Assembly (NCBI RefSeq): GCF_000147815.2
Contig: NC_015957.1
Span: 4,340,001-4,404,000 of the forward strand
Origin: Streptomyces violaceusniger Tu 4113
GTDB lineage: Bacteria > Actinomycetota > Actinomycetes > Streptomycetales > Streptomycetaceae
Length of the DNA stretch: 64,000 nt
Direction of reading: 5' to 3'
Shown here piece by piece: positions 1 through 64,000 of the stretch (position 1 is the first letter of the stretch; every line of letters starts with the position of its first letter). The notes beneath the pieces were generated by a model. The model saw nothing but the letters and a program-made list of their open reading frames with translations, was not told the origin of the DNA and searched no databases. Made by a program: the position numbers and the translations under genes.

Positions 1-1713
1 ACCGGTGTCGGCGTCCACCCGCACCTGGGCGAACTGCGCCCCGAAGGTGTGCCGCGACAGATCCGCCCGCTGCCCCAGGTCCTCGGTGGTGTCGGCCACC
101 ACCTCGAGACCGCCGTCCGGGACCACACCCCCGTAGACGTCCAGCTCCTTGAGCAGCGCACGGCACGCCTTGTCCACCGCCCAGCCCCAGGAGGCGGTGC
201 CCAGCGAACCGCCCGCGAACGGCGCCATGCCCAGCGACGCGCGGCCGATCTCCAGCCGCAGCCGCGACACCGGAATGCCCAGCGCGTCCGCCGCCACCTG
301 GGTGAGGGCGGTGCGGGCGCCCGTGCCGAGGTCGGCCGCGCCGATGCGCACCCGGTACGTCCCGTCCTCCTCGGCGCGCGCCACCGCGGAGGAGGGGAAG
401 GTGTAGTCCGGGTGGTGCGAGGCGGCCACACCGGTGCCGACCAGCCAGCGTCCCTCGCGCCGGATCCCCGGCGTCGGATCGCGGTGCTCCCAGTCGAAGC
501 GCGCCGCGCCCTCGCGCAGGCAGGCGACCAGGTTGCGGCTGCTGAACGGCTTTCCGCTCTCCGGGTCGTTCTCCGGCTCGTTGCGGATCCGCAGCTCGAT
601 CGGGTCCATGCCCAGCGCCTCGGCCAGTTCGTCGACGGCCGACTCCAGCGCGAACATCCCCGGCGTGTGGCCGGGCGCGCGGAACCAGGCGGGCGTCATC
701 ACATCCAGTGGCGCCACCTTCACCGTCGTACGGGCGTTGGGCGCCGCGTACATCATCCGCGTCGAGGACACCGTCTGGTCGGCGAACGGCACCAGGGCCG
801 AGCGCTGCTGCACCGAGTCGTGCTGGATCACCGTCAGCCGGCCGTCGCGCCCGGCCCCCAGCCGCACCCGCTGGATCGTGGGGGAGCGGTAGGGGATCAG
901 CTGGAACATCTGCTGCCGGGTCAGGGCGATCTTCACTGGCCGTCCAAGGGCCCGTGCGGCCAGCGCCGCCAGCACCGTCGGCGAGCGCGGAATGCCCTTG
1001 GACCCGAAGCCACCCCCGATGTATTCGGCGACGACCTCGACCGCACTCAGCTCGATCCCGAACAGCGCGGACAGCAGCTGCGCGCTCATGTACGGGCCCT
1101 GGTCGGAGTTGAACAGCGTCAGCCGGTCCTCGTCCCACACCGCGATCGTGGCATGCGGCTCCATCGGGCTCACATGCTCGACCGGGGTGGTGTACGTGTT
1201 GTCCACCCGCACCGGAGCGGCGGCCCACGCCGCGTCGGCGTCACCGCGCTCGACCAGGCCAGGGCTGCCGTCGGTCACCGTTTCGGCGATCTCCAGCCGC
1301 TCGTCGTCGGCGCGCAGCACCACATCGTGCGGCTCCCGCTCATAGCTCACCCGGACCGCCGCCGCACCCTCGCGCGCCGACTCCAGTGAGGTGGCCACCA
1401 CGGCGGCCACGATCTGGCCGTGGTAGGCCACCTGAGGGGACTGCAGCACGAAGAGGTCCGCGCTCGCCTGTGCCTCGGCGTTCAGCCGCGGGGCGTTGGT
1501 GTGGTCGAGCACCGTCAGCACACCGGGCAGGGCCAGTGCCGGGGCGGGGTCCACCTCCGTCACCCGGCCGTGGGCGACGGAGGCCTGCACCGGCCATACG
1601 TAGCTGACGCCCTGAGTGGGGTACTCATAGGCGTAGCGCGCCGCGCCGGTCACCTTGTCCAGGCCGTCGACCCGGGTCATCGGGGCGCCGACGCATCGCT
1701 CGACGGTGGTCAT
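1..1713 (-). CDS. Molybdopterin-binding large subunit of a xanthine dehydrogenase/aldehyde oxidoreductase family enzyme (partial)
   Basis: Catalytic subunit that would carry the molybdenum cofactor and hydroxylate an aldehyde or N-heterocycle. The frame opens with ATG at 1713 and runs off the window edge, so the C-terminus is missing; about 571 codons of a usual 700-780 are present. Reading the minus strand gives a typical start (TTVERCVGAPMTRVDGLDKV), then the family GGGFGSKG motif and a RAPG motif in the middle. Its ATGA start overlaps the stop of the FAD subunit by 4 bp, so it is the third gene of a translationally coupled three-gene operon. The order (Fe-S, FAD, Mo) and the cysteines in the FAD subunit point to the YagTSR/PaoABC type rather than classical xanthine dehydrogenase; the substrate cannot be told from sequence. 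Confidence 0.93.
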   Translation of the reverse strand, partial: MTTVERCVGAPMTRVDGLDKVTGAARYAYEYPTQGVSYVWPVQASVAHGRVTEVDPAPALALPGVLTVLDHTNAPRLNAEAQASADLFVLQSPQVAYHGQIVAAVVATSLESAREGAAAVRVSYEREPHDVVLRADDERLEIAETVTDGSPGLVERGDADAAWAAAPVRVDNTYTTPVEHVSPMEPHATIAVWDEDRLTLFNSDQGPYMSAQLLSALFGIELSAVEVVAEYIGGGFGSKGIPRSPTVLAALAARALGRPVKIALTRQQMFQLIPYRSPTIQRVRLGAGRDGRLTVIQHDSVQQRSALVPFADQTVSSTRMMYAAPNARTTVKVAPLDVMTPAWFRAPGHTPGMFALESAVDELAEALGMDPIELRIRNEPENDPESGKPFSSRNLVACLREGAARFDWEHRDPTPGIRREGRWLVGTGVAASHHPDYTFPSSAVARAEEDGTYRVRIGAADLGTGARTALTQVAADALGIPVSRLRLEIGRASLGMAPFAGGSLGTASWGWAVDKACRALLKELDVYGGVVPDGGLEVVADTTEDLGQRADLSRHTFGAQFAQVRVDADTG

Positions 1714-2707
1714 GCGCGATCCTTCCTCGCGACGAGGTCGCGGACACCCGCGACGATCAGATCAATGGCCAGGTCGACCTTGAAGGCGTTGTCCGGCAGC
1801 GGCCGCGCCTCGGCCAGCTCGGCCCGGGCCGCCTCCCGCAGCGTCTCCTCGTCCGGCCGGCCGCCGCGCAGCCGCTCCTCGGCGATCCGGGCCCGCCACG
1901 GCCGGGGCGCCACCCCGCCCAGCGCGATCCGTACGTCCTGGAGCGAGCCGTCCTCGGCCACGGACACCGCGGTGGCGGCGCTCACCAGCGCGAAGGCGTA
2001 CGACCAGCGGTCCCGCACCTTGCGGTAGCGCATCCGGGCGCCGTGCGGCGGCGGGGGCAGTTCCACGGCGGTGATGAGGTCGCCGTGGTCCAGGACGGTC
2101 TCCCGGTGCGGTGTCTCGCCGGGCAGCAGATACAGCTCCGCCACCGGAACGGTGCGCGAGCCGCCGTCCACGGACCGCAGATGCGCCACCGCGTCGAGCG
2201 CCACCAGGGCCACCGCCATGTCGGAGGGGTGGGAGGCCACGCACTGGTCGGAGGTGCCCAGCACGGCCAGATCGCGGTGCGCGCCCTGGATCGCCGGACA
2301 TCCAGTGCCCGGTTCGCGTTTGTTGCATGGCTTGGTCACATCCTGGAAGTACCCGCAGCGGGTGCGTTGCAGCAGATTGCCGCCCACCGTGGCCACCGTG
2401 CGCAGTTGCCCGGACGCCCCGGCCAGCAGCGCCTGGGACAGCAGCGGGAAGCGCTCGCGGATGCCCGGATCGCCCGCCAGAGCGCCGTTGCGCACGGTGG
2501 CGCCGATGAGCACGGAGCCGTCGTCGCGGTGCTCGATCCGGTCGTACGGCAGCCGGGAGACGTCGATGAGCAGCCCGGGGCCGGTGACGCCGAGCTTCAT
2601 CAGATCCACCAGATTGGTGCCCCCGCCGAGGTAGGTGGCATCGGGGCGCTCGGCGATCAGCGCGGCCGCCTCGTCGGCGTCGCCCGCGCGGGCGTAGGCG
2701 AACTCCT

Positions 2708-2711
<4 letters not shown>
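1710..2711 (-). CDS. FAD-binding middle subunit, YagS/PaoB-like
   Basis: Electron-transfer subunit, 333 residues, of the molybdenum hydroxylase. The start ATG (2711) overlaps the Fe-S gene stop by 4 bp; an upstream extension of the open frame is only the shadow of that gene. The FAD pyrophosphate motif GGGTNLVDLMK lies at about residues 29-39 and TVGGNLLQRTRC at about 119. A cluster of cysteines (RCGYFQD, KPCNKREPGTGC, then SDQCVASHPSDMA) matches the extra 4Fe-4S site known in PaoB/YagS and not found in ordinary CoxM subunits. This suggests an aldehyde-oxidising PaoABC-type enzyme. That assignment is inference from family features; the reaction is not shown. Confidence 0.92.
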
Positions 2712-3273
<562 letters not shown>

Positions 3274-3286
<13 letters not shown>

Positions 3287-3310
3287 ACATTGAATGTATC
3301 AACCTCTTAC
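3274..3310. promoter_or_regulatory. Large palindromic operator between the Mo-hydroxylase operon and the XdhC gene
   Basis: The core ATACATT-G-AATGTAT (3285-3299) is perfect. The arms extend to 18 bp each (3274-3291 and 3293-3310) with 15 of 18 positions paired. It covers the start codon of the minus-strand Fe-S gene and lies 28-64 bases upstream of the XdhC start, so one bound repressor could shut both directions. No regulator gene is adjacent. Confidence 0.6.
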
Positions 3311-3337
3311 ATGGGTCGGCGAGGAGATTTGGATTCC

Positions 3338-4489
3338 ATGCGAGACGTCGTAGCGCAGATGCACCGATGGTGGGGCGAGGGCGAGCCGTTCGCCCGTGCC
3401 ACGGTGGTGGCGACCTGGCACTCCTCCCCGCTGCCGCCCGGGACGAGCATGCTGGTCGGGCCCGATGGCGCCGCGATCGGCAGCGTCTCCGGCGGCTGTG
3501 TCGAGGGCGCCGTCTACGAACTGGCCCAGGAGGTGACCGACAGCGGCACGCCCGTGCTGGAGCGCTACGGCGTCAGCGACGACGACGCCTTCGCGGTCGG
3601 GCTGACCTGCGGCGGAATCATCGATGTGTATGTGGAGCGGGTCGACCCCGAAGGCTTCCCCGAACTGGGCGAGGTGGCCACTGCGGTGGCCGCCGGAGAG
3701 CCGGTGGCCGAGGTGATCTGCGTGGCCGTCGACGGGCCCGACCCGGAGGGGCGGCTGGGCCGCCGGCTGGTCGTACGGCCCGAGAGCACCTCGGGATCCC
3801 TCGGCTCCGGGCGGCTGGACGCGGCCATCGCCGAGGACGCGCGCGGACTGCTGGCCGGCGGGCGCACCGAGACCCTGCGCTACGGCTACGACGGCACGCG
3901 CATGGACGAGGAGCTCACCCTGTTCGTCTCGGTCCACGCCACCCCGCCGAGGATGCTGGTCTTCGGTGCCGTCGACTTCGCGGCGGCCATGGCCCGGATC
4001 GGCGCGTACCTCGGCTACCACGTCACCGTGTGCGACGCCCGGCCGGTCTTCGCCACCGCGCGCCGCTTCCCCGATGCGCACGAGGTGGTGACCGACTGGC
4101 CGCACCGCTATCTGCGCACCGAGGCGGAGGCGGGCCGGATCGACGAACGCACAGTGGTCTGCGTGCTCACCCACGACCCGAAATTCGATGTGCCGCTGCT
4201 GGATGTCGCCCTGCGCCTGCCGCTGGCCTACGTCGGTGCCATGGGCTCCCGCCGCACCCACGACGACCGGCTCCGCCGGCTGCGCGCCACCGGTCTCGGT
4301 GAGGAGGCGCTGACCCGGCTCGCCTCGCCGATCGGCCTGGACCTCGGCGCCCGTACCCCGGAGGAGACCGCCGTCAGCATCGCGGCCGAGATCATCGCCG
4401 ACCGCGGGGGCGGCAGCGGCACCCGGCTGACCTCCCTGAGCGGCAGCATCCACGGCCGGCAGGCGATGCGTCCCGCGGCCGGAGACTGA
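3338..4489 (+). CDS. XdhC/CoxI family maturation protein
   Basis: Family proteins bind molybdenum cofactor, help sulfurate it and insert it into molybdenum hydroxylases; E. coli PaoD plays this part for PaoABC. The start ATG 3338 has GAGGAG at 3321-3326; 16 upstream in-frame codons lie in the operator and are not counted. The 383-residue protein has the N-terminal XdhC domain signature SVSGGCVEGAVYE (about residues 49-61) and LTCGGIIDVYVE, and a C-terminal Rossmann-like domain with VCVLTHDPKFDVPLL and YVGAMGSRRT. It is divergent from the molybdenum hydroxylase operon, supporting a chaperone role for it. Confidence 0.9.
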   Translation: MRDVVAQMHRWWGEGEPFARATVVATWHSSPLPPGTSMLVGPDGAAIGSVSGGCVEGAVYELAQEVTDSGTPVLERYGVSDDDAFAVGLTCGGIIDVYVERVDPEGFPELGEVATAVAAGEPVAEVICVAVDGPDPEGRLGRRLVVRPESTSGSLGSGRLDAAIAEDARGLLAGGRTETLRYGYDGTRMDEELTLFVSVHATPPRMLVFGAVDFAAAMARIGAYLGYHVTVCDARPVFATARRFPDAHEVVTDWPHRYLRTEAEAGRIDERTVVCVLTHDPKFDVPLLDVALRLPLAYVGAMGSRRTHDDRLRRLRATGLGEEALTRLASPIGLDLGARTPEETAVSIAAEIIADRGGGSGTRLTSLSGSIHGRQAMRPAAGD

Positions 4490-4570
4490 GGGAGCCGGGG
4501 CCACGTCCCGGGCCGGGGGTCGTCACAATGGTTCCCGGCCCGAATGGATGTAGGAGGATTCGAACCAGCC

Positions 4571-5914
4571 GTGGAGACCGCCAGAAGCAGCGACGACGAG
4601 ATAGGACCCACCGCCCGGGACGACGACAAGCCCCCCGGAGCCGGGGACGGCACCCCCGCCCCGCCGCCGAAACCCGGCTGGCGCCGCTGGGTGATGGACA
4701 CCCGGCCGCTGCGCCACCGCCCCTTCCGGCGGCTGTGGACCTCCACCACCGTGACCGCCGTCGGCAGCCAGCTCACCGCCGTGGCCGTCCCCAAGCAGAT
4801 CTACGACATCACCGGCTCATCGGCGTGGGTCGGCTACGCCAGCTTCGCGGGGCTCCTCCCGCTGGTGGTCTTCGCGCTGTGGGGCGGGGTGGTCGCCGAC
4901 CGGATGGACCGGCGCACCCTGATGCTCGTCACCAACGTGGGCATCGCCGTCACCTCGCTGCTGTTCTGGGCGCAGTCCTTCGCCGGTCTGGACTCGGTGG
5001 CGGTGCTCATGGTGCTGCTCGCCGCCCAGCAGGGCTTCTTCGGCATGAACTCCCCGGCCCGCAGCGCCTCCGTCGCCCGCCTCGTGCCCGCCGACGAACT
5101 GCCCGCCGCGGGCGCCCTGCAGTCCACTGTCGCCCAGACGGGCATGATCATCGGCCCGCTGCTCGCGGGCGCCCTGATCCCCGTCCTCGGCCTGCCCACG
5201 CTCTATCTCCTCGACGCCGTGGCGCTGTGCATCACCCTGTGGGCCGTCTGGCGGCTGCCCTCCCTCCCACCGCTCACCGAGGGCGCCGCGGGCGGAGGCC
5301 GACGGGCCGGATGGCGCGATGTGGTCGACGGCTTCCGGTACATCGCCGCCCACCGCATCCTGCTGATGTCCTTCCTCGCGGACATCATCGCCATGGTCTT
5401 CGGCATGCCCCGCGCGCTCTTCCCCCAGCTCGCCTCGCACACCTACGCGCCCTGGGGCGAGGGGTTCGCGCTCGGCCTGCTCTTCGCGGCGATCCCGATC
5501 GGCGCGGTGGCCGGAGGTCTGCTGTCCGGTACCTTCTCCCGCGCCCGCCGCCACGGTCTGATGGTCATCGCCGCCGTGGTGGCCTGGGGCGTGGCCATCG
5601 CCGGATTCGGGCTCAGCCCGAACCTGTGGTGGGCGGTGGCCTTCCTCGCCCTCGCGGGCGTCGCCGACATGGTCTCGATGGTCTTCCGCGGCGCGATCCT
5701 CCAGTCGGCCGCCACCGACGACATGCGCGGCCGGATGCAGGGCGTGTTCACCGTGGTGGTGGCGGGCGGCCCGCGCATCGCCGACCTGCTGCACGGCACC
5801 GCGGGCTCCCTCCTCGGGGCCCGCGCGGCGGTCGCCGCGGGCGGGCTGCTGGTGGCCGTCAGCACGCTCGGGCTGGCCGCCGCGGTGCCTGCCTTCCGCC
5901 GCTACACACCCTGA
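4571..5914 (+). CDS. MFS transporter, EntS-like exporter group
   Basis: About 447-residue integral membrane permease with 12 predicted membrane segments in two bundles of six, separated by a charged loop (RRAGWRDVVDGFRYI, near residue 255). The MFS A-motif-like VVADRMDRRTLM follows segment 2, and the family GFFGMNSPARSASVARLVP segment is present, as in MFS_3/EntS exporters. The N-terminal ~45 residues are acidic and Pro-rich. GTG 4571 follows GGAGGA (4553-4558) by 12 bases and is preferred over ATG 4544, which lies upstream of that site. Substrate unknown. It faces gnd. Confidence 0.85.
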   Translation: METARSSDDEIGPTARDDDKPPGAGDGTPAPPPKPGWRRWVMDTRPLRHRPFRRLWTSTTVTAVGSQLTAVAVPKQIYDITGSSAWVGYASFAGLLPLVVFALWGGVVADRMDRRTLMLVTNVGIAVTSLLFWAQSFAGLDSVAVLMVLLAAQQGFFGMNSPARSASVARLVPADELPAAGALQSTVAQTGMIIGPLLAGALIPVLGLPTLYLLDAVALCITLWAVWRLPSLPPLTEGAAGGGRRAGWRDVVDGFRYIAAHRILLMSFLADIIAMVFGMPRALFPQLASHTYAPWGEGFALGLLFAAIPIGAVAGGLLSGTFSRARRHGLMVIAAVVAWGVAIAGFGLSPNLWWAVAFLALAGVADMVSMVFRGAILQSAATDDMRGRMQGVFTVVVAGGPRIADLLHGTAGSLLGARAAVAAGGLLVAVSTLGLAAAVPAFRRYTP

Positions 5915-5956
5915 CGACGCGGCGGCGGCGCGACGGCACGAGGGCTGTAGCACAAC

Positions 5957-5973
5957 GGCACGAAGGCCGTGCC
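5957..5973. terminator. Weak hairpin in the MFS/gnd convergent gap
   Basis: GGCACG (5957-5962) pairs with CGTGCC (5968-5973) around a 5-base loop, about 40 bases after the MFS stop. No U-tract follows. The stem is short, so this is only a possible terminator. Confidence 0.3.
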
Positions 5974-6008
5974 CTCACCGGAATCCGGGGCGGGGACACG
6001 GCCCTCGT

Positions 6009-6048
6009 GACGTCACGACGTCACGACCTCACGAAGTCACGACGTCAG
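6009..6048. repeat. Five tandem 8-bp repeats (GACGTCAC-like) at the gnd 3' end
   Basis: Units at 6009, 6017, 6025, 6033 and 6041 read GACGTCAC, GACGTCAC, GACCTCAC, GAAGTCAC and GACGTCAG. The last unit contains the gnd stop codon (6045-6047 on the minus strand). The unit contains the palindrome GACGTC, so the array could also fold. It looks like slippage-type expansion in a convergent spacer. Confidence 0.85.
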
Positions 6049-7499
6049 GCCGTGCGCTCGTCGCGGTCGGCGCCCCACATCGTGTGGAACGAACCCTCGC
6101 GGTCCACCCGCCGGTAGGTGTGCGCACCGAAGAAGTCCCGCTGCCCCTGGACCAGCGCGGCGGGCAGCCGCTCCGAGCGCAGCGCGTCGTAGTACGCCAG
6201 CGCCGCAGAGAAGCCCGGTGCCGGCACGCCCAGCTCGACCGAGGTGGACACCACTCGCCGCCAGGCGTCCTGCGCCGCGCCCAGCGCCTCGGCGAAGTGG
6301 TCGTCGGTGAGCAGCGTGACGGGCTTGCCGTCCTTGGCGTACGCCTCGGTGATCCGGTTCAGGAACCGCGCCCGGATGATGCAGCCGCCGCGCCAGATCT
6401 TCGCGACCGCCCCCGGGTCGATGTCCCAGCCGTACTCCTGGCTGCCCGCCTCGATCTGGTGGATGCCCTGTGCGTACGCCACGATCTTCGAGGCGTACAG
6501 CGCCTGCTCGACATCGTCGGCGAACCGCTCCGCCGCCGCACCCGTGAGCTTCTCGCCGGACGGCCCCGGCAGCCCCTGCGAGGCTTCCCGCAGATCCGCG
6601 TGGCCGGACAGCGAACGGGCGAACACCGCCTCGGCGATCCCGCTCACCGGCACGCCCAGGTCCAGCGCGGTCTGGACGGTCCAGCGGCCGGTGCCCTTCT
6701 GCTCGGCCTGGTCCTGCACCACGTCCACGAACGGCTTGCCGGTCGCGGCGTCGGTGTGCCCGAGCACCTCGGCGGTGATCTCGATCAGATACGACTCGAG
6801 CCGGCCGCCGTTCCAGGTGCGGAAGACCTCCGCGATCTCACCCGGCGTCATGCCCAGCGCCCGCCGCAGCAGGTCGTAGGACTCCGCGATGAGCTGCATG
6901 TCCGCGTATTCGATGCCGTTGTGCACCATCTTCACGAAGTGGCCGGCCCCGTCCGGGCCGATATGGGTGCAGCAGGGGACGCCGTCCACCTTGGCGGAGA
7001 TGTCCTCCAGCAGCGGCCCGAGCGACTTGTAGGATTCCGCCGATCCGCCGGGCATGATGCTGGGCCCGTTGAGCGCGCCTTCCTCGCCGCCGGAGATGCC
7101 GGTGCCCACGAAGTGCAGCCCGCGCTCGCGCAGGGACTTCTCCCGGCGCCGGGTGTCATCGAAGTGGGCGTTGCCCCCGTCGATGATCACGTCGCCCTCT
7201 TCGAGGAGGGGTGCGAACTCCTCGATGACGGCGTCGGTGGGCGCACCCGCCTTGACCATGATGACAAGCCGCCGGGGCCGCTGCAGGGCTGCGACGAACT
7301 CCGCGGCGCTCTCGGCCGGCACGAAGCTCCCCTCGTGGCCGTGCTCCTCCATCAACGCCTTGGTCTTGGCGAACGTGCGGTTGTGGAGAGCGACGGTGTG
7401 CCCGTGCCGGGCGAAGTTGCGGGCGAGGTTGCTGCCCATGACGGCGAGCCCGGTGACGCCGATCTGGGCGGTGGGCTGGGTGGTGGAAGGGCTGGGCAT
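6045..7499 (-). CDS. gnd: 6-phosphogluconate dehydrogenase, decarboxylating
   Basis: Oxidises 6-phosphogluconate to ribulose 5-phosphate and CO2 with NADP+ in the oxidative pentose phosphate pathway. The start ATG 7499 follows AGGAG with an 11-base spacer; the ATGs at 7520 and 7526 lie upstream of this site. The 484-residue length fits the long homodimeric form. The N-terminal Rossmann motif GVTGLAVMGSNLARN is at about residues 13-27. Substrate-binding motifs GGEEGALNGPSIMPGG (about 136-151) and the catalytic-Lys segment GHFVKMVHNGIEY (about 188-200) are intact. The C-terminal helical domain ends with the conserved RDFFGAHTYRRVDREG. Confidence 0.97.
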   Translation of the reverse strand: MPSPSTTQPTAQIGVTGLAVMGSNLARNFARHGHTVALHNRTFAKTKALMEEHGHEGSFVPAESAAEFVAALQRPRRLVIMVKAGAPTDAVIEEFAPLLEEGDVIIDGGNAHFDDTRRREKSLRERGLHFVGTGISGGEEGALNGPSIMPGGSAESYKSLGPLLEDISAKVDGVPCCTHIGPDGAGHFVKMVHNGIEYADMQLIAESYDLLRRALGMTPGEIAEVFRTWNGGRLESYLIEITAEVLGHTDAATGKPFVDVVQDQAEQKGTGRWTVQTALDLGVPVSGIAEAVFARSLSGHADLREASQGLPGPSGEKLTGAAAERFADDVEQALYASKIVAYAQGIHQIEAGSQEYGWDIDPGAVAKIWRGGCIIRARFLNRITEAYAKDGKPVTLLTDDHFAEALGAAQDAWRRVVSTSVELGVPAPGFSAALAYYDALRSERLPAALVQGQRDFFGAHTYRRVDREGSFHTMWGADRDERTA

Positions 7500-7848
7500 A
7501 CGGTGTTCCACTCCTGTCATGCGCATCGGATGCTTATGCGAGGTGGCAACGACGAGGGGAGCGGGGATCTTCCCTCTCGGTCAGCCGGGCATCGCCCGGC
7601 CATAGTTGCACGATGTTCCCGACGGCGGACGCGTGTCCGAAGAAAGCGCCCGAGGTGTGTCATTGTTCTCCCGCACGTGCGGGGCGCCGGGTTGTGGGGT
7701 ATCCACAAGTCGGCTGGTGGACAGGTGGTGGGTGTGCGATGCGTACGCGATATGGGCGCGGTCGGGTACGTCGTGCAGTTGAGGCTCGTCCCGTAACGCC
7801 CCACCGGCCTGGGGCTTGACGTTCTCGCGGGCCGGGTATCGCAGGCGC
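7500..7848. other. Intergenic region upstream of gnd and the hypothetical gene
   Basis: About 350 bases with no convincing gene. It must hold the gnd promoter on the minus strand. A TTGTGG-N5-CCACAA palindrome lies at 7692-7708, and a TTGACG box at 7816 could serve the plus-strand gene. Nothing else is recognised. Confidence 0.5.
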
Positions 7849-8466
7849 ATGCGGGCATGGGGAAGGGCCGTGTGGACGGGACCCCGGTCGGAGACCTTTC
7901 TGCGGGGTGTCGTGCGGCGGGCGCTGGCGAGAGATGTGCCGCAGCCGTGGTGGATCCCGCGGCGTGTGCTGACCGTGGTGTCGGCCGATGTGGACGCCAC
8001 TGCCGGTGTCGGGGCGATCTGGATCGTGTGGCGTCCGAAGTCACCGCGGACGCATGAGCACATTGCCCTCCTGGAGTGGTACGACGAGCAGTGGCGGTAC
8101 GTGGGGGGCGGCAGCGGCTCCGGAGACGATCCTGTCAACATCGATGTGCTCGACGTTCGCAACGCCGGGGGCGTCCTCAGCCTCACCCGCAGCATTGACC
8201 CGCCACGCTCCATCACGGCAGCCCCGTGGATCAGTTGCGCCAAAGTGCGCCTCGGGCGGGACGTGGGCCACGTTCTCGTCGGTGCCCGCCGGATCGAGAA
8301 CCCCAAGCACTGCAAGCTCATCACTGTTTGGACGTCCCCCTACGTCAGCCGCGGAGCCCGTCCCGTCATCGTGGCCCTGGGACACCACGGCGCCGAGCTC
8401 TCCCGCATTGGTCCCGACGACAGCCTGGACACCCATACCTGGGCGCGATTGAGAGAGGAGTTATGA
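7849..8466 (+). CDS. Hypothetical protein
   Basis: Unrecognised protein of about 205 residues. ATG 7849 is used; TTG 7816 is an alternative, and neither has a clear ribosome-binding site. The N-terminus is very basic (WGRAVWTGPRSETFLRGVVRRAL), followed by alternating hydrophobic strands (VLTVVSADVDATAGVGAIWIVW). The late segment KLITVWTSPYVSRGARPVIVALG suggests a mixed alpha/beta cytoplasmic protein without a signal peptide or membrane span. The stop overlaps an ATG (ATGA at 8463), as if the next gene was once translationally coupled, but that downstream gene is now broken. Confidence 0.6.
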   Translation: MRAWGRAVWTGPRSETFLRGVVRRALARDVPQPWWIPRRVLTVVSADVDATAGVGAIWIVWRPKSPRTHEHIALLEWYDEQWRYVGGGSGSGDDPVNIDVLDVRNAGGVLSLTRSIDPPRSITAAPWISCAKVRLGRDVGHVLVGARRIENPKHCKLITVWTSPYVSRGARPVIVALGHHGAELSRIGPDDSLDTHTWARLREEL

Positions 8467-8485
8467 CCCATGCTCCCCATCTCCC

Positions 8486-9043
8486 CGGGACGACGCTTAC
8501 GGTGCCCTTCTACGCACCGCCATCGAGCAGGTGGCCGAAGCGATCGCCCAGCGGAACACCGCCCAGTGCGGCGCCGAGAGCGGTTTTGCGTCGGCCGACG
8601 CCTTCAGGGCCAGGGTGTGGATCCACGAAGGGGACCTGCACTCCCTCCCCGACGCCGACCACCTCATCCGCGGCACGGACCCGGTGGAGACAGGGCCGGG
8701 CGTCATCGCTCACCCCTTCCCCGGACACACCGCGGGCAGTGCGCTCTTCATCGCGGATGAGAAGTTCTGCTTCACCGGCGACGCGTTCTTCTGGTCGAAC
8801 TCCCAGCAGGACCTGGAAGTGGCCGACAGCGTCGTCTACGACTCCATCAAGACGCCGGCCGGGTCCGTGGCCCGGGGCGCGGGGGAGCTGACCTTCGAGT
8901 GGGTACTGCCGGGTCATGGCAGCTTCCGCCATCTGCCCGCCGACGAGATGCGGGACCGGACGCGGGACCGGATGCGGGCTCTCGGGCAGCGGGCCGCCAC
9001 CTACCCCGAACAGGAGGTCGACTACAGCAAGGTCCGCTTGTGA
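8486..9043 (+). pseudogene. N-terminally truncated metallo-beta-lactamase-fold hydrolase
   Basis: Only the C-terminal two thirds of an MBL-fold protein remain. The open part (GTG 8531 onward, 170 codons) has FRARVWIHEGDLHSLPDA, the metal-ligand strand AHPFPGHTAGSALFI, the bridging Asp in CFTGDAFFW, and the last ligand in EWVLPGHGSFRHLP. The defining first motif HxHxDH and everything before it are absent. Upstream in the same frame the sequence continues without a start (DDAYGALLRTAIEQ) and no longer resembles the family. The ATG at 8463, overlapping the previous stop, is in another frame, as expected of a deletion junction. The remnant cannot bind a full metal pair and is probably non-functional. 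Confidence 0.7.
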
Positions 9044-9150
9044 CAGCCTGAAACGCCCCGGCCCGGGGCTGATGCCCAGGCAAGGACGGCCCGTAGGGAC
9101 AGGGGCGGCCCCCGCTGTGGGTGCTCCGTCGCGCGCCGGCAGGCTGCCGG

Positions 9151-9948
9151 TCAGGGGGCTGCCGCGCTGCGTGCGCGGGCGGCCTGGAAGAGGGAAGGGT
9201 CGTGGGCACACACCACCATCAGATGCTCCTGGTCGCCTTCACGGAGCTCCGCGATGCGTTCTTGGTTGGCTCTCAGCGCCTTGACGTTGTGTGCCACCAG
9301 ACGCTCCTGGACCCGTAGCGAGGCGGGGACACGGGATGTGCCGTCGAGTGTCCCCGGGTGGTAGAACGTGTCCCCGCAGTGCAGGACCCAGTAGTCGCCG
9401 GTGTCCACAGCGACGGCGGCGTGTCCTCTGGTGTGGCCGGGCATGGGCACCAGCACGATGCCGTCGTCGATCTCGGTGAGTTGCTTGGCGGCTGTGAACC
9501 CGCGCCATTGATCCCCGGTCGGGTCGTGCTCCACCAGTTTTGGGCGATGGGACAGCAGGATGTGGCGGTACCGTCCTCGCTCCAGTCGTGTGGCCGGCGA
9601 CAGCGCGCCTCGCACCTCGGCGGATGTCACATGGACCTGCGCGTCCGGGAAGTCCGAGAGTCCCCCGATGTGGTCCAGGTCGAAATGGGTCGTCACGATG
9701 TGTGAGACGTCCTCCGCCTGGAAGCCCAGCTCCTTGATCTGGTGCAGCGCGGTCTCCCGTACATCGAACGCCGGACGGACGATGTGGCGGACAGGGCCCA
9801 CACGGCGGGCCGGTTCCGCGATGTCCTGCGTCCCGTACCCGGAGTCGACGAGCACCAGCCCGTTGCTGGTTTCGACCGCCAGTACGTGACAGACCAGATC
9901 GGCGCCCGGCAGCCGCATCGTCCCGCAGTTGAGGTGGTGGACTCTCAC
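9151..9948 (-). CDS. MBL-fold metallohydrolase, N-acyl-homoserine-lactonase-like
   Basis: 265-residue cytoplasmic MBL-fold hydrolase; lactonase or related ester hydrolysis is likely, substrate unknown. Start GTG 9948 overlaps the stop of the upstream stub (GTGA). The metal motif reads [11 protein letters not shown] (about residues 87-97): the second His of HxHxDH is replaced by Asp, a variant seen in some lactonase-like members. Further ligands are in [15 protein letters not shown] (about 167-181), [11 protein letters not shown] (about 189-199) and [10 protein letters not shown] near the C-terminus. It is the last gene of a four-cistron operon read from a TetR-controlled promoter at about 11840. 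Confidence 0.85.
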
Positions 9949-10100
9949 CCGAGGGCCTCCGTCATCTCGGCCATGGCAGTCGCACGGTTCAGGCCGGCGG
10001 CCATCACCTGGACGCGGATGGCCCCCAACTGCTCGGGGAGAGCACGTTGTTCAAGAGTCCAGTCACGTCCCTTGCCGCCGATCAGGGCAGGCATGGTCAT
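9945..10100 (-). pseudogene. 51-codon N-terminal stub of an MDR (zinc-type alcohol dehydrogenase/quinone reductase) protein
   Basis: A short frame from ATG 10100, preceded by AGGAG at 7 bases, to TGA at 9945. It resembles the first 45-50 residues of medium-chain dehydrogenases: [12 protein letters not shown], then [16 protein letters not shown], matching the usual W..E..LPEP..GEVLVRV.AAGLNRAD pattern. The catalytic and NADPH-binding domains are missing. Despite truncation it keeps 4-bp overlaps with both neighbours (ATGA upstream, GTGA downstream), so translation passes through it. It is either a decay product or a retained coupling peptide. Confidence 0.6.
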
Positions 10101-10690
10101 ACGGGTTCTCCTGTTTCGGGGTCGGCGGGCCGGCGTATGAAGTCGGGCGGGGTGGTGCGAAGGAGCCGCGGATCGGCTTCACCGCCGGCCATCCCGAGGG
10201 CCCCCTTGAGGATGCGGATGAGCTTCAGCAGACCGCTCGGCTTGCGTTTGTCGATCCTCGCGACGAGCTGTTTGAGGATGGTCAACTGGTCGAAGTAGAT
10301 GCGCTCGGTGACCAGGTTCTCGTTCTCGTCGAAGATGAAGTAGGCGTTCATGCGGGTGCGGTGCCCGGCACCTGTCGGCGGGATCTTGCCGAGGGGGCCC
10401 AGGTGGGTGCCCATCAGCCAGAACTCGACGATGACCGCGTCGACACTGTGACGCATAGCGATGATCTCGTGGTCCTGGTCGGGGAAGGCCGCGCGTGTAC
10501 CGTCGTAGTACTCGCGCACCTCCGAGTCGCCGTCGTGCACCCTCATCAACGCGATGAGCTCGTAGTGCGGATGCGGGAAGGTGGACAAGGTGGCGTCCCA
10601 GTCCTGGGCGACCTCGTCGCGGAAATGGTCGAGAACGAGCTTCTCGCGAGCGCGGAGCACGGACTCGGAGGGCAGAACAAAACGGTTCAC
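10097..10690 (-). CDS. NTF2-like/SnoaL-fold protein
   Basis: 197-residue protein; GTG 10690 overlaps the upstream MBL stop (GTGA) and its own stop overlaps the MDR stub start (ATGA). It starts with VNRFVLPSESVLRAREKLV. The central part has the NTF2-like pattern: HYELIALMRVHDGDSEVREYY, then the strand-rich IIAMRHSVDAVIVEFWLMGTHLG, RTRMNAYFIFDENENLVTERIYFD and TILKQLV. Such cone-shaped folds serve as cyclases, isomerases or non-enzymatic ligand binders. The catalytic role is unknown; operon context suggests a step in the same small-molecule pathway as the two MBL hydrolases. Confidence 0.75.
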   Translation of the reverse strand: MNRFVLPSESVLRAREKLVLDHFRDEVAQDWDATLSTFPHPHYELIALMRVHDGDSEVREYYDGTRAAFPDQDHEIIAMRHSVDAVIVEFWLMGTHLGPLGKIPPTGAGHRTRMNAYFIFDENENLVTERIYFDQLTILKQLVARIDKRKPSGLLKLIRILKGALGMAGGEADPRLLRTTPPDFIRRPADPETGEPV

Positions 10691-11808
10691 GTAGTCGCTC
10701 GCTCTTTGGCGTGGGTGATGGTGCGATGGCTGAATGTCGGCTTGGTGCCGGGGTTTGTCCAGGCGCCGGTCAGCTCGCTGGACGGGAAGAACTGCAGGAA
10801 ACGCGGGTCTTCCTGGCACGGATCGGCGAGCGTCTTCTCCAGGATGACCGAGTTGTACTGGTCGGCCGTGCTCTCGATGCTGTTGGCGTTGAGGACGACC
10901 TCCTGCCCCCACTCGCGGCTCCACTTCGCCAGACCTGGGAGCTTCGAGTGCTCCGGCGTCAGGCACTCGGCCGCTATGACGTTCTCGCTGCTGACCCATA
11001 TGCCGGTCGAGGTGTTGACGACCAGAGTCTGGTTGCCGAACACGTGCCCCGGTGTCTTCACCACGGCGACGCCGGGGCCGAGGATCACCGAGCCCTCGAT
11101 CGGGAGAAACGCCTCCGCCGGGACGTCACGGTAGGAGCCGGGCTGGTACCAGGGCTTTTGCAGCGGGTGGAGCTCGGCCATGCCCGCGAGTTCGTCACGC
11201 TGAACAATGACCTTGGCGTTCGGAAAGGCCGGCTCCGGCTGACCCCCGAGGTCTTCCTGATGCGCCGTGGTGCCCACCCAGCGCCGAAGGTCCTGAGTGT
11301 GAAGGTGGTCGAACAGGAGGTAGTCGATGTCTCCCGGCGCGATGTCCAGGGCGGCGAGATGGTCCAGCACCGTTCCATGCTCGGTCAGCATCCGGCGGGC
11401 GACGACGTCAGGCGTACGCTGCGCAAGCCTGTCGAAGTAGGGCGTGTACCGGCCCAGTTCGACGTCGCTGGGCTCGAACAGCAGGACACGTGACCGACCG
11501 TCGGTCTCATGCCACCGGATGACGAGCATGCGGTTGGTTATCGACAGGAATGGCGCGATCGCGCGCGACGCCCGGAAGAGACCGAATCGCGTCGGGTAGG
11601 GCAGGGTGACCAGATCGCAGGTGGTGATGGTGTCAGGCGTCCCTGTCGTCGCGAACTCTCGCTTGAACGCTGCCGCCTCCAGACGGACCGCGGCCAGCCG
11701 GGCGCCCGGCCCTCCGGGCGTCCGGCTCAGGTCGGTGAGCGTGTCGACGGGGGTGCCGATCACCGGCAGATCCACCACGTCCGCCGCACGCCACGGAAAG
11801 TTCCGCAT
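10687..11808 (-). CDS. MBL-fold metallohydrolase with HLHTQD motif
   Basis: 373-residue MBL-fold protein, first gene of the operon. The start ATG 11808 has GGAGA five bases upstream; the open frame upstream of it lies in the operator region and is not counted. The predicted metal motif DYLLFDHLHTQDLRRW (about residues 162-177) is HxHxxD rather than HxHxDH. Later ligands sit in VAVVKTPGHVFGNQTLVV and GIWVSSENVIAAECLTPEHSK, with Glu-Asn where a bridging Asp is usual. It is larger and more divergent than classical lactonases, so the reaction is unknown. It is divergent from the TetR gene with two matching operators between them. Confidence 0.75.
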   Translation of the reverse strand: MRNFPWRAADVVDLPVIGTPVDTLTDLSRTPGGPGARLAAVRLEAAAFKREFATTGTPDTITTCDLVTLPYPTRFGLFRASRAIAPFLSITNRMLVIRWHETDGRSRVLLFEPSDVELGRYTPYFDRLAQRTPDVVARRMLTEHGTVLDHLAALDIAPGDIDYLLFDHLHTQDLRRWVGTTAHQEDLGGQPEPAFPNAKVIVQRDELAGMAELHPLQKPWYQPGSYRDVPAEAFLPIEGSVILGPGVAVVKTPGHVFGNQTLVVNTSTGIWVSSENVIAAECLTPEHSKLPGLAKWSREWGQEVVLNANSIESTADQYNSVILEKTLADPCQEDPRFLQFFPSSELTGAWTNPGTKPTFSHRTITHAKERATT

Positions 11809-11826
11809 CCGGGTCTCCAGAGTAAT

Positions 11827-11874
11827 TCCACGCTGTGGATATTTGGTCCCACCGGTTATAGTCCACACCGTGGA
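11827..11874. promoter_or_regulatory. Twin TCCAC-N3-GTGGA operators in the TetR/MBL-operon divergent promoter
   Basis: Two 13-bp palindromes, TCCAC-gct-GTGGA (11827-11839) and TCCAC-acc-GTGGA (11862-11874), lie 35 bp apart centre to centre in the 80-95-bp gap. Between and across them are promoter-like boxes: on the minus strand GTGGAC, 16 bases, AAATAT; on the plus strand TTATAGT. The spacing and identity suggest two dimers of the adjacent TetR protein controlling both directions. Confidence 0.75.
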
Positions 11875-11885
11875 TTTTGGCAAGG

Positions 11886-12638
11886 ATGAGGCATGATGAA
11901 GTGGTGACGACGCTGCCGACATCCGCCGAGAATCCACCTGGAACGCCGACACGACGCGGCCGGCCCCGCAAGGGCGCGTCCACGCTGACCAGGGCGGCCA
12001 TCGTCGGGGCCACCATTTCTCTGATCGACGAGGAAGGTGTCGAGGGCGTCAGCATGCGCACCGTCGCCCGGCGGCTGGGAGTCGACGCGAAGAGCCTCTA
12101 CAACTACGTCGACGGCAAGGACAGCCTCCTCGACGCCGTCGCCGAGCACATCCTGGCCGGCCTCCCACTCCCCGAACCGACGGGATCACTCGACGTGGAC
12201 CTCCGCGCCATAGGGAGAACGTTCCGCGCCAGCACCCTCGCGCACCCCCGGGCCGGAGCCCTCGTCCTGACCCGGCAGCTCTCGTCCACAGCCGGTCTTC
12301 ATCCCATCGACAGGGTGCTGTCGATCCTGCGTGCCGCCGGCTGCCAACCCGCTGAGGCGGTCCATCTTCTGAGGACGCTGCTGGCGTCGATCATCGGGAC
12401 CCTCTTGCGCGAGGTCACGGCCGGTCCGACCTTCGGGGCGGTCGTTTCCGAGGCCGAGGCAGGGCGACGCCACGACCTCGAGTCCTCGGGAATGCCCGCG
12501 CTGGTCGAGGCGGCCCCGTACCTGGCCCACTTCAACCACGATGAGGAATTCGAGTACGCCCTCGATTTCATCGTCACCGCCGTGACGCGGAAGGCCGCTG
12601 AAGGCAAGCGGACCGACCAGACCGCACATCCGGGGTGA
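11886..12638 (+). CDS. TetR family transcriptional regulator (TetR_C type)
   Basis: About 250-residue one-component repressor, probably of the divergent MBL operon and of itself. After a disordered Pro/Arg-rich lead (TPTRRGRPRKGAS) comes the HTH: AAIVGATISLIDEEGVEGVSMRTVARRLGVDAKSLYNYVDGKDSLLDAV. The C-terminal half is the all-helical ligand domain. The start is uncertain: ATG 11886 is used, GTG 11904 is possible, and neither has a strong ribosome site because the operators crowd the leader. The inducer is unknown. A strong hairpin follows the gene. Confidence 0.85.
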   Translation: MRHDEVVTTLPTSAENPPGTPTRRGRPRKGASTLTRAAIVGATISLIDEEGVEGVSMRTVARRLGVDAKSLYNYVDGKDSLLDAVAEHILAGLPLPEPTGSLDVDLRAIGRTFRASTLAHPRAGALVLTRQLSSTAGLHPIDRVLSILRAAGCQPAEAVHLLRTLLASIIGTLLREVTAGPTFGAVVSEAEAGRRHDLESSGMPALVEAAPYLAHFNHDEEFEYALDFIVTAVTRKAAEGKRTDQTAHPG

Positions 12639-12669
12639 ACGACTCGCAGCCGATCAAGCCGGCCGCAAC

Positions 12670-12689
12670 TGGACTGATGCGTCAGTCCA
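12670..12689. terminator. Bidirectional terminator between tetR and lysR
   Basis: TGGACTGA (12670-12677) and TCAGTCCA (12682-12689) form a perfect 8-bp stem with loop TGCG. It sits between the convergent TetR and LysR stops and includes the LysR stop codon. Confidence 0.55.
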
Positions 12690-13593
12690 CTTGAGACAGA
12701 CAGGCTGCGGGTGGGGTCGGCTCGCCGGGTCGGGTCTGCTGGACGGCGTGGTGCAGTGCGCTGACGAAGGCCGTGGTCGCCGGCGGATCCGGCGGGTCGC
12801 CATAGGTGGCCAGGTAGACGTGCCGCCGGAAGTCGCGGACGACGCTGGCCTCGATTCCGGGCGCGCGGTGGGTGCGCAGTGCCAGCCCTGGCATGGTGGT
12901 CACGCCCATGCCCGCGGCGACCAGTGCCTGCTGGACGATGATGTCGTCGCTGGTGTAGGCGATGGGCGGGGTGAAGCCCGCCTTGTCGCAGGCATCGAGG
13001 AACTCGTGGCGGCAGTTCTCGCAACCCGCGATCCAGGCGGAGTCGCGATTGCCTGCCAGTGTCTGGCCGGGTTCGAGGCTGAGCAGGTACATCGGGTCGT
13101 CGAAGAGATGCGTGGGGCGGATGTCGTCCGGGGTCGTGTCGTCGTAGCGGAAGACGACCGCGACGTCGACCTGCCCGGCCCGCAGCAGATCGAGTGCCAC
13201 GCGCGGGTGGGCCTCGATCAGGTGCAGTTCGATGCCGGGGTGCTCGCGACGCAGGGTGCCCGCGGCGTGCGGCACCAGCGCGGCGAGCGCCGACTGGAAG
13301 CCGGCGACCCGGACGCGGCCGGTGCGCAGGCCCACCATCGCGGACAGTTCCGCGGCGGCGGTGTCGACCCGGCCGACGATCTCGGTGGCGCGGCGGGCCA
13401 GGTGCTCGCCCTCCGGGGTGAGGCGGATGCCCCGGCCGACCCGCTGGACGAGTCTGGCGCCGGTCTCGGCTTCCAGCCTGGCCAGATGATGGCTGACGGC
13501 GGGCTGGGAGTAGTTCAGGTGCTTGGCGGCCTTGGTGACCGAGCCATGCGCCGCGATCGCCGCGAGAACCCGTAACCGCAGGATATCCAGCAT
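12682..13593 (-). CDS. LysR family transcriptional regulator
   Basis: 303-residue LysR regulator. ATG 13593 is chosen because it begins directly at the HTH: MLDILRLRVLAAIAAHGSVTKAAKHLNYSQPAVSHHLARLE; upstream in-frame sequence is intergenic. The linker helix and effector domain follow (GRVRVAGFQSALAALVPHAAGTL, then a long type-2 periplasmic-binding fold). It is divergent from the cysteine-dioxygenase-like gene and probably controls that trio. Cys residues at CENCRHEFLDACDKAG are unusual and could sense thiols, but this is speculation. Confidence 0.87.
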   Translation of the reverse strand: MLDILRLRVLAAIAAHGSVTKAAKHLNYSQPAVSHHLARLEAETGARLVQRVGRGIRLTPEGEHLARRATEIVGRVDTAAAELSAMVGLRTGRVRVAGFQSALAALVPHAAGTLRREHPGIELHLIEAHPRVALDLLRAGQVDVAVVFRYDDTTPDDIRPTHLFDDPMYLLSLEPGQTLAGNRDSAWIAGCENCRHEFLDACDKAGFTPPIAYTSDDIIVQQALVAAGMGVTTMPGLALRTHRAPGIEASVVRDFRRHVYLATYGDPPDPPATTAFVSALHHAVQQTRPGEPTPPAACLSQVD

Positions 13594-13611
13594 ACATAGA
13601 GGATACGCATG
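13591..13611. promoter_or_regulatory. Imperfect palindrome at the LysR start
   Basis: CAT-A-C-A-TA then GAGGA then TA-C-G-C-ATG forms an imperfect dyad (CATnCnTA-N5-TAnGnATG) overlapping the LysR start codon, about 90 bases upstream of the dioxygenase gene. It could be an autoregulatory LysR site. Confidence 0.4.
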
Positions 13612-13699
13612 AGTTAGCCAAAGTATTGTCATTAGACGAATGGGTCGGTGCGCGCGAGGCTGATCGGGACAAACCCGCTCCGTGAAGGAGGACGTGGCC

Positions 13700-14200
13700 A
13701 TGGCCCGCTCACCGGCAACGCTCACCGACCTCGTCGTGGCCGTGCGCCAGGCGATCGACGTGCGGACCGGCTGGACGGACACCGCGGAACTGGTCGCCGA
13801 TCAGCTCCGCGCGCACCTGTCCGGCCCCGGGATCCTGACGCCCGATCAGCGTCTTGGCCGGCCCGACAGGGTCGCGGGCCACCTGCTGCACGCCGAGCCC
13901 GACGGGGCGTTCTCCATACTCGGCCTGATCTGGCGCCCCGGCCAGACCACCCGGATCCACGACCACATCACCTGGTGTGTCGTGGGCGTGCTGTCGGGCA
14001 TCGAGCACGAGGAACTGTTCGACGAAGCGCTCAATCCCATGGGCACGCGGGACAACCCTCCCGGCGAGGTCAGCGGCTTCGCGCCGCCCGGCGACATCCA
14101 CCGCATCCGCAACGTCGGCGACGAGACCGCCATCAGCCTGCACATCTACGGCACCGACATCTCCCGCGTCGGCTCCAGCGCCCGCCGCTACTACAACTGA
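13700..14200 (+). CDS. Cysteine dioxygenase family (cupin thiol dioxygenase) protein
   Basis: 166-residue cupin. ATG 13700 has AGGAGG just upstream; the preceding codons MKEDVA are the ribosome site read as protein. Iron ligands are RIHDHITWC (His87, His89, with Cys93 near the thioether position) and the third His134 in GDIHRIRNVG. The tail AISLHIYGTDI is typical of thiol dioxygenases, which oxidise cysteine or a related thiol to a sulfinate with O2. The substrate may be cysteine, 3-mercaptopropionate or another thiol; context does not decide. First of three co-directional genes. Confidence 0.85.
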   Translation: MARSPATLTDLVVAVRQAIDVRTGWTDTAELVADQLRAHLSGPGILTPDQRLGRPDRVAGHLLHAEPDGAFSILGLIWRPGQTTRIHDHITWCVVGVLSGIEHEELFDEALNPMGTRDNPPGEVSGFAPPGDIHRIRNVGDETAISLHIYGTDISRVGSSARRYYN

Positions 14201-14212
14201 GGAGCTCGAACC

Positions 14213-14710
14213 ATGGACCAGCACGCCATCGACGAGGTACTGAACCGCCCACTCAGTCAGGAACTCCTGACCCGTGACCTGGCCAGGCTGGCCTTCATTG
14301 CACTGGACGGCACCCCGCGGTCGATCCCGATCGGAATCGTCTGGAACGGCACGGAAATCGTCATGTGCACCGCGACGAACGCGCGGAAAATCCCGGCGTT
14401 GCGCCGCGATCCCGCGGTCGCGTTGACGATCGACACCGAGTCGCACCCACCGAAGGTCCTGCTCATCCGCGGCCAGGCGGAACTGGATGTCGTCGACGGC
14501 ATCCCGGACGAATACTTCAAGTGGAACGGCACTTACGAGATGACGCCCGAGCAACGGGCCGAGTGGGAGGAAGGCGTGAAGTCGCTCTACGACGGCATGG
14601 TCCGAGTCGTGGTGAAGCCGACCTGGGCCAAGCTGATCGACTTCGAGACCACCCTGCCCACCGCCATCGAGGAGCTCATGCAGCGACAGAAAGAACGTCA
14701 GCCCGCCTGA
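14213..14710 (+). CDS. PPOX/FMN-binding split-barrel family protein
   Basis: 165-residue split beta-barrel protein of the pyridoxamine-phosphate-oxidase/F420 reductase superfamily. The start ATG 14213 follows GGAG by about nine bases, only 12 bases after the dioxygenase stop, so the genes are co-transcribed. The barrel is recognisable from LARLAFIALDGTPRSIPIGIVWNGTEIVMCTATNARKIPALRRDPAVALTID, followed by VLLIRGQAELD. It would bind FMN or F420 as a cofactor for a small-molecule redox step. The exact substrate is unknown. Confidence 0.8.
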   Translation: MDQHAIDEVLNRPLSQELLTRDLARLAFIALDGTPRSIPIGIVWNGTEIVMCTATNARKIPALRRDPAVALTIDTESHPPKVLLIRGQAELDVVDGIPDEYFKWNGTYEMTPEQRAEWEEGVKSLYDGMVRVVVKPTWAKLIDFETTLPTAIEELMQRQKERQPA

Positions 14711-14761
14711 ACACGCACACCCGCCGCCGAACCCGGCGGCCGCCCCCGAATGGAGATCATC

Positions 14762-15232
14762 ATGAACCACACCGACCAGCGAGGCCCTGGGCGGGGGACG
14801 ATCCAGCGGATGGACAATATCGCCATCGTCGTCGACGACCTCGCGGCTGCGAAGGCGTTCTTCGTCGAACTCGGACTGGAGCTGGAAGGCGAGGCGACTG
14901 TGGAGGGCAGCGCGGTGGATCGCCTCGTCGGGCTCGAAGGAGTCCGATCGGACATCGCGATGATGCGCACCCCGGACGGCCACGGACGGCTCGAGCTGAC
15001 CAAGTACCATACGCCGTCCAGCCGCGACGGCGACCCGTGCGCTCCGGCGAACACGCTGGGCGCACATCGCATCATGTTCGCCGTCGAAGACATCGACGAC
15101 ATCCTCGACCGTTTGCGGCCACACGGAGCCGAACTCGTCGGCGAGCTGGTGCGGTACGAGAACAGCTACCGGCTCTGCTACCTCCGCGGCCCCGCAGGCA
15201 TCATGGTCGCGCTGGCCGAGCCGATCAAGTGA
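14762..15232 (+). CDS. VOC family protein (glyoxalase/bleomycin-resistance fold)
   Basis: 156-residue vicinal-oxygen-chelate protein, third of the trio. ATG 14762 has GGAG seven bases upstream. Two beta-alpha-beta-beta-beta modules are visible: IQRMDNIAIVVDDLAAAKAFFVELG with RLELTKYHTP, and AHRIMFAVEDIDDILDRLRPHGAELVGE with YRLCYLRGPAGIMVALAEP. The metal ligands would be in N-IAIVV, E in RLELTKY, H in AHRIMF and the final E. Function is unknown: isomerase, ring-cleaving dioxygenase or thiol transferase are possible. The company of a thiol dioxygenase favours thiol or aldehyde chemistry. Confidence 0.82.
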   Translation: MNHTDQRGPGRGTIQRMDNIAIVVDDLAAAKAFFVELGLELEGEATVEGSAVDRLVGLEGVRSDIAMMRTPDGHGRLELTKYHTPSSRDGDPCAPANTLGAHRIMFAVEDIDDILDRLRPHGAELVGELVRYENSYRLCYLRGPAGIMVALAEPIK

Positions 15233-15407
15233 CCGGCCGGTGAACGACCCAGCGCCGGAACAGGGCCGTCTCCAGCATCAGGGCGAACCCTTCAGCGCTC
15301 ACGCAGCGAACATCCACTGCTGCCACTGATCCGTGGTTCGGCGTGACGCGCGCTCATGTCGAATGGAGTGTGTGCACGTTGGTGGATCGACATACTCTGC
15401 TCGTGTG

Positions 15408-15764
15408 ATGGAAATCGGTTCGCGGGCGCGCAAGCTGCCGGCGCCTCCGTCTGCCGTCTGGGACTCACTCGTGGAGCCTCGTCGGCCAGGGGGCCGTCCG
15501 TGGCTCCACTTGCTGGCCGACGAAGTCGATCCCAGAGTCCTGGCCGCAGAGAAGCCCAGCCAGGCGGTGTGGTCATCGCTGTGGCCAAGCCGGCCCAATG
15601 ATCAGGTACATTTCGCGCTGACGGCCTCGTGTGACGGAGGGACCTTACTGAGGTTTACCTTGCTCACCACCGACGAAGCCCCCGACCAGAGCAAGACCGG
15701 ACACCTTCGGCGACGGCTCAACCAACTGCTGTTCGCTGATCTTCGTTTCTCCTATGGCCAGTGA
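15408..15764 (+). CDS. SRPBCC-like (START/Bet v1 fold) small protein
   Basis: About 118-residue protein. ATG 15408 begins MEIGSRARKLPAPPSAVWDSLVEPRRPG, the usual first strand and helix of ligand-binding SRPBCC proteins. The chain continues with WSSLWPSRPNDQVHFALTASCDGGTLLRFTLLTTD and a C-terminal helix RRRLNQLLFADLRFSYGQ. No good ribosome site is seen and longer starts exist, so the N-terminus is uncertain. It stands alone before a convergent LysR gene. Function unknown. Confidence 0.6.
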   Translation: MEIGSRARKLPAPPSAVWDSLVEPRRPGGRPWLHLLADEVDPRVLAAEKPSQAVWSSLWPSRPNDQVHFALTASCDGGTLLRFTLLTTDEAPDQSKTGHLRRRLNQLLFADLRFSYGQ

Positions 15765-15810
15765 GCGGTGACAACTGCCCAAACGTCCGCTTCTGCCGCG
15801 AGTCGCGCGA

Positions 15811-16743
15811 TCACCGCGCGGTGGCGCCCGTGGTGGCGACGTCTGGTCTGTGTCGTCTGGTCACAGCCAGGAGTTCGGCGGCCGGGCCGGCCAGGGGGCG
15901 TTCCGATGCCCATACGGCGCGCAGGGCACGGTGCAGTTTGATGCCCTCGACCTCGACCGCCACCAGGCGGCGGTCGGCGAGGTCCGTTCGTACGGCGAGT
16001 TCGCTGATCACTGCCGGGCCGGTCCCGGCCATCACGGCGTTTCGCACGGCCGTCGCCGACCCCAGCTCCAGCAGGGGCCGGGGCTCGGCCATTCCCGCCC
16101 GGCGCAGCGCCTGGTCCAGAGTTTCGCGGGTGCCCGAGCCACGTTCACGGAGAACCAGCGGCGCGGCGGCAAGCTCGGCGACGCCCAGCGGGCGACGGCG
16201 GCGCGCCCAAGGGTGCCCCGGCGCAACGACCACGAGCAGACGGTCATGGGCGACCCGCCGAGCAGGCAATCCGGCTGGGGCCTGCGGTGACTCGATGAAT
16301 CCGAGATCCACCGCGCCACTGCGCAGCAGCTCCGGGACGTGCTCGCTGTTGGTCACCTGGAGGCCCACGTACAGCTCCGGCCGCATCCGACGCAGTTCGC
16401 CGAGCCAACCCGGTACCAAGTACTCGGCCACCGTCATGCTCGCCGCGACTCTCAGCTCGGCGTCGCGCTTGGTGCGCAATGCCTCCGCGCCGGTGAGCAG
16501 ACCGTCCAAGTCCTGGAGAACCTGCTGGGCCCAGACCGCCACGGCCCGACCCGCGTCGGTGAGCTGTGATCCGCGCCGGGTCCGCTCCACCAGCACGAGG
16601 CCGAGCCTGCGCTCCAGTGTGGACAGCCGCTTGCTGGCCGACGGCTGCGCGAGACCGAGCCGCGCCGCCGCCCTGCTCAGACTTCCGACGTCTCCCACAA
16701 GGACGAGCAGACGCAGCGATTCCAGATCCGGCAACTGGCTCAT
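15811..16743 (-). CDS. LysR family regulator, YeiE-like
   Basis: 310-residue LysR regulator from ATG 16743 (MSQLPDLESLRLLVLVGDVGSL). The HTH is SLSRAAARLGLAQPSASKRLSTLERRLGLVLVERTRRG. The effector domain includes VAASMTVAEYLVPGWLGELRRMRPELYVGLQVTNSEHVPELL and a CysB/CbbR-like ligand fold. It is divergent from a YeiH-family transporter, the same arrangement as E. coli yeiE-yeiH, so it very likely controls that gene. The effector is unknown; sulfite or related anions are suggested for the family. Confidence 0.88.
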   Translation of the reverse strand: MSQLPDLESLRLLVLVGDVGSLSRAAARLGLAQPSASKRLSTLERRLGLVLVERTRRGSQLTDAGRAVAVWAQQVLQDLDGLLTGAEALRTKRDAELRVAASMTVAEYLVPGWLGELRRMRPELYVGLQVTNSEHVPELLRSGAVDLGFIESPQAPAGLPARRVAHDRLLVVVAPGHPWARRRRPLGVAELAAAPLVLRERGSGTRETLDQALRRAGMAEPRPLLELGSATAVRNAVMAGTGPAVISELAVRTDLADRRLVAVEVEGIKLHRALRAVWASERPLAGPAAELLAVTRRHRPDVATTGATAR

Positions 16744-16769
16744 AGCTCCAGCGTATGGCTCCGGGCCTG

Positions 16770-16788
16770 TCATGCCCTTGGGGTATGA
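16770..16788. promoter_or_regulatory. LysR-type operator between the YeiE-like and YeiH-like genes
   Basis: TCATGCCC-TTG-GGGTATGA is a dyad with 7 of 8 pairs, centred at 16779. It fits the LysR T-N11-A rule and lies 27 bases upstream of the regulator start and 56 bases upstream of the transporter start. Confidence 0.55.
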
Positions 16789-16843
16789 CGTCCTCACCTA
16801 TTGACCGGTACCGCGCTCGGCGCAGCACGATGACGATCAGGGC

Positions 16844-17863
16844 ATGACCAAACCAGGACACGTTGTCGAGCGTGCCGCAGACGCCGCCAGGCCAGTTCGT
16901 TCACTGGCCCCGGGGCTGTTCGTAGTGGCTATCGGCACGGCTGCCGCGTTCTCTCTCAACAAGCTGGTGCCTGCCGTGAGCGCGCTTACCGTCGCGGTGG
17001 TCCTCGGAGTCGCCGTGGGAGGTCGCCTTCCGACGAAGACCCAGGAAGGTCTGGGCTGGGCGACGAAAAAGCTTCTGCGCCTCGGCGTCGTTCTGCTCGG
17101 GCTTCAGCTCGGGCTCGGCGAGGTCTTCGGGCTCGGTGTGGGCAAGGTGCTGGCGGTCGTGGTCACCGTGCTCGTGACCTTCTTCGGAACCCTCCTGCTC
17201 GGTCGGCTGATCCGAGTGTCGCGGGGACTCGCGCTGATGGTGGCGACCGGATTCTCCATCTGCGGGGCGTCGGCGATCGCGGCAATGGACAGCGTCACCG
17301 AAAGCGACAAAGAGGACGTAGCGACTGCTGTCACACTCGTGACCCTTTACGGAAGCGCCGCGATCGCGCTCGTACCGTTCGTCGGTGAGGCGCTGGGAAT
17401 GAGTCCCGAGCACCTCGGGTCCTGGGCAGGACTTTCCGTTCACGAAGTCGCTCAGGTCGTCGCGGCCGCGTCACCGGCGGGGGCCGGGGCGGTTGCCATC
17501 GCTGTCGTCACCAAGCTGACCAGGGTCGTCCTGCTCGCCCCGATGGTCGCCGGCGTCAGCATCGTTCAGCGCCGACAAGGCGGGGCCGCTACGGGGAAAC
17601 GTCCGCCGACCGTTCCGCTGTTCGTCCTCGGATTCCTGATGATGATGCTGGTTCGCAGCAGCGGTATCGTGCCGTCGACCGCGCTGTCCGTGGTCAAAGT
17701 CGTCACCACGCTGCTCTTCGCCGCCGCACTGTTCGGGCTGGGCAGCGGCGTCAAGATCGGTGCGCTGCTTCGGGCGGGAAGGCGAGGCCTTGCCCTGGGC
17801 GCTTTGTCCACGCTTCTCGTCGCGGTTGTCGGCTATGCCGCGCTGGCCGTCGTCGGTGTGTGA
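16844..17863 (+). CDS. yeiH: YeiH/UPF0324 family putative anion exporter
   Basis: 339-residue membrane protein with about ten membrane segments, a member of the PSE (putative sulfate exporter) family. ATG 16844 opens MTKPGHVVERAADAARPVRSLAPGLFVVAIG. Family motifs include RLGVVLLGLQLGLGEVF, the re-entrant-like GFSICGASAIAAMDSVT and SVHEVAQVVAAAS. It probably exports sulfite/sulfate or related anions. The nearby thiol-dioxygenase gene would produce sulfinates that decay to sulfite, so a physiological link is possible but not shown. Confidence 0.88.
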   Translation: MTKPGHVVERAADAARPVRSLAPGLFVVAIGTAAAFSLNKLVPAVSALTVAVVLGVAVGGRLPTKTQEGLGWATKKLLRLGVVLLGLQLGLGEVFGLGVGKVLAVVVTVLVTFFGTLLLGRLIRVSRGLALMVATGFSICGASAIAAMDSVTESDKEDVATAVTLVTLYGSAAIALVPFVGEALGMSPEHLGSWAGLSVHEVAQVVAAASPAGAGAVAIAVVTKLTRVVLLAPMVAGVSIVQRRQGGAATGKRPPTVPLFVLGFLMMMLVRSSGIVPSTALSVVKVVTTLLFAAALFGLGSGVKIGALLRAGRRGLALGALSTLLVAVVGYAALAVVGV

Positions 17864-18004
17864 TCGCGACTGATCCTCTCGCCCGGCACAGCACTGCGCC
17901 GACGCCACGAGCCGCAACGCCGACACGCAGCCACACTTTGATTCGGTCGCGCGGTACCGGGGAGCGAATTCCTCTCGACGAACCGTTCGATGGAGGTAGG
18001 GGTC

Positions 18005-18490
18005 GAGGTGCGGGCGGTACGAGGCTGATCTGTTCGTAGGTGAGGTCGTCCGCACCTACGGCCTGCGCGATCGCGTCCGTGGCTTCCCGCATGCTCACGT
18101 CGCGTTCACCCTGGAGCTCCAGGACCTCCGTACCGCGCCAGGTGCCGGTGGCAAGCTCCTTCGCGGCTCCGACCCCGATATCGCGGGTGGCGACGAAGGG
18201 CAGCGGCAGGTCGGGGTCGAAGGGGGCGCTGATGCGGTGGAGGTCCCTGACAACGCCGATGTGGTCCAGCAGGTTCTCCATGAAGTAGCCGGCCCGAAGC
18301 CACAGCGTGTCCACTCCAGGGGCGGCCGAGAGGGCCCGTTCGAGGCGATGGAGCCCGGTGACCGGGCCGGTGCCCTCGACGTGTTGGGCTCCCCAGCTGC
18401 TGAGCCCGACGACGCGGCCCACACCGGACGCGGTTACCGCCTTGGTCAGGGAGGCCGTCACGCCCGGCGCGGAGTGGACCCGTCATGGTG
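18005..18490 (-). pseudogene. Internal fragment of an NmrA/NAD(P)-binding reductase
   Basis: The minus strand reads HSAPGVTASLTKAVTASGVGRVVGLSSWGAQH, then GLHRLERALSAAPGVDTLWLRAGYFMENLL, FVATRDIGVGAAKELA and VLELQGERDVSMREATDAIAQAVG. This is the middle of an atypical short-chain reductase of the NmrA family. The N-terminal GxxGxxG nucleotide-binding segment is missing; an in-frame TGA lies just upstream. After YEQISLVPPAP near 18005 the frame enters unrelated sequence. Both ends are lost, so it is a gene relic, abutting the esterase stop at 18496. Confidence 0.7.
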
Positions 18491-18495
18491 GTGAC

Positions 18496-19875
18496 CTAAC
18501 GGGACTGATCGAAGAGCCAGTCGATGACGACGTCGTTCTCATAGGTCTGTGCCCACGCGAAATGTGGGCTCACCGGCGTCGTTCCGGGTGTGTAGCTCGT
18601 GAACAGCGCATGGCTGCCGGTCCTGCGGGCCCGGTTCAGCAGGGCCCTGGACCGGGCTTCGAACTCCGCTTTCGGCAGGTCGTTGGCCCACTCCCCGCGG
18701 GTGATGGGTGCACCGGCGCTCTCCAGCGCGTTCATCAGCGTCCAGGTGCCGGGCTTTCCGAACCGTCCCTCGCGGTAGGGGACCACCGGGTCGTCGATGG
18801 AGTGATCGGCCCAGATCGGGATGTGCGTGATCCTGTCCATGGTGGACGGGTCGCCCCACCCGGCGGTGGCCAGGGCCGCGGCGAAGGTGTGGGGATGCCT
18901 CGGGAGCAGGTTGAAGATGCCTCGCGCACCCGATGACAGGCCGACGAGATAGCGCCGATCCGCGTCGACGGGGCGCTGCGTTGTGAAGGTGTCGATGAGT
19001 TCGACCAGCGCCGTTCGGACCCTGGGGTCGGTCCAGTCCGTACCGTCGGGTCCGTCCATGGGGCGGGGGAGTGGGATCTGGGGGGCCAGCACGAACGCCG
19101 GGTGCCGACGCTGGCGTTCCGGCTTGGCGAAGGTGACGGCGACGCGATTGGCGGTGAGCTGGGTCATGTTGTTGTCGGCGACCTCGCCGCCGCCGTGCAG
19201 GGTGACGACGAGCGGATACCGGGTGGCCGCGCCCGGACTCCGCACGAACCCTTCCGGCTGGTACAGCCGGAAGGCCAGCTCGAATCCCGTGGAGTCGGTG
19301 AACGATCCCGCCGTCAGGTCGTCCACCACCGGGGTGATGACGTCGTCGTTGCGGATCGCCAACGGACCGGCTGCGAGCACCAGGTCGCCGCCGGGGGTCT
19401 TCACATCGGCAACCTGCCTGACGGCGTAGGCGCGATGGAGCGGCAGCGGATCGGTGCCGGCGGCCTGCGCATTGGCGTCGTCCGGGTCGAGCTCGATGAT
19501 GAGGTATCTGCCCGGACGTCCCGCGTGCGGGAGGTCGTCCGTCCCGGCCACGGTGTTCGGGTAGACCCGGCTGACCGTTCGGGCCGCGCGCTGCCCGCCG
19601 AGGTCGGCGGTGACCTGGAACGCGGAGGGTGGGATGACGCCGCCGCGCAGGTCGATGGGGTTCGCGTAGCGGATGGCGACGGCGGTCACCCGCCAGTTGT
19701 TCCTGGGCGTCACCCGTGTGATGAGGGTGGTCCGCAGAGCGGGACCGGCTCCGGACGCCTTCGGTCGTCCCGGCGCCGGGGCATCGGCTGCCGCGGTGGC
19801 CGCGTTGATCACCATCGACGCGGTGACGGTACCCCCGGCCATGGTGAGCGCCGTACGTCTGGTGATCCGTTTCAT
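18496..19875 (-). CDS. Secreted alpha/beta-hydrolase, PHB-depolymerase-like esterase
   Basis: 459-residue exported esterase. ATG 19875 has GGAGG four bases upstream. The N-terminus (MKRITRRTALTMAGG, then AATAAADAPA) looks like a Tat-type signal with Arg-Arg. Residues ~48-190 form an Ig-like N-terminal domain. The catalytic domain starts near YPLVVTLHGGGEVADNN (about 220-236; oxyanion HGGG). The nucleophile is Ser314 in GLSSG, the acid is likely Asp361/362 in HSIDDPVVP, and the His is 438 in VSPHFAWAQTY. The substrate is unknown; ester or short polyester hydrolysis is likely. It shares a divergent intergenic region with the IclR gene. Confidence 0.82.
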   Translation of the reverse strand: MKRITRRTALTMAGGTVTASMVINAATAAADAPAPGRPKASGAGPALRTTLITRVTPRNNWRVTAVAIRYANPIDLRGGVIPPSAFQVTADLGGQRAARTVSRVYPNTVAGTDDLPHAGRPGRYLIIELDPDDANAQAAGTDPLPLHRAYAVRQVADVKTPGGDLVLAAGPLAIRNDDVITPVVDDLTAGSFTDSTGFELAFRLYQPEGFVRSPGAATRYPLVVTLHGGGEVADNNMTQLTANRVAVTFAKPERQRRHPAFVLAPQIPLPRPMDGPDGTDWTDPRVRTALVELIDTFTTQRPVDADRRYLVGLSSGARGIFNLLPRHPHTFAAALATAGWGDPSTMDRITHIPIWADHSIDDPVVPYREGRFGKPGTWTLMNALESAGAPITRGEWANDLPKAEFEARSRALLNRARRTGSHALFTSYTPGTTPVSPHFAWAQTYENDVVIDWLFDQSR

Positions 19876-20289
19876 GGGTCCTCCGTAAGGTGTCGGGCAG
19901 CCGGAGAGGGCCGGATGTGGAGCCGGCCGTCTGGTGGGGTGAACCGAGGATGAGCCGTACGGTGTGGTGAGCGCCGACACGTGGCCGGGCGGCGTCGTTC
20001 CGGGGGCGAGGCAGGTGGCGGGCGTCGCCCTGCCACGGTGAGTCTCCAAGCCGTGTCCAAGCGGTGTCCAGCATCGGACCGGGATCTGTCGATGCGTCAT
20101 ACGCATCAATCCGGCCGTGTGCTCGGGCGCACCAAGCAAGCGGTTCGACTCCCGCGGTTTTCTTATGCGTAAACGACAGCTTCATATCCGGGGGCGAGGG
20201 GTGGCCGTGTCTCCCCGCACACCCGAAGCTCTTGTTGCATGCATGCCAATACTCTGGCGCACGGCCCTCACCGCCGAAGGGATCGCCAC
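19876..20289. other. Divergent intergenic region esterase/IclR
   Basis: About 410 bases without a convincing gene. It holds the perfect dyad at 20091-20107, a TGCATGCA palindrome near 20234-20246, and a T-arm-like string at about 20147-20163 that is not part of a full tRNA. The promoters of the esterase and IclR genes must lie here. Confidence 0.5.
20091..20107. promoter_or_regulatory. Perfect dyad GATGCGT-CAT-ACGCATC
   Basis: Seven-bp perfect arms around CAT, in the esterase/IclR divergent region, about 215 bases upstream of each start. It is a candidate site for the adjacent IclR regulator. Confidence 0.55.
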
Positions 20290-21081
20290 ATGCGTTCAGC
20301 GCCGCCTCCACCTCCGCCCAGCGGGGCGCCCGCTGAGAAGGAATCAGCCCCCCGCTCGGTGACCGGCCGGGTTCTCAGCGTGCTGGACGCGTTCGCCGGA
20401 GAACGCCGTCGGCTGACTCTCTCGGACATCAGCCGGCGAACCGGAATGCCGCTGGCCACCACGCACCGGCTGGTCGGCGAGCTGTTGTCCTGGGGTGCAC
20501 TCGAACGGAACCGGAACGGCCGCTACGAGATCGGCCTGCACTTGTGGGCGGTCGCTGCCACGGCCCCACGATGGCTGGAACTGAGAGACCTGGCGACGCC
20601 CTTCCTCCGGGGCCTGAACCGGAAGACCGGGGGACAGCAGGTTCGGCTGACGGTGCTGGACGGCATGGAGACGGTGCTCGTCGAGCGGATCGGTGCCCCG
20701 GCCGCCGACGGAGCGGGCGAACCGGTCGGCGGCCGGCGCCCGGCGCACGCCACCGGTGACGGCCTGGTGCTCCTCGCGTACGCCGGGGCGACCGCCCAGG
20801 AACGCTATCTGGCCCACCATGCCCTGACGACCGGTCTGCGGCGCGTGCTCGCCGAGGTGGAGCGGACAGGCTGCGCGGTGAACGGCCGGTGGCCCGGTCC
20901 GGGGTTCAGGGCGTCGGCCGCGGCTCCCGTGCGGGACGCGATGGGCGAGGTCGTGGCCGCGGTGTCCGTCCTCCCGGGGACCTCCGGCGCCGGACAGAGC
21001 GTGCTCGCGCCGGAAGTCAGGGCTACCGGCCGGGCCATCTCCCGAGCGTTGCGTCATCGTCATCGGCAGAACGGCGCGTGA
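20290..21081 (+). CDS. IclR family transcriptional regulator
   Basis: 263-residue regulator. ATG 20290 is used; a longer start at 20239 is possible. After a Pro-rich lead, the winged HTH reads VTGRVLSVLDAFAGERRRLTLSDISRRTGMPLATTHRLVGELLSWGALERN. The IclR effector domain follows (LRGLNRKTGGQQVRLTVLDGMETVLVERIG, then HATGDGLVLLAYA). IclR proteins often sense aromatic acids such as protocatechuate or terephthalate. Lying between two secreted esterases, it is the natural candidate to control them. Followed by a 13-bp-stem terminator. Confidence 0.88.
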   Translation: MRSAPPPPPPSGAPAEKESAPRSVTGRVLSVLDAFAGERRRLTLSDISRRTGMPLATTHRLVGELLSWGALERNRNGRYEIGLHLWAVAATAPRWLELRDLATPFLRGLNRKTGGQQVRLTVLDGMETVLVERIGAPAADGAGEPVGGRRPAHATGDGLVLLAYAGATAQERYLAHHALTTGLRRVLAEVERTGCAVNGRWPGPGFRASAAAPVRDAMGEVVAAVSVLPGTSGAGQSVLAPEVRATGRAISRALRHRHRQNGA

Positions 21082-21141
21082 GCCGACGCCTCCAGAGGGC
21101 GTGAACGTGGCTGGAGCGGGCAGAACGGGCGGCTCGTGAGG

Positions 21142-21171
21142 ACGGCTCCCGCGGCGGACCGCGGGAGCCGT
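21142..21171. terminator. Strong bidirectional terminator, IclR/polyester hydrolase
   Basis: A perfect 13-bp stem (ACGGCTCCCGCGG at 21142-21154 with its complement at 21159-21171) closes on loop CGGA, between the convergent stops at 21081 and 21188. Confidence 0.85.
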
Positions 21172-21187
21172 GCGTGCGAGGTCCTGC

Positions 21188-22171
21188 TCAGAACGGGCAG
21201 GTGTCCTGCCAGCGCGTGACCAGGGCCGGGCTGTTCTTGTCCGCTTCCCGCGCGGCACCGCACAGGAACGGGCTGAAGCGGGTGTCGCCGTACAACCAGC
21301 GGCTGAAGAACGACACGATCCACTTGCCCTGCTTGGCCTTGTTGCCGTAGCCGGTCATCGGGCAGAGGTGGTCGCCGGGAACCTCGATGTAGAGCTTCTC
21401 GGCCTGGGACATCGAGTTGTACCAGGGCAGCGCGTAGGTGTTGCCGTGCGCGACGGGGTCGCTCTGACAGGTCATGAAGAAGGTGGGGTCGGTCACTCCG
21501 GAGAAATTCTGATTCGGGTTGTACGGTGCCAGCGGCACGCCCGCCTTGAAGCGGGAGTCGTCCCGGAGGGCCACCATGACACCGCCGCCGCCCATCGAGT
21601 GACCGGCCGCACCGAGTGTGCCGTTCACCTTCCCGTGGATCGGGTTGCCGAAGGCGGAACCGAACGAGATCAACTGGGTACCGGCGGCGCTGATCTGGCG
21701 GCCGCGCGACGCGGGATCGTCGCCCAGCGTATAGGTGCCGACGTTGATGACGACGAAGCCCCAGGAAGCGAGGCGGGGCGTGAGCCACTGCAGGTTCTGC
21801 TGGGTCCCTTGATAGCCCGGCATCAGCACGACGCCCGGGTACGAGCCACTGGCCGTCGGGTAGGTGATGGTGCCGGACCCGTACCCGCTCGGATGGGGAA
21901 CGGTGTAGGTGGCGGTGGCCAGCGGCCCGTTCGTGGCCTCGAGCGAAGCGGCGGTCGGATTCGGGATCGTCGCGAGGACGGCAGCGCTGTCGGTGGACGA
22001 GCCGGTCGCGGGCCTGCTCCGGGGCTGCCGCTCGGCGGCCGCGGTCGGTGTGACGGAGGCGGTCAACAGCGCGGTGGCGAGGGTGGTCGCCAGCACGATC
22101 AGCACGGCCACGGCGCGGGAGCGGGACCGTAACGGTGAAGTCCTTCTGGGCGAACGATGAGTTGGACGCAT
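21188..22171 (-). CDS. Secreted polyester hydrolase (cutinase/PET-hydrolase family)
   Basis: 327-residue exported serine hydrolase. ATG 22171 has GGAGG seven bases upstream; a signal peptide runs to about residue 47 (hydrophobic VAVLIVLATTLATALL, then TAAAE). The catalytic triad is Ser192 (GHSMGGGG), Asp238 (CQSDPVAHG) and His268 (GDHLCP). The oxyanion Tyr120 is in PGYQGTQQN and Met193 follows the nucleophile. The C-terminal disulfide C304-C325 (FLCG, TCPF) is the family one. Cys235 and Cys270 sit three residues before the Asp and two after the His, exactly as Cys203 and Cys239 in IsPETase. The IsPETase positions W159 and W185 are His191 and Tyr217 here. It should cleave aliphatic or aromatic polyesters; PET activity is untested. 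Confidence 0.9.
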   Translation of the reverse strand: MRPTHRSPRRTSPLRSRSRAVAVLIVLATTLATALLTASVTPTAAAERQPRSRPATGSSTDSAAVLATIPNPTAASLEATNGPLATATYTVPHPSGYGSGTITYPTASGSYPGVVLMPGYQGTQQNLQWLTPRLASWGFVVINVGTYTLGDDPASRGRQISAAGTQLISFGSAFGNPIHGKVNGTLGAAGHSMGGGGVMVALRDDSRFKAGVPLAPYNPNQNFSGVTDPTFFMTCQSDPVAHGNTYALPWYNSMSQAEKLYIEVPGDHLCPMTGYGNKAKQGKWIVSFFSRWLYGDTRFSPFLCGAAREADKNSPALVTRWQDTCPF

Positions 22172-22200
22172 CAAGAGACCTCCAGGACGCTGCGCGGGTG

Positions 22201-22223
22201 CGCGCTGCCGGAAGTGCAGCGCG
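22201..22223. promoter_or_regulatory. Dyad upstream of the polyester hydrolase
   Basis: CGCGCTGC (22201-22208) and GCAGCGCG (22216-22223) are perfect 8-bp arms with a 7-base centre. It lies 30 bases upstream of the hydrolase start and 65 bases past the Lrp stop, so it may be an operator or the Lrp terminator. Confidence 0.45.
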
Positions 22224-22287
22224 TCCGCAACGTAAATCGCGCCGGAGACACCCGGAAGTCGGGTTTCTGCCCAGCGGAAGGGTCCTG

Positions 22288-22770
22288 CTAGCCACCCGCC
22301 GCGGCACGGCGCAGCAGTGGGGTGAGGCGGTGCGGCACCAGTTCGCGCATGGCCAGGGCCGTCGTGGTGCGCTCGATGCCGGGGATGGCGAGGATCTGTC
22401 CCGCGATTCCGTACAGGGCCTCCACATCCGTGGCGACCACCCGTATGAGCAGATCCGTCTCACCGCTGAGGCCGAAGACCTCCACGACCTCGTCGATGCC
22501 CGCCAGCGCCTCGGACACCTCGGCCAACCGGTGCTGATGCACCCGCGCGGTGACGAACGCGGTGAGGGGATGGCCCAGCGTCTTCGGGGTGATCCGGCGC
22601 TCGAAGGAGTCCAGCGCGCCGCCCTGTTCCAATCTGGCCACCCGGGCCTGGACGGTGTTGCGGGACAACCCCAGTTGCTCGGCCAGGGCGACGATGGTGG
22701 CTCGTGGATCGGCGGCAAGGGCGAGCAGGATCCGCGCGTCGGTGGCGTCCACGCCTCGCTCATCGCTCAT
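22288..22770 (-). CDS. Lrp/AsnC family transcriptional regulator
   Basis: 160-residue regulator from ATG 22770 (MSDERGVDATDARILLAL). The HTH is VALAEQLGLSRNTVQARVARLEQGGALDSF, followed by the RAM ligand domain (AFVTARVHQHRLAEVSEALAGIDEVVEVFGLSGETDLLIRVVA). Lrp proteins typically sense amino acids. Divergent from the E1-like enzyme gene across a region holding a perfect 17-bp dyad, so it likely regulates that gene. It is not coupled to the polyester hydrolase, which starts 117 bases further on. Confidence 0.9.
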   Translation of the reverse strand: MSDERGVDATDARILLALAADPRATIVALAEQLGLSRNTVQARVARLEQGGALDSFERRITPKTLGHPLTAFVTARVHQHRLAEVSEALAGIDEVVEVFGLSGETDLLIRVVATDVEALYGIAGQILAIPGIERTTTALAMRELVPHRLTPLLRRAAAGG

Positions 22771-22805
22771 AGTGTCCAATCGATGTCTCTCATCCGACTC
22801 GGAGT

Positions 22806-22822
22806 CTGAGCAGAATGCTCAG
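22806..22822. promoter_or_regulatory. Perfect dyad CTGAGCA-GAA-TGCTCAG, Lrp operator candidate
   Basis: A 17-bp perfect dyad 36 bases upstream of the Lrp start. A second, wider pair, GTTGTGC (22837-22843) and GCACAAC (22873-22879), lies further toward the E1-like gene. Both fit cooperative Lrp-type control of a divergent pair. Confidence 0.6.
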
Positions 22823-22924
22823 TCCTACGGGGACATGTTGTGCACCCCAGGGATTATCTGTCTACTGGCAGAGCACAACGTCAAATTTTCGCGGAAGCAA
22901 GGTGCGGACAGTGGGGTGCGCTCT

Positions 22925-25279
22925 GTGACGGTCGTGAACTCGGAGCTGAGGTCAGTCGGCGGCAAGGGCTCGGGCGTTGCCCGGGAGGCGGAGCTCGCCG
23001 CGCTCGAGGCGGTCGAACGGCGCGTGCTGTGGCTGTCCACGGCGATCATCGATCATGCCAACCGGGTGCGGCCGAACCCCTCGGGGCTGAAGGTCGGCGG
23101 TCACCAGGCGTCCAGTGCCTCGATGACCTCGATCATGACGGCGCTGTGGTTCCACGCGCTGACCTCCGAGGACCGGGTGTCGGTCAAGCCCCACGCCTCG
23201 CCCGTGCTGCATGCGATCAACTACCTGCTGGGTGAGCTGGACGAGTCCTACCTGACCACCCTGCGCGCCTTCGGGGGCCTGCAGAGCTACCCCAGCCGGT
23301 CCAAGGATCCCGACCCGGTCGACTACTCCACCGGCTCGGTCGGCATCGGCGCCACCGCGCCCTTGTGGGGTGCCATCGCGCGGCGCTACGCGGAGGGGCA
23401 TTTCGGCGGGGCCGGTACGGGACGGCAGTACTCTCTGCTGGGCGACGCGGAACTGGACGAGGGCGCGATCTGGGAGGCGATCCAGGACCCGATGGTGCCG
23501 GGCCTGGGCGAGGTGGTGTGGGTCGTCGACCTGAACCGGCAGTCTCTGGACCGCGTGGTGCCCGGTATCGCCGCGGAGCGGCTGCGGGGCATGTTCACCG
23601 CGGCCGGCTGGCAGGTGATCAACCTCAAGTACGGGCAGCTCCTGCAGGAGTTGTTCGCACGGCCGGGCGGCGAGGCGCTGCGCGCCCGTATCGACGCCAT
23701 GGGCAACCCCGAATACCAGCGCCTGCTGCGGTGTTCCGCCGACGAATTGCGTGAGCGCCTGCCCGGCACCGGCTCCACGGCCGGGCCGATCGCCGACCTC
23801 ATCGCGCCACTGGACGACGCCTCGCTGCTGGCAGCGGTGCGCAATCTGGGCGGCCACGACATCCGCGCCCTCATGGACGCGTACGACGCCGTCGACGACA
23901 CCCGCCCGACCGTGATCTTCGCGTACACGGTCAAGGGCTGCGGGCTGCCCACCGAGGGCCATCCGCAGAACCATTCCTCGCTGCTGACCGGCGACCAGAT
24001 GAAGGCATTGGCCGACCGCCTGGGGACGGACCTCGACCGCCCCTGGGCGGCCTTCGGGGACGGCTCGCCGGAAGCGGCCCTGTGCGCGGCGGCCGCCGAT
24101 CGGCTGCGCCGCCCCGGACACGCGTCGCGGCGGCCCCCCGAGGTGCCCGCCGACCTGGCCCGCCCGGCACCGACCGGTACCGGCAACACCCAGCAGGCGC
24201 TCGGGCGCGTCCTGCTGGACCTCACCCGGCGGGCGCCGGAGGCGGCGGAACGGATCGTCACCGTCAGCCCCGACGTCAGTTCCAGCACCAATCTCGGTGG
24301 CTGGCTCAACAAGGTCGGGGTGTGGTCGCCGACCGAGCGCCCCAACTGGTTCGCCGACGACGCCGAGACGATCCTGCACTGGCGGGAGCGGCCCACGGGC
24401 CAGCATGTGGAGCTGGGCATAGCGGAGACCAACCTGGTCGGCCTGCTCGGCGAACTGGGCACCACCTGGAGCCGCTGGGGCCAGCCGCTGCTGCCGATCG
24501 GTGTGGTCTACGACCCCTTCGTCAACCGGGCCCTGGAGCCGTGGTCCTTCGGTATCTACGCCGGTGGCCAGTCGATCCTGGTCGGCACGCCGTCCGGCGT
24601 CACGCTCGCCCCCGAGGGCGGTGCGCACCAGTCGATCACCACTCCGTCACTCGGTATCGAGCAGCCCGGCTGTGTCACCTATGAACCCGCGTTCGCGATC
24701 GACACCGAATGGTGTCTGCTCGCCGCGCTCGGCAACCTCGGTCGGCCGGACGGGAGTTCGGCCTACCTGCGGCTGTCCACCCGGCCCGTCGACCAGTCCG
24801 CGGCCGCGGTGCCGACCGACCCGGCCGCGCGTGAGCGCCGCCGCCGGCACGCGGTCGCCGGAGCCTATCGGCTGAGGCAGCACGAGCACCCGGTGGTGAC
24901 CCTCGCCGCGATGGGCGCACTGGTCCCCGAGGCCCTGGCCGCCGCCGACCGGCTCGCCGCCCTCGGCCACGGCGCCGATGTCGTGTGCGTGACCAGCCCG
25001 GACCTGCTCTTCCGCGCGCTGCAGGCCCGCCGCGGCCTGTCAAAGGACCCGACCTGGATCCTCGACCAGGTCTTCCCCGCCGAACGGACCACGCCTCTGG
25101 TCACCGTGCTGGACGGCCACCCGCACACCCTGTCCTTCCTGGGCACGATCCGGAACACGCCCGTCACCACCCTCGGCGTGACCCGGTTCGGCCAGTCCGG
25201 TGCGATCGAGGACGTCTACCGCTACCACGGCATCGACAGCGACGGCATCGTCGCCGCGGCGCTGGACCACGTCGAGTAA
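22925..25279 (+). CDS. Pyruvate-dehydrogenase-E1/transketolase-like thiamine diphosphate enzyme
   Basis: About 784-residue ThDP enzyme with the AceE/transketolase fold. GTG 22925 is used; GTG 22934 is possible and neither has a strong ribosome site. The N-terminal domain shows SGLKVGGHQASSASM, KPHASPVLHAINYLLG, the ThDP/Mg site YSLLGDAELDEGAIWEA and VVDLNRQSLDRV. The second domain holds the catalytic Glu in HVELGIAETNLVGLLGEL and PIGVVYDPFVNRALE. It is shorter than AceE (~890-910), and no E2 or E3 gene is nearby, so it may act alone on a 2-oxo acid. Probably controlled by the divergent Lrp protein. Confidence 0.85.
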   Translation: MTVVNSELRSVGGKGSGVAREAELAALEAVERRVLWLSTAIIDHANRVRPNPSGLKVGGHQASSASMTSIMTALWFHALTSEDRVSVKPHASPVLHAINYLLGELDESYLTTLRAFGGLQSYPSRSKDPDPVDYSTGSVGIGATAPLWGAIARRYAEGHFGGAGTGRQYSLLGDAELDEGAIWEAIQDPMVPGLGEVVWVVDLNRQSLDRVVPGIAAERLRGMFTAAGWQVINLKYGQLLQELFARPGGEALRARIDAMGNPEYQRLLRCSADELRERLPGTGSTAGPIADLIAPLDDASLLAAVRNLGGHDIRALMDAYDAVDDTRPTVIFAYTVKGCGLPTEGHPQNHSSLLTGDQMKALADRLGTDLDRPWAAFGDGSPEAALCAAAADRLRRPGHASRRPPEVPADLARPAPTGTGNTQQALGRVLLDLTRRAPEAAERIVTVSPDVSSSTNLGGWLNKVGVWSPTERPNWFADDAETILHWRERPTGQHVELGIAETNLVGLLGELGTTWSRWGQPLLPIGVVYDPFVNRALEPWSFGIYAGGQSILVGTPSGVTLAPEGGAHQSITTPSLGIEQPGCVTYEPAFAIDTEWCLLAALGNLGRPDGSSAYLRLSTRPVDQSAAAVPTDPAARERRRRHAVAGAYRLRQHEHPVVTLAAMGALVPEALAAADRLAALGHGADVVCVTSPDLLFRALQARRGLSKDPTWILDQVFPAERTTPLVTVLDGHPHTLSFLGTIRNTPVTTLGVTRFGQSGAIEDVYRYHGIDSDGIVAAALDHVE

Positions 25280-25327
25280 GGCGAGAGGGCCGGAGGCTCG
25301 CCGACTCGCACCTTCGAGGTGCCGCGC

Positions 25328-25367
25328 ATACGAGGGTGCCGTCCGGTGGCTGACGGCACCCTCGTAT
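25328..25367. terminator. 16-bp-stem bidirectional terminator
   Basis: ATACGAGGGTGCCGTC (25328-25343) pairs perfectly with 25352-25367 around an 8-base loop, between the convergent E1-like gene and the next minus-strand gene. A smaller hairpin GCACCT-TCG-AGGTGC precedes it at 25308-25322. Confidence 0.9.
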
Positions 25368-25408
25368 CCGCGGCCTTTCCAGCCGTTTCCCCGCGCCTGC
25401 GTCCGGTG

Positions 25409-25906
25409 TTATCTCGGCATCTCCGTCGATGTGCCGTTCACCGTTCCGGTGGCCCTCGTGGGGCGCTCCAGGATGCCCCGGGCGTCGGGCGGGGCCGGTT
25501 CCGGGGCGCCGGTGGTGTGCTGCGGGCCCGTGGACTCGGCGGCACCGGCGCCGCCGTTCGCGGTGCCGTTGTGCGGCTGCGCCGACCCGTTGATCTTCTC
25601 GATCGCCTGCCGGGCCTGCTCACCGGGGGAGCGGGCCGCCAACGGCGGTGCGGGGTGGGGCGCCGTGGCCGCGGGCTGGGGCCGCTCCCGCTCGGGTTTG
25701 GCGTGGACGCCGATGGTGTGGGTCCCCTGGCGCAGCCGATGGCTGACCGCCTCGTCCAGGCTCACCGGCCGCTGCGACTGGGCCGCCAGCCGGCCGGCCT
25801 CCTGGCCCAGCGCGGCGACCACTTCCCAGGGCAGATGGAGCACCAGGCGGACTTCGGCGTCGCCATCCGGCAGCGCCTGGATGGGAGGGATGAACCGGTC
25901 ATTCAT
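25409..25906 (-). CDS. Hypothetical protein with small helical N-terminal domain and Pro/Ala-rich tail
   Basis: 165-residue unrecognised protein from ATG 25906, which has GGAGG eight bases upstream. Residues ~15-65 (AEVRLVLHLPWEVVAALGQEAGRLAAQ, SLDEAVSHRLRQGTHTIGV) look like a strand plus two helices, similar in shape to ribbon-helix-helix DNA-binding proteins. The remaining ~95 residues are low-complexity Pro/Ala/Gly/Asn-rich and probably disordered. No membrane span or signal peptide. Role unknown. Confidence 0.6.
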   Translation of the reverse strand: MNDRFIPPIQALPDGDAEVRLVLHLPWEVVAALGQEAGRLAAQSQRPVSLDEAVSHRLRQGTHTIGVHAKPERERPQPAATAPHPAPPLAARSPGEQARQAIEKINGSAQPHNGTANGGAGAAESTGPQHTTGAPEPAPPDARGILERPTRATGTVNGTSTEMPR

Positions 25907-26091
25907 GGACGGGGCCTCCGGTCTCGGTATCGGCCTGTGCGGGCGGCGCGCGTCCCATGGGCAGGACGCACACAGAGCGATACGGAGAACCGGCCCCTGG
26001 TGTTCACCCGTGCGACGGCGATCCTTCTCCCCGCCCCGTGCCCGGGCGCCTCGCCGCCCTGCGCCCCAGGCTCCTCGCCGCCCCGGTGCCG

Positions 26092-26643
26092 TCAGTTCTT
26101 GCTGAGCAGGATCGTCACCGTCGCCAGGATCGCCGCCAGCACCAGCATGGCGATGCCGTAAATCAGCCGCTGCGACCGCAGGACGGGGAGGAACGCGTCG
26201 AGGGAGATCCGGCCGGCTCCGGTGAGCGCGAGCCCGGCGGCGCCGACGCCGACGAGCAGCGGGAACTCGAAACCGCCGAAATAGCCGAGCGGCGTGGCGG
26301 CGGCGACGGCGTTGGCCATCGTGCCCGCGACGGCCGCACCGGCGAGCGGGGTGAGCAGCCCCACGGCGAGGGCGAGGCCGCCGAAGGTCTCGGTGAGCCC
26401 GGCGATCACGGCCATGGCCTTGGGCGCCGGATAGCCGAACTGCGCGAACGCCACGGCCGTCTTGTCGATGCCCAGGCCGCCCCACCAGCCGAAGAGGTGC
26501 TGTGCGCCGCGCGCGGCGACGATCAGCCCGACGCCGAGCCGGAGGACCAGCAGACCGACATCATGGGCTCGGAGCACATGCGCCGCCGTCCTGGGCGAGG
26601 CCGGGGCGGGTGCGGTGGCGTTCTCGGGGTGGGAATCAGTCAT
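26092..26643 (-). CDS. DoxX family membrane protein
   Basis: 183-residue protein with four membrane segments. ATG 26643 follows a GAGG site. It carries the DoxX pattern VLRLGVGLIVAARGAQHLFGWWGG, then GYPAPKAMAVIAGLTETFGGLALAVGLLTPLAGAAVAG and a final span LIYGIAMLVLAAILATVTILL. DoxX proteins are linked to redox or quinone-related functions in the membrane; the precise role here is unknown. It stands alone between the small helical protein and an MFS gene. Confidence 0.88.
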   Translation of the reverse strand: MTDSHPENATAPAPASPRTAAHVLRAHDVGLLVLRLGVGLIVAARGAQHLFGWWGGLGIDKTAVAFAQFGYPAPKAMAVIAGLTETFGGLALAVGLLTPLAGAAVAGTMANAVAAATPLGYFGGFEFPLLVGVGAAGLALTGAGRISLDAFLPVLRSQRLIYGIAMLVLAAILATVTILLSKN

Positions 26644-26734
26644 GGCGCCCTCGTCTGGTCGGGCTCGGCGCGGGTCGCCGAGCCGAGATCCGATATGCAC
26701 CCTAAATACTTTTTACTCCACCGAGCTGCGGGGT

Positions 26735-28141
26735 TCAATCCGGGCGCCCGTCGTCCGGGCGCCCGTCGGCGGCGGAGCGGCCTCCGCGCGAGCCGCCGGG
26801 CCGCAGCCGCGTCAGCACCAGGAGCGCCGCCCCGGCCAGACAGCAGCCCCCGGCCGCCATCAGGGCCGCGTCGACGGCCGCGGCCGTGGCGGCGCCGTGT
26901 GCGTCGGCGGCGGGCCCGGACAGGGCCACCCCCAGCCCCGCCGCCGTGGTGATGACCGTCTTGGTCACCCCCGACGCCTCCCCGGCGCGCTCGGGCCGCA
27001 CCACCGCCTGGGTGGCGATGAGCGTCAGGGTGCCCGCGACCCCGAGCGCGGCCCCGCACCCCGTGACCGCGACGAGGAAGACTGCCAGGGTCGGCGCCGC
27101 GGCGGCGACGCCCAGCGCCACCGCCCCCAACACCACGGCCCCGGCCATCGCCCGCACTGCGTCCGCCGTGCGGATCCGCCCCGCAACCGGCCCGGCCAGC
27201 GCCATCGCCGCCGCCGGGGCCAGGAAGGCCACCCCCGCGCCCGTCGCCGACAGCCGCCACGGCCCCTGCAACGCCAGGGGCACGACGAACAGGACGACCA
27301 CGGTCGCGGCATTGGCCGCCGCCCCGGCCGCCGTGAGAGCCATAAAGCGCCGGTTGCCGAACAGGGCGAGATCCACCAGCGGACGCACCGCCGCCCGCTC
27401 ATGCCGTACGAAGACGACCCCGAGCCCGATCGCCAGCGCCAGGGCCACCGCCGAGCGGCCCGAGGCCCAGCCCCACACCTGCCCCCGGTCGACCAGGACC
27501 GCGAGCGCCGCGAGCGCGCCGGTCGCCGTGACCAGCCCCGCCGCGTCCACGGACGCCGGTGCGGTGGTGTCCCGCGACTCCCCGGCCCGTGCCGCGCACA
27601 CCACGGCGACCAGCGCGAGCGGCACGTTCAGCCAGCACACCGCCCGCCAGGACACCGCCTCGGTGAGCACCCCGCCGACGTACGGCCCGCACACCGTGGC
27701 CACGCCCCCGATCCCCAGCGCCCGGCCCATGACCCGCCCCCGCGCACCGGGCGGGCAGGCGTTCGTCAGCAGGGCGAGACCGGCCGGCATGGCCATCGCC
27801 CCGCCCGCGCCCTGCACCACCCGCGCGCCCACCAGCACCGGAAGCGACGGGGCCAGCGCACAGACCAGCGACGCCCCGCCGAACACCGCAAGCCCCGCCG
27901 TCAGCAACCGGCGGCGGCCGTACAGATCGCCCAGCCGCCCCGCGCCCGCCATCAGCGCGCCGGCCGCGAGCAGATACCCGCTCACCACCCACTGCAGGCC
28001 GCCTCCCGCCGCCCCCAGATCCCGCCCGATCCCGGGCAGGGCCAGGTTCAGCGCGAAAGCGTCCAGTTGGACGCAGAACACGGTCGCGGACACCGCCGCC
28101 AGCGCCCATCGCCCCGCGGACCCGCCACTTACCGCCGTCAT
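26735..28141 (-). CDS. MFS transporter, DHA2/EmrB-type drug efflux
   Basis: 468-residue permease with about 14 membrane segments, the DHA2 topology. ATG 28141 follows GAGGAG by about six bases. Signatures include LDAFALNLALPGIGRDLG (the segment-1 motif), GRLGDLYGRRRLLTAG after segment 2, and GARVVQGAGGAMAMPAGLALL, the antiporter motif C region. The C-terminus is a short Arg/Gly/Asp-rich tail with the repeat DGRPDDGRPD. It likely exports a toxic or secondary-metabolite compound by proton antiport. No regulator is adjacent. Confidence 0.88.
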   Translation of the reverse strand: MTAVSGGSAGRWALAAVSATVFCVQLDAFALNLALPGIGRDLGAAGGGLQWVVSGYLLAAGALMAGAGRLGDLYGRRRLLTAGLAVFGGASLVCALAPSLPVLVGARVVQGAGGAMAMPAGLALLTNACPPGARGRVMGRALGIGGVATVCGPYVGGVLTEAVSWRAVCWLNVPLALVAVVCAARAGESRDTTAPASVDAAGLVTATGALAALAVLVDRGQVWGWASGRSAVALALAIGLGVVFVRHERAAVRPLVDLALFGNRRFMALTAAGAAANAATVVVLFVVPLALQGPWRLSATGAGVAFLAPAAAMALAGPVAGRIRTADAVRAMAGAVVLGAVALGVAAAAPTLAVFLVAVTGCGAALGVAGTLTLIATQAVVRPERAGEASGVTKTVITTAAGLGVALSGPAADAHGAATAAAVDAALMAAGGCCLAGAALLVLTRLRPGGSRGGRSAADGRPDDGRPD

Positions 28142-28252
28142 CACACACTCCTCGGCACCCGAAAAGGACAGGTCGGATACCGGGGCTGAAAGGAGAGACG
28201 AGGGAACGGAAGGAAACGGGCGCGGCCACCCCGCCCGGGGAACGGCGATCGG

Positions 28253-28756
28253 TCAGCGGCGGGGCGCCAGCCGGTGCAGCTCCACGGCGGTCAGCCGCCC
28301 GGCCTCGATCGCGGCCGTCAGATACGTACAGTACGGCTGCCGGCGCCGGTCGGTGGGGGAGCCGGGGTTGAGCAGCCGCAGCGGCCCCTCGGCCGTGGAG
28401 TCCCACGGGATATGGCTGTGGCCGAACACCAGCACATCGAGGCCGGGGAACCGCTCGGCGCAGCGCCGCTCCCGCCCCCGCGCCGCTCCGGTCTCGTGCA
28501 CCACGCCCAGCCGTACCCCCGCCAGCTCGGCCCGGGCCACCTCCGGCAGCCGCGCCCGCAGCTCGGGCCCGTCGTTGTTGCCGTACACCCCGATCAGCCG
28601 CCGCGATCGCTCCTGGAGCAGATCGAGGGTGGCGAGGTCGACCCAGTCGCCCGCGTGGACCACCACATCGGCGTCCGGCAGCCGCTCCAGCAACTCCCCG
28701 GGGAGCGCCTTGGCGCGCCGGGGGAGATGGGTGTCGGACATCAGCAGAAGACGCAC
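28253..28756 (-). CDS. YfcE/MJ0936-type metallophosphoesterase
   Basis: 167-residue phosphodiesterase of the calcineurin-like family. GTG 28756 (VRLLLMSDTHLPRR) is preferred over the internal ATG 28741 because it keeps the first beta strand. Metal-binding motifs run in order: MSDTH, VVHAGDWVD, VYGNNDG, VVHETG and VFGHSHIPW, then the LLNPGSPTDRR loop typical of YfcE. It hydrolyses phosphodiesters such as bis-pNPP in vitro in the family; the physiological substrate is unknown. Confidence 0.9.
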   Translation of the reverse strand: MRLLLMSDTHLPRRAKALPGELLERLPDADVVVHAGDWVDLATLDLLQERSRRLIGVYGNNDGPELRARLPEVARAELAGVRLGVVHETGAARGRERRCAERFPGLDVLVFGHSHIPWDSTAEGPLRLLNPGSPTDRRRQPYCTYLTAAIEAGRLTAVELHRLAPRR

Positions 28757-28853
28757 ACGGACGACCGTACCGCCGTGATGCCCTTGACGCGGGCATCGAC
28801 GAAAAGAATAGTGTGCCAAGCGACTCGGTGTCGCGAGGCTCCAGGGGGTGGAC

Positions 28854-29420
28854 ATGGCGGCGCGGTCCCAGGCGCGGACGGCGAAGGAGACGGCGCAGGA
28901 CCGCTATCCGCGGCCGGTGGTCTCGACGGCGGAGGCGGAGTGGATCTGGCGGCAGCTCTCGGTGCAGGCGATGGAGGACGGCGCGAAGCCGGAGACCGTA
29001 CGGCTGGCCGTGGTGGTGGGCCTGGCGCGGGCCAGCGGCGCCCGGTACGGCGGACTGCTGCGCTGCAGACTGTCGGCGCTGGACCTCGACTCCGGATGGG
29101 TGACCATCGAGCACGGCAAGCATCGCGTCCCGCGCCGGCACGGCCTGGACCGCGGCACCGTGCTGGTGCTGCGGCGCTGGCTGCGGGTGCGGCAGGAGCT
29201 CTGCGCCGAGCTGGAGGGGTCGGTGCCGGACGCGCTGCTGCTGACGGTGCACCACACCCATGACAACGGGGTGACCGTGGTCGCCGGGCTGCCCATCACC
29301 CGGCAGGGGCTGGTGCTCTCCTGGCGCCGGTTCGTCCACCGTACGAACGCCCGGTACGCCGGTCGCCGCCCTCCGCTGCCCACCCGCTTCGAACAGGTCC
29401 GTCGGGTCTGGGACACCTGA
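28854..29420 (+). CDS. Tyrosine-recombinase-like protein, probably catalytically dead
   Basis: 188-residue protein from ATG 28854, with AGGGGG just upstream. The stretch LAVVVGLARASGARYGGLLRCRLSALDLDSGWVTIEHGKHRVPR resembles the catalytic-domain start of phage integrases, with the first Arg (GARYGGLL) and a Lys hairpin (EHGKHR), followed by LRRWLRVRQELCAELEG. The HxxR box and the tyrosine motif are not seen; the C-terminus is RTNARYAGRRPPLPTRFEQVRRVWDT. It is a degenerate recombinase or a domesticated DNA-binding relative. No phage genes or att repeats surround it. Confidence 0.55.
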   Translation: MAARSQARTAKETAQDRYPRPVVSTAEAEWIWRQLSVQAMEDGAKPETVRLAVVVGLARASGARYGGLLRCRLSALDLDSGWVTIEHGKHRVPRRHGLDRGTVLVLRRWLRVRQELCAELEGSVPDALLLTVHHTHDNGVTVVAGLPITRQGLVLSWRRFVHRTNARYAGRRPPLPTRFEQVRRVWDT

Positions 29421-29538
29421 GCCCGTTTCTCGCCGGTCCCCGCCGGGCCGCTGTCGGGCCGCTGTCGGGCCGTTTGCGCAACGTGACATTGTACGCTGGC
29501 ACTCCGCGCCGACTCGACGTGCCATTCGGAGGGCCGAG

Positions 29539-30225
29539 ATGGGTGAACTCAAGCATCGGAGCCTGGCCACCGTTCAGCACCGGCTGCGCGACCAGGTCGC
29601 CCATCAGCTCCGTGCGGCCCTGATAGCGGGTGAACTCCGGCCGGGCACGGTCTATTCGGCGCCCGGTCTGGCCGCGGACTTCGGGGTCTCGGCCACACCG
29701 GTGCGGGAGGCCATGCTCGACCTGGCTCGCGAGGGTCTGGTCGAGCCGGTGCGCAACAAGGGCTTCCGGATCACCGAGGTGAGCGACCGCGACCTCGACC
29801 AGTACACCGAGATCCGGGCGCTGATCGAGGTCCCGGTCGTCGGCAGGGTCACCCGCACCGCGACCCGCGCCCAGCTCGAGGCGCTCCGCCCGATCGCCCT
29901 GGAGATCGTCGAGGCGGCGACCGCCCACGACCTCGTCGGCTATCTGGAGGCCGACCGCCGCTTCCACCTCGAACTGCTGGGCCTCAGCGGCAATGACCGC
30001 CTCGTCGAGACCGTCGGCGACCTGCGCAAGCGCTCCCGCCTCTACGGCCTGACCTGGCTCGACGAACACGACCAGCTACTGCCGTCCGCCGAGGAGCATG
30101 TGGAACTGCTCGATGTGATGCTGGCCGGGGACGCCGAGGCGGCGGAGGCATGCATGGCCCGCCACCTCGGCCATGTCCGTTCCCTGTGGGCCGAGGGCCG
30201 CGAGGAGGCGGCACGACTGCTCTGA
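29539..30225 (+). CDS. GntR/FadR-subfamily (FCD) transcriptional regulator
   Basis: 228-residue regulator. ATG 29539 opens MGELKHRSLATVQHRLRDQVAHQLRAALIAG. The winged HTH includes PGLAADFGVSATPVREAMLDLAREGLVEPVRNKGFRITEV. The all-helical FCD domain has the metal/ligand pattern ADRRFHLELLGLSGNDRLVETV and EEHVELLDVMLAGDAEAAEACMARHLGHV. FCD regulators sense organic acids. It is convergent with aminopeptidase P. A TGACATTGTACGC string just upstream may be part of its operator. Confidence 0.88.
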   Translation: MGELKHRSLATVQHRLRDQVAHQLRAALIAGELRPGTVYSAPGLAADFGVSATPVREAMLDLAREGLVEPVRNKGFRITEVSDRDLDQYTEIRALIEVPVVGRVTRTATRAQLEALRPIALEIVEAATAHDLVGYLEADRRFHLELLGLSGNDRLVETVGDLRKRSRLYGLTWLDEHDQLLPSAEEHVELLDVMLAGDAEAAEACMARHLGHVRSLWAEGREEAARLL

Positions 30226-30242
30226 CGGGGTGCCGCCCCGCC

Positions 30243-30300
30243 GGGCCCCTTGGACGGGAGCGGGCCCCCTTGGACGGGAGCGGGCCCCTTGGGCGTGAGC
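30243..30300. repeat. Three tandem 19-20-bp repeats
   Basis: Units at 30243-30261, 30262-30281 and 30282-30300 all read GGGCCCC(C)TTGG(A/G)CG(G/T)GAGC. They fill the convergent gap after the GntR stop. Each unit contains the GGGCCC palindrome, so the array may act in termination. Confidence 0.85.
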
Positions 30301-30316
30301 GCAGCGCGACCGTGGA

Positions 30317-31705
30317 TCAGCCGGACGGGGAGGACAGCAGCCGGTCCATCCACTCCTCCACCGCATCGGCCGTGCGGGGCAGGGCCGTTGACATCAGGCG
30401 GGCGCCGTCGGCCGTGATCACCAGGTCGTCCTCGATGCGGACGCCGATCCCGCGCAGTTCGGCGGGCAGGGTCGTGTCGTCGGGCTGGAGGTAGAGGCCC
30501 GGTTCGACAGTGAGGACCTGGCCCTCCTCCATGACCCCGTCCAGGTACTGCTCCGCGCGGGCCCGGGCGCAGTCGTGGACGTCGAGCCCGAGCATATGGC
30601 CGGAGCTGCACAGGGTGTAGCGCCGGTGGAGGCCGCTCTCGGCGGTGAGTGCCTGTGCGGCGGGGATGCGCAGCACGCCCCAGTCGGCGAGGCCCTCGGC
30701 GAGCACGGTGGAACAGGCCCGGTGGAAGTCGCGGAAGCTCGCGCCGGGTTTGAGTGCGGCGATCCCCGCGTCCTGCGCGGCGAGCACCAGCTCGTAGACC
30801 CGGCGCTGGACGGGGGAGAAGCGCCCGGACAGCGGCAGGGTGCGGGTGAGGTCGGCCGTGTACAGCGTGTCGGTCTCCACGCCCGCGTCGAGCAGCAGCA
30901 GTTGTCGCGGGTCGAGCGGGCCGTCGTTGCGGGTCCAGTGCAGCACACAGGCGTGGGCGCCGGCGGCGGCGATGGTCTCGTAGCCGGTGCCGTTGCCCTC
31001 GGCGCGGGCGCGGAGCTGGAAGACGCCCTCGATCCAGCGTTCGCCGCGGGGGTGCCGCAGCGCCGACGGCAGGGCGCGGACGACATCCTCGAAGCCGGTG
31101 GTGGTGTGATCCACGGCCTGCTGGAGCTGGGCCACCTCCCATGGGTCCTTCACCAATCGCAACTCGCTGAGTACGGAGGCGAGTGCGGGATCGCGGGAGG
31201 CGTCCCTGCCGGGGCCGAGGCGGGCGAGGCCGGTCAGGTGGGCGCAGCGGACGCCGGTCAGCCGCTCGGCCTCGGCCAGGTCGGGGCGGCGGCCGACCCA
31301 GAACTCGCCGTACTTGCGGTCCCGGTAGAACTCCCCGCCCTCGTCGCGGGGTGACCGCGGCCGCAGGTACAGCACCGGCTCGCCGTCCGGCTCCAGGACC
31401 AGTACGTGACCGGGCTGGTCCTCGCCGGTCAGCCCGGTCAGCCAGGCGTACGCACTGTGCGGGCGGAAGCGGTGGTCGCAGTCGTTGGAGCGGACCTTCA
31501 GCTCGCCGGCCGGGATGAGCAGCCGATCGCCGGGGAAGCGGGCGGCGAGCCGGGCCCGGCGGCCGGTGAGCTGCTCGAAGCCGGGGACCCGGGAGTCATC
31601 GGGGGGCGGGGCGGGGGCCCAGCCGTCGGCCATCGAGCGGGCGAGGGCGTCCGATACGGGCAAGTCGTGGCTGCCGGTGTGGAGTTGGGCGGCACGCGCG
31701 GTCAC
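30317..31705 (-). CDS. Aminopeptidase P family protein (Xaa-Pro aminopeptidase, M24B)
   Basis: 462-residue cytoplasmic peptidase removing N-terminal residues ahead of proline. GTG 31705 has GGAGG directly upstream. The N-terminal creatinase-like domain (GELKVRSNDCDHRFRPHSAYAWLTG) is followed by the pita-bread catalytic domain. All five metal ligands are visible: Asp in LLLDAGVETD and YTADLTRT, His in CSSGHMLGLDVHD, Glu in LTVEPGLYL and Glu in GVRIEDDLVI. Length and motifs match PepP. It is divergent from the secreted collagenase; together they could serve protein and peptide use. Confidence 0.93.
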   Translation of the reverse strand: MTARAAQLHTGSHDLPVSDALARSMADGWAPAPPPDDSRVPGFEQLTGRRARLAARFPGDRLLIPAGELKVRSNDCDHRFRPHSAYAWLTGLTGEDQPGHVLVLEPDGEPVLYLRPRSPRDEGGEFYRDRKYGEFWVGRRPDLAEAERLTGVRCAHLTGLARLGPGRDASRDPALASVLSELRLVKDPWEVAQLQQAVDHTTTGFEDVVRALPSALRHPRGERWIEGVFQLRARAEGNGTGYETIAAAGAHACVLHWTRNDGPLDPRQLLLLDAGVETDTLYTADLTRTLPLSGRFSPVQRRVYELVLAAQDAGIAALKPGASFRDFHRACSTVLAEGLADWGVLRIPAAQALTAESGLHRRYTLCSSGHMLGLDVHDCARARAEQYLDGVMEEGQVLTVEPGLYLQPDDTTLPAELRGIGVRIEDDLVITADGARLMSTALPRTADAVEEWMDRLLSSPSG

Positions 31706-31854
31706 GGACACCTCCGGTGAAGGAAATCTGGATGACCTTTTCCTGACGCCTTGTCAGTGCAATTTCACATTACTATGTTACAGGTCACACCTCGTGAAGT
31801 GAAGGCCATTGCCTCGGGCCCCCACTCACCCCCCACCGCCTCTTGGAGGTTCAG

Positions 31855-34191
31855 GTGTTACATTCGCGCTCCTCGCGCAGACTCCTGCTGGCCGCGACCC
31901 TCGTCGCCGCGCTCGTGATGCCGCTCGGGCAGGCCGCCGCGGCCGCGCCCAGGGACCTCGCGCCATCCGCCCAGCCGTGGCAGCCGAAGGCGGCACCGAA
32001 GCCCCCGCCCCGGCCCGCCGGCAACCGCTTCGACCACGCCCAACGTCTCGACACGACACCGGAGTTGAGCGCGCCTCCGGTCCCCGCGCCCCGCTCCGTC
32101 ACCACCGACGGACGGATCCCCGGCCCGCTGTCCGGGCCGGCCACCCCGCACCACGACAAGAAGCCGGCCGTCGCCCCCTGCACCCTGGACGGCATCACCG
32201 GGCTGAACCCCGATCAGCTCGCCGACTTCCTCGCCGACCCCGCGGTCACCGCCGACGGCTGTCTGCGTGGCCTCGTCTGGAACTGGGACCCGCGGCTGGT
32301 CCCCGTCATGTCCGACGCACACGTCCAGACCGTGGCCCGGCGCATCGCCTCACTCGCCCCCGGCCACGACGGCGAGAACACCAGCCACCTGTACGAGATG
32401 TTCACGTACCTCCACGCGGTGGCCTACCACGACTTCTCGCACGACGAGATCGACACCACCGACGCACCCACCGTCAACGCGGTACGCGGCGCGGTCGACG
32501 CCTTCGGCGCCGCGGCCCGCACCTTCGACGCCACCCGGGCCAACGCCGACACCCTGCGCGAGGCCCTGATCGCCTGCAGCGGGCCCGGCGGGCGCCAGTA
32601 CCAACTCGGCCTGGTCAAGAAGGTCCTGGCCACCATGGACCCGGAGCACACCGCCACCGACAAGGACCAGTCCTGGGGCAACGCCGCCCTCTCCGCGCTC
32701 TCGCTGAACTACCTGGGCGTCTACTCCGGCAACCAGGACAAGGAGTTCCAGGCCGCGGTCGCCGCCGACCCCGGCTACCGTGCCGCCTTCAAGGCGTTCG
32801 CCGACTACACCCACCTCAAGGACACCCCCAACGCCTGGGTGGTACGCGACGCCCTCCTCGAGTACGGCCGCTTCGGCGAGATCGACGCCCTCGAGCAGCA
32901 GACCATCACCGACCTGGGAGCCCTGCTGCCCGTCACCGTCCAGAACTTCGGCGAGGGCAGCGCACCCTGGGGCAAGGTCGTCTCCTGGCTCATCACCTTC
33001 GAGGCGTGCAAGCCCTATGGCGTGTGCAAGGAGGACATCGAGAAGCGGATCTTCCCGAACACGTACTCCTACGACAACGGCGGCATCAAGGTCCGCACCG
33101 CCCTCGACCGCGCCACCGTCGACCAGCTCTACTATGCGTCCAAGCAGGTCAGGGCCCAGTTCAACCGGGTGCTCGGCACCGAGGAGCCGCTCGCCGGCGA
33201 CCCGAACGCCACCCTGGTCATCGTGCTGTACGCCTCACGCTCCGACTACGAGGTCTACCACCCGATGCTCACCGGCATGGGGACCGACAACGGCGGTGTC
33301 TACATCGAGCAGGGTGCGACCTTCTACACCTACCAGCGCCGGGTGCCCCAGGACTCCTCCCTCACCCTGGAAGAGCTCTTCCGGCACGAGTACACCCACT
33401 ACCTCAACGGCCGGTTCGCCGTCCCCGGCTTCTTCGGCGAGGGCCCCTGGTACGAGGGGGACCGCACGACGGCCATGGACGAGGGCAGCGCCGAGTTCTT
33501 CGACGGCTCGACCCGTGACGACGGCATCCGCGTACGCCAGTCCCTGGTCCGCGACATCATCAGCGACACGCAGGGCGGCAGGCCCCGGATGACGATCAAC
33601 GAGATGCTGCACGCGACCTACTCCGGCGACGGCTTCCGCTTCTACTCCTACGCGGGAACGTTCTTCGAGTTCCTGTGGCGCGACCACCCGGCGAAGCTCC
33701 AGGAGATGTACCGGTTCATCCGCGCCGACGACCCCGCCGCCTTCGACAACTGGCGCAACCAGCAGGGCGCGGACGTCAACCTCCAGCAGCAGTACAACAC
33801 CTTCCTCGACCAGCAGATAGCCATCGTCGACGACCTGTACGTACCGGACACCACGTTCGTGCCCAACCAGGACCTGACGCTCACCGACGCCGCCGGGGCG
33901 CAGAGCGCCTTCTCCCGGGCCACCGGCAACCAGCCCGTCTGCAAGGACAATGGCGACGGCGAGCACGGACGGTTCGTCTGCACCGGCGAGATCACCGCGA
34001 ACCTCAGCGACCCCGGCAGCCTCAACAAGGTCTTCACGGAGATGTCCGAGGCGGTCGACGCCAACCTGCTCGACCGTTCCAAGCCCGCCGCCGTCGACTT
34101 CAGCGATATGAACTGCAGCTTCGGCCGGCCCACCGTCACGGGCAACTCCGGTACCGCGGACTTCAGTTGCGAGGGACCGCTGCGGCGGTGA
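31855..34191 (+). CDS. Secreted collagenase, peptidase family M9
   Basis: 778-residue exported zinc metalloprotease. GTG 31855 follows GGAGG by five bases. The signal peptide is HSRSSRRLLLAATLVAALVMPLGQAAAAA. A Pro-rich linker leads to the M9 N-terminal activator domain (about residues 110-330), then the catalytic domain with HEYTH at 511-515 and the downstream Glu in MDEGSAEFFDG (about 543-548). It ends with a ~100-residue Cys-containing region (QPVCKDNGDGEHGRFVCTGEI, DMNCSFGRP). It lacks the PKD and collagen-binding domains of clostridial ColG/ColH. Divergent from aminopeptidase P. Confidence 0.93.
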   Translation: MLHSRSSRRLLLAATLVAALVMPLGQAAAAAPRDLAPSAQPWQPKAAPKPPPRPAGNRFDHAQRLDTTPELSAPPVPAPRSVTTDGRIPGPLSGPATPHHDKKPAVAPCTLDGITGLNPDQLADFLADPAVTADGCLRGLVWNWDPRLVPVMSDAHVQTVARRIASLAPGHDGENTSHLYEMFTYLHAVAYHDFSHDEIDTTDAPTVNAVRGAVDAFGAAARTFDATRANADTLREALIACSGPGGRQYQLGLVKKVLATMDPEHTATDKDQSWGNAALSALSLNYLGVYSGNQDKEFQAAVAADPGYRAAFKAFADYTHLKDTPNAWVVRDALLEYGRFGEIDALEQQTITDLGALLPVTVQNFGEGSAPWGKVVSWLITFEACKPYGVCKEDIEKRIFPNTYSYDNGGIKVRTALDRATVDQLYYASKQVRAQFNRVLGTEEPLAGDPNATLVIVLYASRSDYEVYHPMLTGMGTDNGGVYIEQGATFYTYQRRVPQDSSLTLEELFRHEYTHYLNGRFAVPGFFGEGPWYEGDRTTAMDEGSAEFFDGSTRDDGIRVRQSLVRDIISDTQGGRPRMTINEMLHATYSGDGFRFYSYAGTFFEFLWRDHPAKLQEMYRFIRADDPAAFDNWRNQQGADVNLQQQYNTFLDQQIAIVDDLYVPDTTFVPNQDLTLTDAAGAQSAFSRATGNQPVCKDNGDGEHGRFVCTGEITANLSDPGSLNKVFTEMSEAVDANLLDRSKPAAVDFSDMNCSFGRPTVTGNSGTADFSCEGPLRR

Positions 34192-34206
34192 CCCGACTTT
34201 CGGTAC

Positions 34207-34239
34207 CGCGCATCCGCACCTGCCCGGTGCGGATGCGCG
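34207..34239. terminator. 14-bp-stem bidirectional terminator
   Basis: CGCGCATCCGCACC (34207-34220) pairs perfectly with 34226-34239 around TGCCC, between the convergent collagenase stop (34191) and the giant fusion gene stop (34290). Confidence 0.9.
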
Positions 34240-34289
34240 GGCCGATGTCCCGGCGGGCCAACCGCCGGAATCGTGCCGCCGGACGGCCC

Positions 34290-37200
34290 TCAGGCCGCGG
34301 GCGCCGCGGCCGCCGCGGTGACGGTGAACCGCGCCTGTGCGGTGGCGCCGTTCACGCGCACCGCGAGGGTGGCCGTTCCCGGGCGCAGCGCGGTCAGCTT
34401 GCCGGCTGCCGGGTCGTACGCCGCCACATCACGGCGCCCGGCATCGTCCGGGTCGCCGATGTGGACGCCTGGCGAGCCGGTCCAGTCCGCGCTCAGCGGG
34501 AAGCCGACCGGCACTCGGCGGGCATCGATCCCCTCGCCCTGGAAGACGGTCGCCGTGATGTCGGCGGCCTGCCCCGTGCGCAGGTCGTCCGGGGCGGTGA
34601 CGGTGAGCCCGTCCACATGGGCGCGGGTCTGCACGGACACCCAGTCCGGGCCGCCCTGCCACGGTGCGTGGCGCACGGCCGCCTGGTCCCGGGCCGAGAC
34701 GTGGTCCACGCCGACCATCGACCAGCCGGTGAAGCCGCCCTGGTTGGGCGGGGTGGCGGGGTTCTTGCCCGAGTTGCCGTTGATCAGGTACGGGATGCCG
34801 TCCACCCGTGAGGCGTGGAAGGTGCCGACATGGCTGCCGATGAAGCCCGCGCCCTTGCCCGTCGTACGGCGGAAGTCGGTCAGCCAGCCCTCCAGCAGCG
34901 CCGCCTCCTTGCGGTCGCCGAGCTGGCTGCCCTGCTGCGGGGTGGGGTCACGCGGCGGCACATGCTCGATCACCATCACCGAGCCGACATCGGGGTCCTT
35001 CGCGGCCGCGTCCAGTTGGGCGCGCAACTCCTTGATCTGGTCGAAGCCACCGGCGCGCAGCCCCAGCCGTGAGGTGTCCAGGGTGAGGAAGCGGGTGCCC
35101 CGGTGGTCGAACGCGCGGTGGGCGGGCCCGAATTCGCCTGTGAAGTTGTCGATGGAGCCGCCCATCACCTCATGGTTGCCGGGCACGTAGTACCAGGGCA
35201 GCTCATCGCCCAGCTCCTCCTTCAGCACGGTGCGGGCGAAGGACAGATCGGCGGGGGAGCCCTCGTCGACCAGGTCCCCGTTGATCACCAGGAAGTCGGG
35301 CTTGGCCGCCTTGATCTCCCGCAGGGTGCGGCGGGCCTGGGCGACGATCGGGCTGCCCGGATCGCGGGCCACGAACTGCGCGTCGGACATCACCGCGAAC
35401 CGCCAGTCGCGTCCCCGCGCCTGCGCGGCGGTGGAGATCAGCGGATCGGGGCGCACGCTTTCGGTGGGCAGTGCGACGGAGGGCGGCACCCGCGCCGAGA
35501 GGTCGTCGATGACCACACTGCCGGTGTACTGGCGGGTGGCGGAGGTCTCGGCGAGGTAGAAGCGGTTGACCTTCAGCGGATACGCGACCCCGGCCGGGAC
35601 CGCGAAGTCGACATGTCGCCATCCGGTCCAGGTCACATACGGTCCGCGGAGCAACTGGTCGGAGCCCGCCGCGTCCTTGAGGTGCAGAGTGGGCCACGCC
35701 CCCTTGCCATCGCCCTTGATCCACAGGCCGAAGGACTGCGGCTGCCCGTCCACCTCGATCTGCTGGGGCGGGGTGACATAGGCGGCGCGGGTGGCCGTGG
35801 ACTGGGTGAAGTCGTAGTCCAGCTTCAGCCCGGTGCCGGTGTGGCCGTCGGGCGTGGCCTCCGCCGAACCGGAGGCGCGGGCCTGGCTGAAGGTCCAGCG
35901 ATCGGCGTCGTCGAAGGACGCCTCCTGCCGCTCGGTCAGTCCGACGGTGATGGCGAGCACGGTGGTGGCGTCGCCGACGCGGACCTTGACCTGCCCCGCG
36001 GCCTGGTCGTGGCGCGCCTTGACGGTGAAGGTGCCCGTCCGGGGGTCCGGGGCGATGTCGAACAGCGCGTGGTCGTACGAGAGCCGCACATCGGACGGTT
36101 CGACGGGGGCGCTGGTGCCGTGCGCGTCCAGGCCGACGATGCCGAACCGTCCGGTGGCCTCGGCGTCGGCCAGGCCGACCAGCCGGCTGGTGGGCTGGAT
36201 CCGGTCCAGCCGGTCCAGGACGGTGAGGCCGATGTCGCCGTGGGCGGCGCCGCGCCGGGCGGTGACGGTGGTGTCACCGCCGTGGCGGGCGGTGAAGGTG
36301 CCGTCGGCGCCGACCCGGCCGATGTGGGAATCAGCCGTCCGCCACTGCGGCGCGCCGTCGGCCGGGCCGTATGTCTCGTCGTAACCGGCGGCGGTGAGGC
36401 GGCGGGTGAGCCCGGGGAAGACCCGCTCGGGGTGGCCGCCCCGGACCGGGTCCGCGGTGGGCGCGGACGCGCGGTCCATCGCGGTGTCCACCCAGAAGCC
36501 CTTGAGCCGGCCGCTGCCGTCGGGCGCGGTCAGGGCCAGGCCGTTGGGGACGGTGCGCTCGGCGCCGTCGGACGGGCTGTTCTCCACCCGGGCGGTGTCG
36601 CTGCCGGGCTCGCGGGCGACGAGCGTGGAGGAGCCGCCGCCGTCGAGGTTGAGCGCGCTGTAGGCGCCCGCGTCCTTCATCATCAGGCCCAGCTCGGTGA
36701 GGGTGACCCCGCCGCTGTCGGCCTGCCGCCCGTCCACGGTGAGGATCTGCATGGTGCGGCCGTCGCGGGAGAAGCCGACCGCGGTGCGCGGCGCCGTGGT
36801 GTTGTTGCCCTCGCCGTCGTGGCCGACCGGCTTGCCGTCCACGACCAGCAGTTCCCGGCCGCTGAGGGCCGTGCGCGGCAGGTCGCCGTCGTCGGTGCGC
36901 GGCCGGTACTCCATCGACACCGCGTCGCCGACGGCCAGTGCGGACAGCTCGTCGGCCCCGGCGTCCCGGCCGAGCAGCACGGTCGCACCGGCCGGGATTT
37001 GGCCCTTGCCGGGCGCGGTGGCCGCCTTGGTGACCTTGCCGTCCACGACCGTGACCTCGGCGGTGCGCCGTGCGCCGTCCACGGTCTGGGCGCGGTCCGC
37101 CTCGCCCCATTGGGCGGTGTACGCCCCGATCCCGGCGGCCGGGACGTTGGCGGCGTTGAGCGCCGCGAGCGGATGGGGGCCGTCGGGGAGGGTCAGGGTG

Positions 37201-37796
37201 CCGTCGAAGTAGAGCTGGAGGACGCGGCCCGCGTCGGCCGGGCCGATGCCGACGGCCTGGGCGGGCCCGGCCGCGGAGGCGGAGTTGACGAGGCGGCCGT
37301 CGCCGACGGCATTGCCCTCGGGGGCGCCGGTCTGGTTGATGTCGAAGAAGTCACCGTTGATCGCCGCGACCGTGCGGCGCCCCGGCCCGGCGTCGTGCTC
37401 GGCGGCCAGTTGGGAGACAGCCCGCCGCTTGGCGACCTGGTCGGGGTGCAGATAGTCGACCTTGGTGCCGCCGGCCAGGTCCACCGACAGCGCGTCGACC
37501 CGCAGCCATTTGTCCGACTCCAGCCGGTCGTACGAGGTCAGCTTCACCCCCGGGGCGACCGGCCGCGAGGAGCGGGCGGTCTGCAGCCCGTCGCCGTCGG
37601 CCACGGACCGGGTGCCCGTCGCACCGCTGGCGGCGGGCGGCGCGACCGGCCGCAGCATCTCCGTGGAGACCCGCGGCAGGGGTTCGGGCGCCGGGGCGGG
37701 GGTGGTGTCGGCGGTGGCCTGGCCGGCGGCGCCCAGCACAAGGGCGGACACCGCGGCCAGGGCCGCCAGAGGTCTGGCGAACGCGACAGGAGGCAC
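34290..37796 (-). CDS. Secreted fusion: phosphodiester glycosidase (NAGPA) domain plus metallophosphoesterase
   Basis: 1168-residue exported protein. GTG 37796 has GGAG five bases upstream, and a signal peptide ends near ATADTTPA (about residue 30). Residues ~80-420 form a NAGPA-type domain (AAINGDFFDINQTG near 144, MQILTVDGRQADSGGVTLTE, ALNLDGGGSSTLV near 382). Residues ~420-640 are Ig-like or bacterial repeats, and ~640-770 a jelly-roll carbohydrate-binding-like segment (ASFDDADRWTFS to VIDDLSARVP). Residues ~790-1065 are a calcineurin-like phosphoesterase (MSDAQF near 800, VINGDLVDEG, VPGNHEVMGG, IEHVPPRD, GSHVGTFH). An Ig-like tail completes it. It may strip sugar-phosphodiester groups and then phosphate from extracellular polymers. 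Confidence 0.88.
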   Translation of the reverse strand: MPPVAFARPLAALAAVSALVLGAAGQATADTTPAPAPEPLPRVSTEMLRPVAPPAASGATGTRSVADGDGLQTARSSRPVAPGVKLTSYDRLESDKWLRVDALSVDLAGGTKVDYLHPDQVAKRRAVSQLAAEHDAGPGRRTVAAINGDFFDINQTGAPEGNAVGDGRLVNSASAAGPAQAVGIGPADAGRVLQLYFDGTLTLPDGPHPLAALNAANVPAAGIGAYTAQWGEADRAQTVDGARRTAEVTVVDGKVTKAATAPGKGQIPAGATVLLGRDAGADELSALAVGDAVSMEYRPRTDDGDLPRTALSGRELLVVDGKPVGHDGEGNNTTAPRTAVGFSRDGRTMQILTVDGRQADSGGVTLTELGLMMKDAGAYSALNLDGGGSSTLVAREPGSDTARVENSPSDGAERTVPNGLALTAPDGSGRLKGFWVDTAMDRASAPTADPVRGGHPERVFPGLTRRLTAAGYDETYGPADGAPQWRTADSHIGRVGADGTFTARHGGDTTVTARRGAAHGDIGLTVLDRLDRIQPTSRLVGLADAEATGRFGIVGLDAHGTSAPVEPSDVRLSYDHALFDIAPDPRTGTFTVKARHDQAAGQVKVRVGDATTVLAITVGLTERQEASFDDADRWTFSQARASGSAEATPDGHTGTGLKLDYDFTQSTATRAAYVTPPQQIEVDGQPQSFGLWIKGDGKGAWPTLHLKDAAGSDQLLRGPYVTWTGWRHVDFAVPAGVAYPLKVNRFYLAETSATRQYTGSVVIDDLSARVPPSVALPTESVRPDPLISTAAQARGRDWRFAVMSDAQFVARDPGSPIVAQARRTLREIKAAKPDFLVINGDLVDEGSPADLSFARTVLKEELGDELPWYYVPGNHEVMGGSIDNFTGEFGPAHRAFDHRGTRFLTLDTSRLGLRAGGFDQIKELRAQLDAAAKDPDVGSVMVIEHVPPRDPTPQQGSQLGDRKEAALLEGWLTDFRRTTGKGAGFIGSHVGTFHASRVDGIPYLINGNSGKNPATPPNQGGFTGWSMVGVDHVSARDQAAVRHAPWQGGPDWVSVQTRAHVDGLTVTAPDDLRTGQAADITATVFQGEGIDARRVPVGFPLSADWTGSPGVHIGDPDDAGRRDVAAYDPAAGKLTALRPGTATLAVRVNGATAQARFTVTAAAAAPAA

Positions 37797-37954
37797 GGCA
37801 ACTCCATGGGGCCAGGGGACTCGCGTGGTTCACACGCACAGCGCCCCAGCATCGCCCCGGAGTTGACCGGGCACCAGAAGGCGTCGGCGACGACACGGGA
37901 AACAAATGACCAAGTCGGCGCGGACCGTGACCACGCCGGCCCCCGTGGAGGGGG

Positions 37955-38377
37955 TCAGTCGCCGGTCACACCGTCGAGATAGACCCACTCGCCCTCGTGC
38001 CGTACGAAACGGCTGTTCTCGTGGAGCGAGCCCGCGCGGCCGCCCTCGGTGTAGTGGGCGCGGAACTCGACGGTGCCCGTGGTGTGGAACGCGCTGCCCT
38101 CGGTGGTGCCCAGGATCTCCAGGCGCACCCAGCGCACCCCCGGGTCGAGCCCGGCGCCGGGCGGCCGGGTGGTGGGGTGATGGCTGCGCAGCAGATACGC
38201 CTCGTCCCCGACGGCGAAGGCGCTGTAGCGCGAGCGCATCAGCGTCTCGGCGGTGGTCGCGCGGGCCTGGCCGCGGTGCAGCCGGCCGCAGCAGTCGTCG
38301 TAGGCCGCGGGCAGCCCGCAGGGGCAGGAGGCCGGGGTGGGGCGGGCCGGCTGCGGGCGTCGGGTGCGTCGGGACAT
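37955..38377 (-). CDS. ychJ: YchJ family protein (SEC-C motif, UPF0225)
   Basis: 140-residue protein of unknown role. ATG 38377 begins MSRRTRRPQPARP. The zinc-binding SEC-C-like motif is CPCGLPAAYDDCCGRLHRG near the N-terminus, followed by the conserved LMRSRYSAFAVGDEAYLLRSHH and an NTF2-like barrel (VRLEILGTTEGSAFHTTGTVEFRAHY, ENSRFVRHEGEWVYLDG). The usual length is ~125-160. The right end of a tnpB element lies about 12 bases upstream of the start codon, so its native promoter has been displaced. Confidence 0.9.
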   Translation of the reverse strand: MSRRTRRPQPARPTPASCPCGLPAAYDDCCGRLHRGQARATTAETLMRSRYSAFAVGDEAYLLRSHHPTTRPPGAGLDPGVRWVRLEILGTTEGSAFHTTGTVEFRAHYTEGGRAGSLHENSRFVRHEGEWVYLDGVTGD

Positions 38378-38387
38378 GATCCCCATT

Positions 38388-38600
38388 TTGACTGCTCTCC
38401 CGCCTGAAGGCGGGAGATTCCTGGCTCAGGCCGCCTCCCGGACCGGCGGTCCGGGAGGTCTTATGCCCTCGGCACCAGCCGGGTTCGGACCAGCCCGGAC
38501 GAGCATCACGTGGGCGGAGTTCTTGTCCCTGGGGGATAGGGCTCCGCAGGCGGTGCAGGTGTAGGTACGTTCCGAGAGAGGTAGTGCGTGCTTGGTTCTC
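38388..38600 (-). ncRNA. Predicted TnpB-associated reRNA (omega RNA) and right end
   Basis: In known IS200/IS605 TnpB systems the guide RNA spans the tnpB 3' end and the right end of the element. Here the end shows a 9-bp hairpin (38396-38404 with 38409-38417, loop TGAA) downstream of the stop. A second hairpin with an 11-bp stem lies inside the last codons (38434-38444 with 38448-38458). The sequence after the hairpin, GAGCAGTCAA, resembles known actinobacterial right ends. The 5' limit of the RNA is a guess. Confidence 0.5.
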
Positions 38601-39631
38601 GCTCCGCACCGCGCACAGTCCATGGTGGTGTGCGCAGGGTTCACCAGCCGGATATCCCGCTGGTGCTTGCGGCCCATCTCGATCAGGGCCGCCTTGGTGG
38701 CGCCGATGGCGGCGTCGGCCGCCTTGCGCGCCATCGACGTTTTGGCGAGGAACTTCGGGTGGAAGTCCTCCACCGCGACCGCGTCATGGTCGCGGACCAC
38801 CTTCTTGGCCCATTTGCGGGCGGTGTCCTGCCGCTGCCGGGCGATCTTCTTGTGCAGCTTGGCCGCCTGCCGCTTGGCGGCGCGGTAGCCGTTCGACTGC
38901 GGCCTGCCTTTCGACGCGCGGCGGCGGGCCATCATGCGCTGGTAGCGGCCCAGCTTCGCCATGGCCTTTCCACCGTGTCCGGCGTAGGGGAGGTCGTGGG
39001 CGTCGGAGGTGGTGGTGGCGGTCTCGCGCACGCCCCAGTCCACGCCCAGCACGAGACCGGTTCCGGGAAGCGGCTCGACCTGAGCGGGAACGACGAACGA
39101 CGCGTACCAATGGCCGAGGCTGTCCTGGTAGACACGCACGCTGGACGGGCCGGCGGGAAGCTCGCGCGACCACACGACCGTCACCACAATGCCGCCCGCG
39201 AGATGCAGGCGTCCGTCTTTCAGCCGGAAGCCGCGCCGGGTGTAGTTCAGCGTCGGGGCGGCGTCCCGCTGCTTCTTCCAGCCGGGCATCCCCGCCCGCC
39301 GGCGCACGGGGAGCCGGTCTTTGATGTCCTTCAGCGCCTTCGAGCGGGACCTGCAGAAGTCGCGGATGACCTGCTGCTGAGGAACCGAGGAGCCCTCCCT
39401 CAGCCAGGGGGTGATGCGGCGGGCTTCGGTCAGCATCTTGTCCAGCGCGGCCGGTCCGCACGTCTCCCCGCCCTGGTGGGCCTTCTTTGAACGGGCAACG
39501 CACTCGTTCCACACCCACCGGCACCGGCCCCACTCCGCCTCGAGCGCCGCGCGAGCGCTGGCAGATACACGAAGCCGGTAGGCCCATCGGGCATACCCAG
39601 CGGCCTCGCTTGTCTTCGCCGCCGCCGTCAC
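38426..39631 (-). CDS. tnpB: TnpB, RNA-guided RuvC-like nuclease of an IS200/IS605-family element
   Basis: 401-residue protein from GTG 39631 (TTG 39640 is an alternative). The N-terminal helical/RNA-binding part has YRLRVSASARAALEAEWGRCRWVWNECVA. All three RuvC residues are present: Asp198 in GVDWGVRETA, Glu288 in VAVEDFHPKFLA and Asp369 in LSPRDKNSAHVML. The zinc ribbon has two CxxC pairs (CARCG and CTACG). Length and active site suggest a functional nuclease. No TnpA transposase accompanies it, so it is a solo, probably immobile or trans-mobilised element. It would cut DNA guided by the reRNA at its 3' end. Confidence 0.93.
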   Translation of the reverse strand: MTAAAKTSEAAGYARWAYRLRVSASARAALEAEWGRCRWVWNECVARSKKAHQGGETCGPAALDKMLTEARRITPWLREGSSVPQQQVIRDFCRSRSKALKDIKDRLPVRRRAGMPGWKKQRDAAPTLNYTRRGFRLKDGRLHLAGGIVVTVVWSRELPAGPSSVRVYQDSLGHWYASFVVPAQVEPLPGTGLVLGVDWGVRETATTTSDAHDLPYAGHGGKAMAKLGRYQRMMARRRASKGRPQSNGYRAAKRQAAKLHKKIARQRQDTARKWAKKVVRDHDAVAVEDFHPKFLAKTSMARKAADAAIGATKAALIEMGRKHQRDIRLVNPAHTTMDCARCGARTKHALPLSERTYTCTACGALSPRDKNSAHVMLVRAGPNPAGAEGIRPPGPPVREAA

Positions 39632-39764
39632 AATCGCCAATCCAGCCGAGAGCTATGACAGTTGGGTTTCGGCCTGTGCGCCCTGCCCTGCCACCGTGCG
39701 CGGGAGGAGAGAGATCGAAATCGCCCCATCGGCGGTTCGGCTATCCTTGCCCGGCCTCGCAGGA

Positions 39765-39806
39765 GTCCGATTCCTTCCCGGCCTAAAGGCCGGGGCGTTC
39801 TCGGAC
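39765..39806 (+). repeat. Second TnpB-type end hairpin, opposite orientation
   Basis: CCCGGCC-TAAA-GGCCGGG (39777-39794) is nested inside GTCCGA (39765-39770) and TCGGAC (39801-39806). The motif resembles right ends of TnpB elements but is read on the plus strand, opposite to the tnpB at 38426-39631. No second transposase gene is present, so it looks like a relic or a non-autonomous element end. It also lies 18 bases past the stop of the next minus-strand gene and could terminate it. Confidence 0.5.
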
Positions 39807-39824
39807 GAACCAGGTGAAGGGGGC

Positions 39825-41195
39825 TCAGGCGGCGGACATCCGCAGCGGTTCGACACGCTGGATGACCAGGCCGTAGGTGAGGGCGCCGACCACGCACAGC
39901 GCGCCGGACAGCATCAGCGGTGCGACGAAGGAGTGGTGGAAGAAGCCCAGCAGCAGCCCGGTGGTGGTCGAGCCGAGGACCCCGGCCAGGTTGGAGGCGA
40001 AGTTCTGGATGCCGCCGAGCGAGGCGACATGGCGCGGGGTGGGTGCGACGTCGGCGGGCAGGCTGGCCACCGAGGCGGCGGAGAAGGCAAGGCTCGCGTA
40101 GCTGACGGACAGCAGTGTCAGGGCCCACATGGCGCTGGGGACGAGCACGGCGAAGGCGATGACCGAGGAGAAGAGCATGCCGCACACCAGACAGGTCTTG
40201 CGGGCCCGGGTCACCGACCAGCCGCGGCGCAGCAGCGTGTCGCTGGTCCAGCCGCCGAGCAGACTGCCGGCGATGGCGACGATGCCGGGCAGGGCGCCGT
40301 AGAAGCCCAGCTTGAGCAGGTCGAAGCCGCGGGCGTCGACGAGGTAGCTGGGAAACCAGGTGATGAAGAAGTAGATGACGTAGTTGAGGCAGAAGAAGCC
40401 GATCATCATGCCCCAGACCGTGCGGTGGCGGAACAGGTCGCGCCAGCGGACGGCGGGCTCCTGCGGCGCCGTCTCCCCGGCGGGGCTCTCCTCGAGCCGG
40501 GCGCCGCCCGCGGTGACGTACGCGCGCTCCTCGGCGCTGAGCCCGTCGCGCGCCGTGGGCTCGCGGTACGCCTTCAGCCACAGCGCCACCCACAGCAGGG
40601 CCACGGCGCCGGTGACCCAGAACGCCATCCGCCAGCCCTGCCAGGCGATCAGCGCGGTCACCACCGGGGCGACGACGGCGGTGCCGGCGCGGGCGCCGTT
40701 GTCCCAGACGCTGTTGGCCAGTGCCCGTTCGCGGACCGGGAACCAGCGGGAGACGGACTTGGCGCACGAGGGGTAGGCCGGGGCTTCGCCCGCGCCGAGG
40801 GCGAGGCGGGCGAAGAGCAGGCTGCCGATGCCCCGGACGAAGCCGGTGCCGACGGTGACCAGCGACCAGAGCAGCCCGCCGATGGCGAACATGCGCTTCT
40901 CGCCGTAGCGGTCGATCAGCGCCCCGGCGGGCAGTTGGCCCAGCGCGTAGGTCACGAAGAACATGCTGAGGATGACGCCCTGCCACTCGGGGCCGATGTG
41001 CAGGTCATCGGTCATATAGGGCAGGGAGATGGAGATGGTGGCGCGGTCGACGTAGTTGACGGTCATGCCCAGGAAACAGAGGAAGACCATCAGCCAGCGG
41101 GTGTTGTGCCGCAGGCCGCGTGGGCGCGGTGGCCCGGTCGTGGCCTCGTCCTGGGGCGGTGTGTCGGTGGCGGGGGCGACTCTGGGCGTCTTCAA
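39825..41195 (-). CDS. MFS transporter, anion:cation symporter (ACS) family
   Basis: 456-residue permease with 12 membrane segments. The TTG start 41195 has AGGAGA upstream. Typical ACS features: RWLMVFLCFLGMTVNYVDRATISISLPYM in segment 1, DRYGEKRMFAIGGLLWSLVT with the A motif, and GAGEAPAYPSCAKSVSRWFPVRERALANSVWDNGARAGTAV, close to hexuronate and glucarate transporters (ExuT, GudP). It is the last gene of the operon with ManD and the fructuronate-reductase-like enzyme, so hexuronate or aldonate uptake is likely. Confidence 0.88.
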   Translation of the reverse strand: MKTPRVAPATDTPPQDEATTGPPRPRGLRHNTRWLMVFLCFLGMTVNYVDRATISISLPYMTDDLHIGPEWQGVILSMFFVTYALGQLPAGALIDRYGEKRMFAIGGLLWSLVTVGTGFVRGIGSLLFARLALGAGEAPAYPSCAKSVSRWFPVRERALANSVWDNGARAGTAVVAPVVTALIAWQGWRMAFWVTGAVALLWVALWLKAYREPTARDGLSAEERAYVTAGGARLEESPAGETAPQEPAVRWRDLFRHRTVWGMMIGFFCLNYVIYFFITWFPSYLVDARGFDLLKLGFYGALPGIVAIAGSLLGGWTSDTLLRRGWSVTRARKTCLVCGMLFSSVIAFAVLVPSAMWALTLLSVSYASLAFSAASVASLPADVAPTPRHVASLGGIQNFASNLAGVLGSTTTGLLLGFFHHSFVAPLMLSGALCVVGALTYGLVIQRVEPLRMSAA

Positions 41196-41228
41196 GGCGG
41201 CTCTCCTTTGAAGGGGCGGTGCGTGCGG

Positions 41229-42662
41229 TCAGCGCGGCGGCCGGGCGCCGGAGTCCAGCTCCGCCCGTACGGACGCGACGAGGGCGGTGTCGTCCGCGAG
41301 GTCGCCTGCGCCCAGCAGCCGCAGCAGCCGGCGCGGGGCGTCGGGGTGCGGGCCGTCCCAGGCGCGGCGCAGCTCCTCGGCGTGCGGATCGTCCAGGGGG
41401 TGGTCCCGGGTGCGGCGGGCCCAGGCGGCGAGGGCCGTGGCCAGGAGGGGGGTGTCCCGTCCGGCGGCGCGCAGCTCGCGCAGCGGGGCGAGCCACCGTT
41501 CGGGGATCTTCTGGGATCCGTCCATGGCGATCTGCTGGATGCGGTGTTCCATCGCGGGGTTGGCGAAGCGGTCCACCAGGCTGTCGATGTAGGCGGGGAG
41601 GTCCAGCCCCTCGGTGGGCGGCAGGCTCTGCGCGGCCTCGGCGCAGTAGGCGCGTACGGTCTCCTCGCCCCAGGGGGTGGCCAGGACATCGGCGACGGTC
41701 TCGCATCCGGCGGCCAGGCCGAGATAGGCGATGAGCGAGTGGGCGCCGTTGAGCAGCCGGAGCTTGGCGAGCTGGTAGGGGGCGACGTCCGCGACGAACC
41801 GCACCCCCGCCTCCTCCCAGCGCGGGCGGTCGGCGGCGAAGATGTCCTGGAGGACCCACTGGGTGAACGGTTCGCCGGTCACCGCGCCCTGGTCGGCCAC
41901 GGTCAGCGCGCGGGCGGCGGTCTGCCGGTCGGCGTCAGTGGTGGCGGGGACGATGCGGTCGACGACGGTGGCGGGGAAGGCGACCGAGCCGGTGATCCAG
42001 TCCAGCAGACGGTCACGGTCCTCCCAGGCGGTCGCGGCGATGAACTCCCGCACCAGGCGGCGCAGTACGGCGCCGTTGTCGGCCATGTTGTCGCAGGACA
42101 CCAGCGACACCGGGGCGCCGCCGGCCCGCAGCCGGGCGCGCAGCCCCGCCGCGAGCTGTCCGGCCACGCTCGCGGGTGCGGGCCGTCCCTCCAGGTCGCC
42201 CCGGACGAGCGGGTCCGCCAGGGCGAGTCCGCCGGTGGCGGCGTCGCGCCGGTAGCCCTTCTCGGTGACGGTGAGGGTGACGACGGTGACCTCGGCGGAG
42301 GCGAGGAGCGCGCCGAGCCGGGCGCCGTCGTCGGCGGCGTGCAGCACCTCCGTCACCGTGCCGACCACACGGGTGGCCGGGCCGTCGGGGCGCCGCTCGG
42401 TGAACGAGTACAGCCCGTCCTGCGGGCGCAGCGCGTCCACGACGGACCGGCTGCGCTGGGTGACACCGGCGATGCCCCAGCCGCCGCCGTGCGCCGCCTC
42501 GGCGGTTTGTGTGTACAGGGCCTGGTGGGCGCGGTGGAAGGCGCCGATGCCCAGATGCACGATCCGGGGGCGCAGCGCCCGCGGGTCGATCGGCGGGCGG
42601 CTCTCGGCGGGGACGGCGGGCAGGGTGGCCAGGGACAGGCGCCGCGTGGGGTTGGTGCTCAC
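41229..42662 (-). CDS. Mannitol dehydrogenase family protein, fructuronate reductase (UxuB)-like
   Basis: 477-residue long-chain polyol dehydrogenase. GTG 42662 overlaps the ManD stop by 4 bp. NAD-binding is seen in [21 protein letters not shown], and the catalytic K-x4-N-x2-H motif in [18 protein letters not shown]. The motif [12 protein letters not shown] (about residues 198-209) is the family signature. In hexuronate catabolism UxuB interconverts fructuronate and D-mannonate, the substrate of the neighbouring ManD. Mannitol or arabinitol use cannot be excluded by sequence alone, but context favours mannonate. Confidence 0.88.
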
Positions 42663-43876
42663 CAGTCGTGCACCGACCCGTCGGTACGGCGGCTCACCGG
42701 AAGGTACTTCGGGTCGTACGGGAAGCGGGCGGCCGCCTCCTCGTCGAGCTCGATGCCGAGGCCGGGCGCGGCCGAGGGGTGCAGCGCGCCGTCGCGCAGC
42801 TCGTAGGCCGGCCGGAACACCTCATGGGTGAGCGGGTCGTGCGCCATGTACTCCTGGATGCCGAAGTTGGGCACGGTGACATCGAGGTGGACGGCGGCGG
42901 ACATGCTCACCGGCGACAGGTCGGTGGCGCCGTGCGAGCCGGTGCGCACCTGGTACAGCTCGGCGAGGTGGAAGATCCGCCGCAGATGGGTGATGCCGCC
43001 GGCGTGTACGACCGAGGCGCGGATGTAGTCGATGAGTCGCTCGGTGATGAGCTGCTGGCAGTCCCAGATGGAGTTGAAGACCTCGCCGACCGCGATCGGG
43101 GTGGTGGTGGAACGGCGGATCTGGCGGAAGGACTCCTGGAGCTCGGCGGGGGTGGGGTCCTCCATCCAGAACAGCCGCACCTGCTCCAGGCTGCGGCCCA
43201 GCCGCCCCGCTTCGGTGGGGGTGAGCCGGTGGTGGACGTCGTGCAGCAGATGGAAGTCGAAGCCGAACCGCTCGCGGACCGCCTCCAGATAGCGCGGCGC
43301 GAAGTCCAGATACGCCTCGGTGGACCAGGGCTGTTCCTCGGGCAGCGCGCCGGTGGCGGGCTCGTAGACGGTGGCGACCGTGCCGTGGCGGATGCCGTAG
43401 GTCCCCGGCGAGCCGGGGACGGCGGCCTGGGCGCGGATCGCGCGGTAGCCCATCTCCTGGAAGCGGGCGACGTCCTCCAGCAGCTCGGGCACGTCGCCGC
43501 CGCTGGCGTGGCCGTAGACCATGGCGCCCTCGCGGGCCTTGCCGCCCAGCAGGTCGTACACGGGAAGGCCCGCGACCTTGCCCTTGATGTCCCACAGCGC
43601 GGTGTCCACGGCCGAGATGGCGGTCATGGTCACCGGGCCGCGGCGCCAGTAGGCCCCCTTGTAGAGGTAGTGCCAGGTGTCCTCGATACGGGCGGGGTCG
43701 CGGCCGATCAGCAGCGGTACGAGGTGGTCCTCCAGGTAGGAGGCGACCGCGAGTTCGCGGCCGTTGAGGGTCGCGTCACCGAGACCGGTCACGCCGTCGG
43801 AGGTGGTCACCTTCAGGGTCACGAAATTGCGACCCGGCGAGGTGACGATGACCTTGGCCTCCGTGATCGTGGCCAT
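42659..43876 (-). CDS. manD: D-mannonate dehydratase ManD (enolase superfamily, RspA-like)
   Basis: 405-residue enolase-superfamily dehydratase, converting D-mannonate to 2-keto-3-deoxygluconate. ATG 43876 follows GGAG by nine bases; ATG 43882 is too close to it. Motifs: [23 protein letters not shown] at the N-terminus, [34 protein letters not shown], the Mg ligands in [12 protein letters not shown] and [10 protein letters not shown], then IAVGEVFNS and the catalytic HGATDLSPV. It ends with the conserved [15 protein letters not shown]. First gene of the mannonate operon, divergent from a GntR gene. Confidence 0.93.
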
Positions 43877-43969
43877 ACGCATGTGCTCCTCACTGAGCGG
43901 GCTCCCGGGGACTCCGGGGGGCTTCCGGCAGCTCCGGGGGGTGGAGTCCGGGCTGTCGGTCGGCTACCA

Positions 43970-43995
43970 TACAAGTACGTCAGCGAGGCGAGTCA
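43970..43995. promoter_or_regulatory. Candidate GntR site in the manD/GntR promoter
   Basis: The AT-richer string TACCATACAAGTACGT stands out in the 138-base divergent gap and has partial dyad symmetry (CATACAAG / TACTTGTATG). It also contains a -10-like TACCAT. Weak evidence. Confidence 0.3.
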
Positions 43996-44014
43996 AGGGT
44001 TCGGAAGGGGTCGG

Positions 44015-44773
44015 ATGGCACCGGCGGAAGGACTGCACGCGGCACGCTCCCGGGGGCGCAACACCCGGCAACTGGTCCATGAGGTGCTGCGTTCGCGCAT
44101 CGTCGGCCTGGAGCTGGAGCCCGGCTCCGCCGTCTCGGAGAACGACCTGGCGGCCGAGCTCGGGGTCAGCCGCACCCCCGTCCGCGAGTCCCTGATCCTG
44201 CTCGCCGACGAGGGACTGGTCGACATCTACCCCCAGATGGGGACGTTCGTCTCGCGCATCCGGGAGCGCGATGTCGCCTCCGCCCAGTTCATCCGGGAGG
44301 CGCTGGAGTGCGCCGCGCTGCGGGAGGCCGTGGAGAACGCCACCGCGCGGGATGTGGCGGAGCTGCGGGTGCTGCTCACCGCGCAGGAGGAGGCCGACCG
44401 CCACTCCGATATGCAGGGCTTCTTCCAACTGGACGAGGAGTTCCACGCCCGGCTGATGGCCGTCAGCGGACACGCCTCGGCCTGGCCGGTCGTCAGCCAG
44501 GCCAAGGCCCAACTGGACCGAGCCCGCAGGCTGTCACTACCCATGACCCAGCAGATGTCCCTGCTCATCGGCCAGCACCGGGAGGTGGTCGACCTGCTGG
44601 AAGAGGGCGATCTGGACCGGGCCGACGGGGCGCTGCGCTCCCATCTGCGGCTGGTCTTCAGCGATGTGGAGAAGATCCGCGCCAAGCACCCGGAGCTCTT
44701 CAGCGACGAGGACGCCCCCCTCAGGCCGCGCCGCGACAGCGCCCGGCGCACCGCCTCCCGGGGAGACGGCTGA
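44015..44773 (+). CDS. GntR/FadR-subfamily (FCD) regulator of the mannonate operon
   Basis: 252-residue regulator. ATG 44015 follows GGAAGGGG by four bases; the long open frame upstream of it is the shadow of manD. The HTH shows VLRSRIVGLELEPGSAVSENDLAAELGVSRTPVRESLILLADEGLVDIYPQMGTFV. The FCD domain contains FFQLDEEFHARLMAVSGH and IGQHREVVDLLEEGDLDRADGALRSHLRLV. UxuR/ExuR-like proteins of this group sense uronates. Its divergent position makes it the probable regulator of manD and the two genes behind it. Confidence 0.9.
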   Translation: MAPAEGLHAARSRGRNTRQLVHEVLRSRIVGLELEPGSAVSENDLAAELGVSRTPVRESLILLADEGLVDIYPQMGTFVSRIRERDVASAQFIREALECAALREAVENATARDVAELRVLLTAQEEADRHSDMQGFFQLDEEFHARLMAVSGHASAWPVVSQAKAQLDRARRLSLPMTQQMSLLIGQHREVVDLLEEGDLDRADGALRSHLRLVFSDVEKIRAKHPELFSDEDAPLRPRRDSARRTASRGDG

Positions 44774-44812
44774 CCTGGCCGGGGGGTGCCCCGTTCGTCC
44801 CCTTGTCCGCAA

Positions 44813-44840
44813 CCGCCGGAACACCGAAGCGTTCCGGCGG
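44813..44840. terminator. Terminator after the GntR gene
   Basis: CCGCCGGAAC (44813-44822) and GTTCCGGCGG (44831-44840) form a perfect 10-bp stem with an 8-base loop, 40 bases after the GntR stop. Confidence 0.75.
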
Positions 44841-45002
44841 CAGGCGGGCCGACTCACAGACCGGCCGACTGCCTCGGCGGGGGGCGCTCCGGCCGGGAGC
44901 CCGGCGGCTTCTCGTGCCCCGGCCGGGAGCGCGCTGAGTCCGAGGGCCTCGGTTCCGGTGACGGAGGCGACCGCCCGGGCCACCAGCGCGACGGAGGCGA
45001 GC

Positions 45003-45062
45003 GCGGCAGACATGAGCGCGGCAGGCATGAACCCGGCAGGCATGAACCCGGCGGGTGCGAAC
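45003..45062. repeat. Four tandem 15-bp repeats
   Basis: Units start at 45003, 45018, 45033 and 45048, each close to (G/C)CGGCAGGCATGAAC. In one plus frame they read as five-residue units (AAGMN, PAGMN, PAGAN), resembling a pentapeptide repeat, but no real gene encloses them. Confidence 0.75.
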
Positions 45063-45099
45063 GCCGAGGGCGGGGGCCCCGCGGCCGCAATCGTACGGA

Positions 45100-45777
45100 A
45101 TGCCTGGGGCAGGCGGCCACTGGCAGATGTGCGGCCGCCACTCCGACGCCGCCTACTGGCTGGGCGAGGTGCTGGCGGTGACCGGCGGCGGGCCGACGCC
45201 CGAGCGCGACTGCGTCCGCGCCGCCCACCTGCTCAACCGGGCGGACATCCTGTCGGGGGGCACCGCCGGGGAAGCCGCGGACGACCGGACGGAGATGCGC
45301 GAGCTGGCCGACCGGCTGCTCGCGCATCCGGAGCTGCCGAGCCACTACCGCGTGTTCGGCCCGGTCCTGCTCTTCCTGCGGAAGGAGGAGGCCGCGCTCG
45401 CGATCTTCCAGCGCCTGGCCGACGGCGACGACGTGTGGCTGTCCGGGCTGGCCCATATGTTCCAGGCCGAGATCGCCGGGAACGCGGGCGTGCTGATGCG
45501 GATGCGTGTCCATGTGAAGGCGGCCCTGGCCCGCTTCCGGCAGGCCGGCGACCGTTGGGGCCGGGCCGCCACGCTGCCGATGAGCGCCCACTTGCGGCGA
45601 TACGACGACCTCGACGGAGCGCCGGCCGACCTGCGAGAGGCCCGGACGCTGGCGGGCGAGTTCGGCTCGCTCAGCCTCGGCGACCAGCTCTACAGCGACC
45701 TGCGCTGGATCGACGTGCACCTGCGGCGCGGCGACACCGACCGGGGATCCACCGCAAGGTGGCGGGCGCTCCGTTGA
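45100..45777 (+). pseudogene. Fragment of a SARP/AfsR-type regulator (C-terminal TPR part)
   Basis: The frame reads DAAYWLGEVLAVTGGGPTPERDCVRAAHLLNRADILS, then HYRVFGPVLLFLRKEEAALAIFQRLADGDDVWLSGLAHMFQAEIAGNAGVLMRM and GDRWGRAATLPMSAHLRRYDDLDG. This matches the helical repeat region found C-terminal to the ATPase domain in large AfsR/SARP and LuxR-type regulators. The DNA-binding, BTAD and NB-ARC parts are absent and there is no plausible start. It ends prematurely at TGA 45775-45777. A decayed remnant of a much larger gene. Confidence 0.65.
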
Positions 45778-45814
45778 TCTCGATGCACGTCACCCGGCCC
45801 ACCGGAGCGGGGCG

Positions 45815-46330
45815 TCAGTAGTAGCCCTTCTCGCCGTCGACGAGTTCCCGGATGGTGTCCATATGGCCCGCGTGGCGGGCGGTTTCCTCGATCATGTGGA
45901 AGAGGATCCAGCGCAGACTGGTGGAGGTGGCGTTGAAGTCCGGGTGGCGGCCGGTGTCGTCCAGGGCGTGGGCCGCGATGATCTCGTTGGACACCTCGCA
46001 CTGCTGCGCGTAGTCCTTGAGGAGCTGGGCGAGCGGGACGCCCTCGACCCTCATATCGGCATCCTCGACGTCCTCGTCGAACCGGGGGCCCTCGGCCGGG
46101 CGGCCGAGGAGGACGATCTCGAACCACAGGTGTTCCACCCAGCGCATATGGGAAACGAGCCCGGCCAGGGTCATCTGAGGCGAGGTCGGCAGGAAGGACC
46201 GGTGGGCGTCCGCCTCGGACAGGCCCTCGCACTTCCACGAGATGACGGCACGCTGCATATCGAGCCAGCCCAGCAGTTGGGCGCGCTCATCGGCGGTGCG
46301 GGGAGGACGGATGCGCGGTGATGTCGTCAT
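45815..46330 (-). CDS. DinB family protein (DUF664)
   Basis: 171-residue four-helix-bundle protein. ATG 46330 begins MTTSPRIRPPRTADERAQLLGWLDMQRAVI. The DinB-type metal site would use the His in AGLVSHMRWVEHLWFE (about residues 56-71) and the later pair in ILFHMIEETARHAGHMD (about 142-158). These proteins are often thiol-dependent (mycothiol or bacillithiol) transferases or of unknown role. No operon partner; the MerR gene lies upstream in the same direction at a distance of about 105 bases. Confidence 0.88.
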   Translation of the reverse strand: MTTSPRIRPPRTADERAQLLGWLDMQRAVISWKCEGLSEADAHRSFLPTSPQMTLAGLVSHMRWVEHLWFEIVLLGRPAEGPRFDEDVEDADMRVEGVPLAQLLKDYAQQCEVSNEIIAAHALDDTGRHPDFNATSTSLRWILFHMIEETARHAGHMDTIRELVDGEKGYY

Positions 46331-46435
46331 GAGCGGCGACGCTAGCCCAGTGCGTGGGTGGGGCGCACCGGATTATCGGCGGTGGCTCAACACGCTGATC
46401 TGGGCCGTGGGGTTGATGGGCTCCCCCGGGGTGGG

Positions 46436-46807
46436 TCAGCCGGCGGTCTTGTTGCCGAGCACGGCGTCAAGGTACTCGGAGATCGCGTCCCGGTTGCGGG
46501 TCAGGCACTCGATGCGCTGGCTCATGCGGTCGCGCTCGTTCTCCAGCGTGGCGATCATTTCCGGTGTGGCGTCGGAGAAGTGAATGCGGCGGGGCTTGTC
46601 GAGGCACGGCAGGATCTGCTTGATGATCCGGGTCGGAAGCCCCGCGTCGAGCAGCCCCCTGATCTGCAGCACCCGGTCGACGAGACGCTCGTCGTACGAG
46701 CGGTAGCCGTTCGCACAGCGGTCGGGCAGGATCAGCTTCTGCTCCTCGTAGTAGCGCAGCAACCGGCGCGGTGTGCCGGTGCGCTCCGAGAGCTCTCCGA
46801 TGCGCAT
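46436..46807 (-). CDS. MerR family transcriptional regulator
   Basis: 123-residue regulator from ATG 46807 (MRIGELSERTGTPRRLLRYYEEQKLILPDRCANGYRSYDE), the standard MerR winged helix; in-frame sequence upstream is leader. The middle reads VDRVLQIRGLLDAGLPTRIIKQILPCL, and the dimerisation coiled coil follows (TPEMIATLENERDRMSQRIECLTRNRDAISEYLDAVL). No Cys cluster for metals is seen, so it more likely senses a small molecule or redox state. It is probably autoregulated through the dyad just upstream. Confidence 0.9.
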   Translation of the reverse strand: MRIGELSERTGTPRRLLRYYEEQKLILPDRCANGYRSYDERLVDRVLQIRGLLDAGLPTRIIKQILPCLDKPRRIHFSDATPEMIATLENERDRMSQRIECLTRNRDAISEYLDAVLGNKTAG

Positions 46808-46871
46808 GTGTCCGTCCTGTCTCTCTGCCTGCGTGCCGCGTCTCTTTGCCCGCGTGCCGCCGATCCGGCTG

Positions 46872-46893
46872 ACTTTCACATCCATGTGAGGGT
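46872..46893. promoter_or_regulatory. MerR-type operator
   Basis: A dyad with TCACAT-CC-ATGTGA at its core (46876-46889) and flanks extending to 8 of 10 pairs. In the minus direction it reads ACCCTCACAT-GG-ATGTGAAAGT, as in many MerR promoters where the dyad fills the -35/-10 spacer. It lies about 65 bases upstream of the MerR start. Confidence 0.6.
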
Positions 46894-47062
46894 TGCAGCG
46901 TATCGTGGGGCGGGTGCGCTCGCGAGCGGGCGGGAGGCGCCGGGAAAAGTGCCAGGTGATTGAACGGAGGCCCGCGGCGCGCCGTACGGATAACGACGGG
47001 CCCGACTACCCGAGCCGGGCCCGCCGTGCCACCACCGGGCTTCGCAGGGAAGGACCTTCGGG

Positions 47063-48997
47063 TTGTCGCGCCAATCGAGCTCTCATCAGCGGTCGGAAAC
47101 GGACAAGGGAACCACGGAGCGGGCCCCGACACAGGGCCCGACTCCGGAGCCTCCACCTCAGGCTGATCCCGAGGCCACGCCGGATCTCCCCGCCCAGCGG
47201 CAGGATGACACCGGGGAGCGGGACGAGGTCCCCGACCAGGAGGTGAGCTCCGTCCACAACACGGCCGCCGCCCCCAAGGGCTGGCGGGCCAAGTACCCCG
47301 CCGTGGCACGGACGGTGGCATGGACGGCCACCGGGCTTTCCCTCGCCCTCGTGTTCCTCGCTCTCCTCCTGCCGACCCAGCTCAGCCTCATCGAACCCAG
47401 CGCCTTCATGCGCATCCCGGTGGAGGCCGTGTTCGGCGCCACGCTGCTGCTGATGCTGCCGTCGCCGGCCCGGCGGGTGGTGGCGGTGCTCGCCGGGGTG
47501 GTCCTCGGCGCGCTGACCATCTTGAACCTGCTCGACATCGGCTTCAACGAGTTCCTCGGCCGTGGGTTCAACGTGGTGCTCGACTGGATACTGCTGGACG
47601 ACGCCCAGTCGTACGTCAAGGACGCGTTCGGCGAGACGGCCGCCACCGCCGCCGTGATCGGTGTCGTGGTCCTCGCCATCGCGGTGCTCGTCCTGATGGG
47701 GCTCGCCGTCCTGCGGATCAGCGACGTCATGGCGCGGAACAGCGCCGTGGCGACTCGTACCACCCTGGTGCTCGGCACCGTCTGGGTCATGTGCGCGGCG
47801 CTCGGCGTGCAGGTGGCCGGGGCGCCGTTCGCGTCCCGGAGCACCACCGCGCTCGTCCAGGACCGGGCGGAGCGGGTGCGCAAGACCCTCAATGATGAGC
47901 GGGAGTTCGCCAAGGTGGCCGCCGTCGACACCTACGGCGACACCCCCGGCGACCAACTGCTGACCGGGCTGCGCGGCAAGGACATGATGTTCACCTTCAT
48001 CGAGAGCTACGGCCGCTCGGCCATCGAGGACCCGGCCATCGCGCCCGGTGTGGACAAGACCCTCAAGAACGCCACCAAGCGGCTGAACAAGGCCGGGTTC
48101 GCCTCCAAGAGCGGCTGGCTCACCTCGGCCACGTACGGCGGCAGTAGTTGGCTGGGGCACTCGACCTTCCTCACCGGCCTGTGGATCGACAACCAGAACC
48201 GCTACCGCACCGTCACCGCGGGCGACCACATGTCCCTCACCCGCGCCTTCCAGCGCACCGGCGCCTGGCGGACGGTCGGCATCATGCCGGGAGTCACCAA
48301 GGGCTGGCCGGAGGGGAAGTTCTACGGCCTCGACCACGTCTACGACTCCCGCGACCTCGGCTACAAGGGCCCGAAGTTCAGCTGGTCGACCATGCCCGAC
48401 CAGTACACCCTCAAGGCGTTCGAGCACCTGGAGCACGGCAAGAAGCGCGACAAGCCGCTGATGTCGGAGATCATCCTGACCTCCAGTCACCAGCCCTGGG
48501 CGCCGATCCCCAAGACGATCCCCTGGAGCCAGGTCGGCGACGGCTCGGTCTACAAGGCCATCCAGAAGGCGGGCAAGAATCCCGCGGATGTGTTCACCGA
48601 CCCCAATAAGGTGAAGGCCGAGTACGGCAAGTCCATCCAGTACTCGGTGAACAGCCTCATCGACTATGTGCTGAAGTACGGCAACAAGAACACTGTGCTC
48701 GTCTTCCTCGGCGACCACCAGCCGCTCTCGCGGGTCAGCGGCAACAACGCCAGCCGGGACGTACCGGTCGCGATCGTCGCACACGACAAGGCGGTGCTGG
48801 ACCGCATCTCCCACTGGGGCTGGGAGGACGGCCTGATGCCGGGCGCGAAGGCCCCGGTGTGGAAGATGAGCTCCTTCCGCGACCGCTTCCTGGACGCCTA
48901 CGGTCCGAACCCCGGCGGCGCCACGGCCCCTTCCTCACCGTCGACCTCACCGAAAGCCTCGCCCGAAGCCGCACCGAAGGCTTCGGCGAAGCGATAG
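47063..48997 (+). CDS. Membrane-anchored sulfatase/phosphotransferase family protein (LTA-synthase-like)
   Basis: 644-residue membrane protein. The TTG start 47063 has GGAAGGA upstream. A ~70-residue disordered acidic N-terminus is followed by about five membrane segments (roughly residues 78-245), then an extracytoplasmic alkaline-phosphatase-fold domain. Motifs: MMFTFIESYGRSAIED (metal Glu), the nucleophile region GGSSWLGHSTFLTGLWIDNQ (Ser/Thr), TVGIMPGVTKGWPEG, and VLVFLGDHQPLSRVSG (Asp-His). The tail is Pro/Ser/Lys-rich. Relatives add or modify wall polymers with glycerol-phosphate or phosphoethanolamine. The exact donor is unknown. Confidence 0.85.
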   Translation: MSRQSSSHQRSETDKGTTERAPTQGPTPEPPPQADPEATPDLPAQRQDDTGERDEVPDQEVSSVHNTAAAPKGWRAKYPAVARTVAWTATGLSLALVFLALLLPTQLSLIEPSAFMRIPVEAVFGATLLLMLPSPARRVVAVLAGVVLGALTILNLLDIGFNEFLGRGFNVVLDWILLDDAQSYVKDAFGETAATAAVIGVVVLAIAVLVLMGLAVLRISDVMARNSAVATRTTLVLGTVWVMCAALGVQVAGAPFASRSTTALVQDRAERVRKTLNDEREFAKVAAVDTYGDTPGDQLLTGLRGKDMMFTFIESYGRSAIEDPAIAPGVDKTLKNATKRLNKAGFASKSGWLTSATYGGSSWLGHSTFLTGLWIDNQNRYRTVTAGDHMSLTRAFQRTGAWRTVGIMPGVTKGWPEGKFYGLDHVYDSRDLGYKGPKFSWSTMPDQYTLKAFEHLEHGKKRDKPLMSEIILTSSHQPWAPIPKTIPWSQVGDGSVYKAIQKAGKNPADVFTDPNKVKAEYGKSIQYSVNSLIDYVLKYGNKNTVLVFLGDHQPLSRVSGNNASRDVPVAIVAHDKAVLDRISHWGWEDGLMPGAKAPVWKMSSFRDRFLDAYGPNPGGATAPSSPSTSPKASPEAAPKASAKR

Positions 48998-49110
48998 TCC
49001 TCGGCGGTCCTGGTGCCGCAGCCGCATCTGGGCGTTGTGTCCTCGGCGGTTGGCCGACCAGTCGAGGGCGATGGTCGGCCACCGGCGGGGTATCGCGGAG
49101 GACACCGTCC

Positions 49111-49143
49111 GCCGGCGCGGCCCTGCGGGCCGCGCCGGCGGCC
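49111..49143. terminator. 15-bp-stem bidirectional terminator
   Basis: CCGCCGGCGCGGCCC (49111-49125) pairs perfectly with 49129-49143 around TGC, between the convergent sulfatase-like and DUF475 genes. Confidence 0.9.
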
Positions 49144-49147
49144 CGGC

Positions 49148-50296
49148 TCAGACGCCGGAGGAGACCTCAGCCTGCTCGTTGGGCCCCGTGTCCTTTCCCT
49201 CGGCCGCCGCCAGCCTGCGGTTGCGCTGGACCGAGGAGAAGAAGGACCAGGCGATGAGGACGACGCCGACGAGGCCCGTGATGACCTCGTGGATCTCGTA
49301 CTGGATGGTGACGAGCAGGATCACGGCCAGGGCGCCGATCGCGTAGTGCGCGCCGTGCTCCAGGTAGATGTAGTCGTCGAGGGTGCCCTGGCGGACCAGG
49401 TAGACCGTGAGCGAGCGGACGTACATCGCGCCGATGCCGAGGCCGAGCGCCATCAGGACGATGTCGTTGGTGATCGCGAAGGCGCCGATGACGCCGTCGA
49501 AGGAGAAGGACGCGTCCAGGACCTCCAGGTAGAGGAACATGAAGAACGCGGCCTTGCCGGCCATCACGACCGCCGGGACCTTCTTGCCGCTCTTCTTGGC
49601 CTCTTCCTCGGCCTCGTGCTCGCGCTCCTCCTCTTCCTCGAGCTTGTTCTCGAAGTAGCCGGAGAGGCCGGCGACGATCAGGTAGGTGATCACGCCCGCG
49701 ACGCCGGCGATCAGGACGGTCTCCGTCTTGTCCGTATGGATGCCGCCGTGCTGGTGGGCGTTGGTGGCGAAGGTCATCGCGGAGACGAGCAGCACGATGA
49801 GCGCGATGCAGACGGAGAGCATGTCGACCTTGCCGAGCTTGGCGAGCGGACGCTCCAGCCAGCCGAGCCACTTGATCTCCCGCTCCTCGAAGATGAAGTC
49901 GAGGAAGATCATCAACAGGAACATGCCACCGAAGGCGGCGATCGACGGGTGGGCGTCGGTCACCAACTGCTGGTACTTGTCCTTGTCGTCGAGCGCGAGC
50001 CGTACCGCTTCGATCGGACCGATCTTGGCGCTGATGGCGACGATCACGACCGGGAAGACCAGGCGCATACCGAAGACCGCGATCAGGACGCCGATGGTGA
50101 GGAAGATCTTCTGCCAGAAGGCATTCATCTTCTTCAGGATCCCGGCGTTGACCACGGCGTTGTCGAAGGAAAGCGAGATCTCGAGGATGGACAGGATCGC
50201 CACGATCCCGAAGCCGGTCCACCCCCCGTAGAACACCGCCGCGACCAGGCCGAGCGCGGTGACTGCGAACGACCAGCCGAACGTTTTCAGAAGCAC
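49148..50296 (-). CDS. DUF475/TerC-like integral membrane protein
   Basis: 382-residue membrane protein with about nine membrane segments. GTG 50296 starts MLLKTFGWSFAVTALGLVAAVFY, matching the family. The key acidic membrane motif LEISLSFDNAVVNAGILKKM (about residues 38-57) is repeated as LEVLDASFSFDGVIGAFAITND (about 258-279), a two-fold pseudo-symmetry like TerC proteins that handle Mn2+ or tellurite stress. Between them is a highly charged loop ENKLEEEEEREHEAEEEAKKSGKK. Promoter-like TTGCTG and TAGTAC boxes 16 bases apart lie upstream on the minus strand near 50387-50430. Metal-ion export is a reasonable guess. Confidence 0.88.
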   Translation of the reverse strand: MLLKTFGWSFAVTALGLVAAVFYGGWTGFGIVAILSILEISLSFDNAVVNAGILKKMNAFWQKIFLTIGVLIAVFGMRLVFPVVIVAISAKIGPIEAVRLALDDKDKYQQLVTDAHPSIAAFGGMFLLMIFLDFIFEEREIKWLGWLERPLAKLGKVDMLSVCIALIVLLVSAMTFATNAHQHGGIHTDKTETVLIAGVAGVITYLIVAGLSGYFENKLEEEEEREHEAEEEAKKSGKKVPAVVMAGKAAFFMFLYLEVLDASFSFDGVIGAFAITNDIVLMALGLGIGAMYVRSLTVYLVRQGTLDDYIYLEHGAHYAIGALAVILLVTIQYEIHEVITGLVGVVLIAWSFFSSVQRNRRLAAAEGKDTGPNEQAEVSSGV

Positions 50297-50470
50297 TGGC
50301 TACCCAATCGTTTTGTACGGAGCTCCCCCGCACGGTACCTGACTTTGCGAAACATTGACCCCCAAGTGCAGAGCGATGCGGTTGCGGTACTAGGAACTGC
50401 GGATGAGTCAGCAACCCGTGGGCCGTCACGAACCTTTCCGACGCCGTTCATGACCGCTCGGGCGGAGACG

Positions 50471-50496
50471 GTGCTCCCTTCAGGTGCTCCCTTCAG
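50471..50496. repeat. Perfect 13-bp tandem duplication
   Basis: GTGCTCCCTTCAG occurs at 50471-50483 and again at 50484-50496. The second copy supplies the stop codon of the small gene that follows on the minus strand. Confidence 0.85.
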
Positions 50497-50801
50497 AGCA
50501 GACTCTCGTCCCGGACTGTCCAGCCTGTCCCCAGCTCACGGCGCAGAGCGACCAAGGCCGCGTGCGCCCGCCGCTTGAAGGCCTGCCGCTCCTCGTCCGA
50601 CCACGGCGACGGGTTCGGCGGATACTTCCAGTCGATCGACGACTGATACCACTCGGACAACTTCGCCAGTTCTTCTCGGGTGGCCGGGCTGATCGGCAGC
50701 CTGTCCAGCTCACAGGGGTAGCCGTACGGGCTGTCCATGTCCTCCGGCCACAGAGGGGTGTCCACGCCGGCCTCGAAGAAGAAACGCAGGTAGCGGATCA
50801 T
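50493..50801 (-). CDS. Small hypothetical protein
   Basis: 102-residue unrecognised protein from ATG 50801 with AGAGGA upstream. It begins MIRYLRFFFEAGVDTPLWPED and has several Trp/Pro-rich turns (YPCELDRLPISPATREELAKLSEWYQSSIDWKYPPNPSPWSDEE), ending in a basic helix FKRRAHAALVALRRELG. Cytoplasmic, no signal peptide. It looks like a conserved actinobacterial small protein. It is about 105 bases beyond the formate dehydrogenase operon in the same direction and may not belong to it. Confidence 0.7.
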   Translation of the reverse strand: MIRYLRFFFEAGVDTPLWPEDMDSPYGYPCELDRLPISPATREELAKLSEWYQSSIDWKYPPNPSPWSDEERQAFKRRAHAALVALRRELGTGWTVRDESLL

Positions 50802-50905
50802 GCGGCATCCTCTCAGGCGCCCCGGGTACGGCACGGGCGGGGACTGCCCTTTCGGGCAGCGCCGTACGGCCGCGGTGCGGTCGGTCGTACGGCGTGCCGC
50901 GGCGG

Positions 50906-51964
50906 TCAGCCGTCCTGCGGGCGGTTCCGTCGCGCGTCGAGCCGTTCCCGCTGGGGCAGGACCGTGTACTTCGGATCCTCCGCCGACCGCATCCCGGCGT
51001 GGAACACCCCGAAACGGGTGCAGGCGGAGGCCGCCAGCAGGGCCGCGCCGCTGAGGGCCGCGGCTGTGCGGCTGCGGCGGCCGAGGAGGGCGCCGCCGAG
51101 CGCGCCCGCCGCCGAAAGCGCCTCGGCGGCGCGCATCAGCCGGCCCGCCCGGCCCTCGCGGTAGGTTTCGGCGACCACACCGAGCCGCCGCTCCATGGCC
51201 TTGACGGCGGCGGTCTCCACCGCCGTGCCGAGGAGCGCGACCCCGCGCGCCGGGGCGTTCTCGGCGACCGGCGAGACCAGCAGGGCCATACCGCCCGCCG
51301 CCGCGGCCGCCGAGCCGACGAAGACGAACGGCAGTTCCCGGTAGCCGTCGTGCCATGCGGGGACGGCCGTGTCGGCGGCCAGCACGGCCGTGTACGAGGC
51401 GACCGCCGGGCCCAGCAGCGCCGCCGCCACCGTGGCCGCCCGTCCGGCGCGCGGCAGCCGCCCGGCCACGCCCGAGGCGGCGGCCGCCCCGGCCACCGGG
51501 CCGTAGGCCGCCAGCAGCCATGAGCCGACGCTCATCGGCGAGGTGGGCTTGAAGACCCGCAGCATATTCGCGAACCGCCCGGGGCGTCCGAGGTCGTGGA
51601 TCAGCGCGGCGGTGGACCCGGTGAGGGCGGCTACCGAGGACACCTTGAGCGCGCGGGCCATGGCCGGACGGCCGGTCAGCTCGGCACCCGCCGCGAGCAC
51701 CGAGCCGGCGCCCGCGAGCCCGCCGAGGAAGAAGTAGCCCGCGATGTCCCGAGGGCGCCAGGTGGGCGGGTTGAGCACCGGCCGCCCGTAGTAGGAGGTG
51801 AACTCCGCCCGGGGGACCATCGGCTGATCGCCCTTGCGGCCCTTCCCGCCCTTCCCGCCCCTGCGGCGGCGCCGCTCGCCGTTGCCCATCCCCTTGCCGA
51901 CCAGCGCGTCACGGCCCGGCCGGGCGCCGCGGATGCCATCACGGGTGACGTCCGACTCGCTCAT
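50906..51964 (-). CDS. NrfD/PsrC-like membrane anchor of the formate dehydrogenase
   Basis: 352-residue polytopic membrane subunit. ATG 51964 overlaps the 4Fe-4S gene stop by 4 bp. After an unusually basic and Gly-rich N-terminus (NGERRRRRGGKGGKGRKGDQ) come about eight membrane segments with DIAGYFFLGGLAGAGSVLAAG, LIHDLGRPGRFANMLRVFKPTSPMSVGSW and SYTAVLAADTAVPAWHD, typical of NrfD proteins that exchange electrons with quinones. It would anchor the FdhAB pair to the inner face of the membrane and reduce menaquinone. Last gene of the operon. Confidence 0.88.
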   Translation of the reverse strand: MSESDVTRDGIRGARPGRDALVGKGMGNGERRRRRGGKGGKGRKGDQPMVPRAEFTSYYGRPVLNPPTWRPRDIAGYFFLGGLAGAGSVLAAGAELTGRPAMARALKVSSVAALTGSTAALIHDLGRPGRFANMLRVFKPTSPMSVGSWLLAAYGPVAGAAAASGVAGRLPRAGRAATVAAALLGPAVASYTAVLAADTAVPAWHDGYRELPFVFVGSAAAAAGGMALLVSPVAENAPARGVALLGTAVETAAVKAMERRLGVVAETYREGRAGRLMRAAEALSAAGALGGALLGRRSRTAAALSGAALLAASACTRFGVFHAGMRSAEDPKYTVLPQRERLDARRNRPQDG

Positions 51965-52986
51965 CGGCCCCTCCTTCCGGTACGGCGCCCGCGCACACTG
52001 CCGTGGGCCGCGAACACGGCGGCCACGCCGCCGAGCAGGGTCAGTGCCGCGGCACCGGCGTGCCGCCACATCGAGGGCAGATCCCGGGTGGTGACGACCG
52101 GGTCCGGCGGCAGCCCGTACACCTCCGGCTCGTCCAGCAACAGGAAGAAGGCACCGTCGCCGCCGACGCCGTCCTCCGGGTCGTCTCCGTACAGCCGGGC
52201 GTCCGCCACCCCCACCCGGTGCAGCTCCTCGACCCGGGCGGCGGCGCGCTCGCGCAGCTCGTCCAGGGGGCCGAACTGGATGGAGTCGGTGGGGCACGCC
52301 TTGGCGCACGCGGGTTCCTGGCCGGCGCCCAGCCGGTCGTAGCACAGGGTGCACTTATGGGCCCCGCCGTCCTCGGGCCGTACGTCGATGACCCCGTACG
52401 GGCAGGCGGGCACGCAGTAGCCGCAGCCGTTGCAGATGTCGTCCTGGACCACCACGGTCCCGAACTCGGTGCGGAACAGCGCACCGGTCGGACAGACGTC
52501 CAGGCACGCCGCGTGGGTGCAGTGCTTGCACACGTCCGAGGCCATCAGCCACCGCAGCCCGGTCTGCCCGTCGGCGGACGGGGACGGCGCCGGGGAGGTG
52601 GGGGTGATCGCCGCCTCCTCGACCGGGGTCCCGGAGCCCCGCGCCGCGAGGGCCAGCACATCGACATCGCTGTGGTCGACCGCCGCCTCGGCCCGGCCCA
52701 GCGGCTTGCTCTGCTCGATGAAGGCCACATGGCGCCAGCTGGAGGCGTCAAGGCCCTGGGTGTTGTCGAAGGACATGCCGGTGAAGTCCAGCCCGTCCTC
52801 CGGGATGGCGTTCCACTCCTTGCACGCCACCTCGCACGCCTTGCAGCCGATGCACACCGAGGTGTCGGTGAAGAAGCCGACCCGGGGCGGATGCCCGTCG
52901 TGTCCGGCGTCCCCGGCCACGTCCGGTTCGGCTCCGGCCAGCAGATTGCGGCCGATCAGTGACGAGCGCCGGGAGGTGTCGGTCAT
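51961..52986 (-). CDS. Formate dehydrogenase iron-sulfur (beta) subunit, four 4Fe-4S clusters
   Basis: 341-residue electron-transfer subunit. ATG 52986 overlaps the alpha gene stop by 4 bp. Four clusters of cysteines are visible: TSVCIGCKACEVACKEWN (about residues 43-60), DVCKHCTHAACLDVCPTGAL, DDICNGCGYCVPACPYGV and HKCTLCYDRLGAGQEPACAKACPTDSI. A C-terminal hydrophobic stretch (HAGAAALTLLGGVAAVFAAHG) could anchor it. It moves electrons from the Mo/W active site of the alpha subunit to the NrfD anchor. Confidence 0.92.
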   Translation of the reverse strand: MTDTSRRSSLIGRNLLAGAEPDVAGDAGHDGHPPRVGFFTDTSVCIGCKACEVACKEWNAIPEDGLDFTGMSFDNTQGLDASSWRHVAFIEQSKPLGRAEAAVDHSDVDVLALAARGSGTPVEEAAITPTSPAPSPSADGQTGLRWLMASDVCKHCTHAACLDVCPTGALFRTEFGTVVVQDDICNGCGYCVPACPYGVIDVRPEDGGAHKCTLCYDRLGAGQEPACAKACPTDSIQFGPLDELRERAAARVEELHRVGVADARLYGDDPEDGVGGDGAFFLLLDEPEVYGLPPDPVVTTRDLPSMWRHAGAAALTLLGGVAAVFAAHGSVRGRRTGRRGR

Positions 52987-55900
52987 CCCCGCACCTCCGT
53001 TCCGGTCCGCGCCGTGATTCCGGCGCGCCGCCGATAGTCTTCGAGCAGGGCCGTCAGCTCCGGGCCGCGGGGGCGGCGGCCGGGACGGATGTCGGCGCTC
53101 AGCGCCTTCACCTCCTGGATGTGGACATTCGGGTCGAGGATGATCGCGGACAGCTCATTGGCGGCGTCCCCGCGCGTGTAGCCGTTGGGGCCCCAGTGGT
53201 ACGGGAGCCCGATCTGATGCACCGTGCGGCCCCCGGCCCTGATCGGGGACATCCGCTCGGTGACCATCACCCGGGCCTCGATCACTCCGCGCGCGCTGAC
53301 CAGCGTCGCCCAGCCGGTGTGCTCCAGATGCCGCTCGGCGGCCAGCTCGGGAGAGACCTCGCAGAAGAACTCCGGCTGCAGCTCGGCCAGATACGGTGTC
53401 CAGCGGCTCATCCCGCCCGCGGTGAAGTGCTCGGTGAGCCGGTAGGTGGTGATCATGTACGGGAACACCTCGCTGCCCGGCTCGTCCCCGCTGGGATGGA
53501 AGGCATTGTGCTCATCGGAGATCACCTCCCGGACCGGATTGCGCTGCTGGTCCGGGTAGAGGGGATTGCGCACCGGTGAGTCCTGCGGCTCGTAGTGCGT
53601 CGGCAGCGGCCCGTCCACCAGCCCGGCCGGGGCGTACAGCCATCCCTTGCCGTCGGCCTGCATGATGAACGGATCCACTCCGCTGAGCGCGTCCGGGCCC
53701 CGGGCGTCCTCGGGCGGGCGGTAGGAGGGCGCCCGGTCGGGGATGAAGTCCGGGATGTCATGGCCGGTCCACCGCTCCTGGTCCGCGTCCCACCACACCA
53801 GCGCCTTGCGCTCGCTCCACGGCCGGCCGGCGGGATCGGCCGAGGCGCGGTTGTAGAGGATGCGGCGGTTGGCGGGCCAGGCCCAGGCCCATTCGGCGGC
53901 GATCCAGTCCTGCTCGGTATGCGGTTTGCGGCGGGCGGCCTGGTTGACGCCGTCGGCGTACACCCCGCAGTAGATCCAGCAGCCGCAGGAGGTGGAGCCG
54001 TCGTCCTTCAGTTCGGTGTACGCGCTGAGCGGCGCGCCCCGCGCGTCACGGCCGTTGATCTCGGCCAGGACCGCCTCGGCGCTGGGCTCGGCGAGCGGGC
54101 CCTCGGTGGGATAGGACCAGGCCAGATCGTGGACGGCCCGGTCCATGGGGTCGGTGGAGTCCTTCAGCCGCTCCTTGACCAGCCGCCCCAGGTGGTACAT
54201 GAACCACAGATCGCTGCGTGCCTCGCCGTCCGGCTCCTTGGCCGCGAAATGCCACTGCAGCATCCGGTTGGTGTTGGTGAAGGAGCCGGACTTCTCGGTG
54301 TGGGCGGCGGCGGGGAAGAAGAACACCTCGGTGGCGATGTCCTCGGTGCGCAGCTCGCCGGTCTCGATCTCCGGTCCGTCCTGCCACCAGGTGGCGGACT
54401 CGATGAGGGAGAAGTCGCGGACGACCAGCCAGTCCAGGTTGGCCATGCCCAGCCGCTGCATCTTGGTGTTGGCCGAGCCCACAGCGGGGTTCTCACCCAT
54501 CAGGAAGAAGCCCTTGCAGACTCCGTTCAGCATCTCCATCACGGTGTGGTAGGTGCTGTGGGAGCCGGTCAGCCGGGGCAGATGGCCGAAGCAGTAGTCG
54601 TTGTCGGCGTGTGCGGCGTCGCCGTAGTACGCCTTGAGCAGGCTGACGACATAGGAGCGCATCTCGCCCCAGAACCCCTTCTCGGTCTTTATGGCCTCGA
54701 CGAAGGTGTCCAGGTCCTCGTGCGCGTGGGCATGCGGCATCGGGATGTAACCGGGGAGCATGTTGAACAGGGTCGGGATGTCGCTGGAGCCCTGGATGCT
54801 GGCGTGGCCGCGCAGCGCCTGGATGCCACCGCCGGGGCGGCCGATGTTGCCGAGCAGTAGCTGAAGGATGCTCGCGGTGCGGATGTACTGGGCGCCCACG
54901 GTGTGCTGGGTCCAGCCGACGGCGTACACGAACTCCGAGGTGCGGTCCGGACCCGAGTTCTCCACCAGCGCGCGGCACACCTCCAGGAACGTGTCCTGGG
55001 GAATCCCGCAGGTCTCCTCGACCATCTCGGGTGTGTAGCGGGAGAAGTGACGCTTGAGGATCTGGTAGACGCAGCGCGGATGCTCCAGGGTGCGGTCCGT
55101 GGGGACCTCCGGGGGGATGGGCGCGCCGCCGGAGCCATGGGACTCGGAGTAGGCCGCCATCGAGACAGACGCGCCCTTGCGGGTGCGCTCCTCGTACAGC
55201 TCGTCGGGCGCCCCCTGCGGGGCCTGGACCTGGGCGCCCTCGTAGCTCCAGGTGGAGATGTCGTAGTGGCCGGTCGCCGGGTCGAGGCCGGAGAAGATCC
55301 CCGCCAGATCCTCGGTGTCCTCGAACTCCTCGCCGACGATGGTCGAGGCGTTGGTGTACTCCAGGACGTAGTCGCGGAAGTCGTGGCCGCCGGTGAGCAC
55401 GTGGTTGATGATGCCGCCGAGGAAGGCGATGTCGGTGCCGGCCCGGATCGGCACATACAGATCGGCCAGCGCGCTGGTGCGGCTGAAGCGCGGATCGACA
55501 TGGATGACCTTCGCGCCGCGCGCCTTGGCCTCCATCACCCACTGGAAGCCCACGGGATGGGCCTCGGCGAAGTTGGAGCCCTCGATCACGATGCAGTCCG
55601 AGTTCTGCAGATCCTGCAGAAAGGTGGTGGCGCCGCCACGGCCGAAGGAGGTGCCGAGCCCGGCGACGCTGGAGGAGTGGCAGACCCGGGCCTGGTTCTC
55701 CACCTGGATCACCCCGAGCCCCGTCCACAACTTCTTGATGAGGTAGTTCTCTTCGTTGTCCAAGGTGGCGCCGCCGAGGCTGGCGATCCCCAGGGTGCGG
55801 TTGACGCTGACCCCGTCCTGCTCCCACTGCCAGCCCTCGCGGCGGGTGCGGACCACCCGTTCGGCGACCATGTCCATCGCGGTGTCCAGGTCCAGCCGCT

Positions 55901-56246
55901 CCCATTCGGTGCCGTACGGGCGGCGGTAGAGCACCTCGTGGCGCCGGGACTCGCCGGTGGTGAGCTGGAGGGATGCCGAGCCCTTGGGGCACAGCCGGCC
56001 GCGGCTGACCGGTGAGTCGGGGTCGCCCTCGATCTGCACCACCCGGCCGTCCTTCACATAGACGTTCTGGGCACACCCCACCGCGCAGTAGGGGCACACC
56101 GACTTGACCACCTTGTCGGCCGTGACGGTGCGGGGGCGCTGCTCACGGGTGGCGGCCGAGGTGGCGGCGGCGCCGCGGCCGAGCGGGTCGCTTCCGGTCA
56201 GCTGGCGGTAGACAGGCCATTCCCGGATCCATGTACGTACGCCCAT
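52983..56246 (-). CDS. Formate dehydrogenase catalytic (alpha) subunit, Cys type
   Basis: 1087-residue molybdopterin-dependent oxidoreductase. ATG 56246 has AAAGGA upstream. The N-terminal 4Fe-4S site is Cys51-Cys54-Cys58-Cys86 (CPYCAVGC, RGRLCPKG). The active-site segment is ARVCHSSSVAGL, with Cys189-His190 where E. coli FdnG has selenocysteine, so no UGA recoding is needed. The N-terminus (MGVRTWIREWPVYRQLTGSD) lacks a Tat signal, implying the active site faces the cytoplasm. It oxidises formate to CO2 (reversal is possible) and passes electrons to the following two subunits. First gene of the three-gene operon, each overlapping by 4 bp. Confidence 0.93.
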   Translation of the reverse strand: MGVRTWIREWPVYRQLTGSDPLGRGAAATSAATREQRPRTVTADKVVKSVCPYCAVGCAQNVYVKDGRVVQIEGDPDSPVSRGRLCPKGSASLQLTTGESRRHEVLYRRPYGTEWERLDLDTAMDMVAERVVRTRREGWQWEQDGVSVNRTLGIASLGGATLDNEENYLIKKLWTGLGVIQVENQARVCHSSSVAGLGTSFGRGGATTFLQDLQNSDCIVIEGSNFAEAHPVGFQWVMEAKARGAKVIHVDPRFSRTSALADLYVPIRAGTDIAFLGGIINHVLTGGHDFRDYVLEYTNASTIVGEEFEDTEDLAGIFSGLDPATGHYDISTWSYEGAQVQAPQGAPDELYEERTRKGASVSMAAYSESHGSGGAPIPPEVPTDRTLEHPRCVYQILKRHFSRYTPEMVEETCGIPQDTFLEVCRALVENSGPDRTSEFVYAVGWTQHTVGAQYIRTASILQLLLGNIGRPGGGIQALRGHASIQGSSDIPTLFNMLPGYIPMPHAHAHEDLDTFVEAIKTEKGFWGEMRSYVVSLLKAYYGDAAHADNDYCFGHLPRLTGSHSTYHTVMEMLNGVCKGFFLMGENPAVGSANTKMQRLGMANLDWLVVRDFSLIESATWWQDGPEIETGELRTEDIATEVFFFPAAAHTEKSGSFTNTNRMLQWHFAAKEPDGEARSDLWFMYHLGRLVKERLKDSTDPMDRAVHDLAWSYPTEGPLAEPSAEAVLAEINGRDARGAPLSAYTELKDDGSTSCGCWIYCGVYADGVNQAARRKPHTEQDWIAAEWAWAWPANRRILYNRASADPAGRPWSERKALVWWDADQERWTGHDIPDFIPDRAPSYRPPEDARGPDALSGVDPFIMQADGKGWLYAPAGLVDGPLPTHYEPQDSPVRNPLYPDQQRNPVREVISDEHNAFHPSGDEPGSEVFPYMITTYRLTEHFTAGGMSRWTPYLAELQPEFFCEVSPELAAERHLEHTGWATLVSARGVIEARVMVTERMSPIRAGGRTVHQIGLPYHWGPNGYTRGDAANELSAIILDPNVHIQEVKALSADIRPGRRPRGPELTALLEDYRRRAGITARTGTEVRG

Positions 56247-56307
56247 CGCCCGTCCTTTCGCGCTGTTCTGCCCCGCACCGGCCCATCGGCATGGTCGGAT
56301 ACGGCGC

Positions 56308-57042
56308 ATGGGTTCCCGTCTCGAGGCTTTTCACACCCCGCCCGCGCCCGGATGCGCCGGATCACCGGTCGTGGGGGTGGACGCCTGCCGTACCGGCTGG
56401 GTGGCCGTGGCCCTGTGCGAGGAGGGCCGCTTCGCCGGGGCGGATACCGCCGGCGGGCTGAGCGAACTGCTCGGCCGGTTTCCGGACGCCGCCGTGGTGG
56501 CGGTCGACATGCCGCTGGGGATGCTGACGGCCGGATGGCGCGAGGCGGAGGCCCTGGCCGTGGCGATGGTGGCCCCGCACCGCTCCCGGGTCTTCCCGGT
56601 GCCGCCGCGCGAGGTCTGGGAGGCGGACGACTACGACGACGCCAATCTGCGCTGCCGGGCCCGGACCGGTCAGGGGCTGAGCCGTCAGACCTGGGGGCTG
56701 GCCGCGAAGCTGCGCGAGGCCAACGCCTGCCGCGACGGGGGCGACCACCGGCTCAACGAGGTCCATCCCGAGGTCTCCTTCGCCGCCGTCAACAGGGGGC
56801 GGCCCGTGGCCTGGAGCAAGAAGAGCTGGAACGGCCAGGCCGTGCGCCGCCGGTTGCTGGAGGACCAGGGCATCGTCCTGCCCGACGACCTCGGACCGGC
56901 CGGCCGGGTGCCGCCCGACGACGTCCTGGACGCCGCGGTGGCGGCCTGGAGCGCGCGGCGGATCGCGCTCGGGGCCGCCCGGAGCCTTCCCGATCCGCCT
57001 CAGGAGGCGGACACCGGGCTGCGCGCCGCGATCTGGTACTGA
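56308..57042 (+). CDS. DUF429 family protein
   Basis: 244-residue predicted RNase-H-fold nuclease-like protein. ATG 56308 is 61 bases from the divergent formate dehydrogenase start. The Asp-containing strand VVGVDACRTGWVAVALCEEG (about residues 22-41) and VVAVDMPLGM (about 65-74) are the family signatures. Later motifs are HRSRVFPVPPREVWEADDYDDANLRCRARTG, LNEVHPEVSFAAVNRGRPVAWSKKSWNGQAVRRRLL and PPDDVLDAAVAAWSARRIA, with conserved Glu and Asp that complete the site. The biological role is unknown. Confidence 0.88.
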   Translation: MGSRLEAFHTPPAPGCAGSPVVGVDACRTGWVAVALCEEGRFAGADTAGGLSELLGRFPDAAVVAVDMPLGMLTAGWREAEALAVAMVAPHRSRVFPVPPREVWEADDYDDANLRCRARTGQGLSRQTWGLAAKLREANACRDGGDHRLNEVHPEVSFAAVNRGRPVAWSKKSWNGQAVRRRLLEDQGIVLPDDLGPAGRVPPDDVLDAAVAAWSARRIALGAARSLPDPPQEADTGLRAAIWY

Positions 57043-57062
57043 CCGAGCCCCGTGCGGATGGC

Positions 57063-57098
57063 GGGAGGCCGCCCGAGCCGTGCCTCGGGCGGCCTCCC
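57063..57098. terminator. 15-bp-stem terminator after DUF429
   Basis: GGGAGGCCGCCCGAG (57063-57077) pairs perfectly with 57084-57098; loop CCGTGC, followed by CTTCCCC. Confidence 0.9.
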
Positions 57099-57151
57099 CT
57101 TCCCCCCACCCCCTGGAGATGGACCTATGGGGTGCCCGGCGGACCTTTCCC

Positions 57152-57185
57152 CTCCCCGCCCCTGACCGTCGCCAGGGGCGGGGAG
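57152..57185. terminator. 13-bp-stem terminator for the Rpf-M23 gene
   Basis: CTCCCCGCCCCTG (57152-57164) pairs with CAGGGGCGGGGAG (57173-57185) around an 8-base loop. It serves the minus-strand gene ending at 57259. Confidence 0.85.
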
Positions 57186-57258
57186 AGCGCGGCCTGCCGC
57201 AAGCGGCAAGATCCGCCGGACACTTCCTCGATGGGCGGCGTGCGTCCGGTGTGAGCCG

Positions 57259-59943
<2,685 letters not shown>

Positions 59944-60777
59944 GTGGCGATCGTTGTCGAGCTGACCTCCTATCCCGTCAAGGGCTGCGCGGGCGTTCCC
60001 GTATCCGAGGCGCTGCTGACGGAGGCGGGTCTGCGGCACGACCGCAGCTTCATGGTCATCGGCGAGGACGGAGAGTGCCGCACCCAGCGGCGCGATCCCC
60101 GCCTCGCCGTCATCCGCCCCGCCATCGACCCGGACGGCACCCGGCTCACCCTGTCGGCACCCGGCGAGGGTGACGTGGCCATCGACGTCGACACCACCTC
60201 CGCCCGGCGCGAGGTCGAGCTGTTCCACAACCCCTTCCTCGGTATCGACCAGGGCGATGCCGCCGCCGCGTGGCTATCGCAGGTGCTGGGCGCGCCGAGC
60301 AGGCTGGTGCGGGTGCCCCCGGAGCACGGCCGGGTGACCGAAGGATGGATCCCCGGCACCTGTGGCTACGCCGACAGCGGCGCCGTGCACCTCGTCTCCC
60401 GGGCCAGCCTGGACGGGCTGAACCAGCGGATCGCCGAGGCGGGCGGCGCCGCGCTGCCCATGAACCGCTTCCGCCCCGGCATCGTGCTCGGCGGATGGGA
60501 CGAACCCCATCGGGAGGACCGGATCCGCAGAATTGCCATCGGCGGCGCCGAGCTGGGCTTCGCCAAGCCCACCGCCCGGTGCGTCGTGACGACCGTCGAT
60601 CAGAGCAAGGGCGTCAAGGCGGGCCCGGAGCCACTGCGCACCCTGGCCGGCTACCGGCGCGGCCCGGGTGGCGCCACCCTGTTCGGCTGCCAGTTCTCCG
60701 TGACCCGCACCGGAAAGCTGGCGGTCGGCGATGAGGTGCACGTCATCGAGTGGGACGGGCCGCCGCCGGGGGAGTGA
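59944..60777 (+). CDS. MOSC domain protein (with N-terminal beta-barrel)
   Basis: 277-residue protein. The GTG start 59944 is preceded by TAGGGT about six bases before it, so the mRNA may be leaderless. The MOSC N-terminal barrel reads VVELTSYPVKGCAGVPVSEALLTEAGLRHDRSFMVI. The C-terminal MOSC domain contains NRFRPGIVLGGW, the conserved Cys in KPTARCVVTTVDQSKGVK and ATLFGCQFSVTRTGKLAVGDEVHVIE. MOSC proteins bind Mo cofactor sulfur and act as sulfurtransferases or as mARC-like reductases; the enzyme here could serve the molybdenum enzymes seen elsewhere in the window. Confidence 0.9.
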   Translation: MAIVVELTSYPVKGCAGVPVSEALLTEAGLRHDRSFMVIGEDGECRTQRRDPRLAVIRPAIDPDGTRLTLSAPGEGDVAIDVDTTSARREVELFHNPFLGIDQGDAAAAWLSQVLGAPSRLVRVPPEHGRVTEGWIPGTCGYADSGAVHLVSRASLDGLNQRIAEAGGAALPMNRFRPGIVLGGWDEPHREDRIRRIAIGGAELGFAKPTARCVVTTVDQSKGVKAGPEPLRTLAGYRRGPGGATLFGCQFSVTRTGKLAVGDEVHVIEWDGPPPGE

Positions 60778-60781
60778 CCGG

Positions 60782-60817
60782 GAGCGCTCGGACCGACGCG
60801 AGCGCTCAGACCGACGC
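60782..60817. repeat. 18-bp tandem duplication with self-complementary core
   Basis: GAGCGCTC(G/A)GACCGACGC is repeated at 60782-60799 and 60800-60817 with one difference. GAGCGCTC is itself a palindrome, so the two copies can pair as a hairpin between the convergent MOSC and AHSA1-type genes, acting as a possible terminator. Confidence 0.7.
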
Positions 60818-61216
60818 GAGTACCTTGGCGAAGCTGTCCAGGAGCTGGGCGGCGCCCTCCTCGGCCTGGGCGCACTGCTCCTGCGGCGGGGCCGGCTGCC
60901 GGAGCACCACCCGGGTCCGGCCGTCGCCCAGCTCGGCGAAGGTGGCGGTCATCTCCATGACCCCCTGCGGAAGGTCCAGGGTCCACACCAGCCGCTCCTG
61001 GCCGACCACCTCGCGGTAGACGCCGCGCATCGGCATCTCGCCCCCGGGAGTGGCGATGTTCGCCTTCCAGGCGCCGCCCGGCCGGACGTCGAGGGCGACG
61101 GATTCGGGGGTGGCGCCGAACCAGCGGGCGAAGTACTCCGGCTCGGTCCACACCCGCCACACCGTCTCGCGTGGTGCGTCCAGGTCCCGGGTGACGGTGA
61201 TCTCGGTGTCGCTCAT
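60806..61216 (-). CDS. AHSA1/SRPBCC domain protein
   Basis: 136-residue START-like protein. ATG 61216 has GAGGAGA upstream. The pattern EITVTRDLDAPRETVWRVWTEPEYFARWFG is the classic AHSA1 opening, followed by DVRPGGAWKANI, MRGVYREVVGQERLVWTLDL and VMEMTATFAELGDGRTRVVLRQ, ending in a long helix AQLLDSFAKVL. It binds a hydrophobic ligand in family members; role unknown. It lies downstream of the Lrp gene in the same direction with 60 bases between. Confidence 0.9.
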   Translation of the reverse strand: MSDTEITVTRDLDAPRETVWRVWTEPEYFARWFGATPESVALDVRPGGAWKANIATPGGEMPMRGVYREVVGQERLVWTLDLPQGVMEMTATFAELGDGRTRVVLRQPAPPQEQCAQAEEGAAQLLDSFAKVLASV

Positions 61217-61276
61217 GGTCTCTCCTCGGTGAGCGGGAAGTGTCGTCACGCATCAGACCGGCCCGCCGCGCGGAAC

Positions 61277-62290
61277 TCATCGGTCCTGGCTCAGCAGCCT
61301 TCCGTCCTCCCGGCCGATCCAGTACCGGCGCAGCACATCGAGGACCACCGACACTTCGCAGGCGGTGATGCCGGGGAGTTTCGCCAGATCGTGGGTGAGC
61401 AGCTCGGCGAGGCCGTCCTCGTCCCGGAACACCCCGTGGTGGATCACCGAGGAGGTGCCCGCGACGATCGAGACATAGCGCGCCGAGGCGTGCCGGGCCA
61501 GCGCGTCGGCCACTTCCTGGATGGCCCCGGGGGCGGCATGCAGCTCGATCACGACCTCCAGCGCATGGCCGAGCAGCGCCGGTTCGATCTCCACACGGGG
61601 CCGTACCAGACCGCGCTGGAGGAGCGACTGGGCCAGCCGGTAGGCGGTGGACCGGCTGATGCCGAGCCCGCGCGCCACATCGGCGGCGCTCGCCCGGGCG
61701 TCCTGGCGCAGCAGCTCCACGGCCCGCAGTTCGTCGTCGCTGAACTCGGTGACGGCGGTGGGCTCCGCCACCGGATCGGCGACCTCCCGCAGCGCCCGCA
61801 CCTGGGCGTCGTCCAGCCGCCGCAGCCGCCAGGAGTCGGACTTCGCCGTCGCCCTGAGCACCAGTTCGGTATGGGCCGACCGCACCCCGGGGACGGACGG
61901 GATCCGGGTCATCAGCAGCTCCCGGGCCCGGCCGCGCCGGGTCGCGTGCAGGGAGCAGTAGACATCGGTGCGGCCCGTGGTCGTGGCGACGAACGGTATC
62001 TCGGGCAGCTCGGACAGCCGCCGGGCCACCTGCCACGCCTGCCCCGGGGCCGTGGTCACCCAGACGTGCATGGGGTTGCCCTCGGCCAGCATGGGCCACT
62101 CCACTTGCCCGATCACCCGCAGCAGCCGCTCCTCCCCGAGCCGGGTCAGCCGGCGGCCGACGGTGCTGGCCGAGGTGCCGAGCACCTCGGCGAGCGCGCT
62201 CAGTGGCGCCCTCGGCGCCACCTGCAGGGCGGCCACCAGATCGAGGTCGGCGTCGTCGAGTACCGGTGGTGTGGTGGGAACGGCTGCCAT
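61277..62290 (-). CDS. Two-HTH Lrp/AsnC family regulator
   Basis: 337-residue regulator with a duplicated architecture, roughly twice the usual Lrp length. ATG 62290 gives MAAVPTTPPVLDDADLDLVAAL. The first HTH is APLSALAEVLGTSASTVGRRLTRLGEERLL with a ligand domain (MHVWVTTAPGQAWQVARRLSELPEIPFVATTTGRTDVYC). The second is ASAADVARGLGISRSTAYRLAQSLLQRGLV with VVIELHAAPGAIQEVADALARHASARYVSIVAGTSSV. Divergent from an AbgT transporter, which it likely controls. Confidence 0.9.
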   Translation of the reverse strand: MAAVPTTPPVLDDADLDLVAALQVAPRAPLSALAEVLGTSASTVGRRLTRLGEERLLRVIGQVEWPMLAEGNPMHVWVTTAPGQAWQVARRLSELPEIPFVATTTGRTDVYCSLHATRRGRARELLMTRIPSVPGVRSAHTELVLRATAKSDSWRLRRLDDAQVRALREVADPVAEPTAVTEFSDDELRAVELLRQDARASAADVARGLGISRSTAYRLAQSLLQRGLVRPRVEIEPALLGHALEVVIELHAAPGAIQEVADALARHASARYVSIVAGTSSVIHHGVFRDEDGLAELLTHDLAKLPGITACEVSVVLDVLRRYWIGREDGRLLSQDR

Positions 62291-62304
62291 GGATACGAAT
62301 CTAT

Positions 62305-62324
62305 CGTGCACTTGGTGCTGCACG
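62305..62324. promoter_or_regulatory. CGTGCA-N8-TGCACG dyad, Lrp operator candidate
   Basis: Perfect 6-bp arms, 15 bases upstream of the Lrp start, followed by an AT-rich tract (62325-62375) of the kind Lrp proteins wrap. The dyad is 102 bases upstream of the AbgT start. Confidence 0.5.
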
Positions 62325-62425
62325 CGTGAATCATTCTTGCGTTACAACACTTTTACTTGCCTCATTCCGTCATGCCTTCTCTAATGGACGACCACTACTG
62401 CGTCGCCGACGAAGGAGTGCGGACG

Positions 62426-64000
62426 GTGAGTTCCAAAGACACCACGACCACACCCGACAACACGCCCGGGAAGACACCCGGCACCACACCCGGCGAAACG
62501 CCTCCCGACGCGCCCGGGGAGTCCTCGGCGGCCCTGTCCGCACTGCTCCGGGTGCTCGGGGCCGTCGAGCGCGCGGGCAATAAACTTCCCCATCCCTTCT
62601 GGCTGTTCGCGATCCTCAGCGTCCTCCTCGCGCTGATCAGCTGGGGGCTGGCCACCGCGGACGTCTCCGCCGTCGATCCGGCGGGCGGCAAGACCGTGGC
62701 GGTGCGCAGCCTGATCTCGGTCGACGGGGTGCGGTCGATGATCAGCGACGCGATCACCAACTACGCCACCTTCCCACCGCTCGGCACGATCCTGGTCGTC
62801 ATGCTCGGTGTCGCCGTCGCCGACCGTTCGGGGCTGCTCGCGGCGATGCTGCGGGCCGGTGTCGCCAAGGTCCCGGCGCGCTGGATGACCTTCGCCCTGG
62901 CCTTCACCGCGATGGTCGCCCACGTCGCGTCCGACGCCGCCTATGTGGCGCTGGTCCCCCTGGGCGGGCTGGCCTTCCGGGCCGTCGGGCGCAGTCCGCT
63001 CCTGGGGATCGTGGTGGCCTTCGTGGGCGTATCGGCGGGCTATGACGCCAGCCCGCTGATCACCCCCATGGACGCGGTCCTGTCCGGGCTGACCACGGCC
63101 GCCGCGCACACCGTGGACCCCGGCTATGTCGTCACCCCGCTGTCGAACTACTTCTTCTCCCTCGCCTCCTCGGTGGTGCTGGCCGCCGTGATCACCTTCG
63201 TCACCGAGAAGGTGCTGGTGAAGCGGGTGGCGGCGCTTCCGCCCGAGCCCGAGGAGGCGGCCGGGGACACCACCGGGGAGACCGGGCGGACCACGGAGGT
63301 CGAGCTCGCCCTGGCACTCGAGGAGCGCCGCGGGCTGCGCCACGCCACCATCGCCCTCTTCGTCTTCCTCGCGTTGGTCGTGGTGGCGATGATCCCCACC
63401 GGGTCACCGCTGCGCGGCGAGGGCGGCAGCATCGTCGAATCGCCCGTGCTCTCCGGTATCGCCGTGGTGCTCGGACTGCTCTTCGCCCTCCTCGGCGCGG
63501 TCTACGGACGTGCGGCCGGTACCGTGCGCGGCGGCCGTGACATCCCGGACTTCATGGCGCAGGGCATGCGGGAGATGGCCCCCATCCTGGTGCTGTTCTT
63601 CGCCATCTCCCAGTTCCTCGCCTACTTCAAGTGGACCGGCGTCGGCCAGGTGCTCGCCATCCGCGGCGCCGATCTGCTCAAGGACCTCGGGGTGACCGGC
63701 CCGGTCGCCTTCGTCGGCATCGTGCTGGTGTGCACAGTGATCAATCTGGCGATGACCAGCGGTTCGGCCATGTGGGCGCTGGTGGCCCCGGTCTTCGTGC
63801 CGATGCTGATGCTGTTGCACATCCCCCCGGAGGCCACCCAGGCCGTCTACCGCATCGCCGACTCCTGCACCAACGCCATCACCCCGATGAGCGCCTACTT
63901 CGTCATGGCGCTCGGCTTCCTCCAGCGCTACCGGCGCTCCGCCGGAATCGGCACCCTCGCCTCGCTGACCCTGCCGCTCTCGGTGGCCATGCTGGTGGCC
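62426..64000 (+). CDS. AbgT family transporter (partial)
   Basis: Membrane transporter, at least 525 codons, cut by the window end. GTG 62426 has GGAG upstream; ATG 62384 in frame is the alternative. A Thr/Pro-rich soluble N-terminus (about 45 residues) precedes the membrane domain: ERAGNKLPHPFWLFAILSVLLALISWG, NYATFPPLGTILVVMLGVAVADRSG and VASDAAYVALVPLGGLAFRAVGRSPLLGI, with later MTSGSAMWALVAPVFVPML and DSCTNAITPMSAYFVMALGF hairpin motifs. E. coli AbgT imports p-aminobenzoyl-glutamate; relatives export sulfonamides. Divergent from the two-domain Lrp regulator. Confidence 0.92.
   Translation, partial: MSSKDTTTTPDNTPGKTPGTTPGETPPDAPGESSAALSALLRVLGAVERAGNKLPHPFWLFAILSVLLALISWGLATADVSAVDPAGGKTVAVRSLISVDGVRSMISDAITNYATFPPLGTILVVMLGVAVADRSGLLAAMLRAGVAKVPARWMTFALAFTAMVAHVASDAAYVALVPLGGLAFRAVGRSPLLGIVVAFVGVSAGYDASPLITPMDAVLSGLTTAAAHTVDPGYVVTPLSNYFFSLASSVVLAAVITFVTEKVLVKRVAALPPEPEEAAGDTTGETGRTTEVELALALEERRGLRHATIALFVFLALVVVAMIPTGSPLRGEGGSIVESPVLSGIAVVLGLLFALLGAVYGRAAGTVRGGRDIPDFMAQGMREMAPILVLFFAISQFLAYFKWTGVGQVLAIRGADLLKDLGVTGPVAFVGIVLVCTVINLAMTSGSAMWALVAPVFVPMLMLLHIPPEATQAVYRIADSCTNAITPMSAYFVMALGFLQRYRRSAGIGTLASLTLPLSVAMLVA

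Follow-up and report, generated by a model that had tools for sequence, protein, structure and literature searches.

The 64,000-nucleotide stretch of Streptomyces violaceusniger Tu 4113 DNA analysed here (the window) encodes a PETase-family protein that, judged from sequence alignments, is a member of a distinct actinobacterial clade with a mosaic of features: the active-site cysteine pair and extended loop of type II PETases are combined with the lipase-box histidine of type I enzymes. The natural substrate and the origin of type II PETases become a testable question with a Streptomyces clade that has the cysteine pair and loop of type II and about half of its loci beside catabolic genes hinting at a chemical class; the clade also supplies natural CBM32-PETase proteins together with close relatives that lack the module. 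Fusions of CBMs with PETases are treated as engineering in the available part of a review (PMC10546322). In the available text of the literature searched, which leaves most subscription journals outside, no CBM32-PETase was found, nor any enzyme from Actinobacteria that has the cysteine pair of type II.

The gene and its product

The gene is located on the minus strand, and an ORF check gives 327 codons that begin with the ATG at 22171 and are followed by the stop codon at 21188-21190; a TTG sits one codon 5' of this ATG. Its features are as follows.

21188..22171, minus strand: gene for a PETase-family (PF12740) serine esterase of 327 aa, predicted secreted (ORF list, translation and Pfam)
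22034..22171, minus strand: putative signal peptide, residues 1-46, recognized by eye from a basic N-terminus, a run of hydrophobic residues and an AAA that is followed by ERQ
21965..22033, minus strand: linker, residues 47-69, the site of a CBM32-like domain in most relatives, with weak likeness to the N-terminal ~20 residues of this domain
21191..21964, minus strand: catalytic domain, residues 70-327 (258 residues, a length common to all 34 clade members compared)
21596..21598, minus strand: codon of the nucleophile Ser192 (GHSMG; residue check and alignment)
21458..21460, minus strand: codon of the catalytic Asp238 (residue check and alignment)
21368..21370, minus strand: codon of the catalytic His268 (residue check and alignment)
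21467..21469, minus strand: Cys235 codon, aligned with IsPETase Cys203
21362..21364, minus strand: Cys270 codon, aligned with IsPETase Cys239
21341..21349, minus strand: Tyr275-Gly276-Asn277 codons, opposite Asn244-Ser245-Asn246, the extended loop of IsPETase, in the alignment (loop as defined in the available part of PMC5785972)
21260..21262, minus strand: Cys304 codon, aligned with IsPETase Cys273
21197..21199, minus strand: Cys325 codon, aligned with IsPETase Cys289

The preliminary description of this protein had named Ser192, Asp238, His268, Tyr120, Met193, His191, Tyr217 and the cysteines at 235, 270, 304 and 325, and each of these residues occupies the position assigned to it. A score of 231 bits against the Pfam model PF12740 'PETase' (cut-off 28) places the protein in that family, whereas its 181.8 bits against NCBIfam NF051441 (BHET hydrolase BdeA) fall below the cut-off of 520, so that it is not assigned to BdeA. 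The 11.1-Mb genome contains four PF12740 matches, among which the window gene is the sole strong one, the next scoring 30.9 bits (cut-off 28). According to phmmer, the closest solved structures by sequence are forms of IsPETase and 7cwq, which we take to be BurPL; identity to the Piscinibacter PETase is 43-45%. The protein is predicted to be secreted and to cleave esters.

Cysteine pair and extended loop

Exactly four cysteines are present in the protein. In the alignment, Cys235 and Cys270 fall into the columns of IsPETase Cys203 and Cys239, and Cys304 and Cys325 into those of Cys273 and Cys289. Cys235 precedes Asp238 by 3 residues and Cys270 follows His268 by 2, the same placement that had been read from the sequence beforehand. 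A set of 54 family members was compared, made up of 14 proteins of the clade, four references for type II and 36 others; outside it are 20 of the clade's 34 known members, the weak matches L002-L004 and L030-L034, and those matches that were not turned into loci. In this set, the two active-site columns both hold cysteine in 18 sequences, both hold another residue in 36, and are mixed in none. Because the columns are never mixed and both cysteines are invariant across 30 clade members (alignment A1), the pair is not a product of chance. Most likely, Cys235 and Cys270 form a disulfide adjoining the active site, like Cys203-Cys239 of IsPETase.

Type II PETases are characterized, in the available part of Joo et al. 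2018 (PMC5785972), by an additional disulfide and by a loop 3 residues longer than that of TfCut2. With the loop defined as in that excerpt, the window protein possesses the extended form, 19 residues versus 16 in TfCut2. The gap between His268 and Phe288 equals that of IsPETase, PE-H and BurPL (19 residues), and the phmmer alignments to 8d1d and 8cru contain no gap after the catalytic His. Across the 54-sequence set, the stretch from this His to the next aligned Trp or Phe comprises 19 residues in all 18 proteins with the cysteine pair, as opposed to 16 residues in 35 and 17 in one of the 36 proteins without it; the pair and the 3-residue longer loop thus occur together in 18 sequences and are both absent in 36. 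A missing extended loop, as the preliminary description had it ('no extra loop after the catalytic His'), was rejected by this comparison, and that claim was wrong because the protein shares the 19-residue stretch of all 18 cysteine-pair proteins. The segment corresponding to about residues 136-154 of IsPETase comprises 18 residues in the window protein, 19 in type II enzymes and 15-17 in the others. AlphaFold2 models had a mean pLDDT of 36.2 with a shallow 30-sequence alignment of the window protein and its relatives and of 34.8 with the single sequence, in both cases too low for a usable structure.

Substrate pocket and assignment to type

In IsPETase numbering, Tyr87 and Met161 of the pocket are kept, and the changes are T88Q, A89G, W159H, W185Y, I208V, S214Y, I218W, S238L, N241M and R280L. 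Tyr217, Tyr246, Trp250 and Leu269 of the window protein have no match in either type I or type II. The lipase box is GHSMG (with His191) and not GWSMG, which is given as the type II box in the available part of PMC12442448. Position 238, at which Phe or Tyr denotes type IIa and Ser or Thr type IIb (PMC5785972 and PMC10546322, from the parts available), is occupied by Leu269, and all 30 rows of the clade alignment have Leu there, so the protein falls into neither class. Likewise, subsite I of type II (Tyr87, Met161, Trp185, Ile208) is incomplete, with Tyr217 and Val240 replacing the Trp and the Ile. For type I, His159 is present, yet the extra cysteine pair, the extended loop and the Leu at 238, where type I has Phe or Tyr, do not fit; for type III, defined by GHSQG and no active-site disulfide, the GHSMG box and the active-site cysteine pair do not. 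As aligned, this combination of residues matches none of types I, IIa, IIb and III.

With the type II enzymes IsPETase (IIb), PE-H (IIa) and BurPL, the window protein has in common the cysteine pair 203/239, the loop of equal length, the triad, the C-terminal cysteine pair and Met161, and it shares Tyr87 with IsPETase. It differs from them in its lipase box and at positions 185, 208, 214, 218 and 238, has one residue fewer ahead of the catalytic His, and is actinobacterial, with a CBM32-like domain in most of its relatives. The GHSMG box, the triad and the C-terminal cysteine pair are shared with type I enzymes (LCC, TfCut2 and Streptomyces relatives), but LCC, TfCut2 and the remaining proteins of the comparison have no extra cysteine pair, and their stretch after the His is shorter by 2 or 3 residues. 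According to the available part of PMC13396203, the type III enzymes HaloPETase1 and R75estA also have a Tyr at the W185 position; they carry, however, a Gln after the Ser, a Thr opposite the Tyr and disulfides away from the active site, in place of Met193, Tyr120 and the active-site cysteine pair of the window protein. As far as the available texts go, SM14est is a type I enzyme with no disulfides (PMC6779837), BgP resembles type I and carries a single disulfide (PMC9039725), as does a mangrove-soil Streptomyces enzyme (PMC13234336), and the accessible portion of the LipA paper (PMC11169514) does not mention disulfides.

The protein had initially been called intermediate between the two groups. 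In one respect this holds, as a PF12740 enzyme with type II cysteines and a type I lipase-box His is a real mosaic; the type II loop, the grouping with type II in the tree (see below) and a pocket of its own speak against a halfway position.

In IsPETase, the W159H substitution strongly reduced the hydrolysis of both BHET and PET, and the W185A variant retained about 5% of the activity on BHET (PMC5785972, available part). Both positions differ in the window protein, although W185Y is another substitution than W185A, and good PET activity is therefore not to be assumed. These losses bear on the idea that the clade consists of true polyester hydrolases that natively attack a plant polyester, for instance cutin or suberin (or, opportunistically, PET or PBAT), with the CBM32 of the relatives as an anchor to plant cell-wall sugar. 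The PF12740 membership, the cysteine pair and loop of type II, the signal peptide recognized by eye and the CBM32-like domain of the relatives all agree with this idea, which we nevertheless consider doubtful, given the two altered pocket positions and the recurrence, next to the related genes, of a citrate-type symporter and CoA-ester enzymes and not of fatty-acid or aromatic catabolism.

Clade and phylogeny

A scan of genome contigs with the window protein revealed at least 31 related loci, 30 from Streptomyces and one from Nonomuraea; this number is a lower bound because the scan picks up close relatives only. Together with L006 and L007, the clade comprises 33 other loci, all but the Nonomuraea one from Streptomyces or the same genus; the catalytic domains of L006 and L065 are identical, and these two may be one species. 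Across the 30 rows of the clade alignment, identity per column averages 91%. Among 61 genomes (the window's own and 60 relatives), some match was found in 30 and a clade member in three (the own genome, G009 and G026), and the non-clade matches that span most of the domain are at most 41% identical. Eight of 296 wider Actinomycetota genomes had a match at E 1e-10, none of them at clade level beyond the window's own; viral contigs yielded 13 pattern matches and zero relatives, and none of the five matching plasmid records reached 80% query coverage.

In the phylogenetic tree, the clade is separated by a branch with 100/100 support. It groups with type II PETases, not with the Streptomyces cutinases, at 98/93 when all columns are used and still at 96/91 after removal of the column of Cys203, the Cys239-containing loop and segment 137-151. 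The stem branch of the clade is long (1.81), and two other topologies were not rejected: a type II group that excludes the clade (p-AU 0.52), and the clade constrained to join the 35 other rows that are neither type II nor LCC (9.6 log units worse, p-AU 0.294). Kinship of the clade with type II PETases is thus favoured but not proven. The last of these topologies, the long stem and the type I-like His at position 159 would all suit convergence, in which an actinobacterial lineage of type I cutinases independently gained the cysteine pair and the longer loop. We regard such an origin as rather unlikely, in view of the type II grouping that stays after the very columns in question are removed.

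The CBM32-like domain

In one relative (L043), an F5/8 type C or NedA-like (CBM32) domain (PF00754, PF22633) sits between the signal peptide and the catalytic domain. A full-length CBM32-like domain was detected by phmmer in 23 of the 33 scored clade members and is absent in the remaining 10 (the window protein, L035-L039, L055, L060, L064 and L007), with a 24-bit remnant in L039. L046 was left out of the scoring, its sequence being masked there. In this locus, from an S. violaceus scaffold, the masked stretch (near 5533-5900 of L046) is preceded by the reading CLLYTSL, which by eye looks like a sequencing adapter left in the assembly.

On the tree, presence and absence of the domain require five changes, three of them forced by well-supported branches. 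Because the domain is found in Nonomuraea and a remnant in L039, we infer that it was lost in the short-form members rather than gained late in the others. When the window linker was compared with three CBM-bearing or remnant sequences, its score was equalled by 0-1 of 500 shuffles; in the same test, the corresponding numbers were 0-4 for L035, 16-36 for L036, 0-29 for L038 and 91-417 for L037. The likeness is comparable for L035, smaller for L036 and L038 and absent for L037; for the window linker it is no more than suggestive of a CBM32 stub. A dN/dS of 0.15-0.22 between the window gene and L035-L038 (our own NG86 script) indicates that purifying selection continues to act on the short form.

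The engineered fusions of the available part of PMC10546322 likewise join a sugar-binding module to a PETase-fold enzyme; the fusion in this clade, by comparison, is natural and CBM32-like, and the window copy is without the module. Other PETase-family proteins in genomes of the same order (L016, L026, L027, L028 and L029) carry C-terminal tails resembling ricin-type lectin repeats by eye, which looks like another natural fusion of a PETase with a sugar-binding part.

Gene neighbourhood and proposed function

Two genes adjacent to the PETase gene enter into the comparison of loci.

20239..21081, plus strand: IclR-family regulator, transcribed towards the PETase gene and away from the gene of the second esterase
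18496..19875, minus strand: second esterase (EstA_Ig_like), predicted secreted; probable start ATG 19875, twin-arginine-like leader by eye

The longest ORF of the second esterase begins at TTG 20139. Its product scores 71 bits with EstA_Ig_like and 23.8 bits with a PHB-esterase (depolymerase-like) model whose cut-off is 23. Homologues of this partner esterase were found in the fetched flanks of 27 of the 31 related loci (not in L037, L039, L061 and L063), and an IclR homologue adjoins four (L035, L036, L038 and the Nonomuraea locus L063). Within ~6 kb, the 31 loci encode a CitMHS symporter (15 loci), a family III CoA-transferase (15), a LysR regulator (14) and a CitE-like lyase (5). The symporter gene is located 5' of the esterase gene on the same strand, and the 15 loci that have it also have the CoA-transferase and, in 14 cases, the LysR gene, with conserved order upstream of the esterase. 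CitMHS does not occur within the fetched stretch of the other 16 loci, among them L059, with only 1.7 kb upstream, and the Nonomuraea locus, whose CitMHS is located beyond L063, in L082; in L037, L039 and L061 neither the esterase nor the organic-acid genes are in the fetched stretch. In all four regions that were extended further, Nonomuraea included, the CoA-transferase gene is adjacent to a CitE-like gene, which was recognized by Pfam in L081 and L082 and by eye in L080 and L083. CitMHS scores of 500 and 522 bits are above the curated cut-off of 260. No NCBIfam equivalog scored above its cut-off for the CoA-transferase or the lyase; RipC (itaconate degradation) was the second-best NCBIfam model for the lyase, below cut-off. 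A CoA-transferase and a CitE-like lyase form the set used to catabolise acids such as itaconate and citramalate.

The genome of S. violaceusniger itself has homologues of the CitE, CoA-transferase, LysR and CitMHS genes (66-79% identity; G000:C3:3,911,234-3,915,840, or L089:7235-11841), situated ~445 kb from the PETase gene, so that here the link to organic acids is one of homology, not of position. No partner-esterase match was found in the 20 kb fetched around this set, and the relatives' cluster appears to have been split in this genome. A search of it for the tannase family (MHETase superfamily) returned a single, partial match of 37.7 bits. In Nonomuraea guangzhouensis, by comparison, a tannase-family protein (PF07519, 368 bits; L082:5514-7091, minus strand) is encoded one gene from CitMHS, a possible natural pairing of a PETase with a tannase; the neighbourhood also contains genes for a carboxylesterase, a GH3 glycosidase and, by eye, a sugar ABC transporter.

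The esterase at 27 and the CitMHS and CoA-transferase at 15 of the 31 loci suggest a natural organic-acid ester as the substrate class. We put at about even the chance that this PETase-family esterase, predicted secreted, acts with its partner esterase to free an organic acid from a natural ester and has not evolved for plastic. Under this proposal, the Ser192-Asp238-His268 triad would cleave esters, with Tyr120 and Met193 as the candidate oxyanion hole, and the Cys235-Cys270 disulfide would fix the positions of the extended loop and of the loops that bear the Asp and the His. The aromatic clamp would be rebuilt, with Tyr217 for Trp185 and the bulky Tyr246 and Trp250 for Ser214 and Ile218. A natural ester polymer or a glycoside ester would be cut extracellularly, jointly with the neighbouring esterase, and the organic acid so freed would, in about half of the related loci, be imported by CitMHS and degraded by the co-encoded CoA-transferase and CitE-like lyase. 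In most relatives, the N-terminal CBM32-like domain would bind sugar; the window's lineage lacks this domain, with its enzyme still under purifying selection. Flax-lignan HMG ester and polymalate are conceivable candidates for the substrate.

Much of the same evidence bears on a carbohydrate acyl-esterase, such as a polysaccharide deacetylase or a side-chain esterase, that is guided by the CBM32 and has organic-acid genes nearby by coincidence. A NedA-like galactose-binding domain in L043 and the GH3 glycosidase and (by eye) sugar ABC transporter genes beside the Nonomuraea member are in line with such an enzyme. We find it improbable, as CitMHS and the CoA-transferase (15 of 31 loci) and LysR (14 of 31) recur in conserved order upstream of the esterase, and the CBM32 is absent in 10 of 33 scored members, with the window's short-form group under purifying selection.

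Release of an organic acid from a natural ester thus being the preferred reading, we offer a broader one as a conjecture in which we have considerably less faith: the clade may reveal the natural role of type II-like sites. Its members would be secreted hydrolases, anchored to sugar by the CBM32, that attack a natural ester polymer or an oligomeric glycoside ester whose acid component is a di- or tricarboxylic acid such as citramalate or 3-hydroxy-3-methylglutarate, and the symporter, CoA-transferase and CoA-lyase that use up this acid would be encoded alongside. If true, this would add to types I, II and III a further PETase architecture, with the lipase box of type I, the disulfide and loop of type II, and an aromatic clamp that is packed differently.

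Beside the PETase gene, a gene for an Lrp/AsnC regulator (22288-22779, minus strand) overlaps, on the opposite strand, a transketolase/pyruvate dehydrogenase E1-like ORF (22550-25279, plus strand). Elsewhere in the window, an ORF at 38426-39640 (minus strand) resembles, by eye, a TnpB-type transposon protein.
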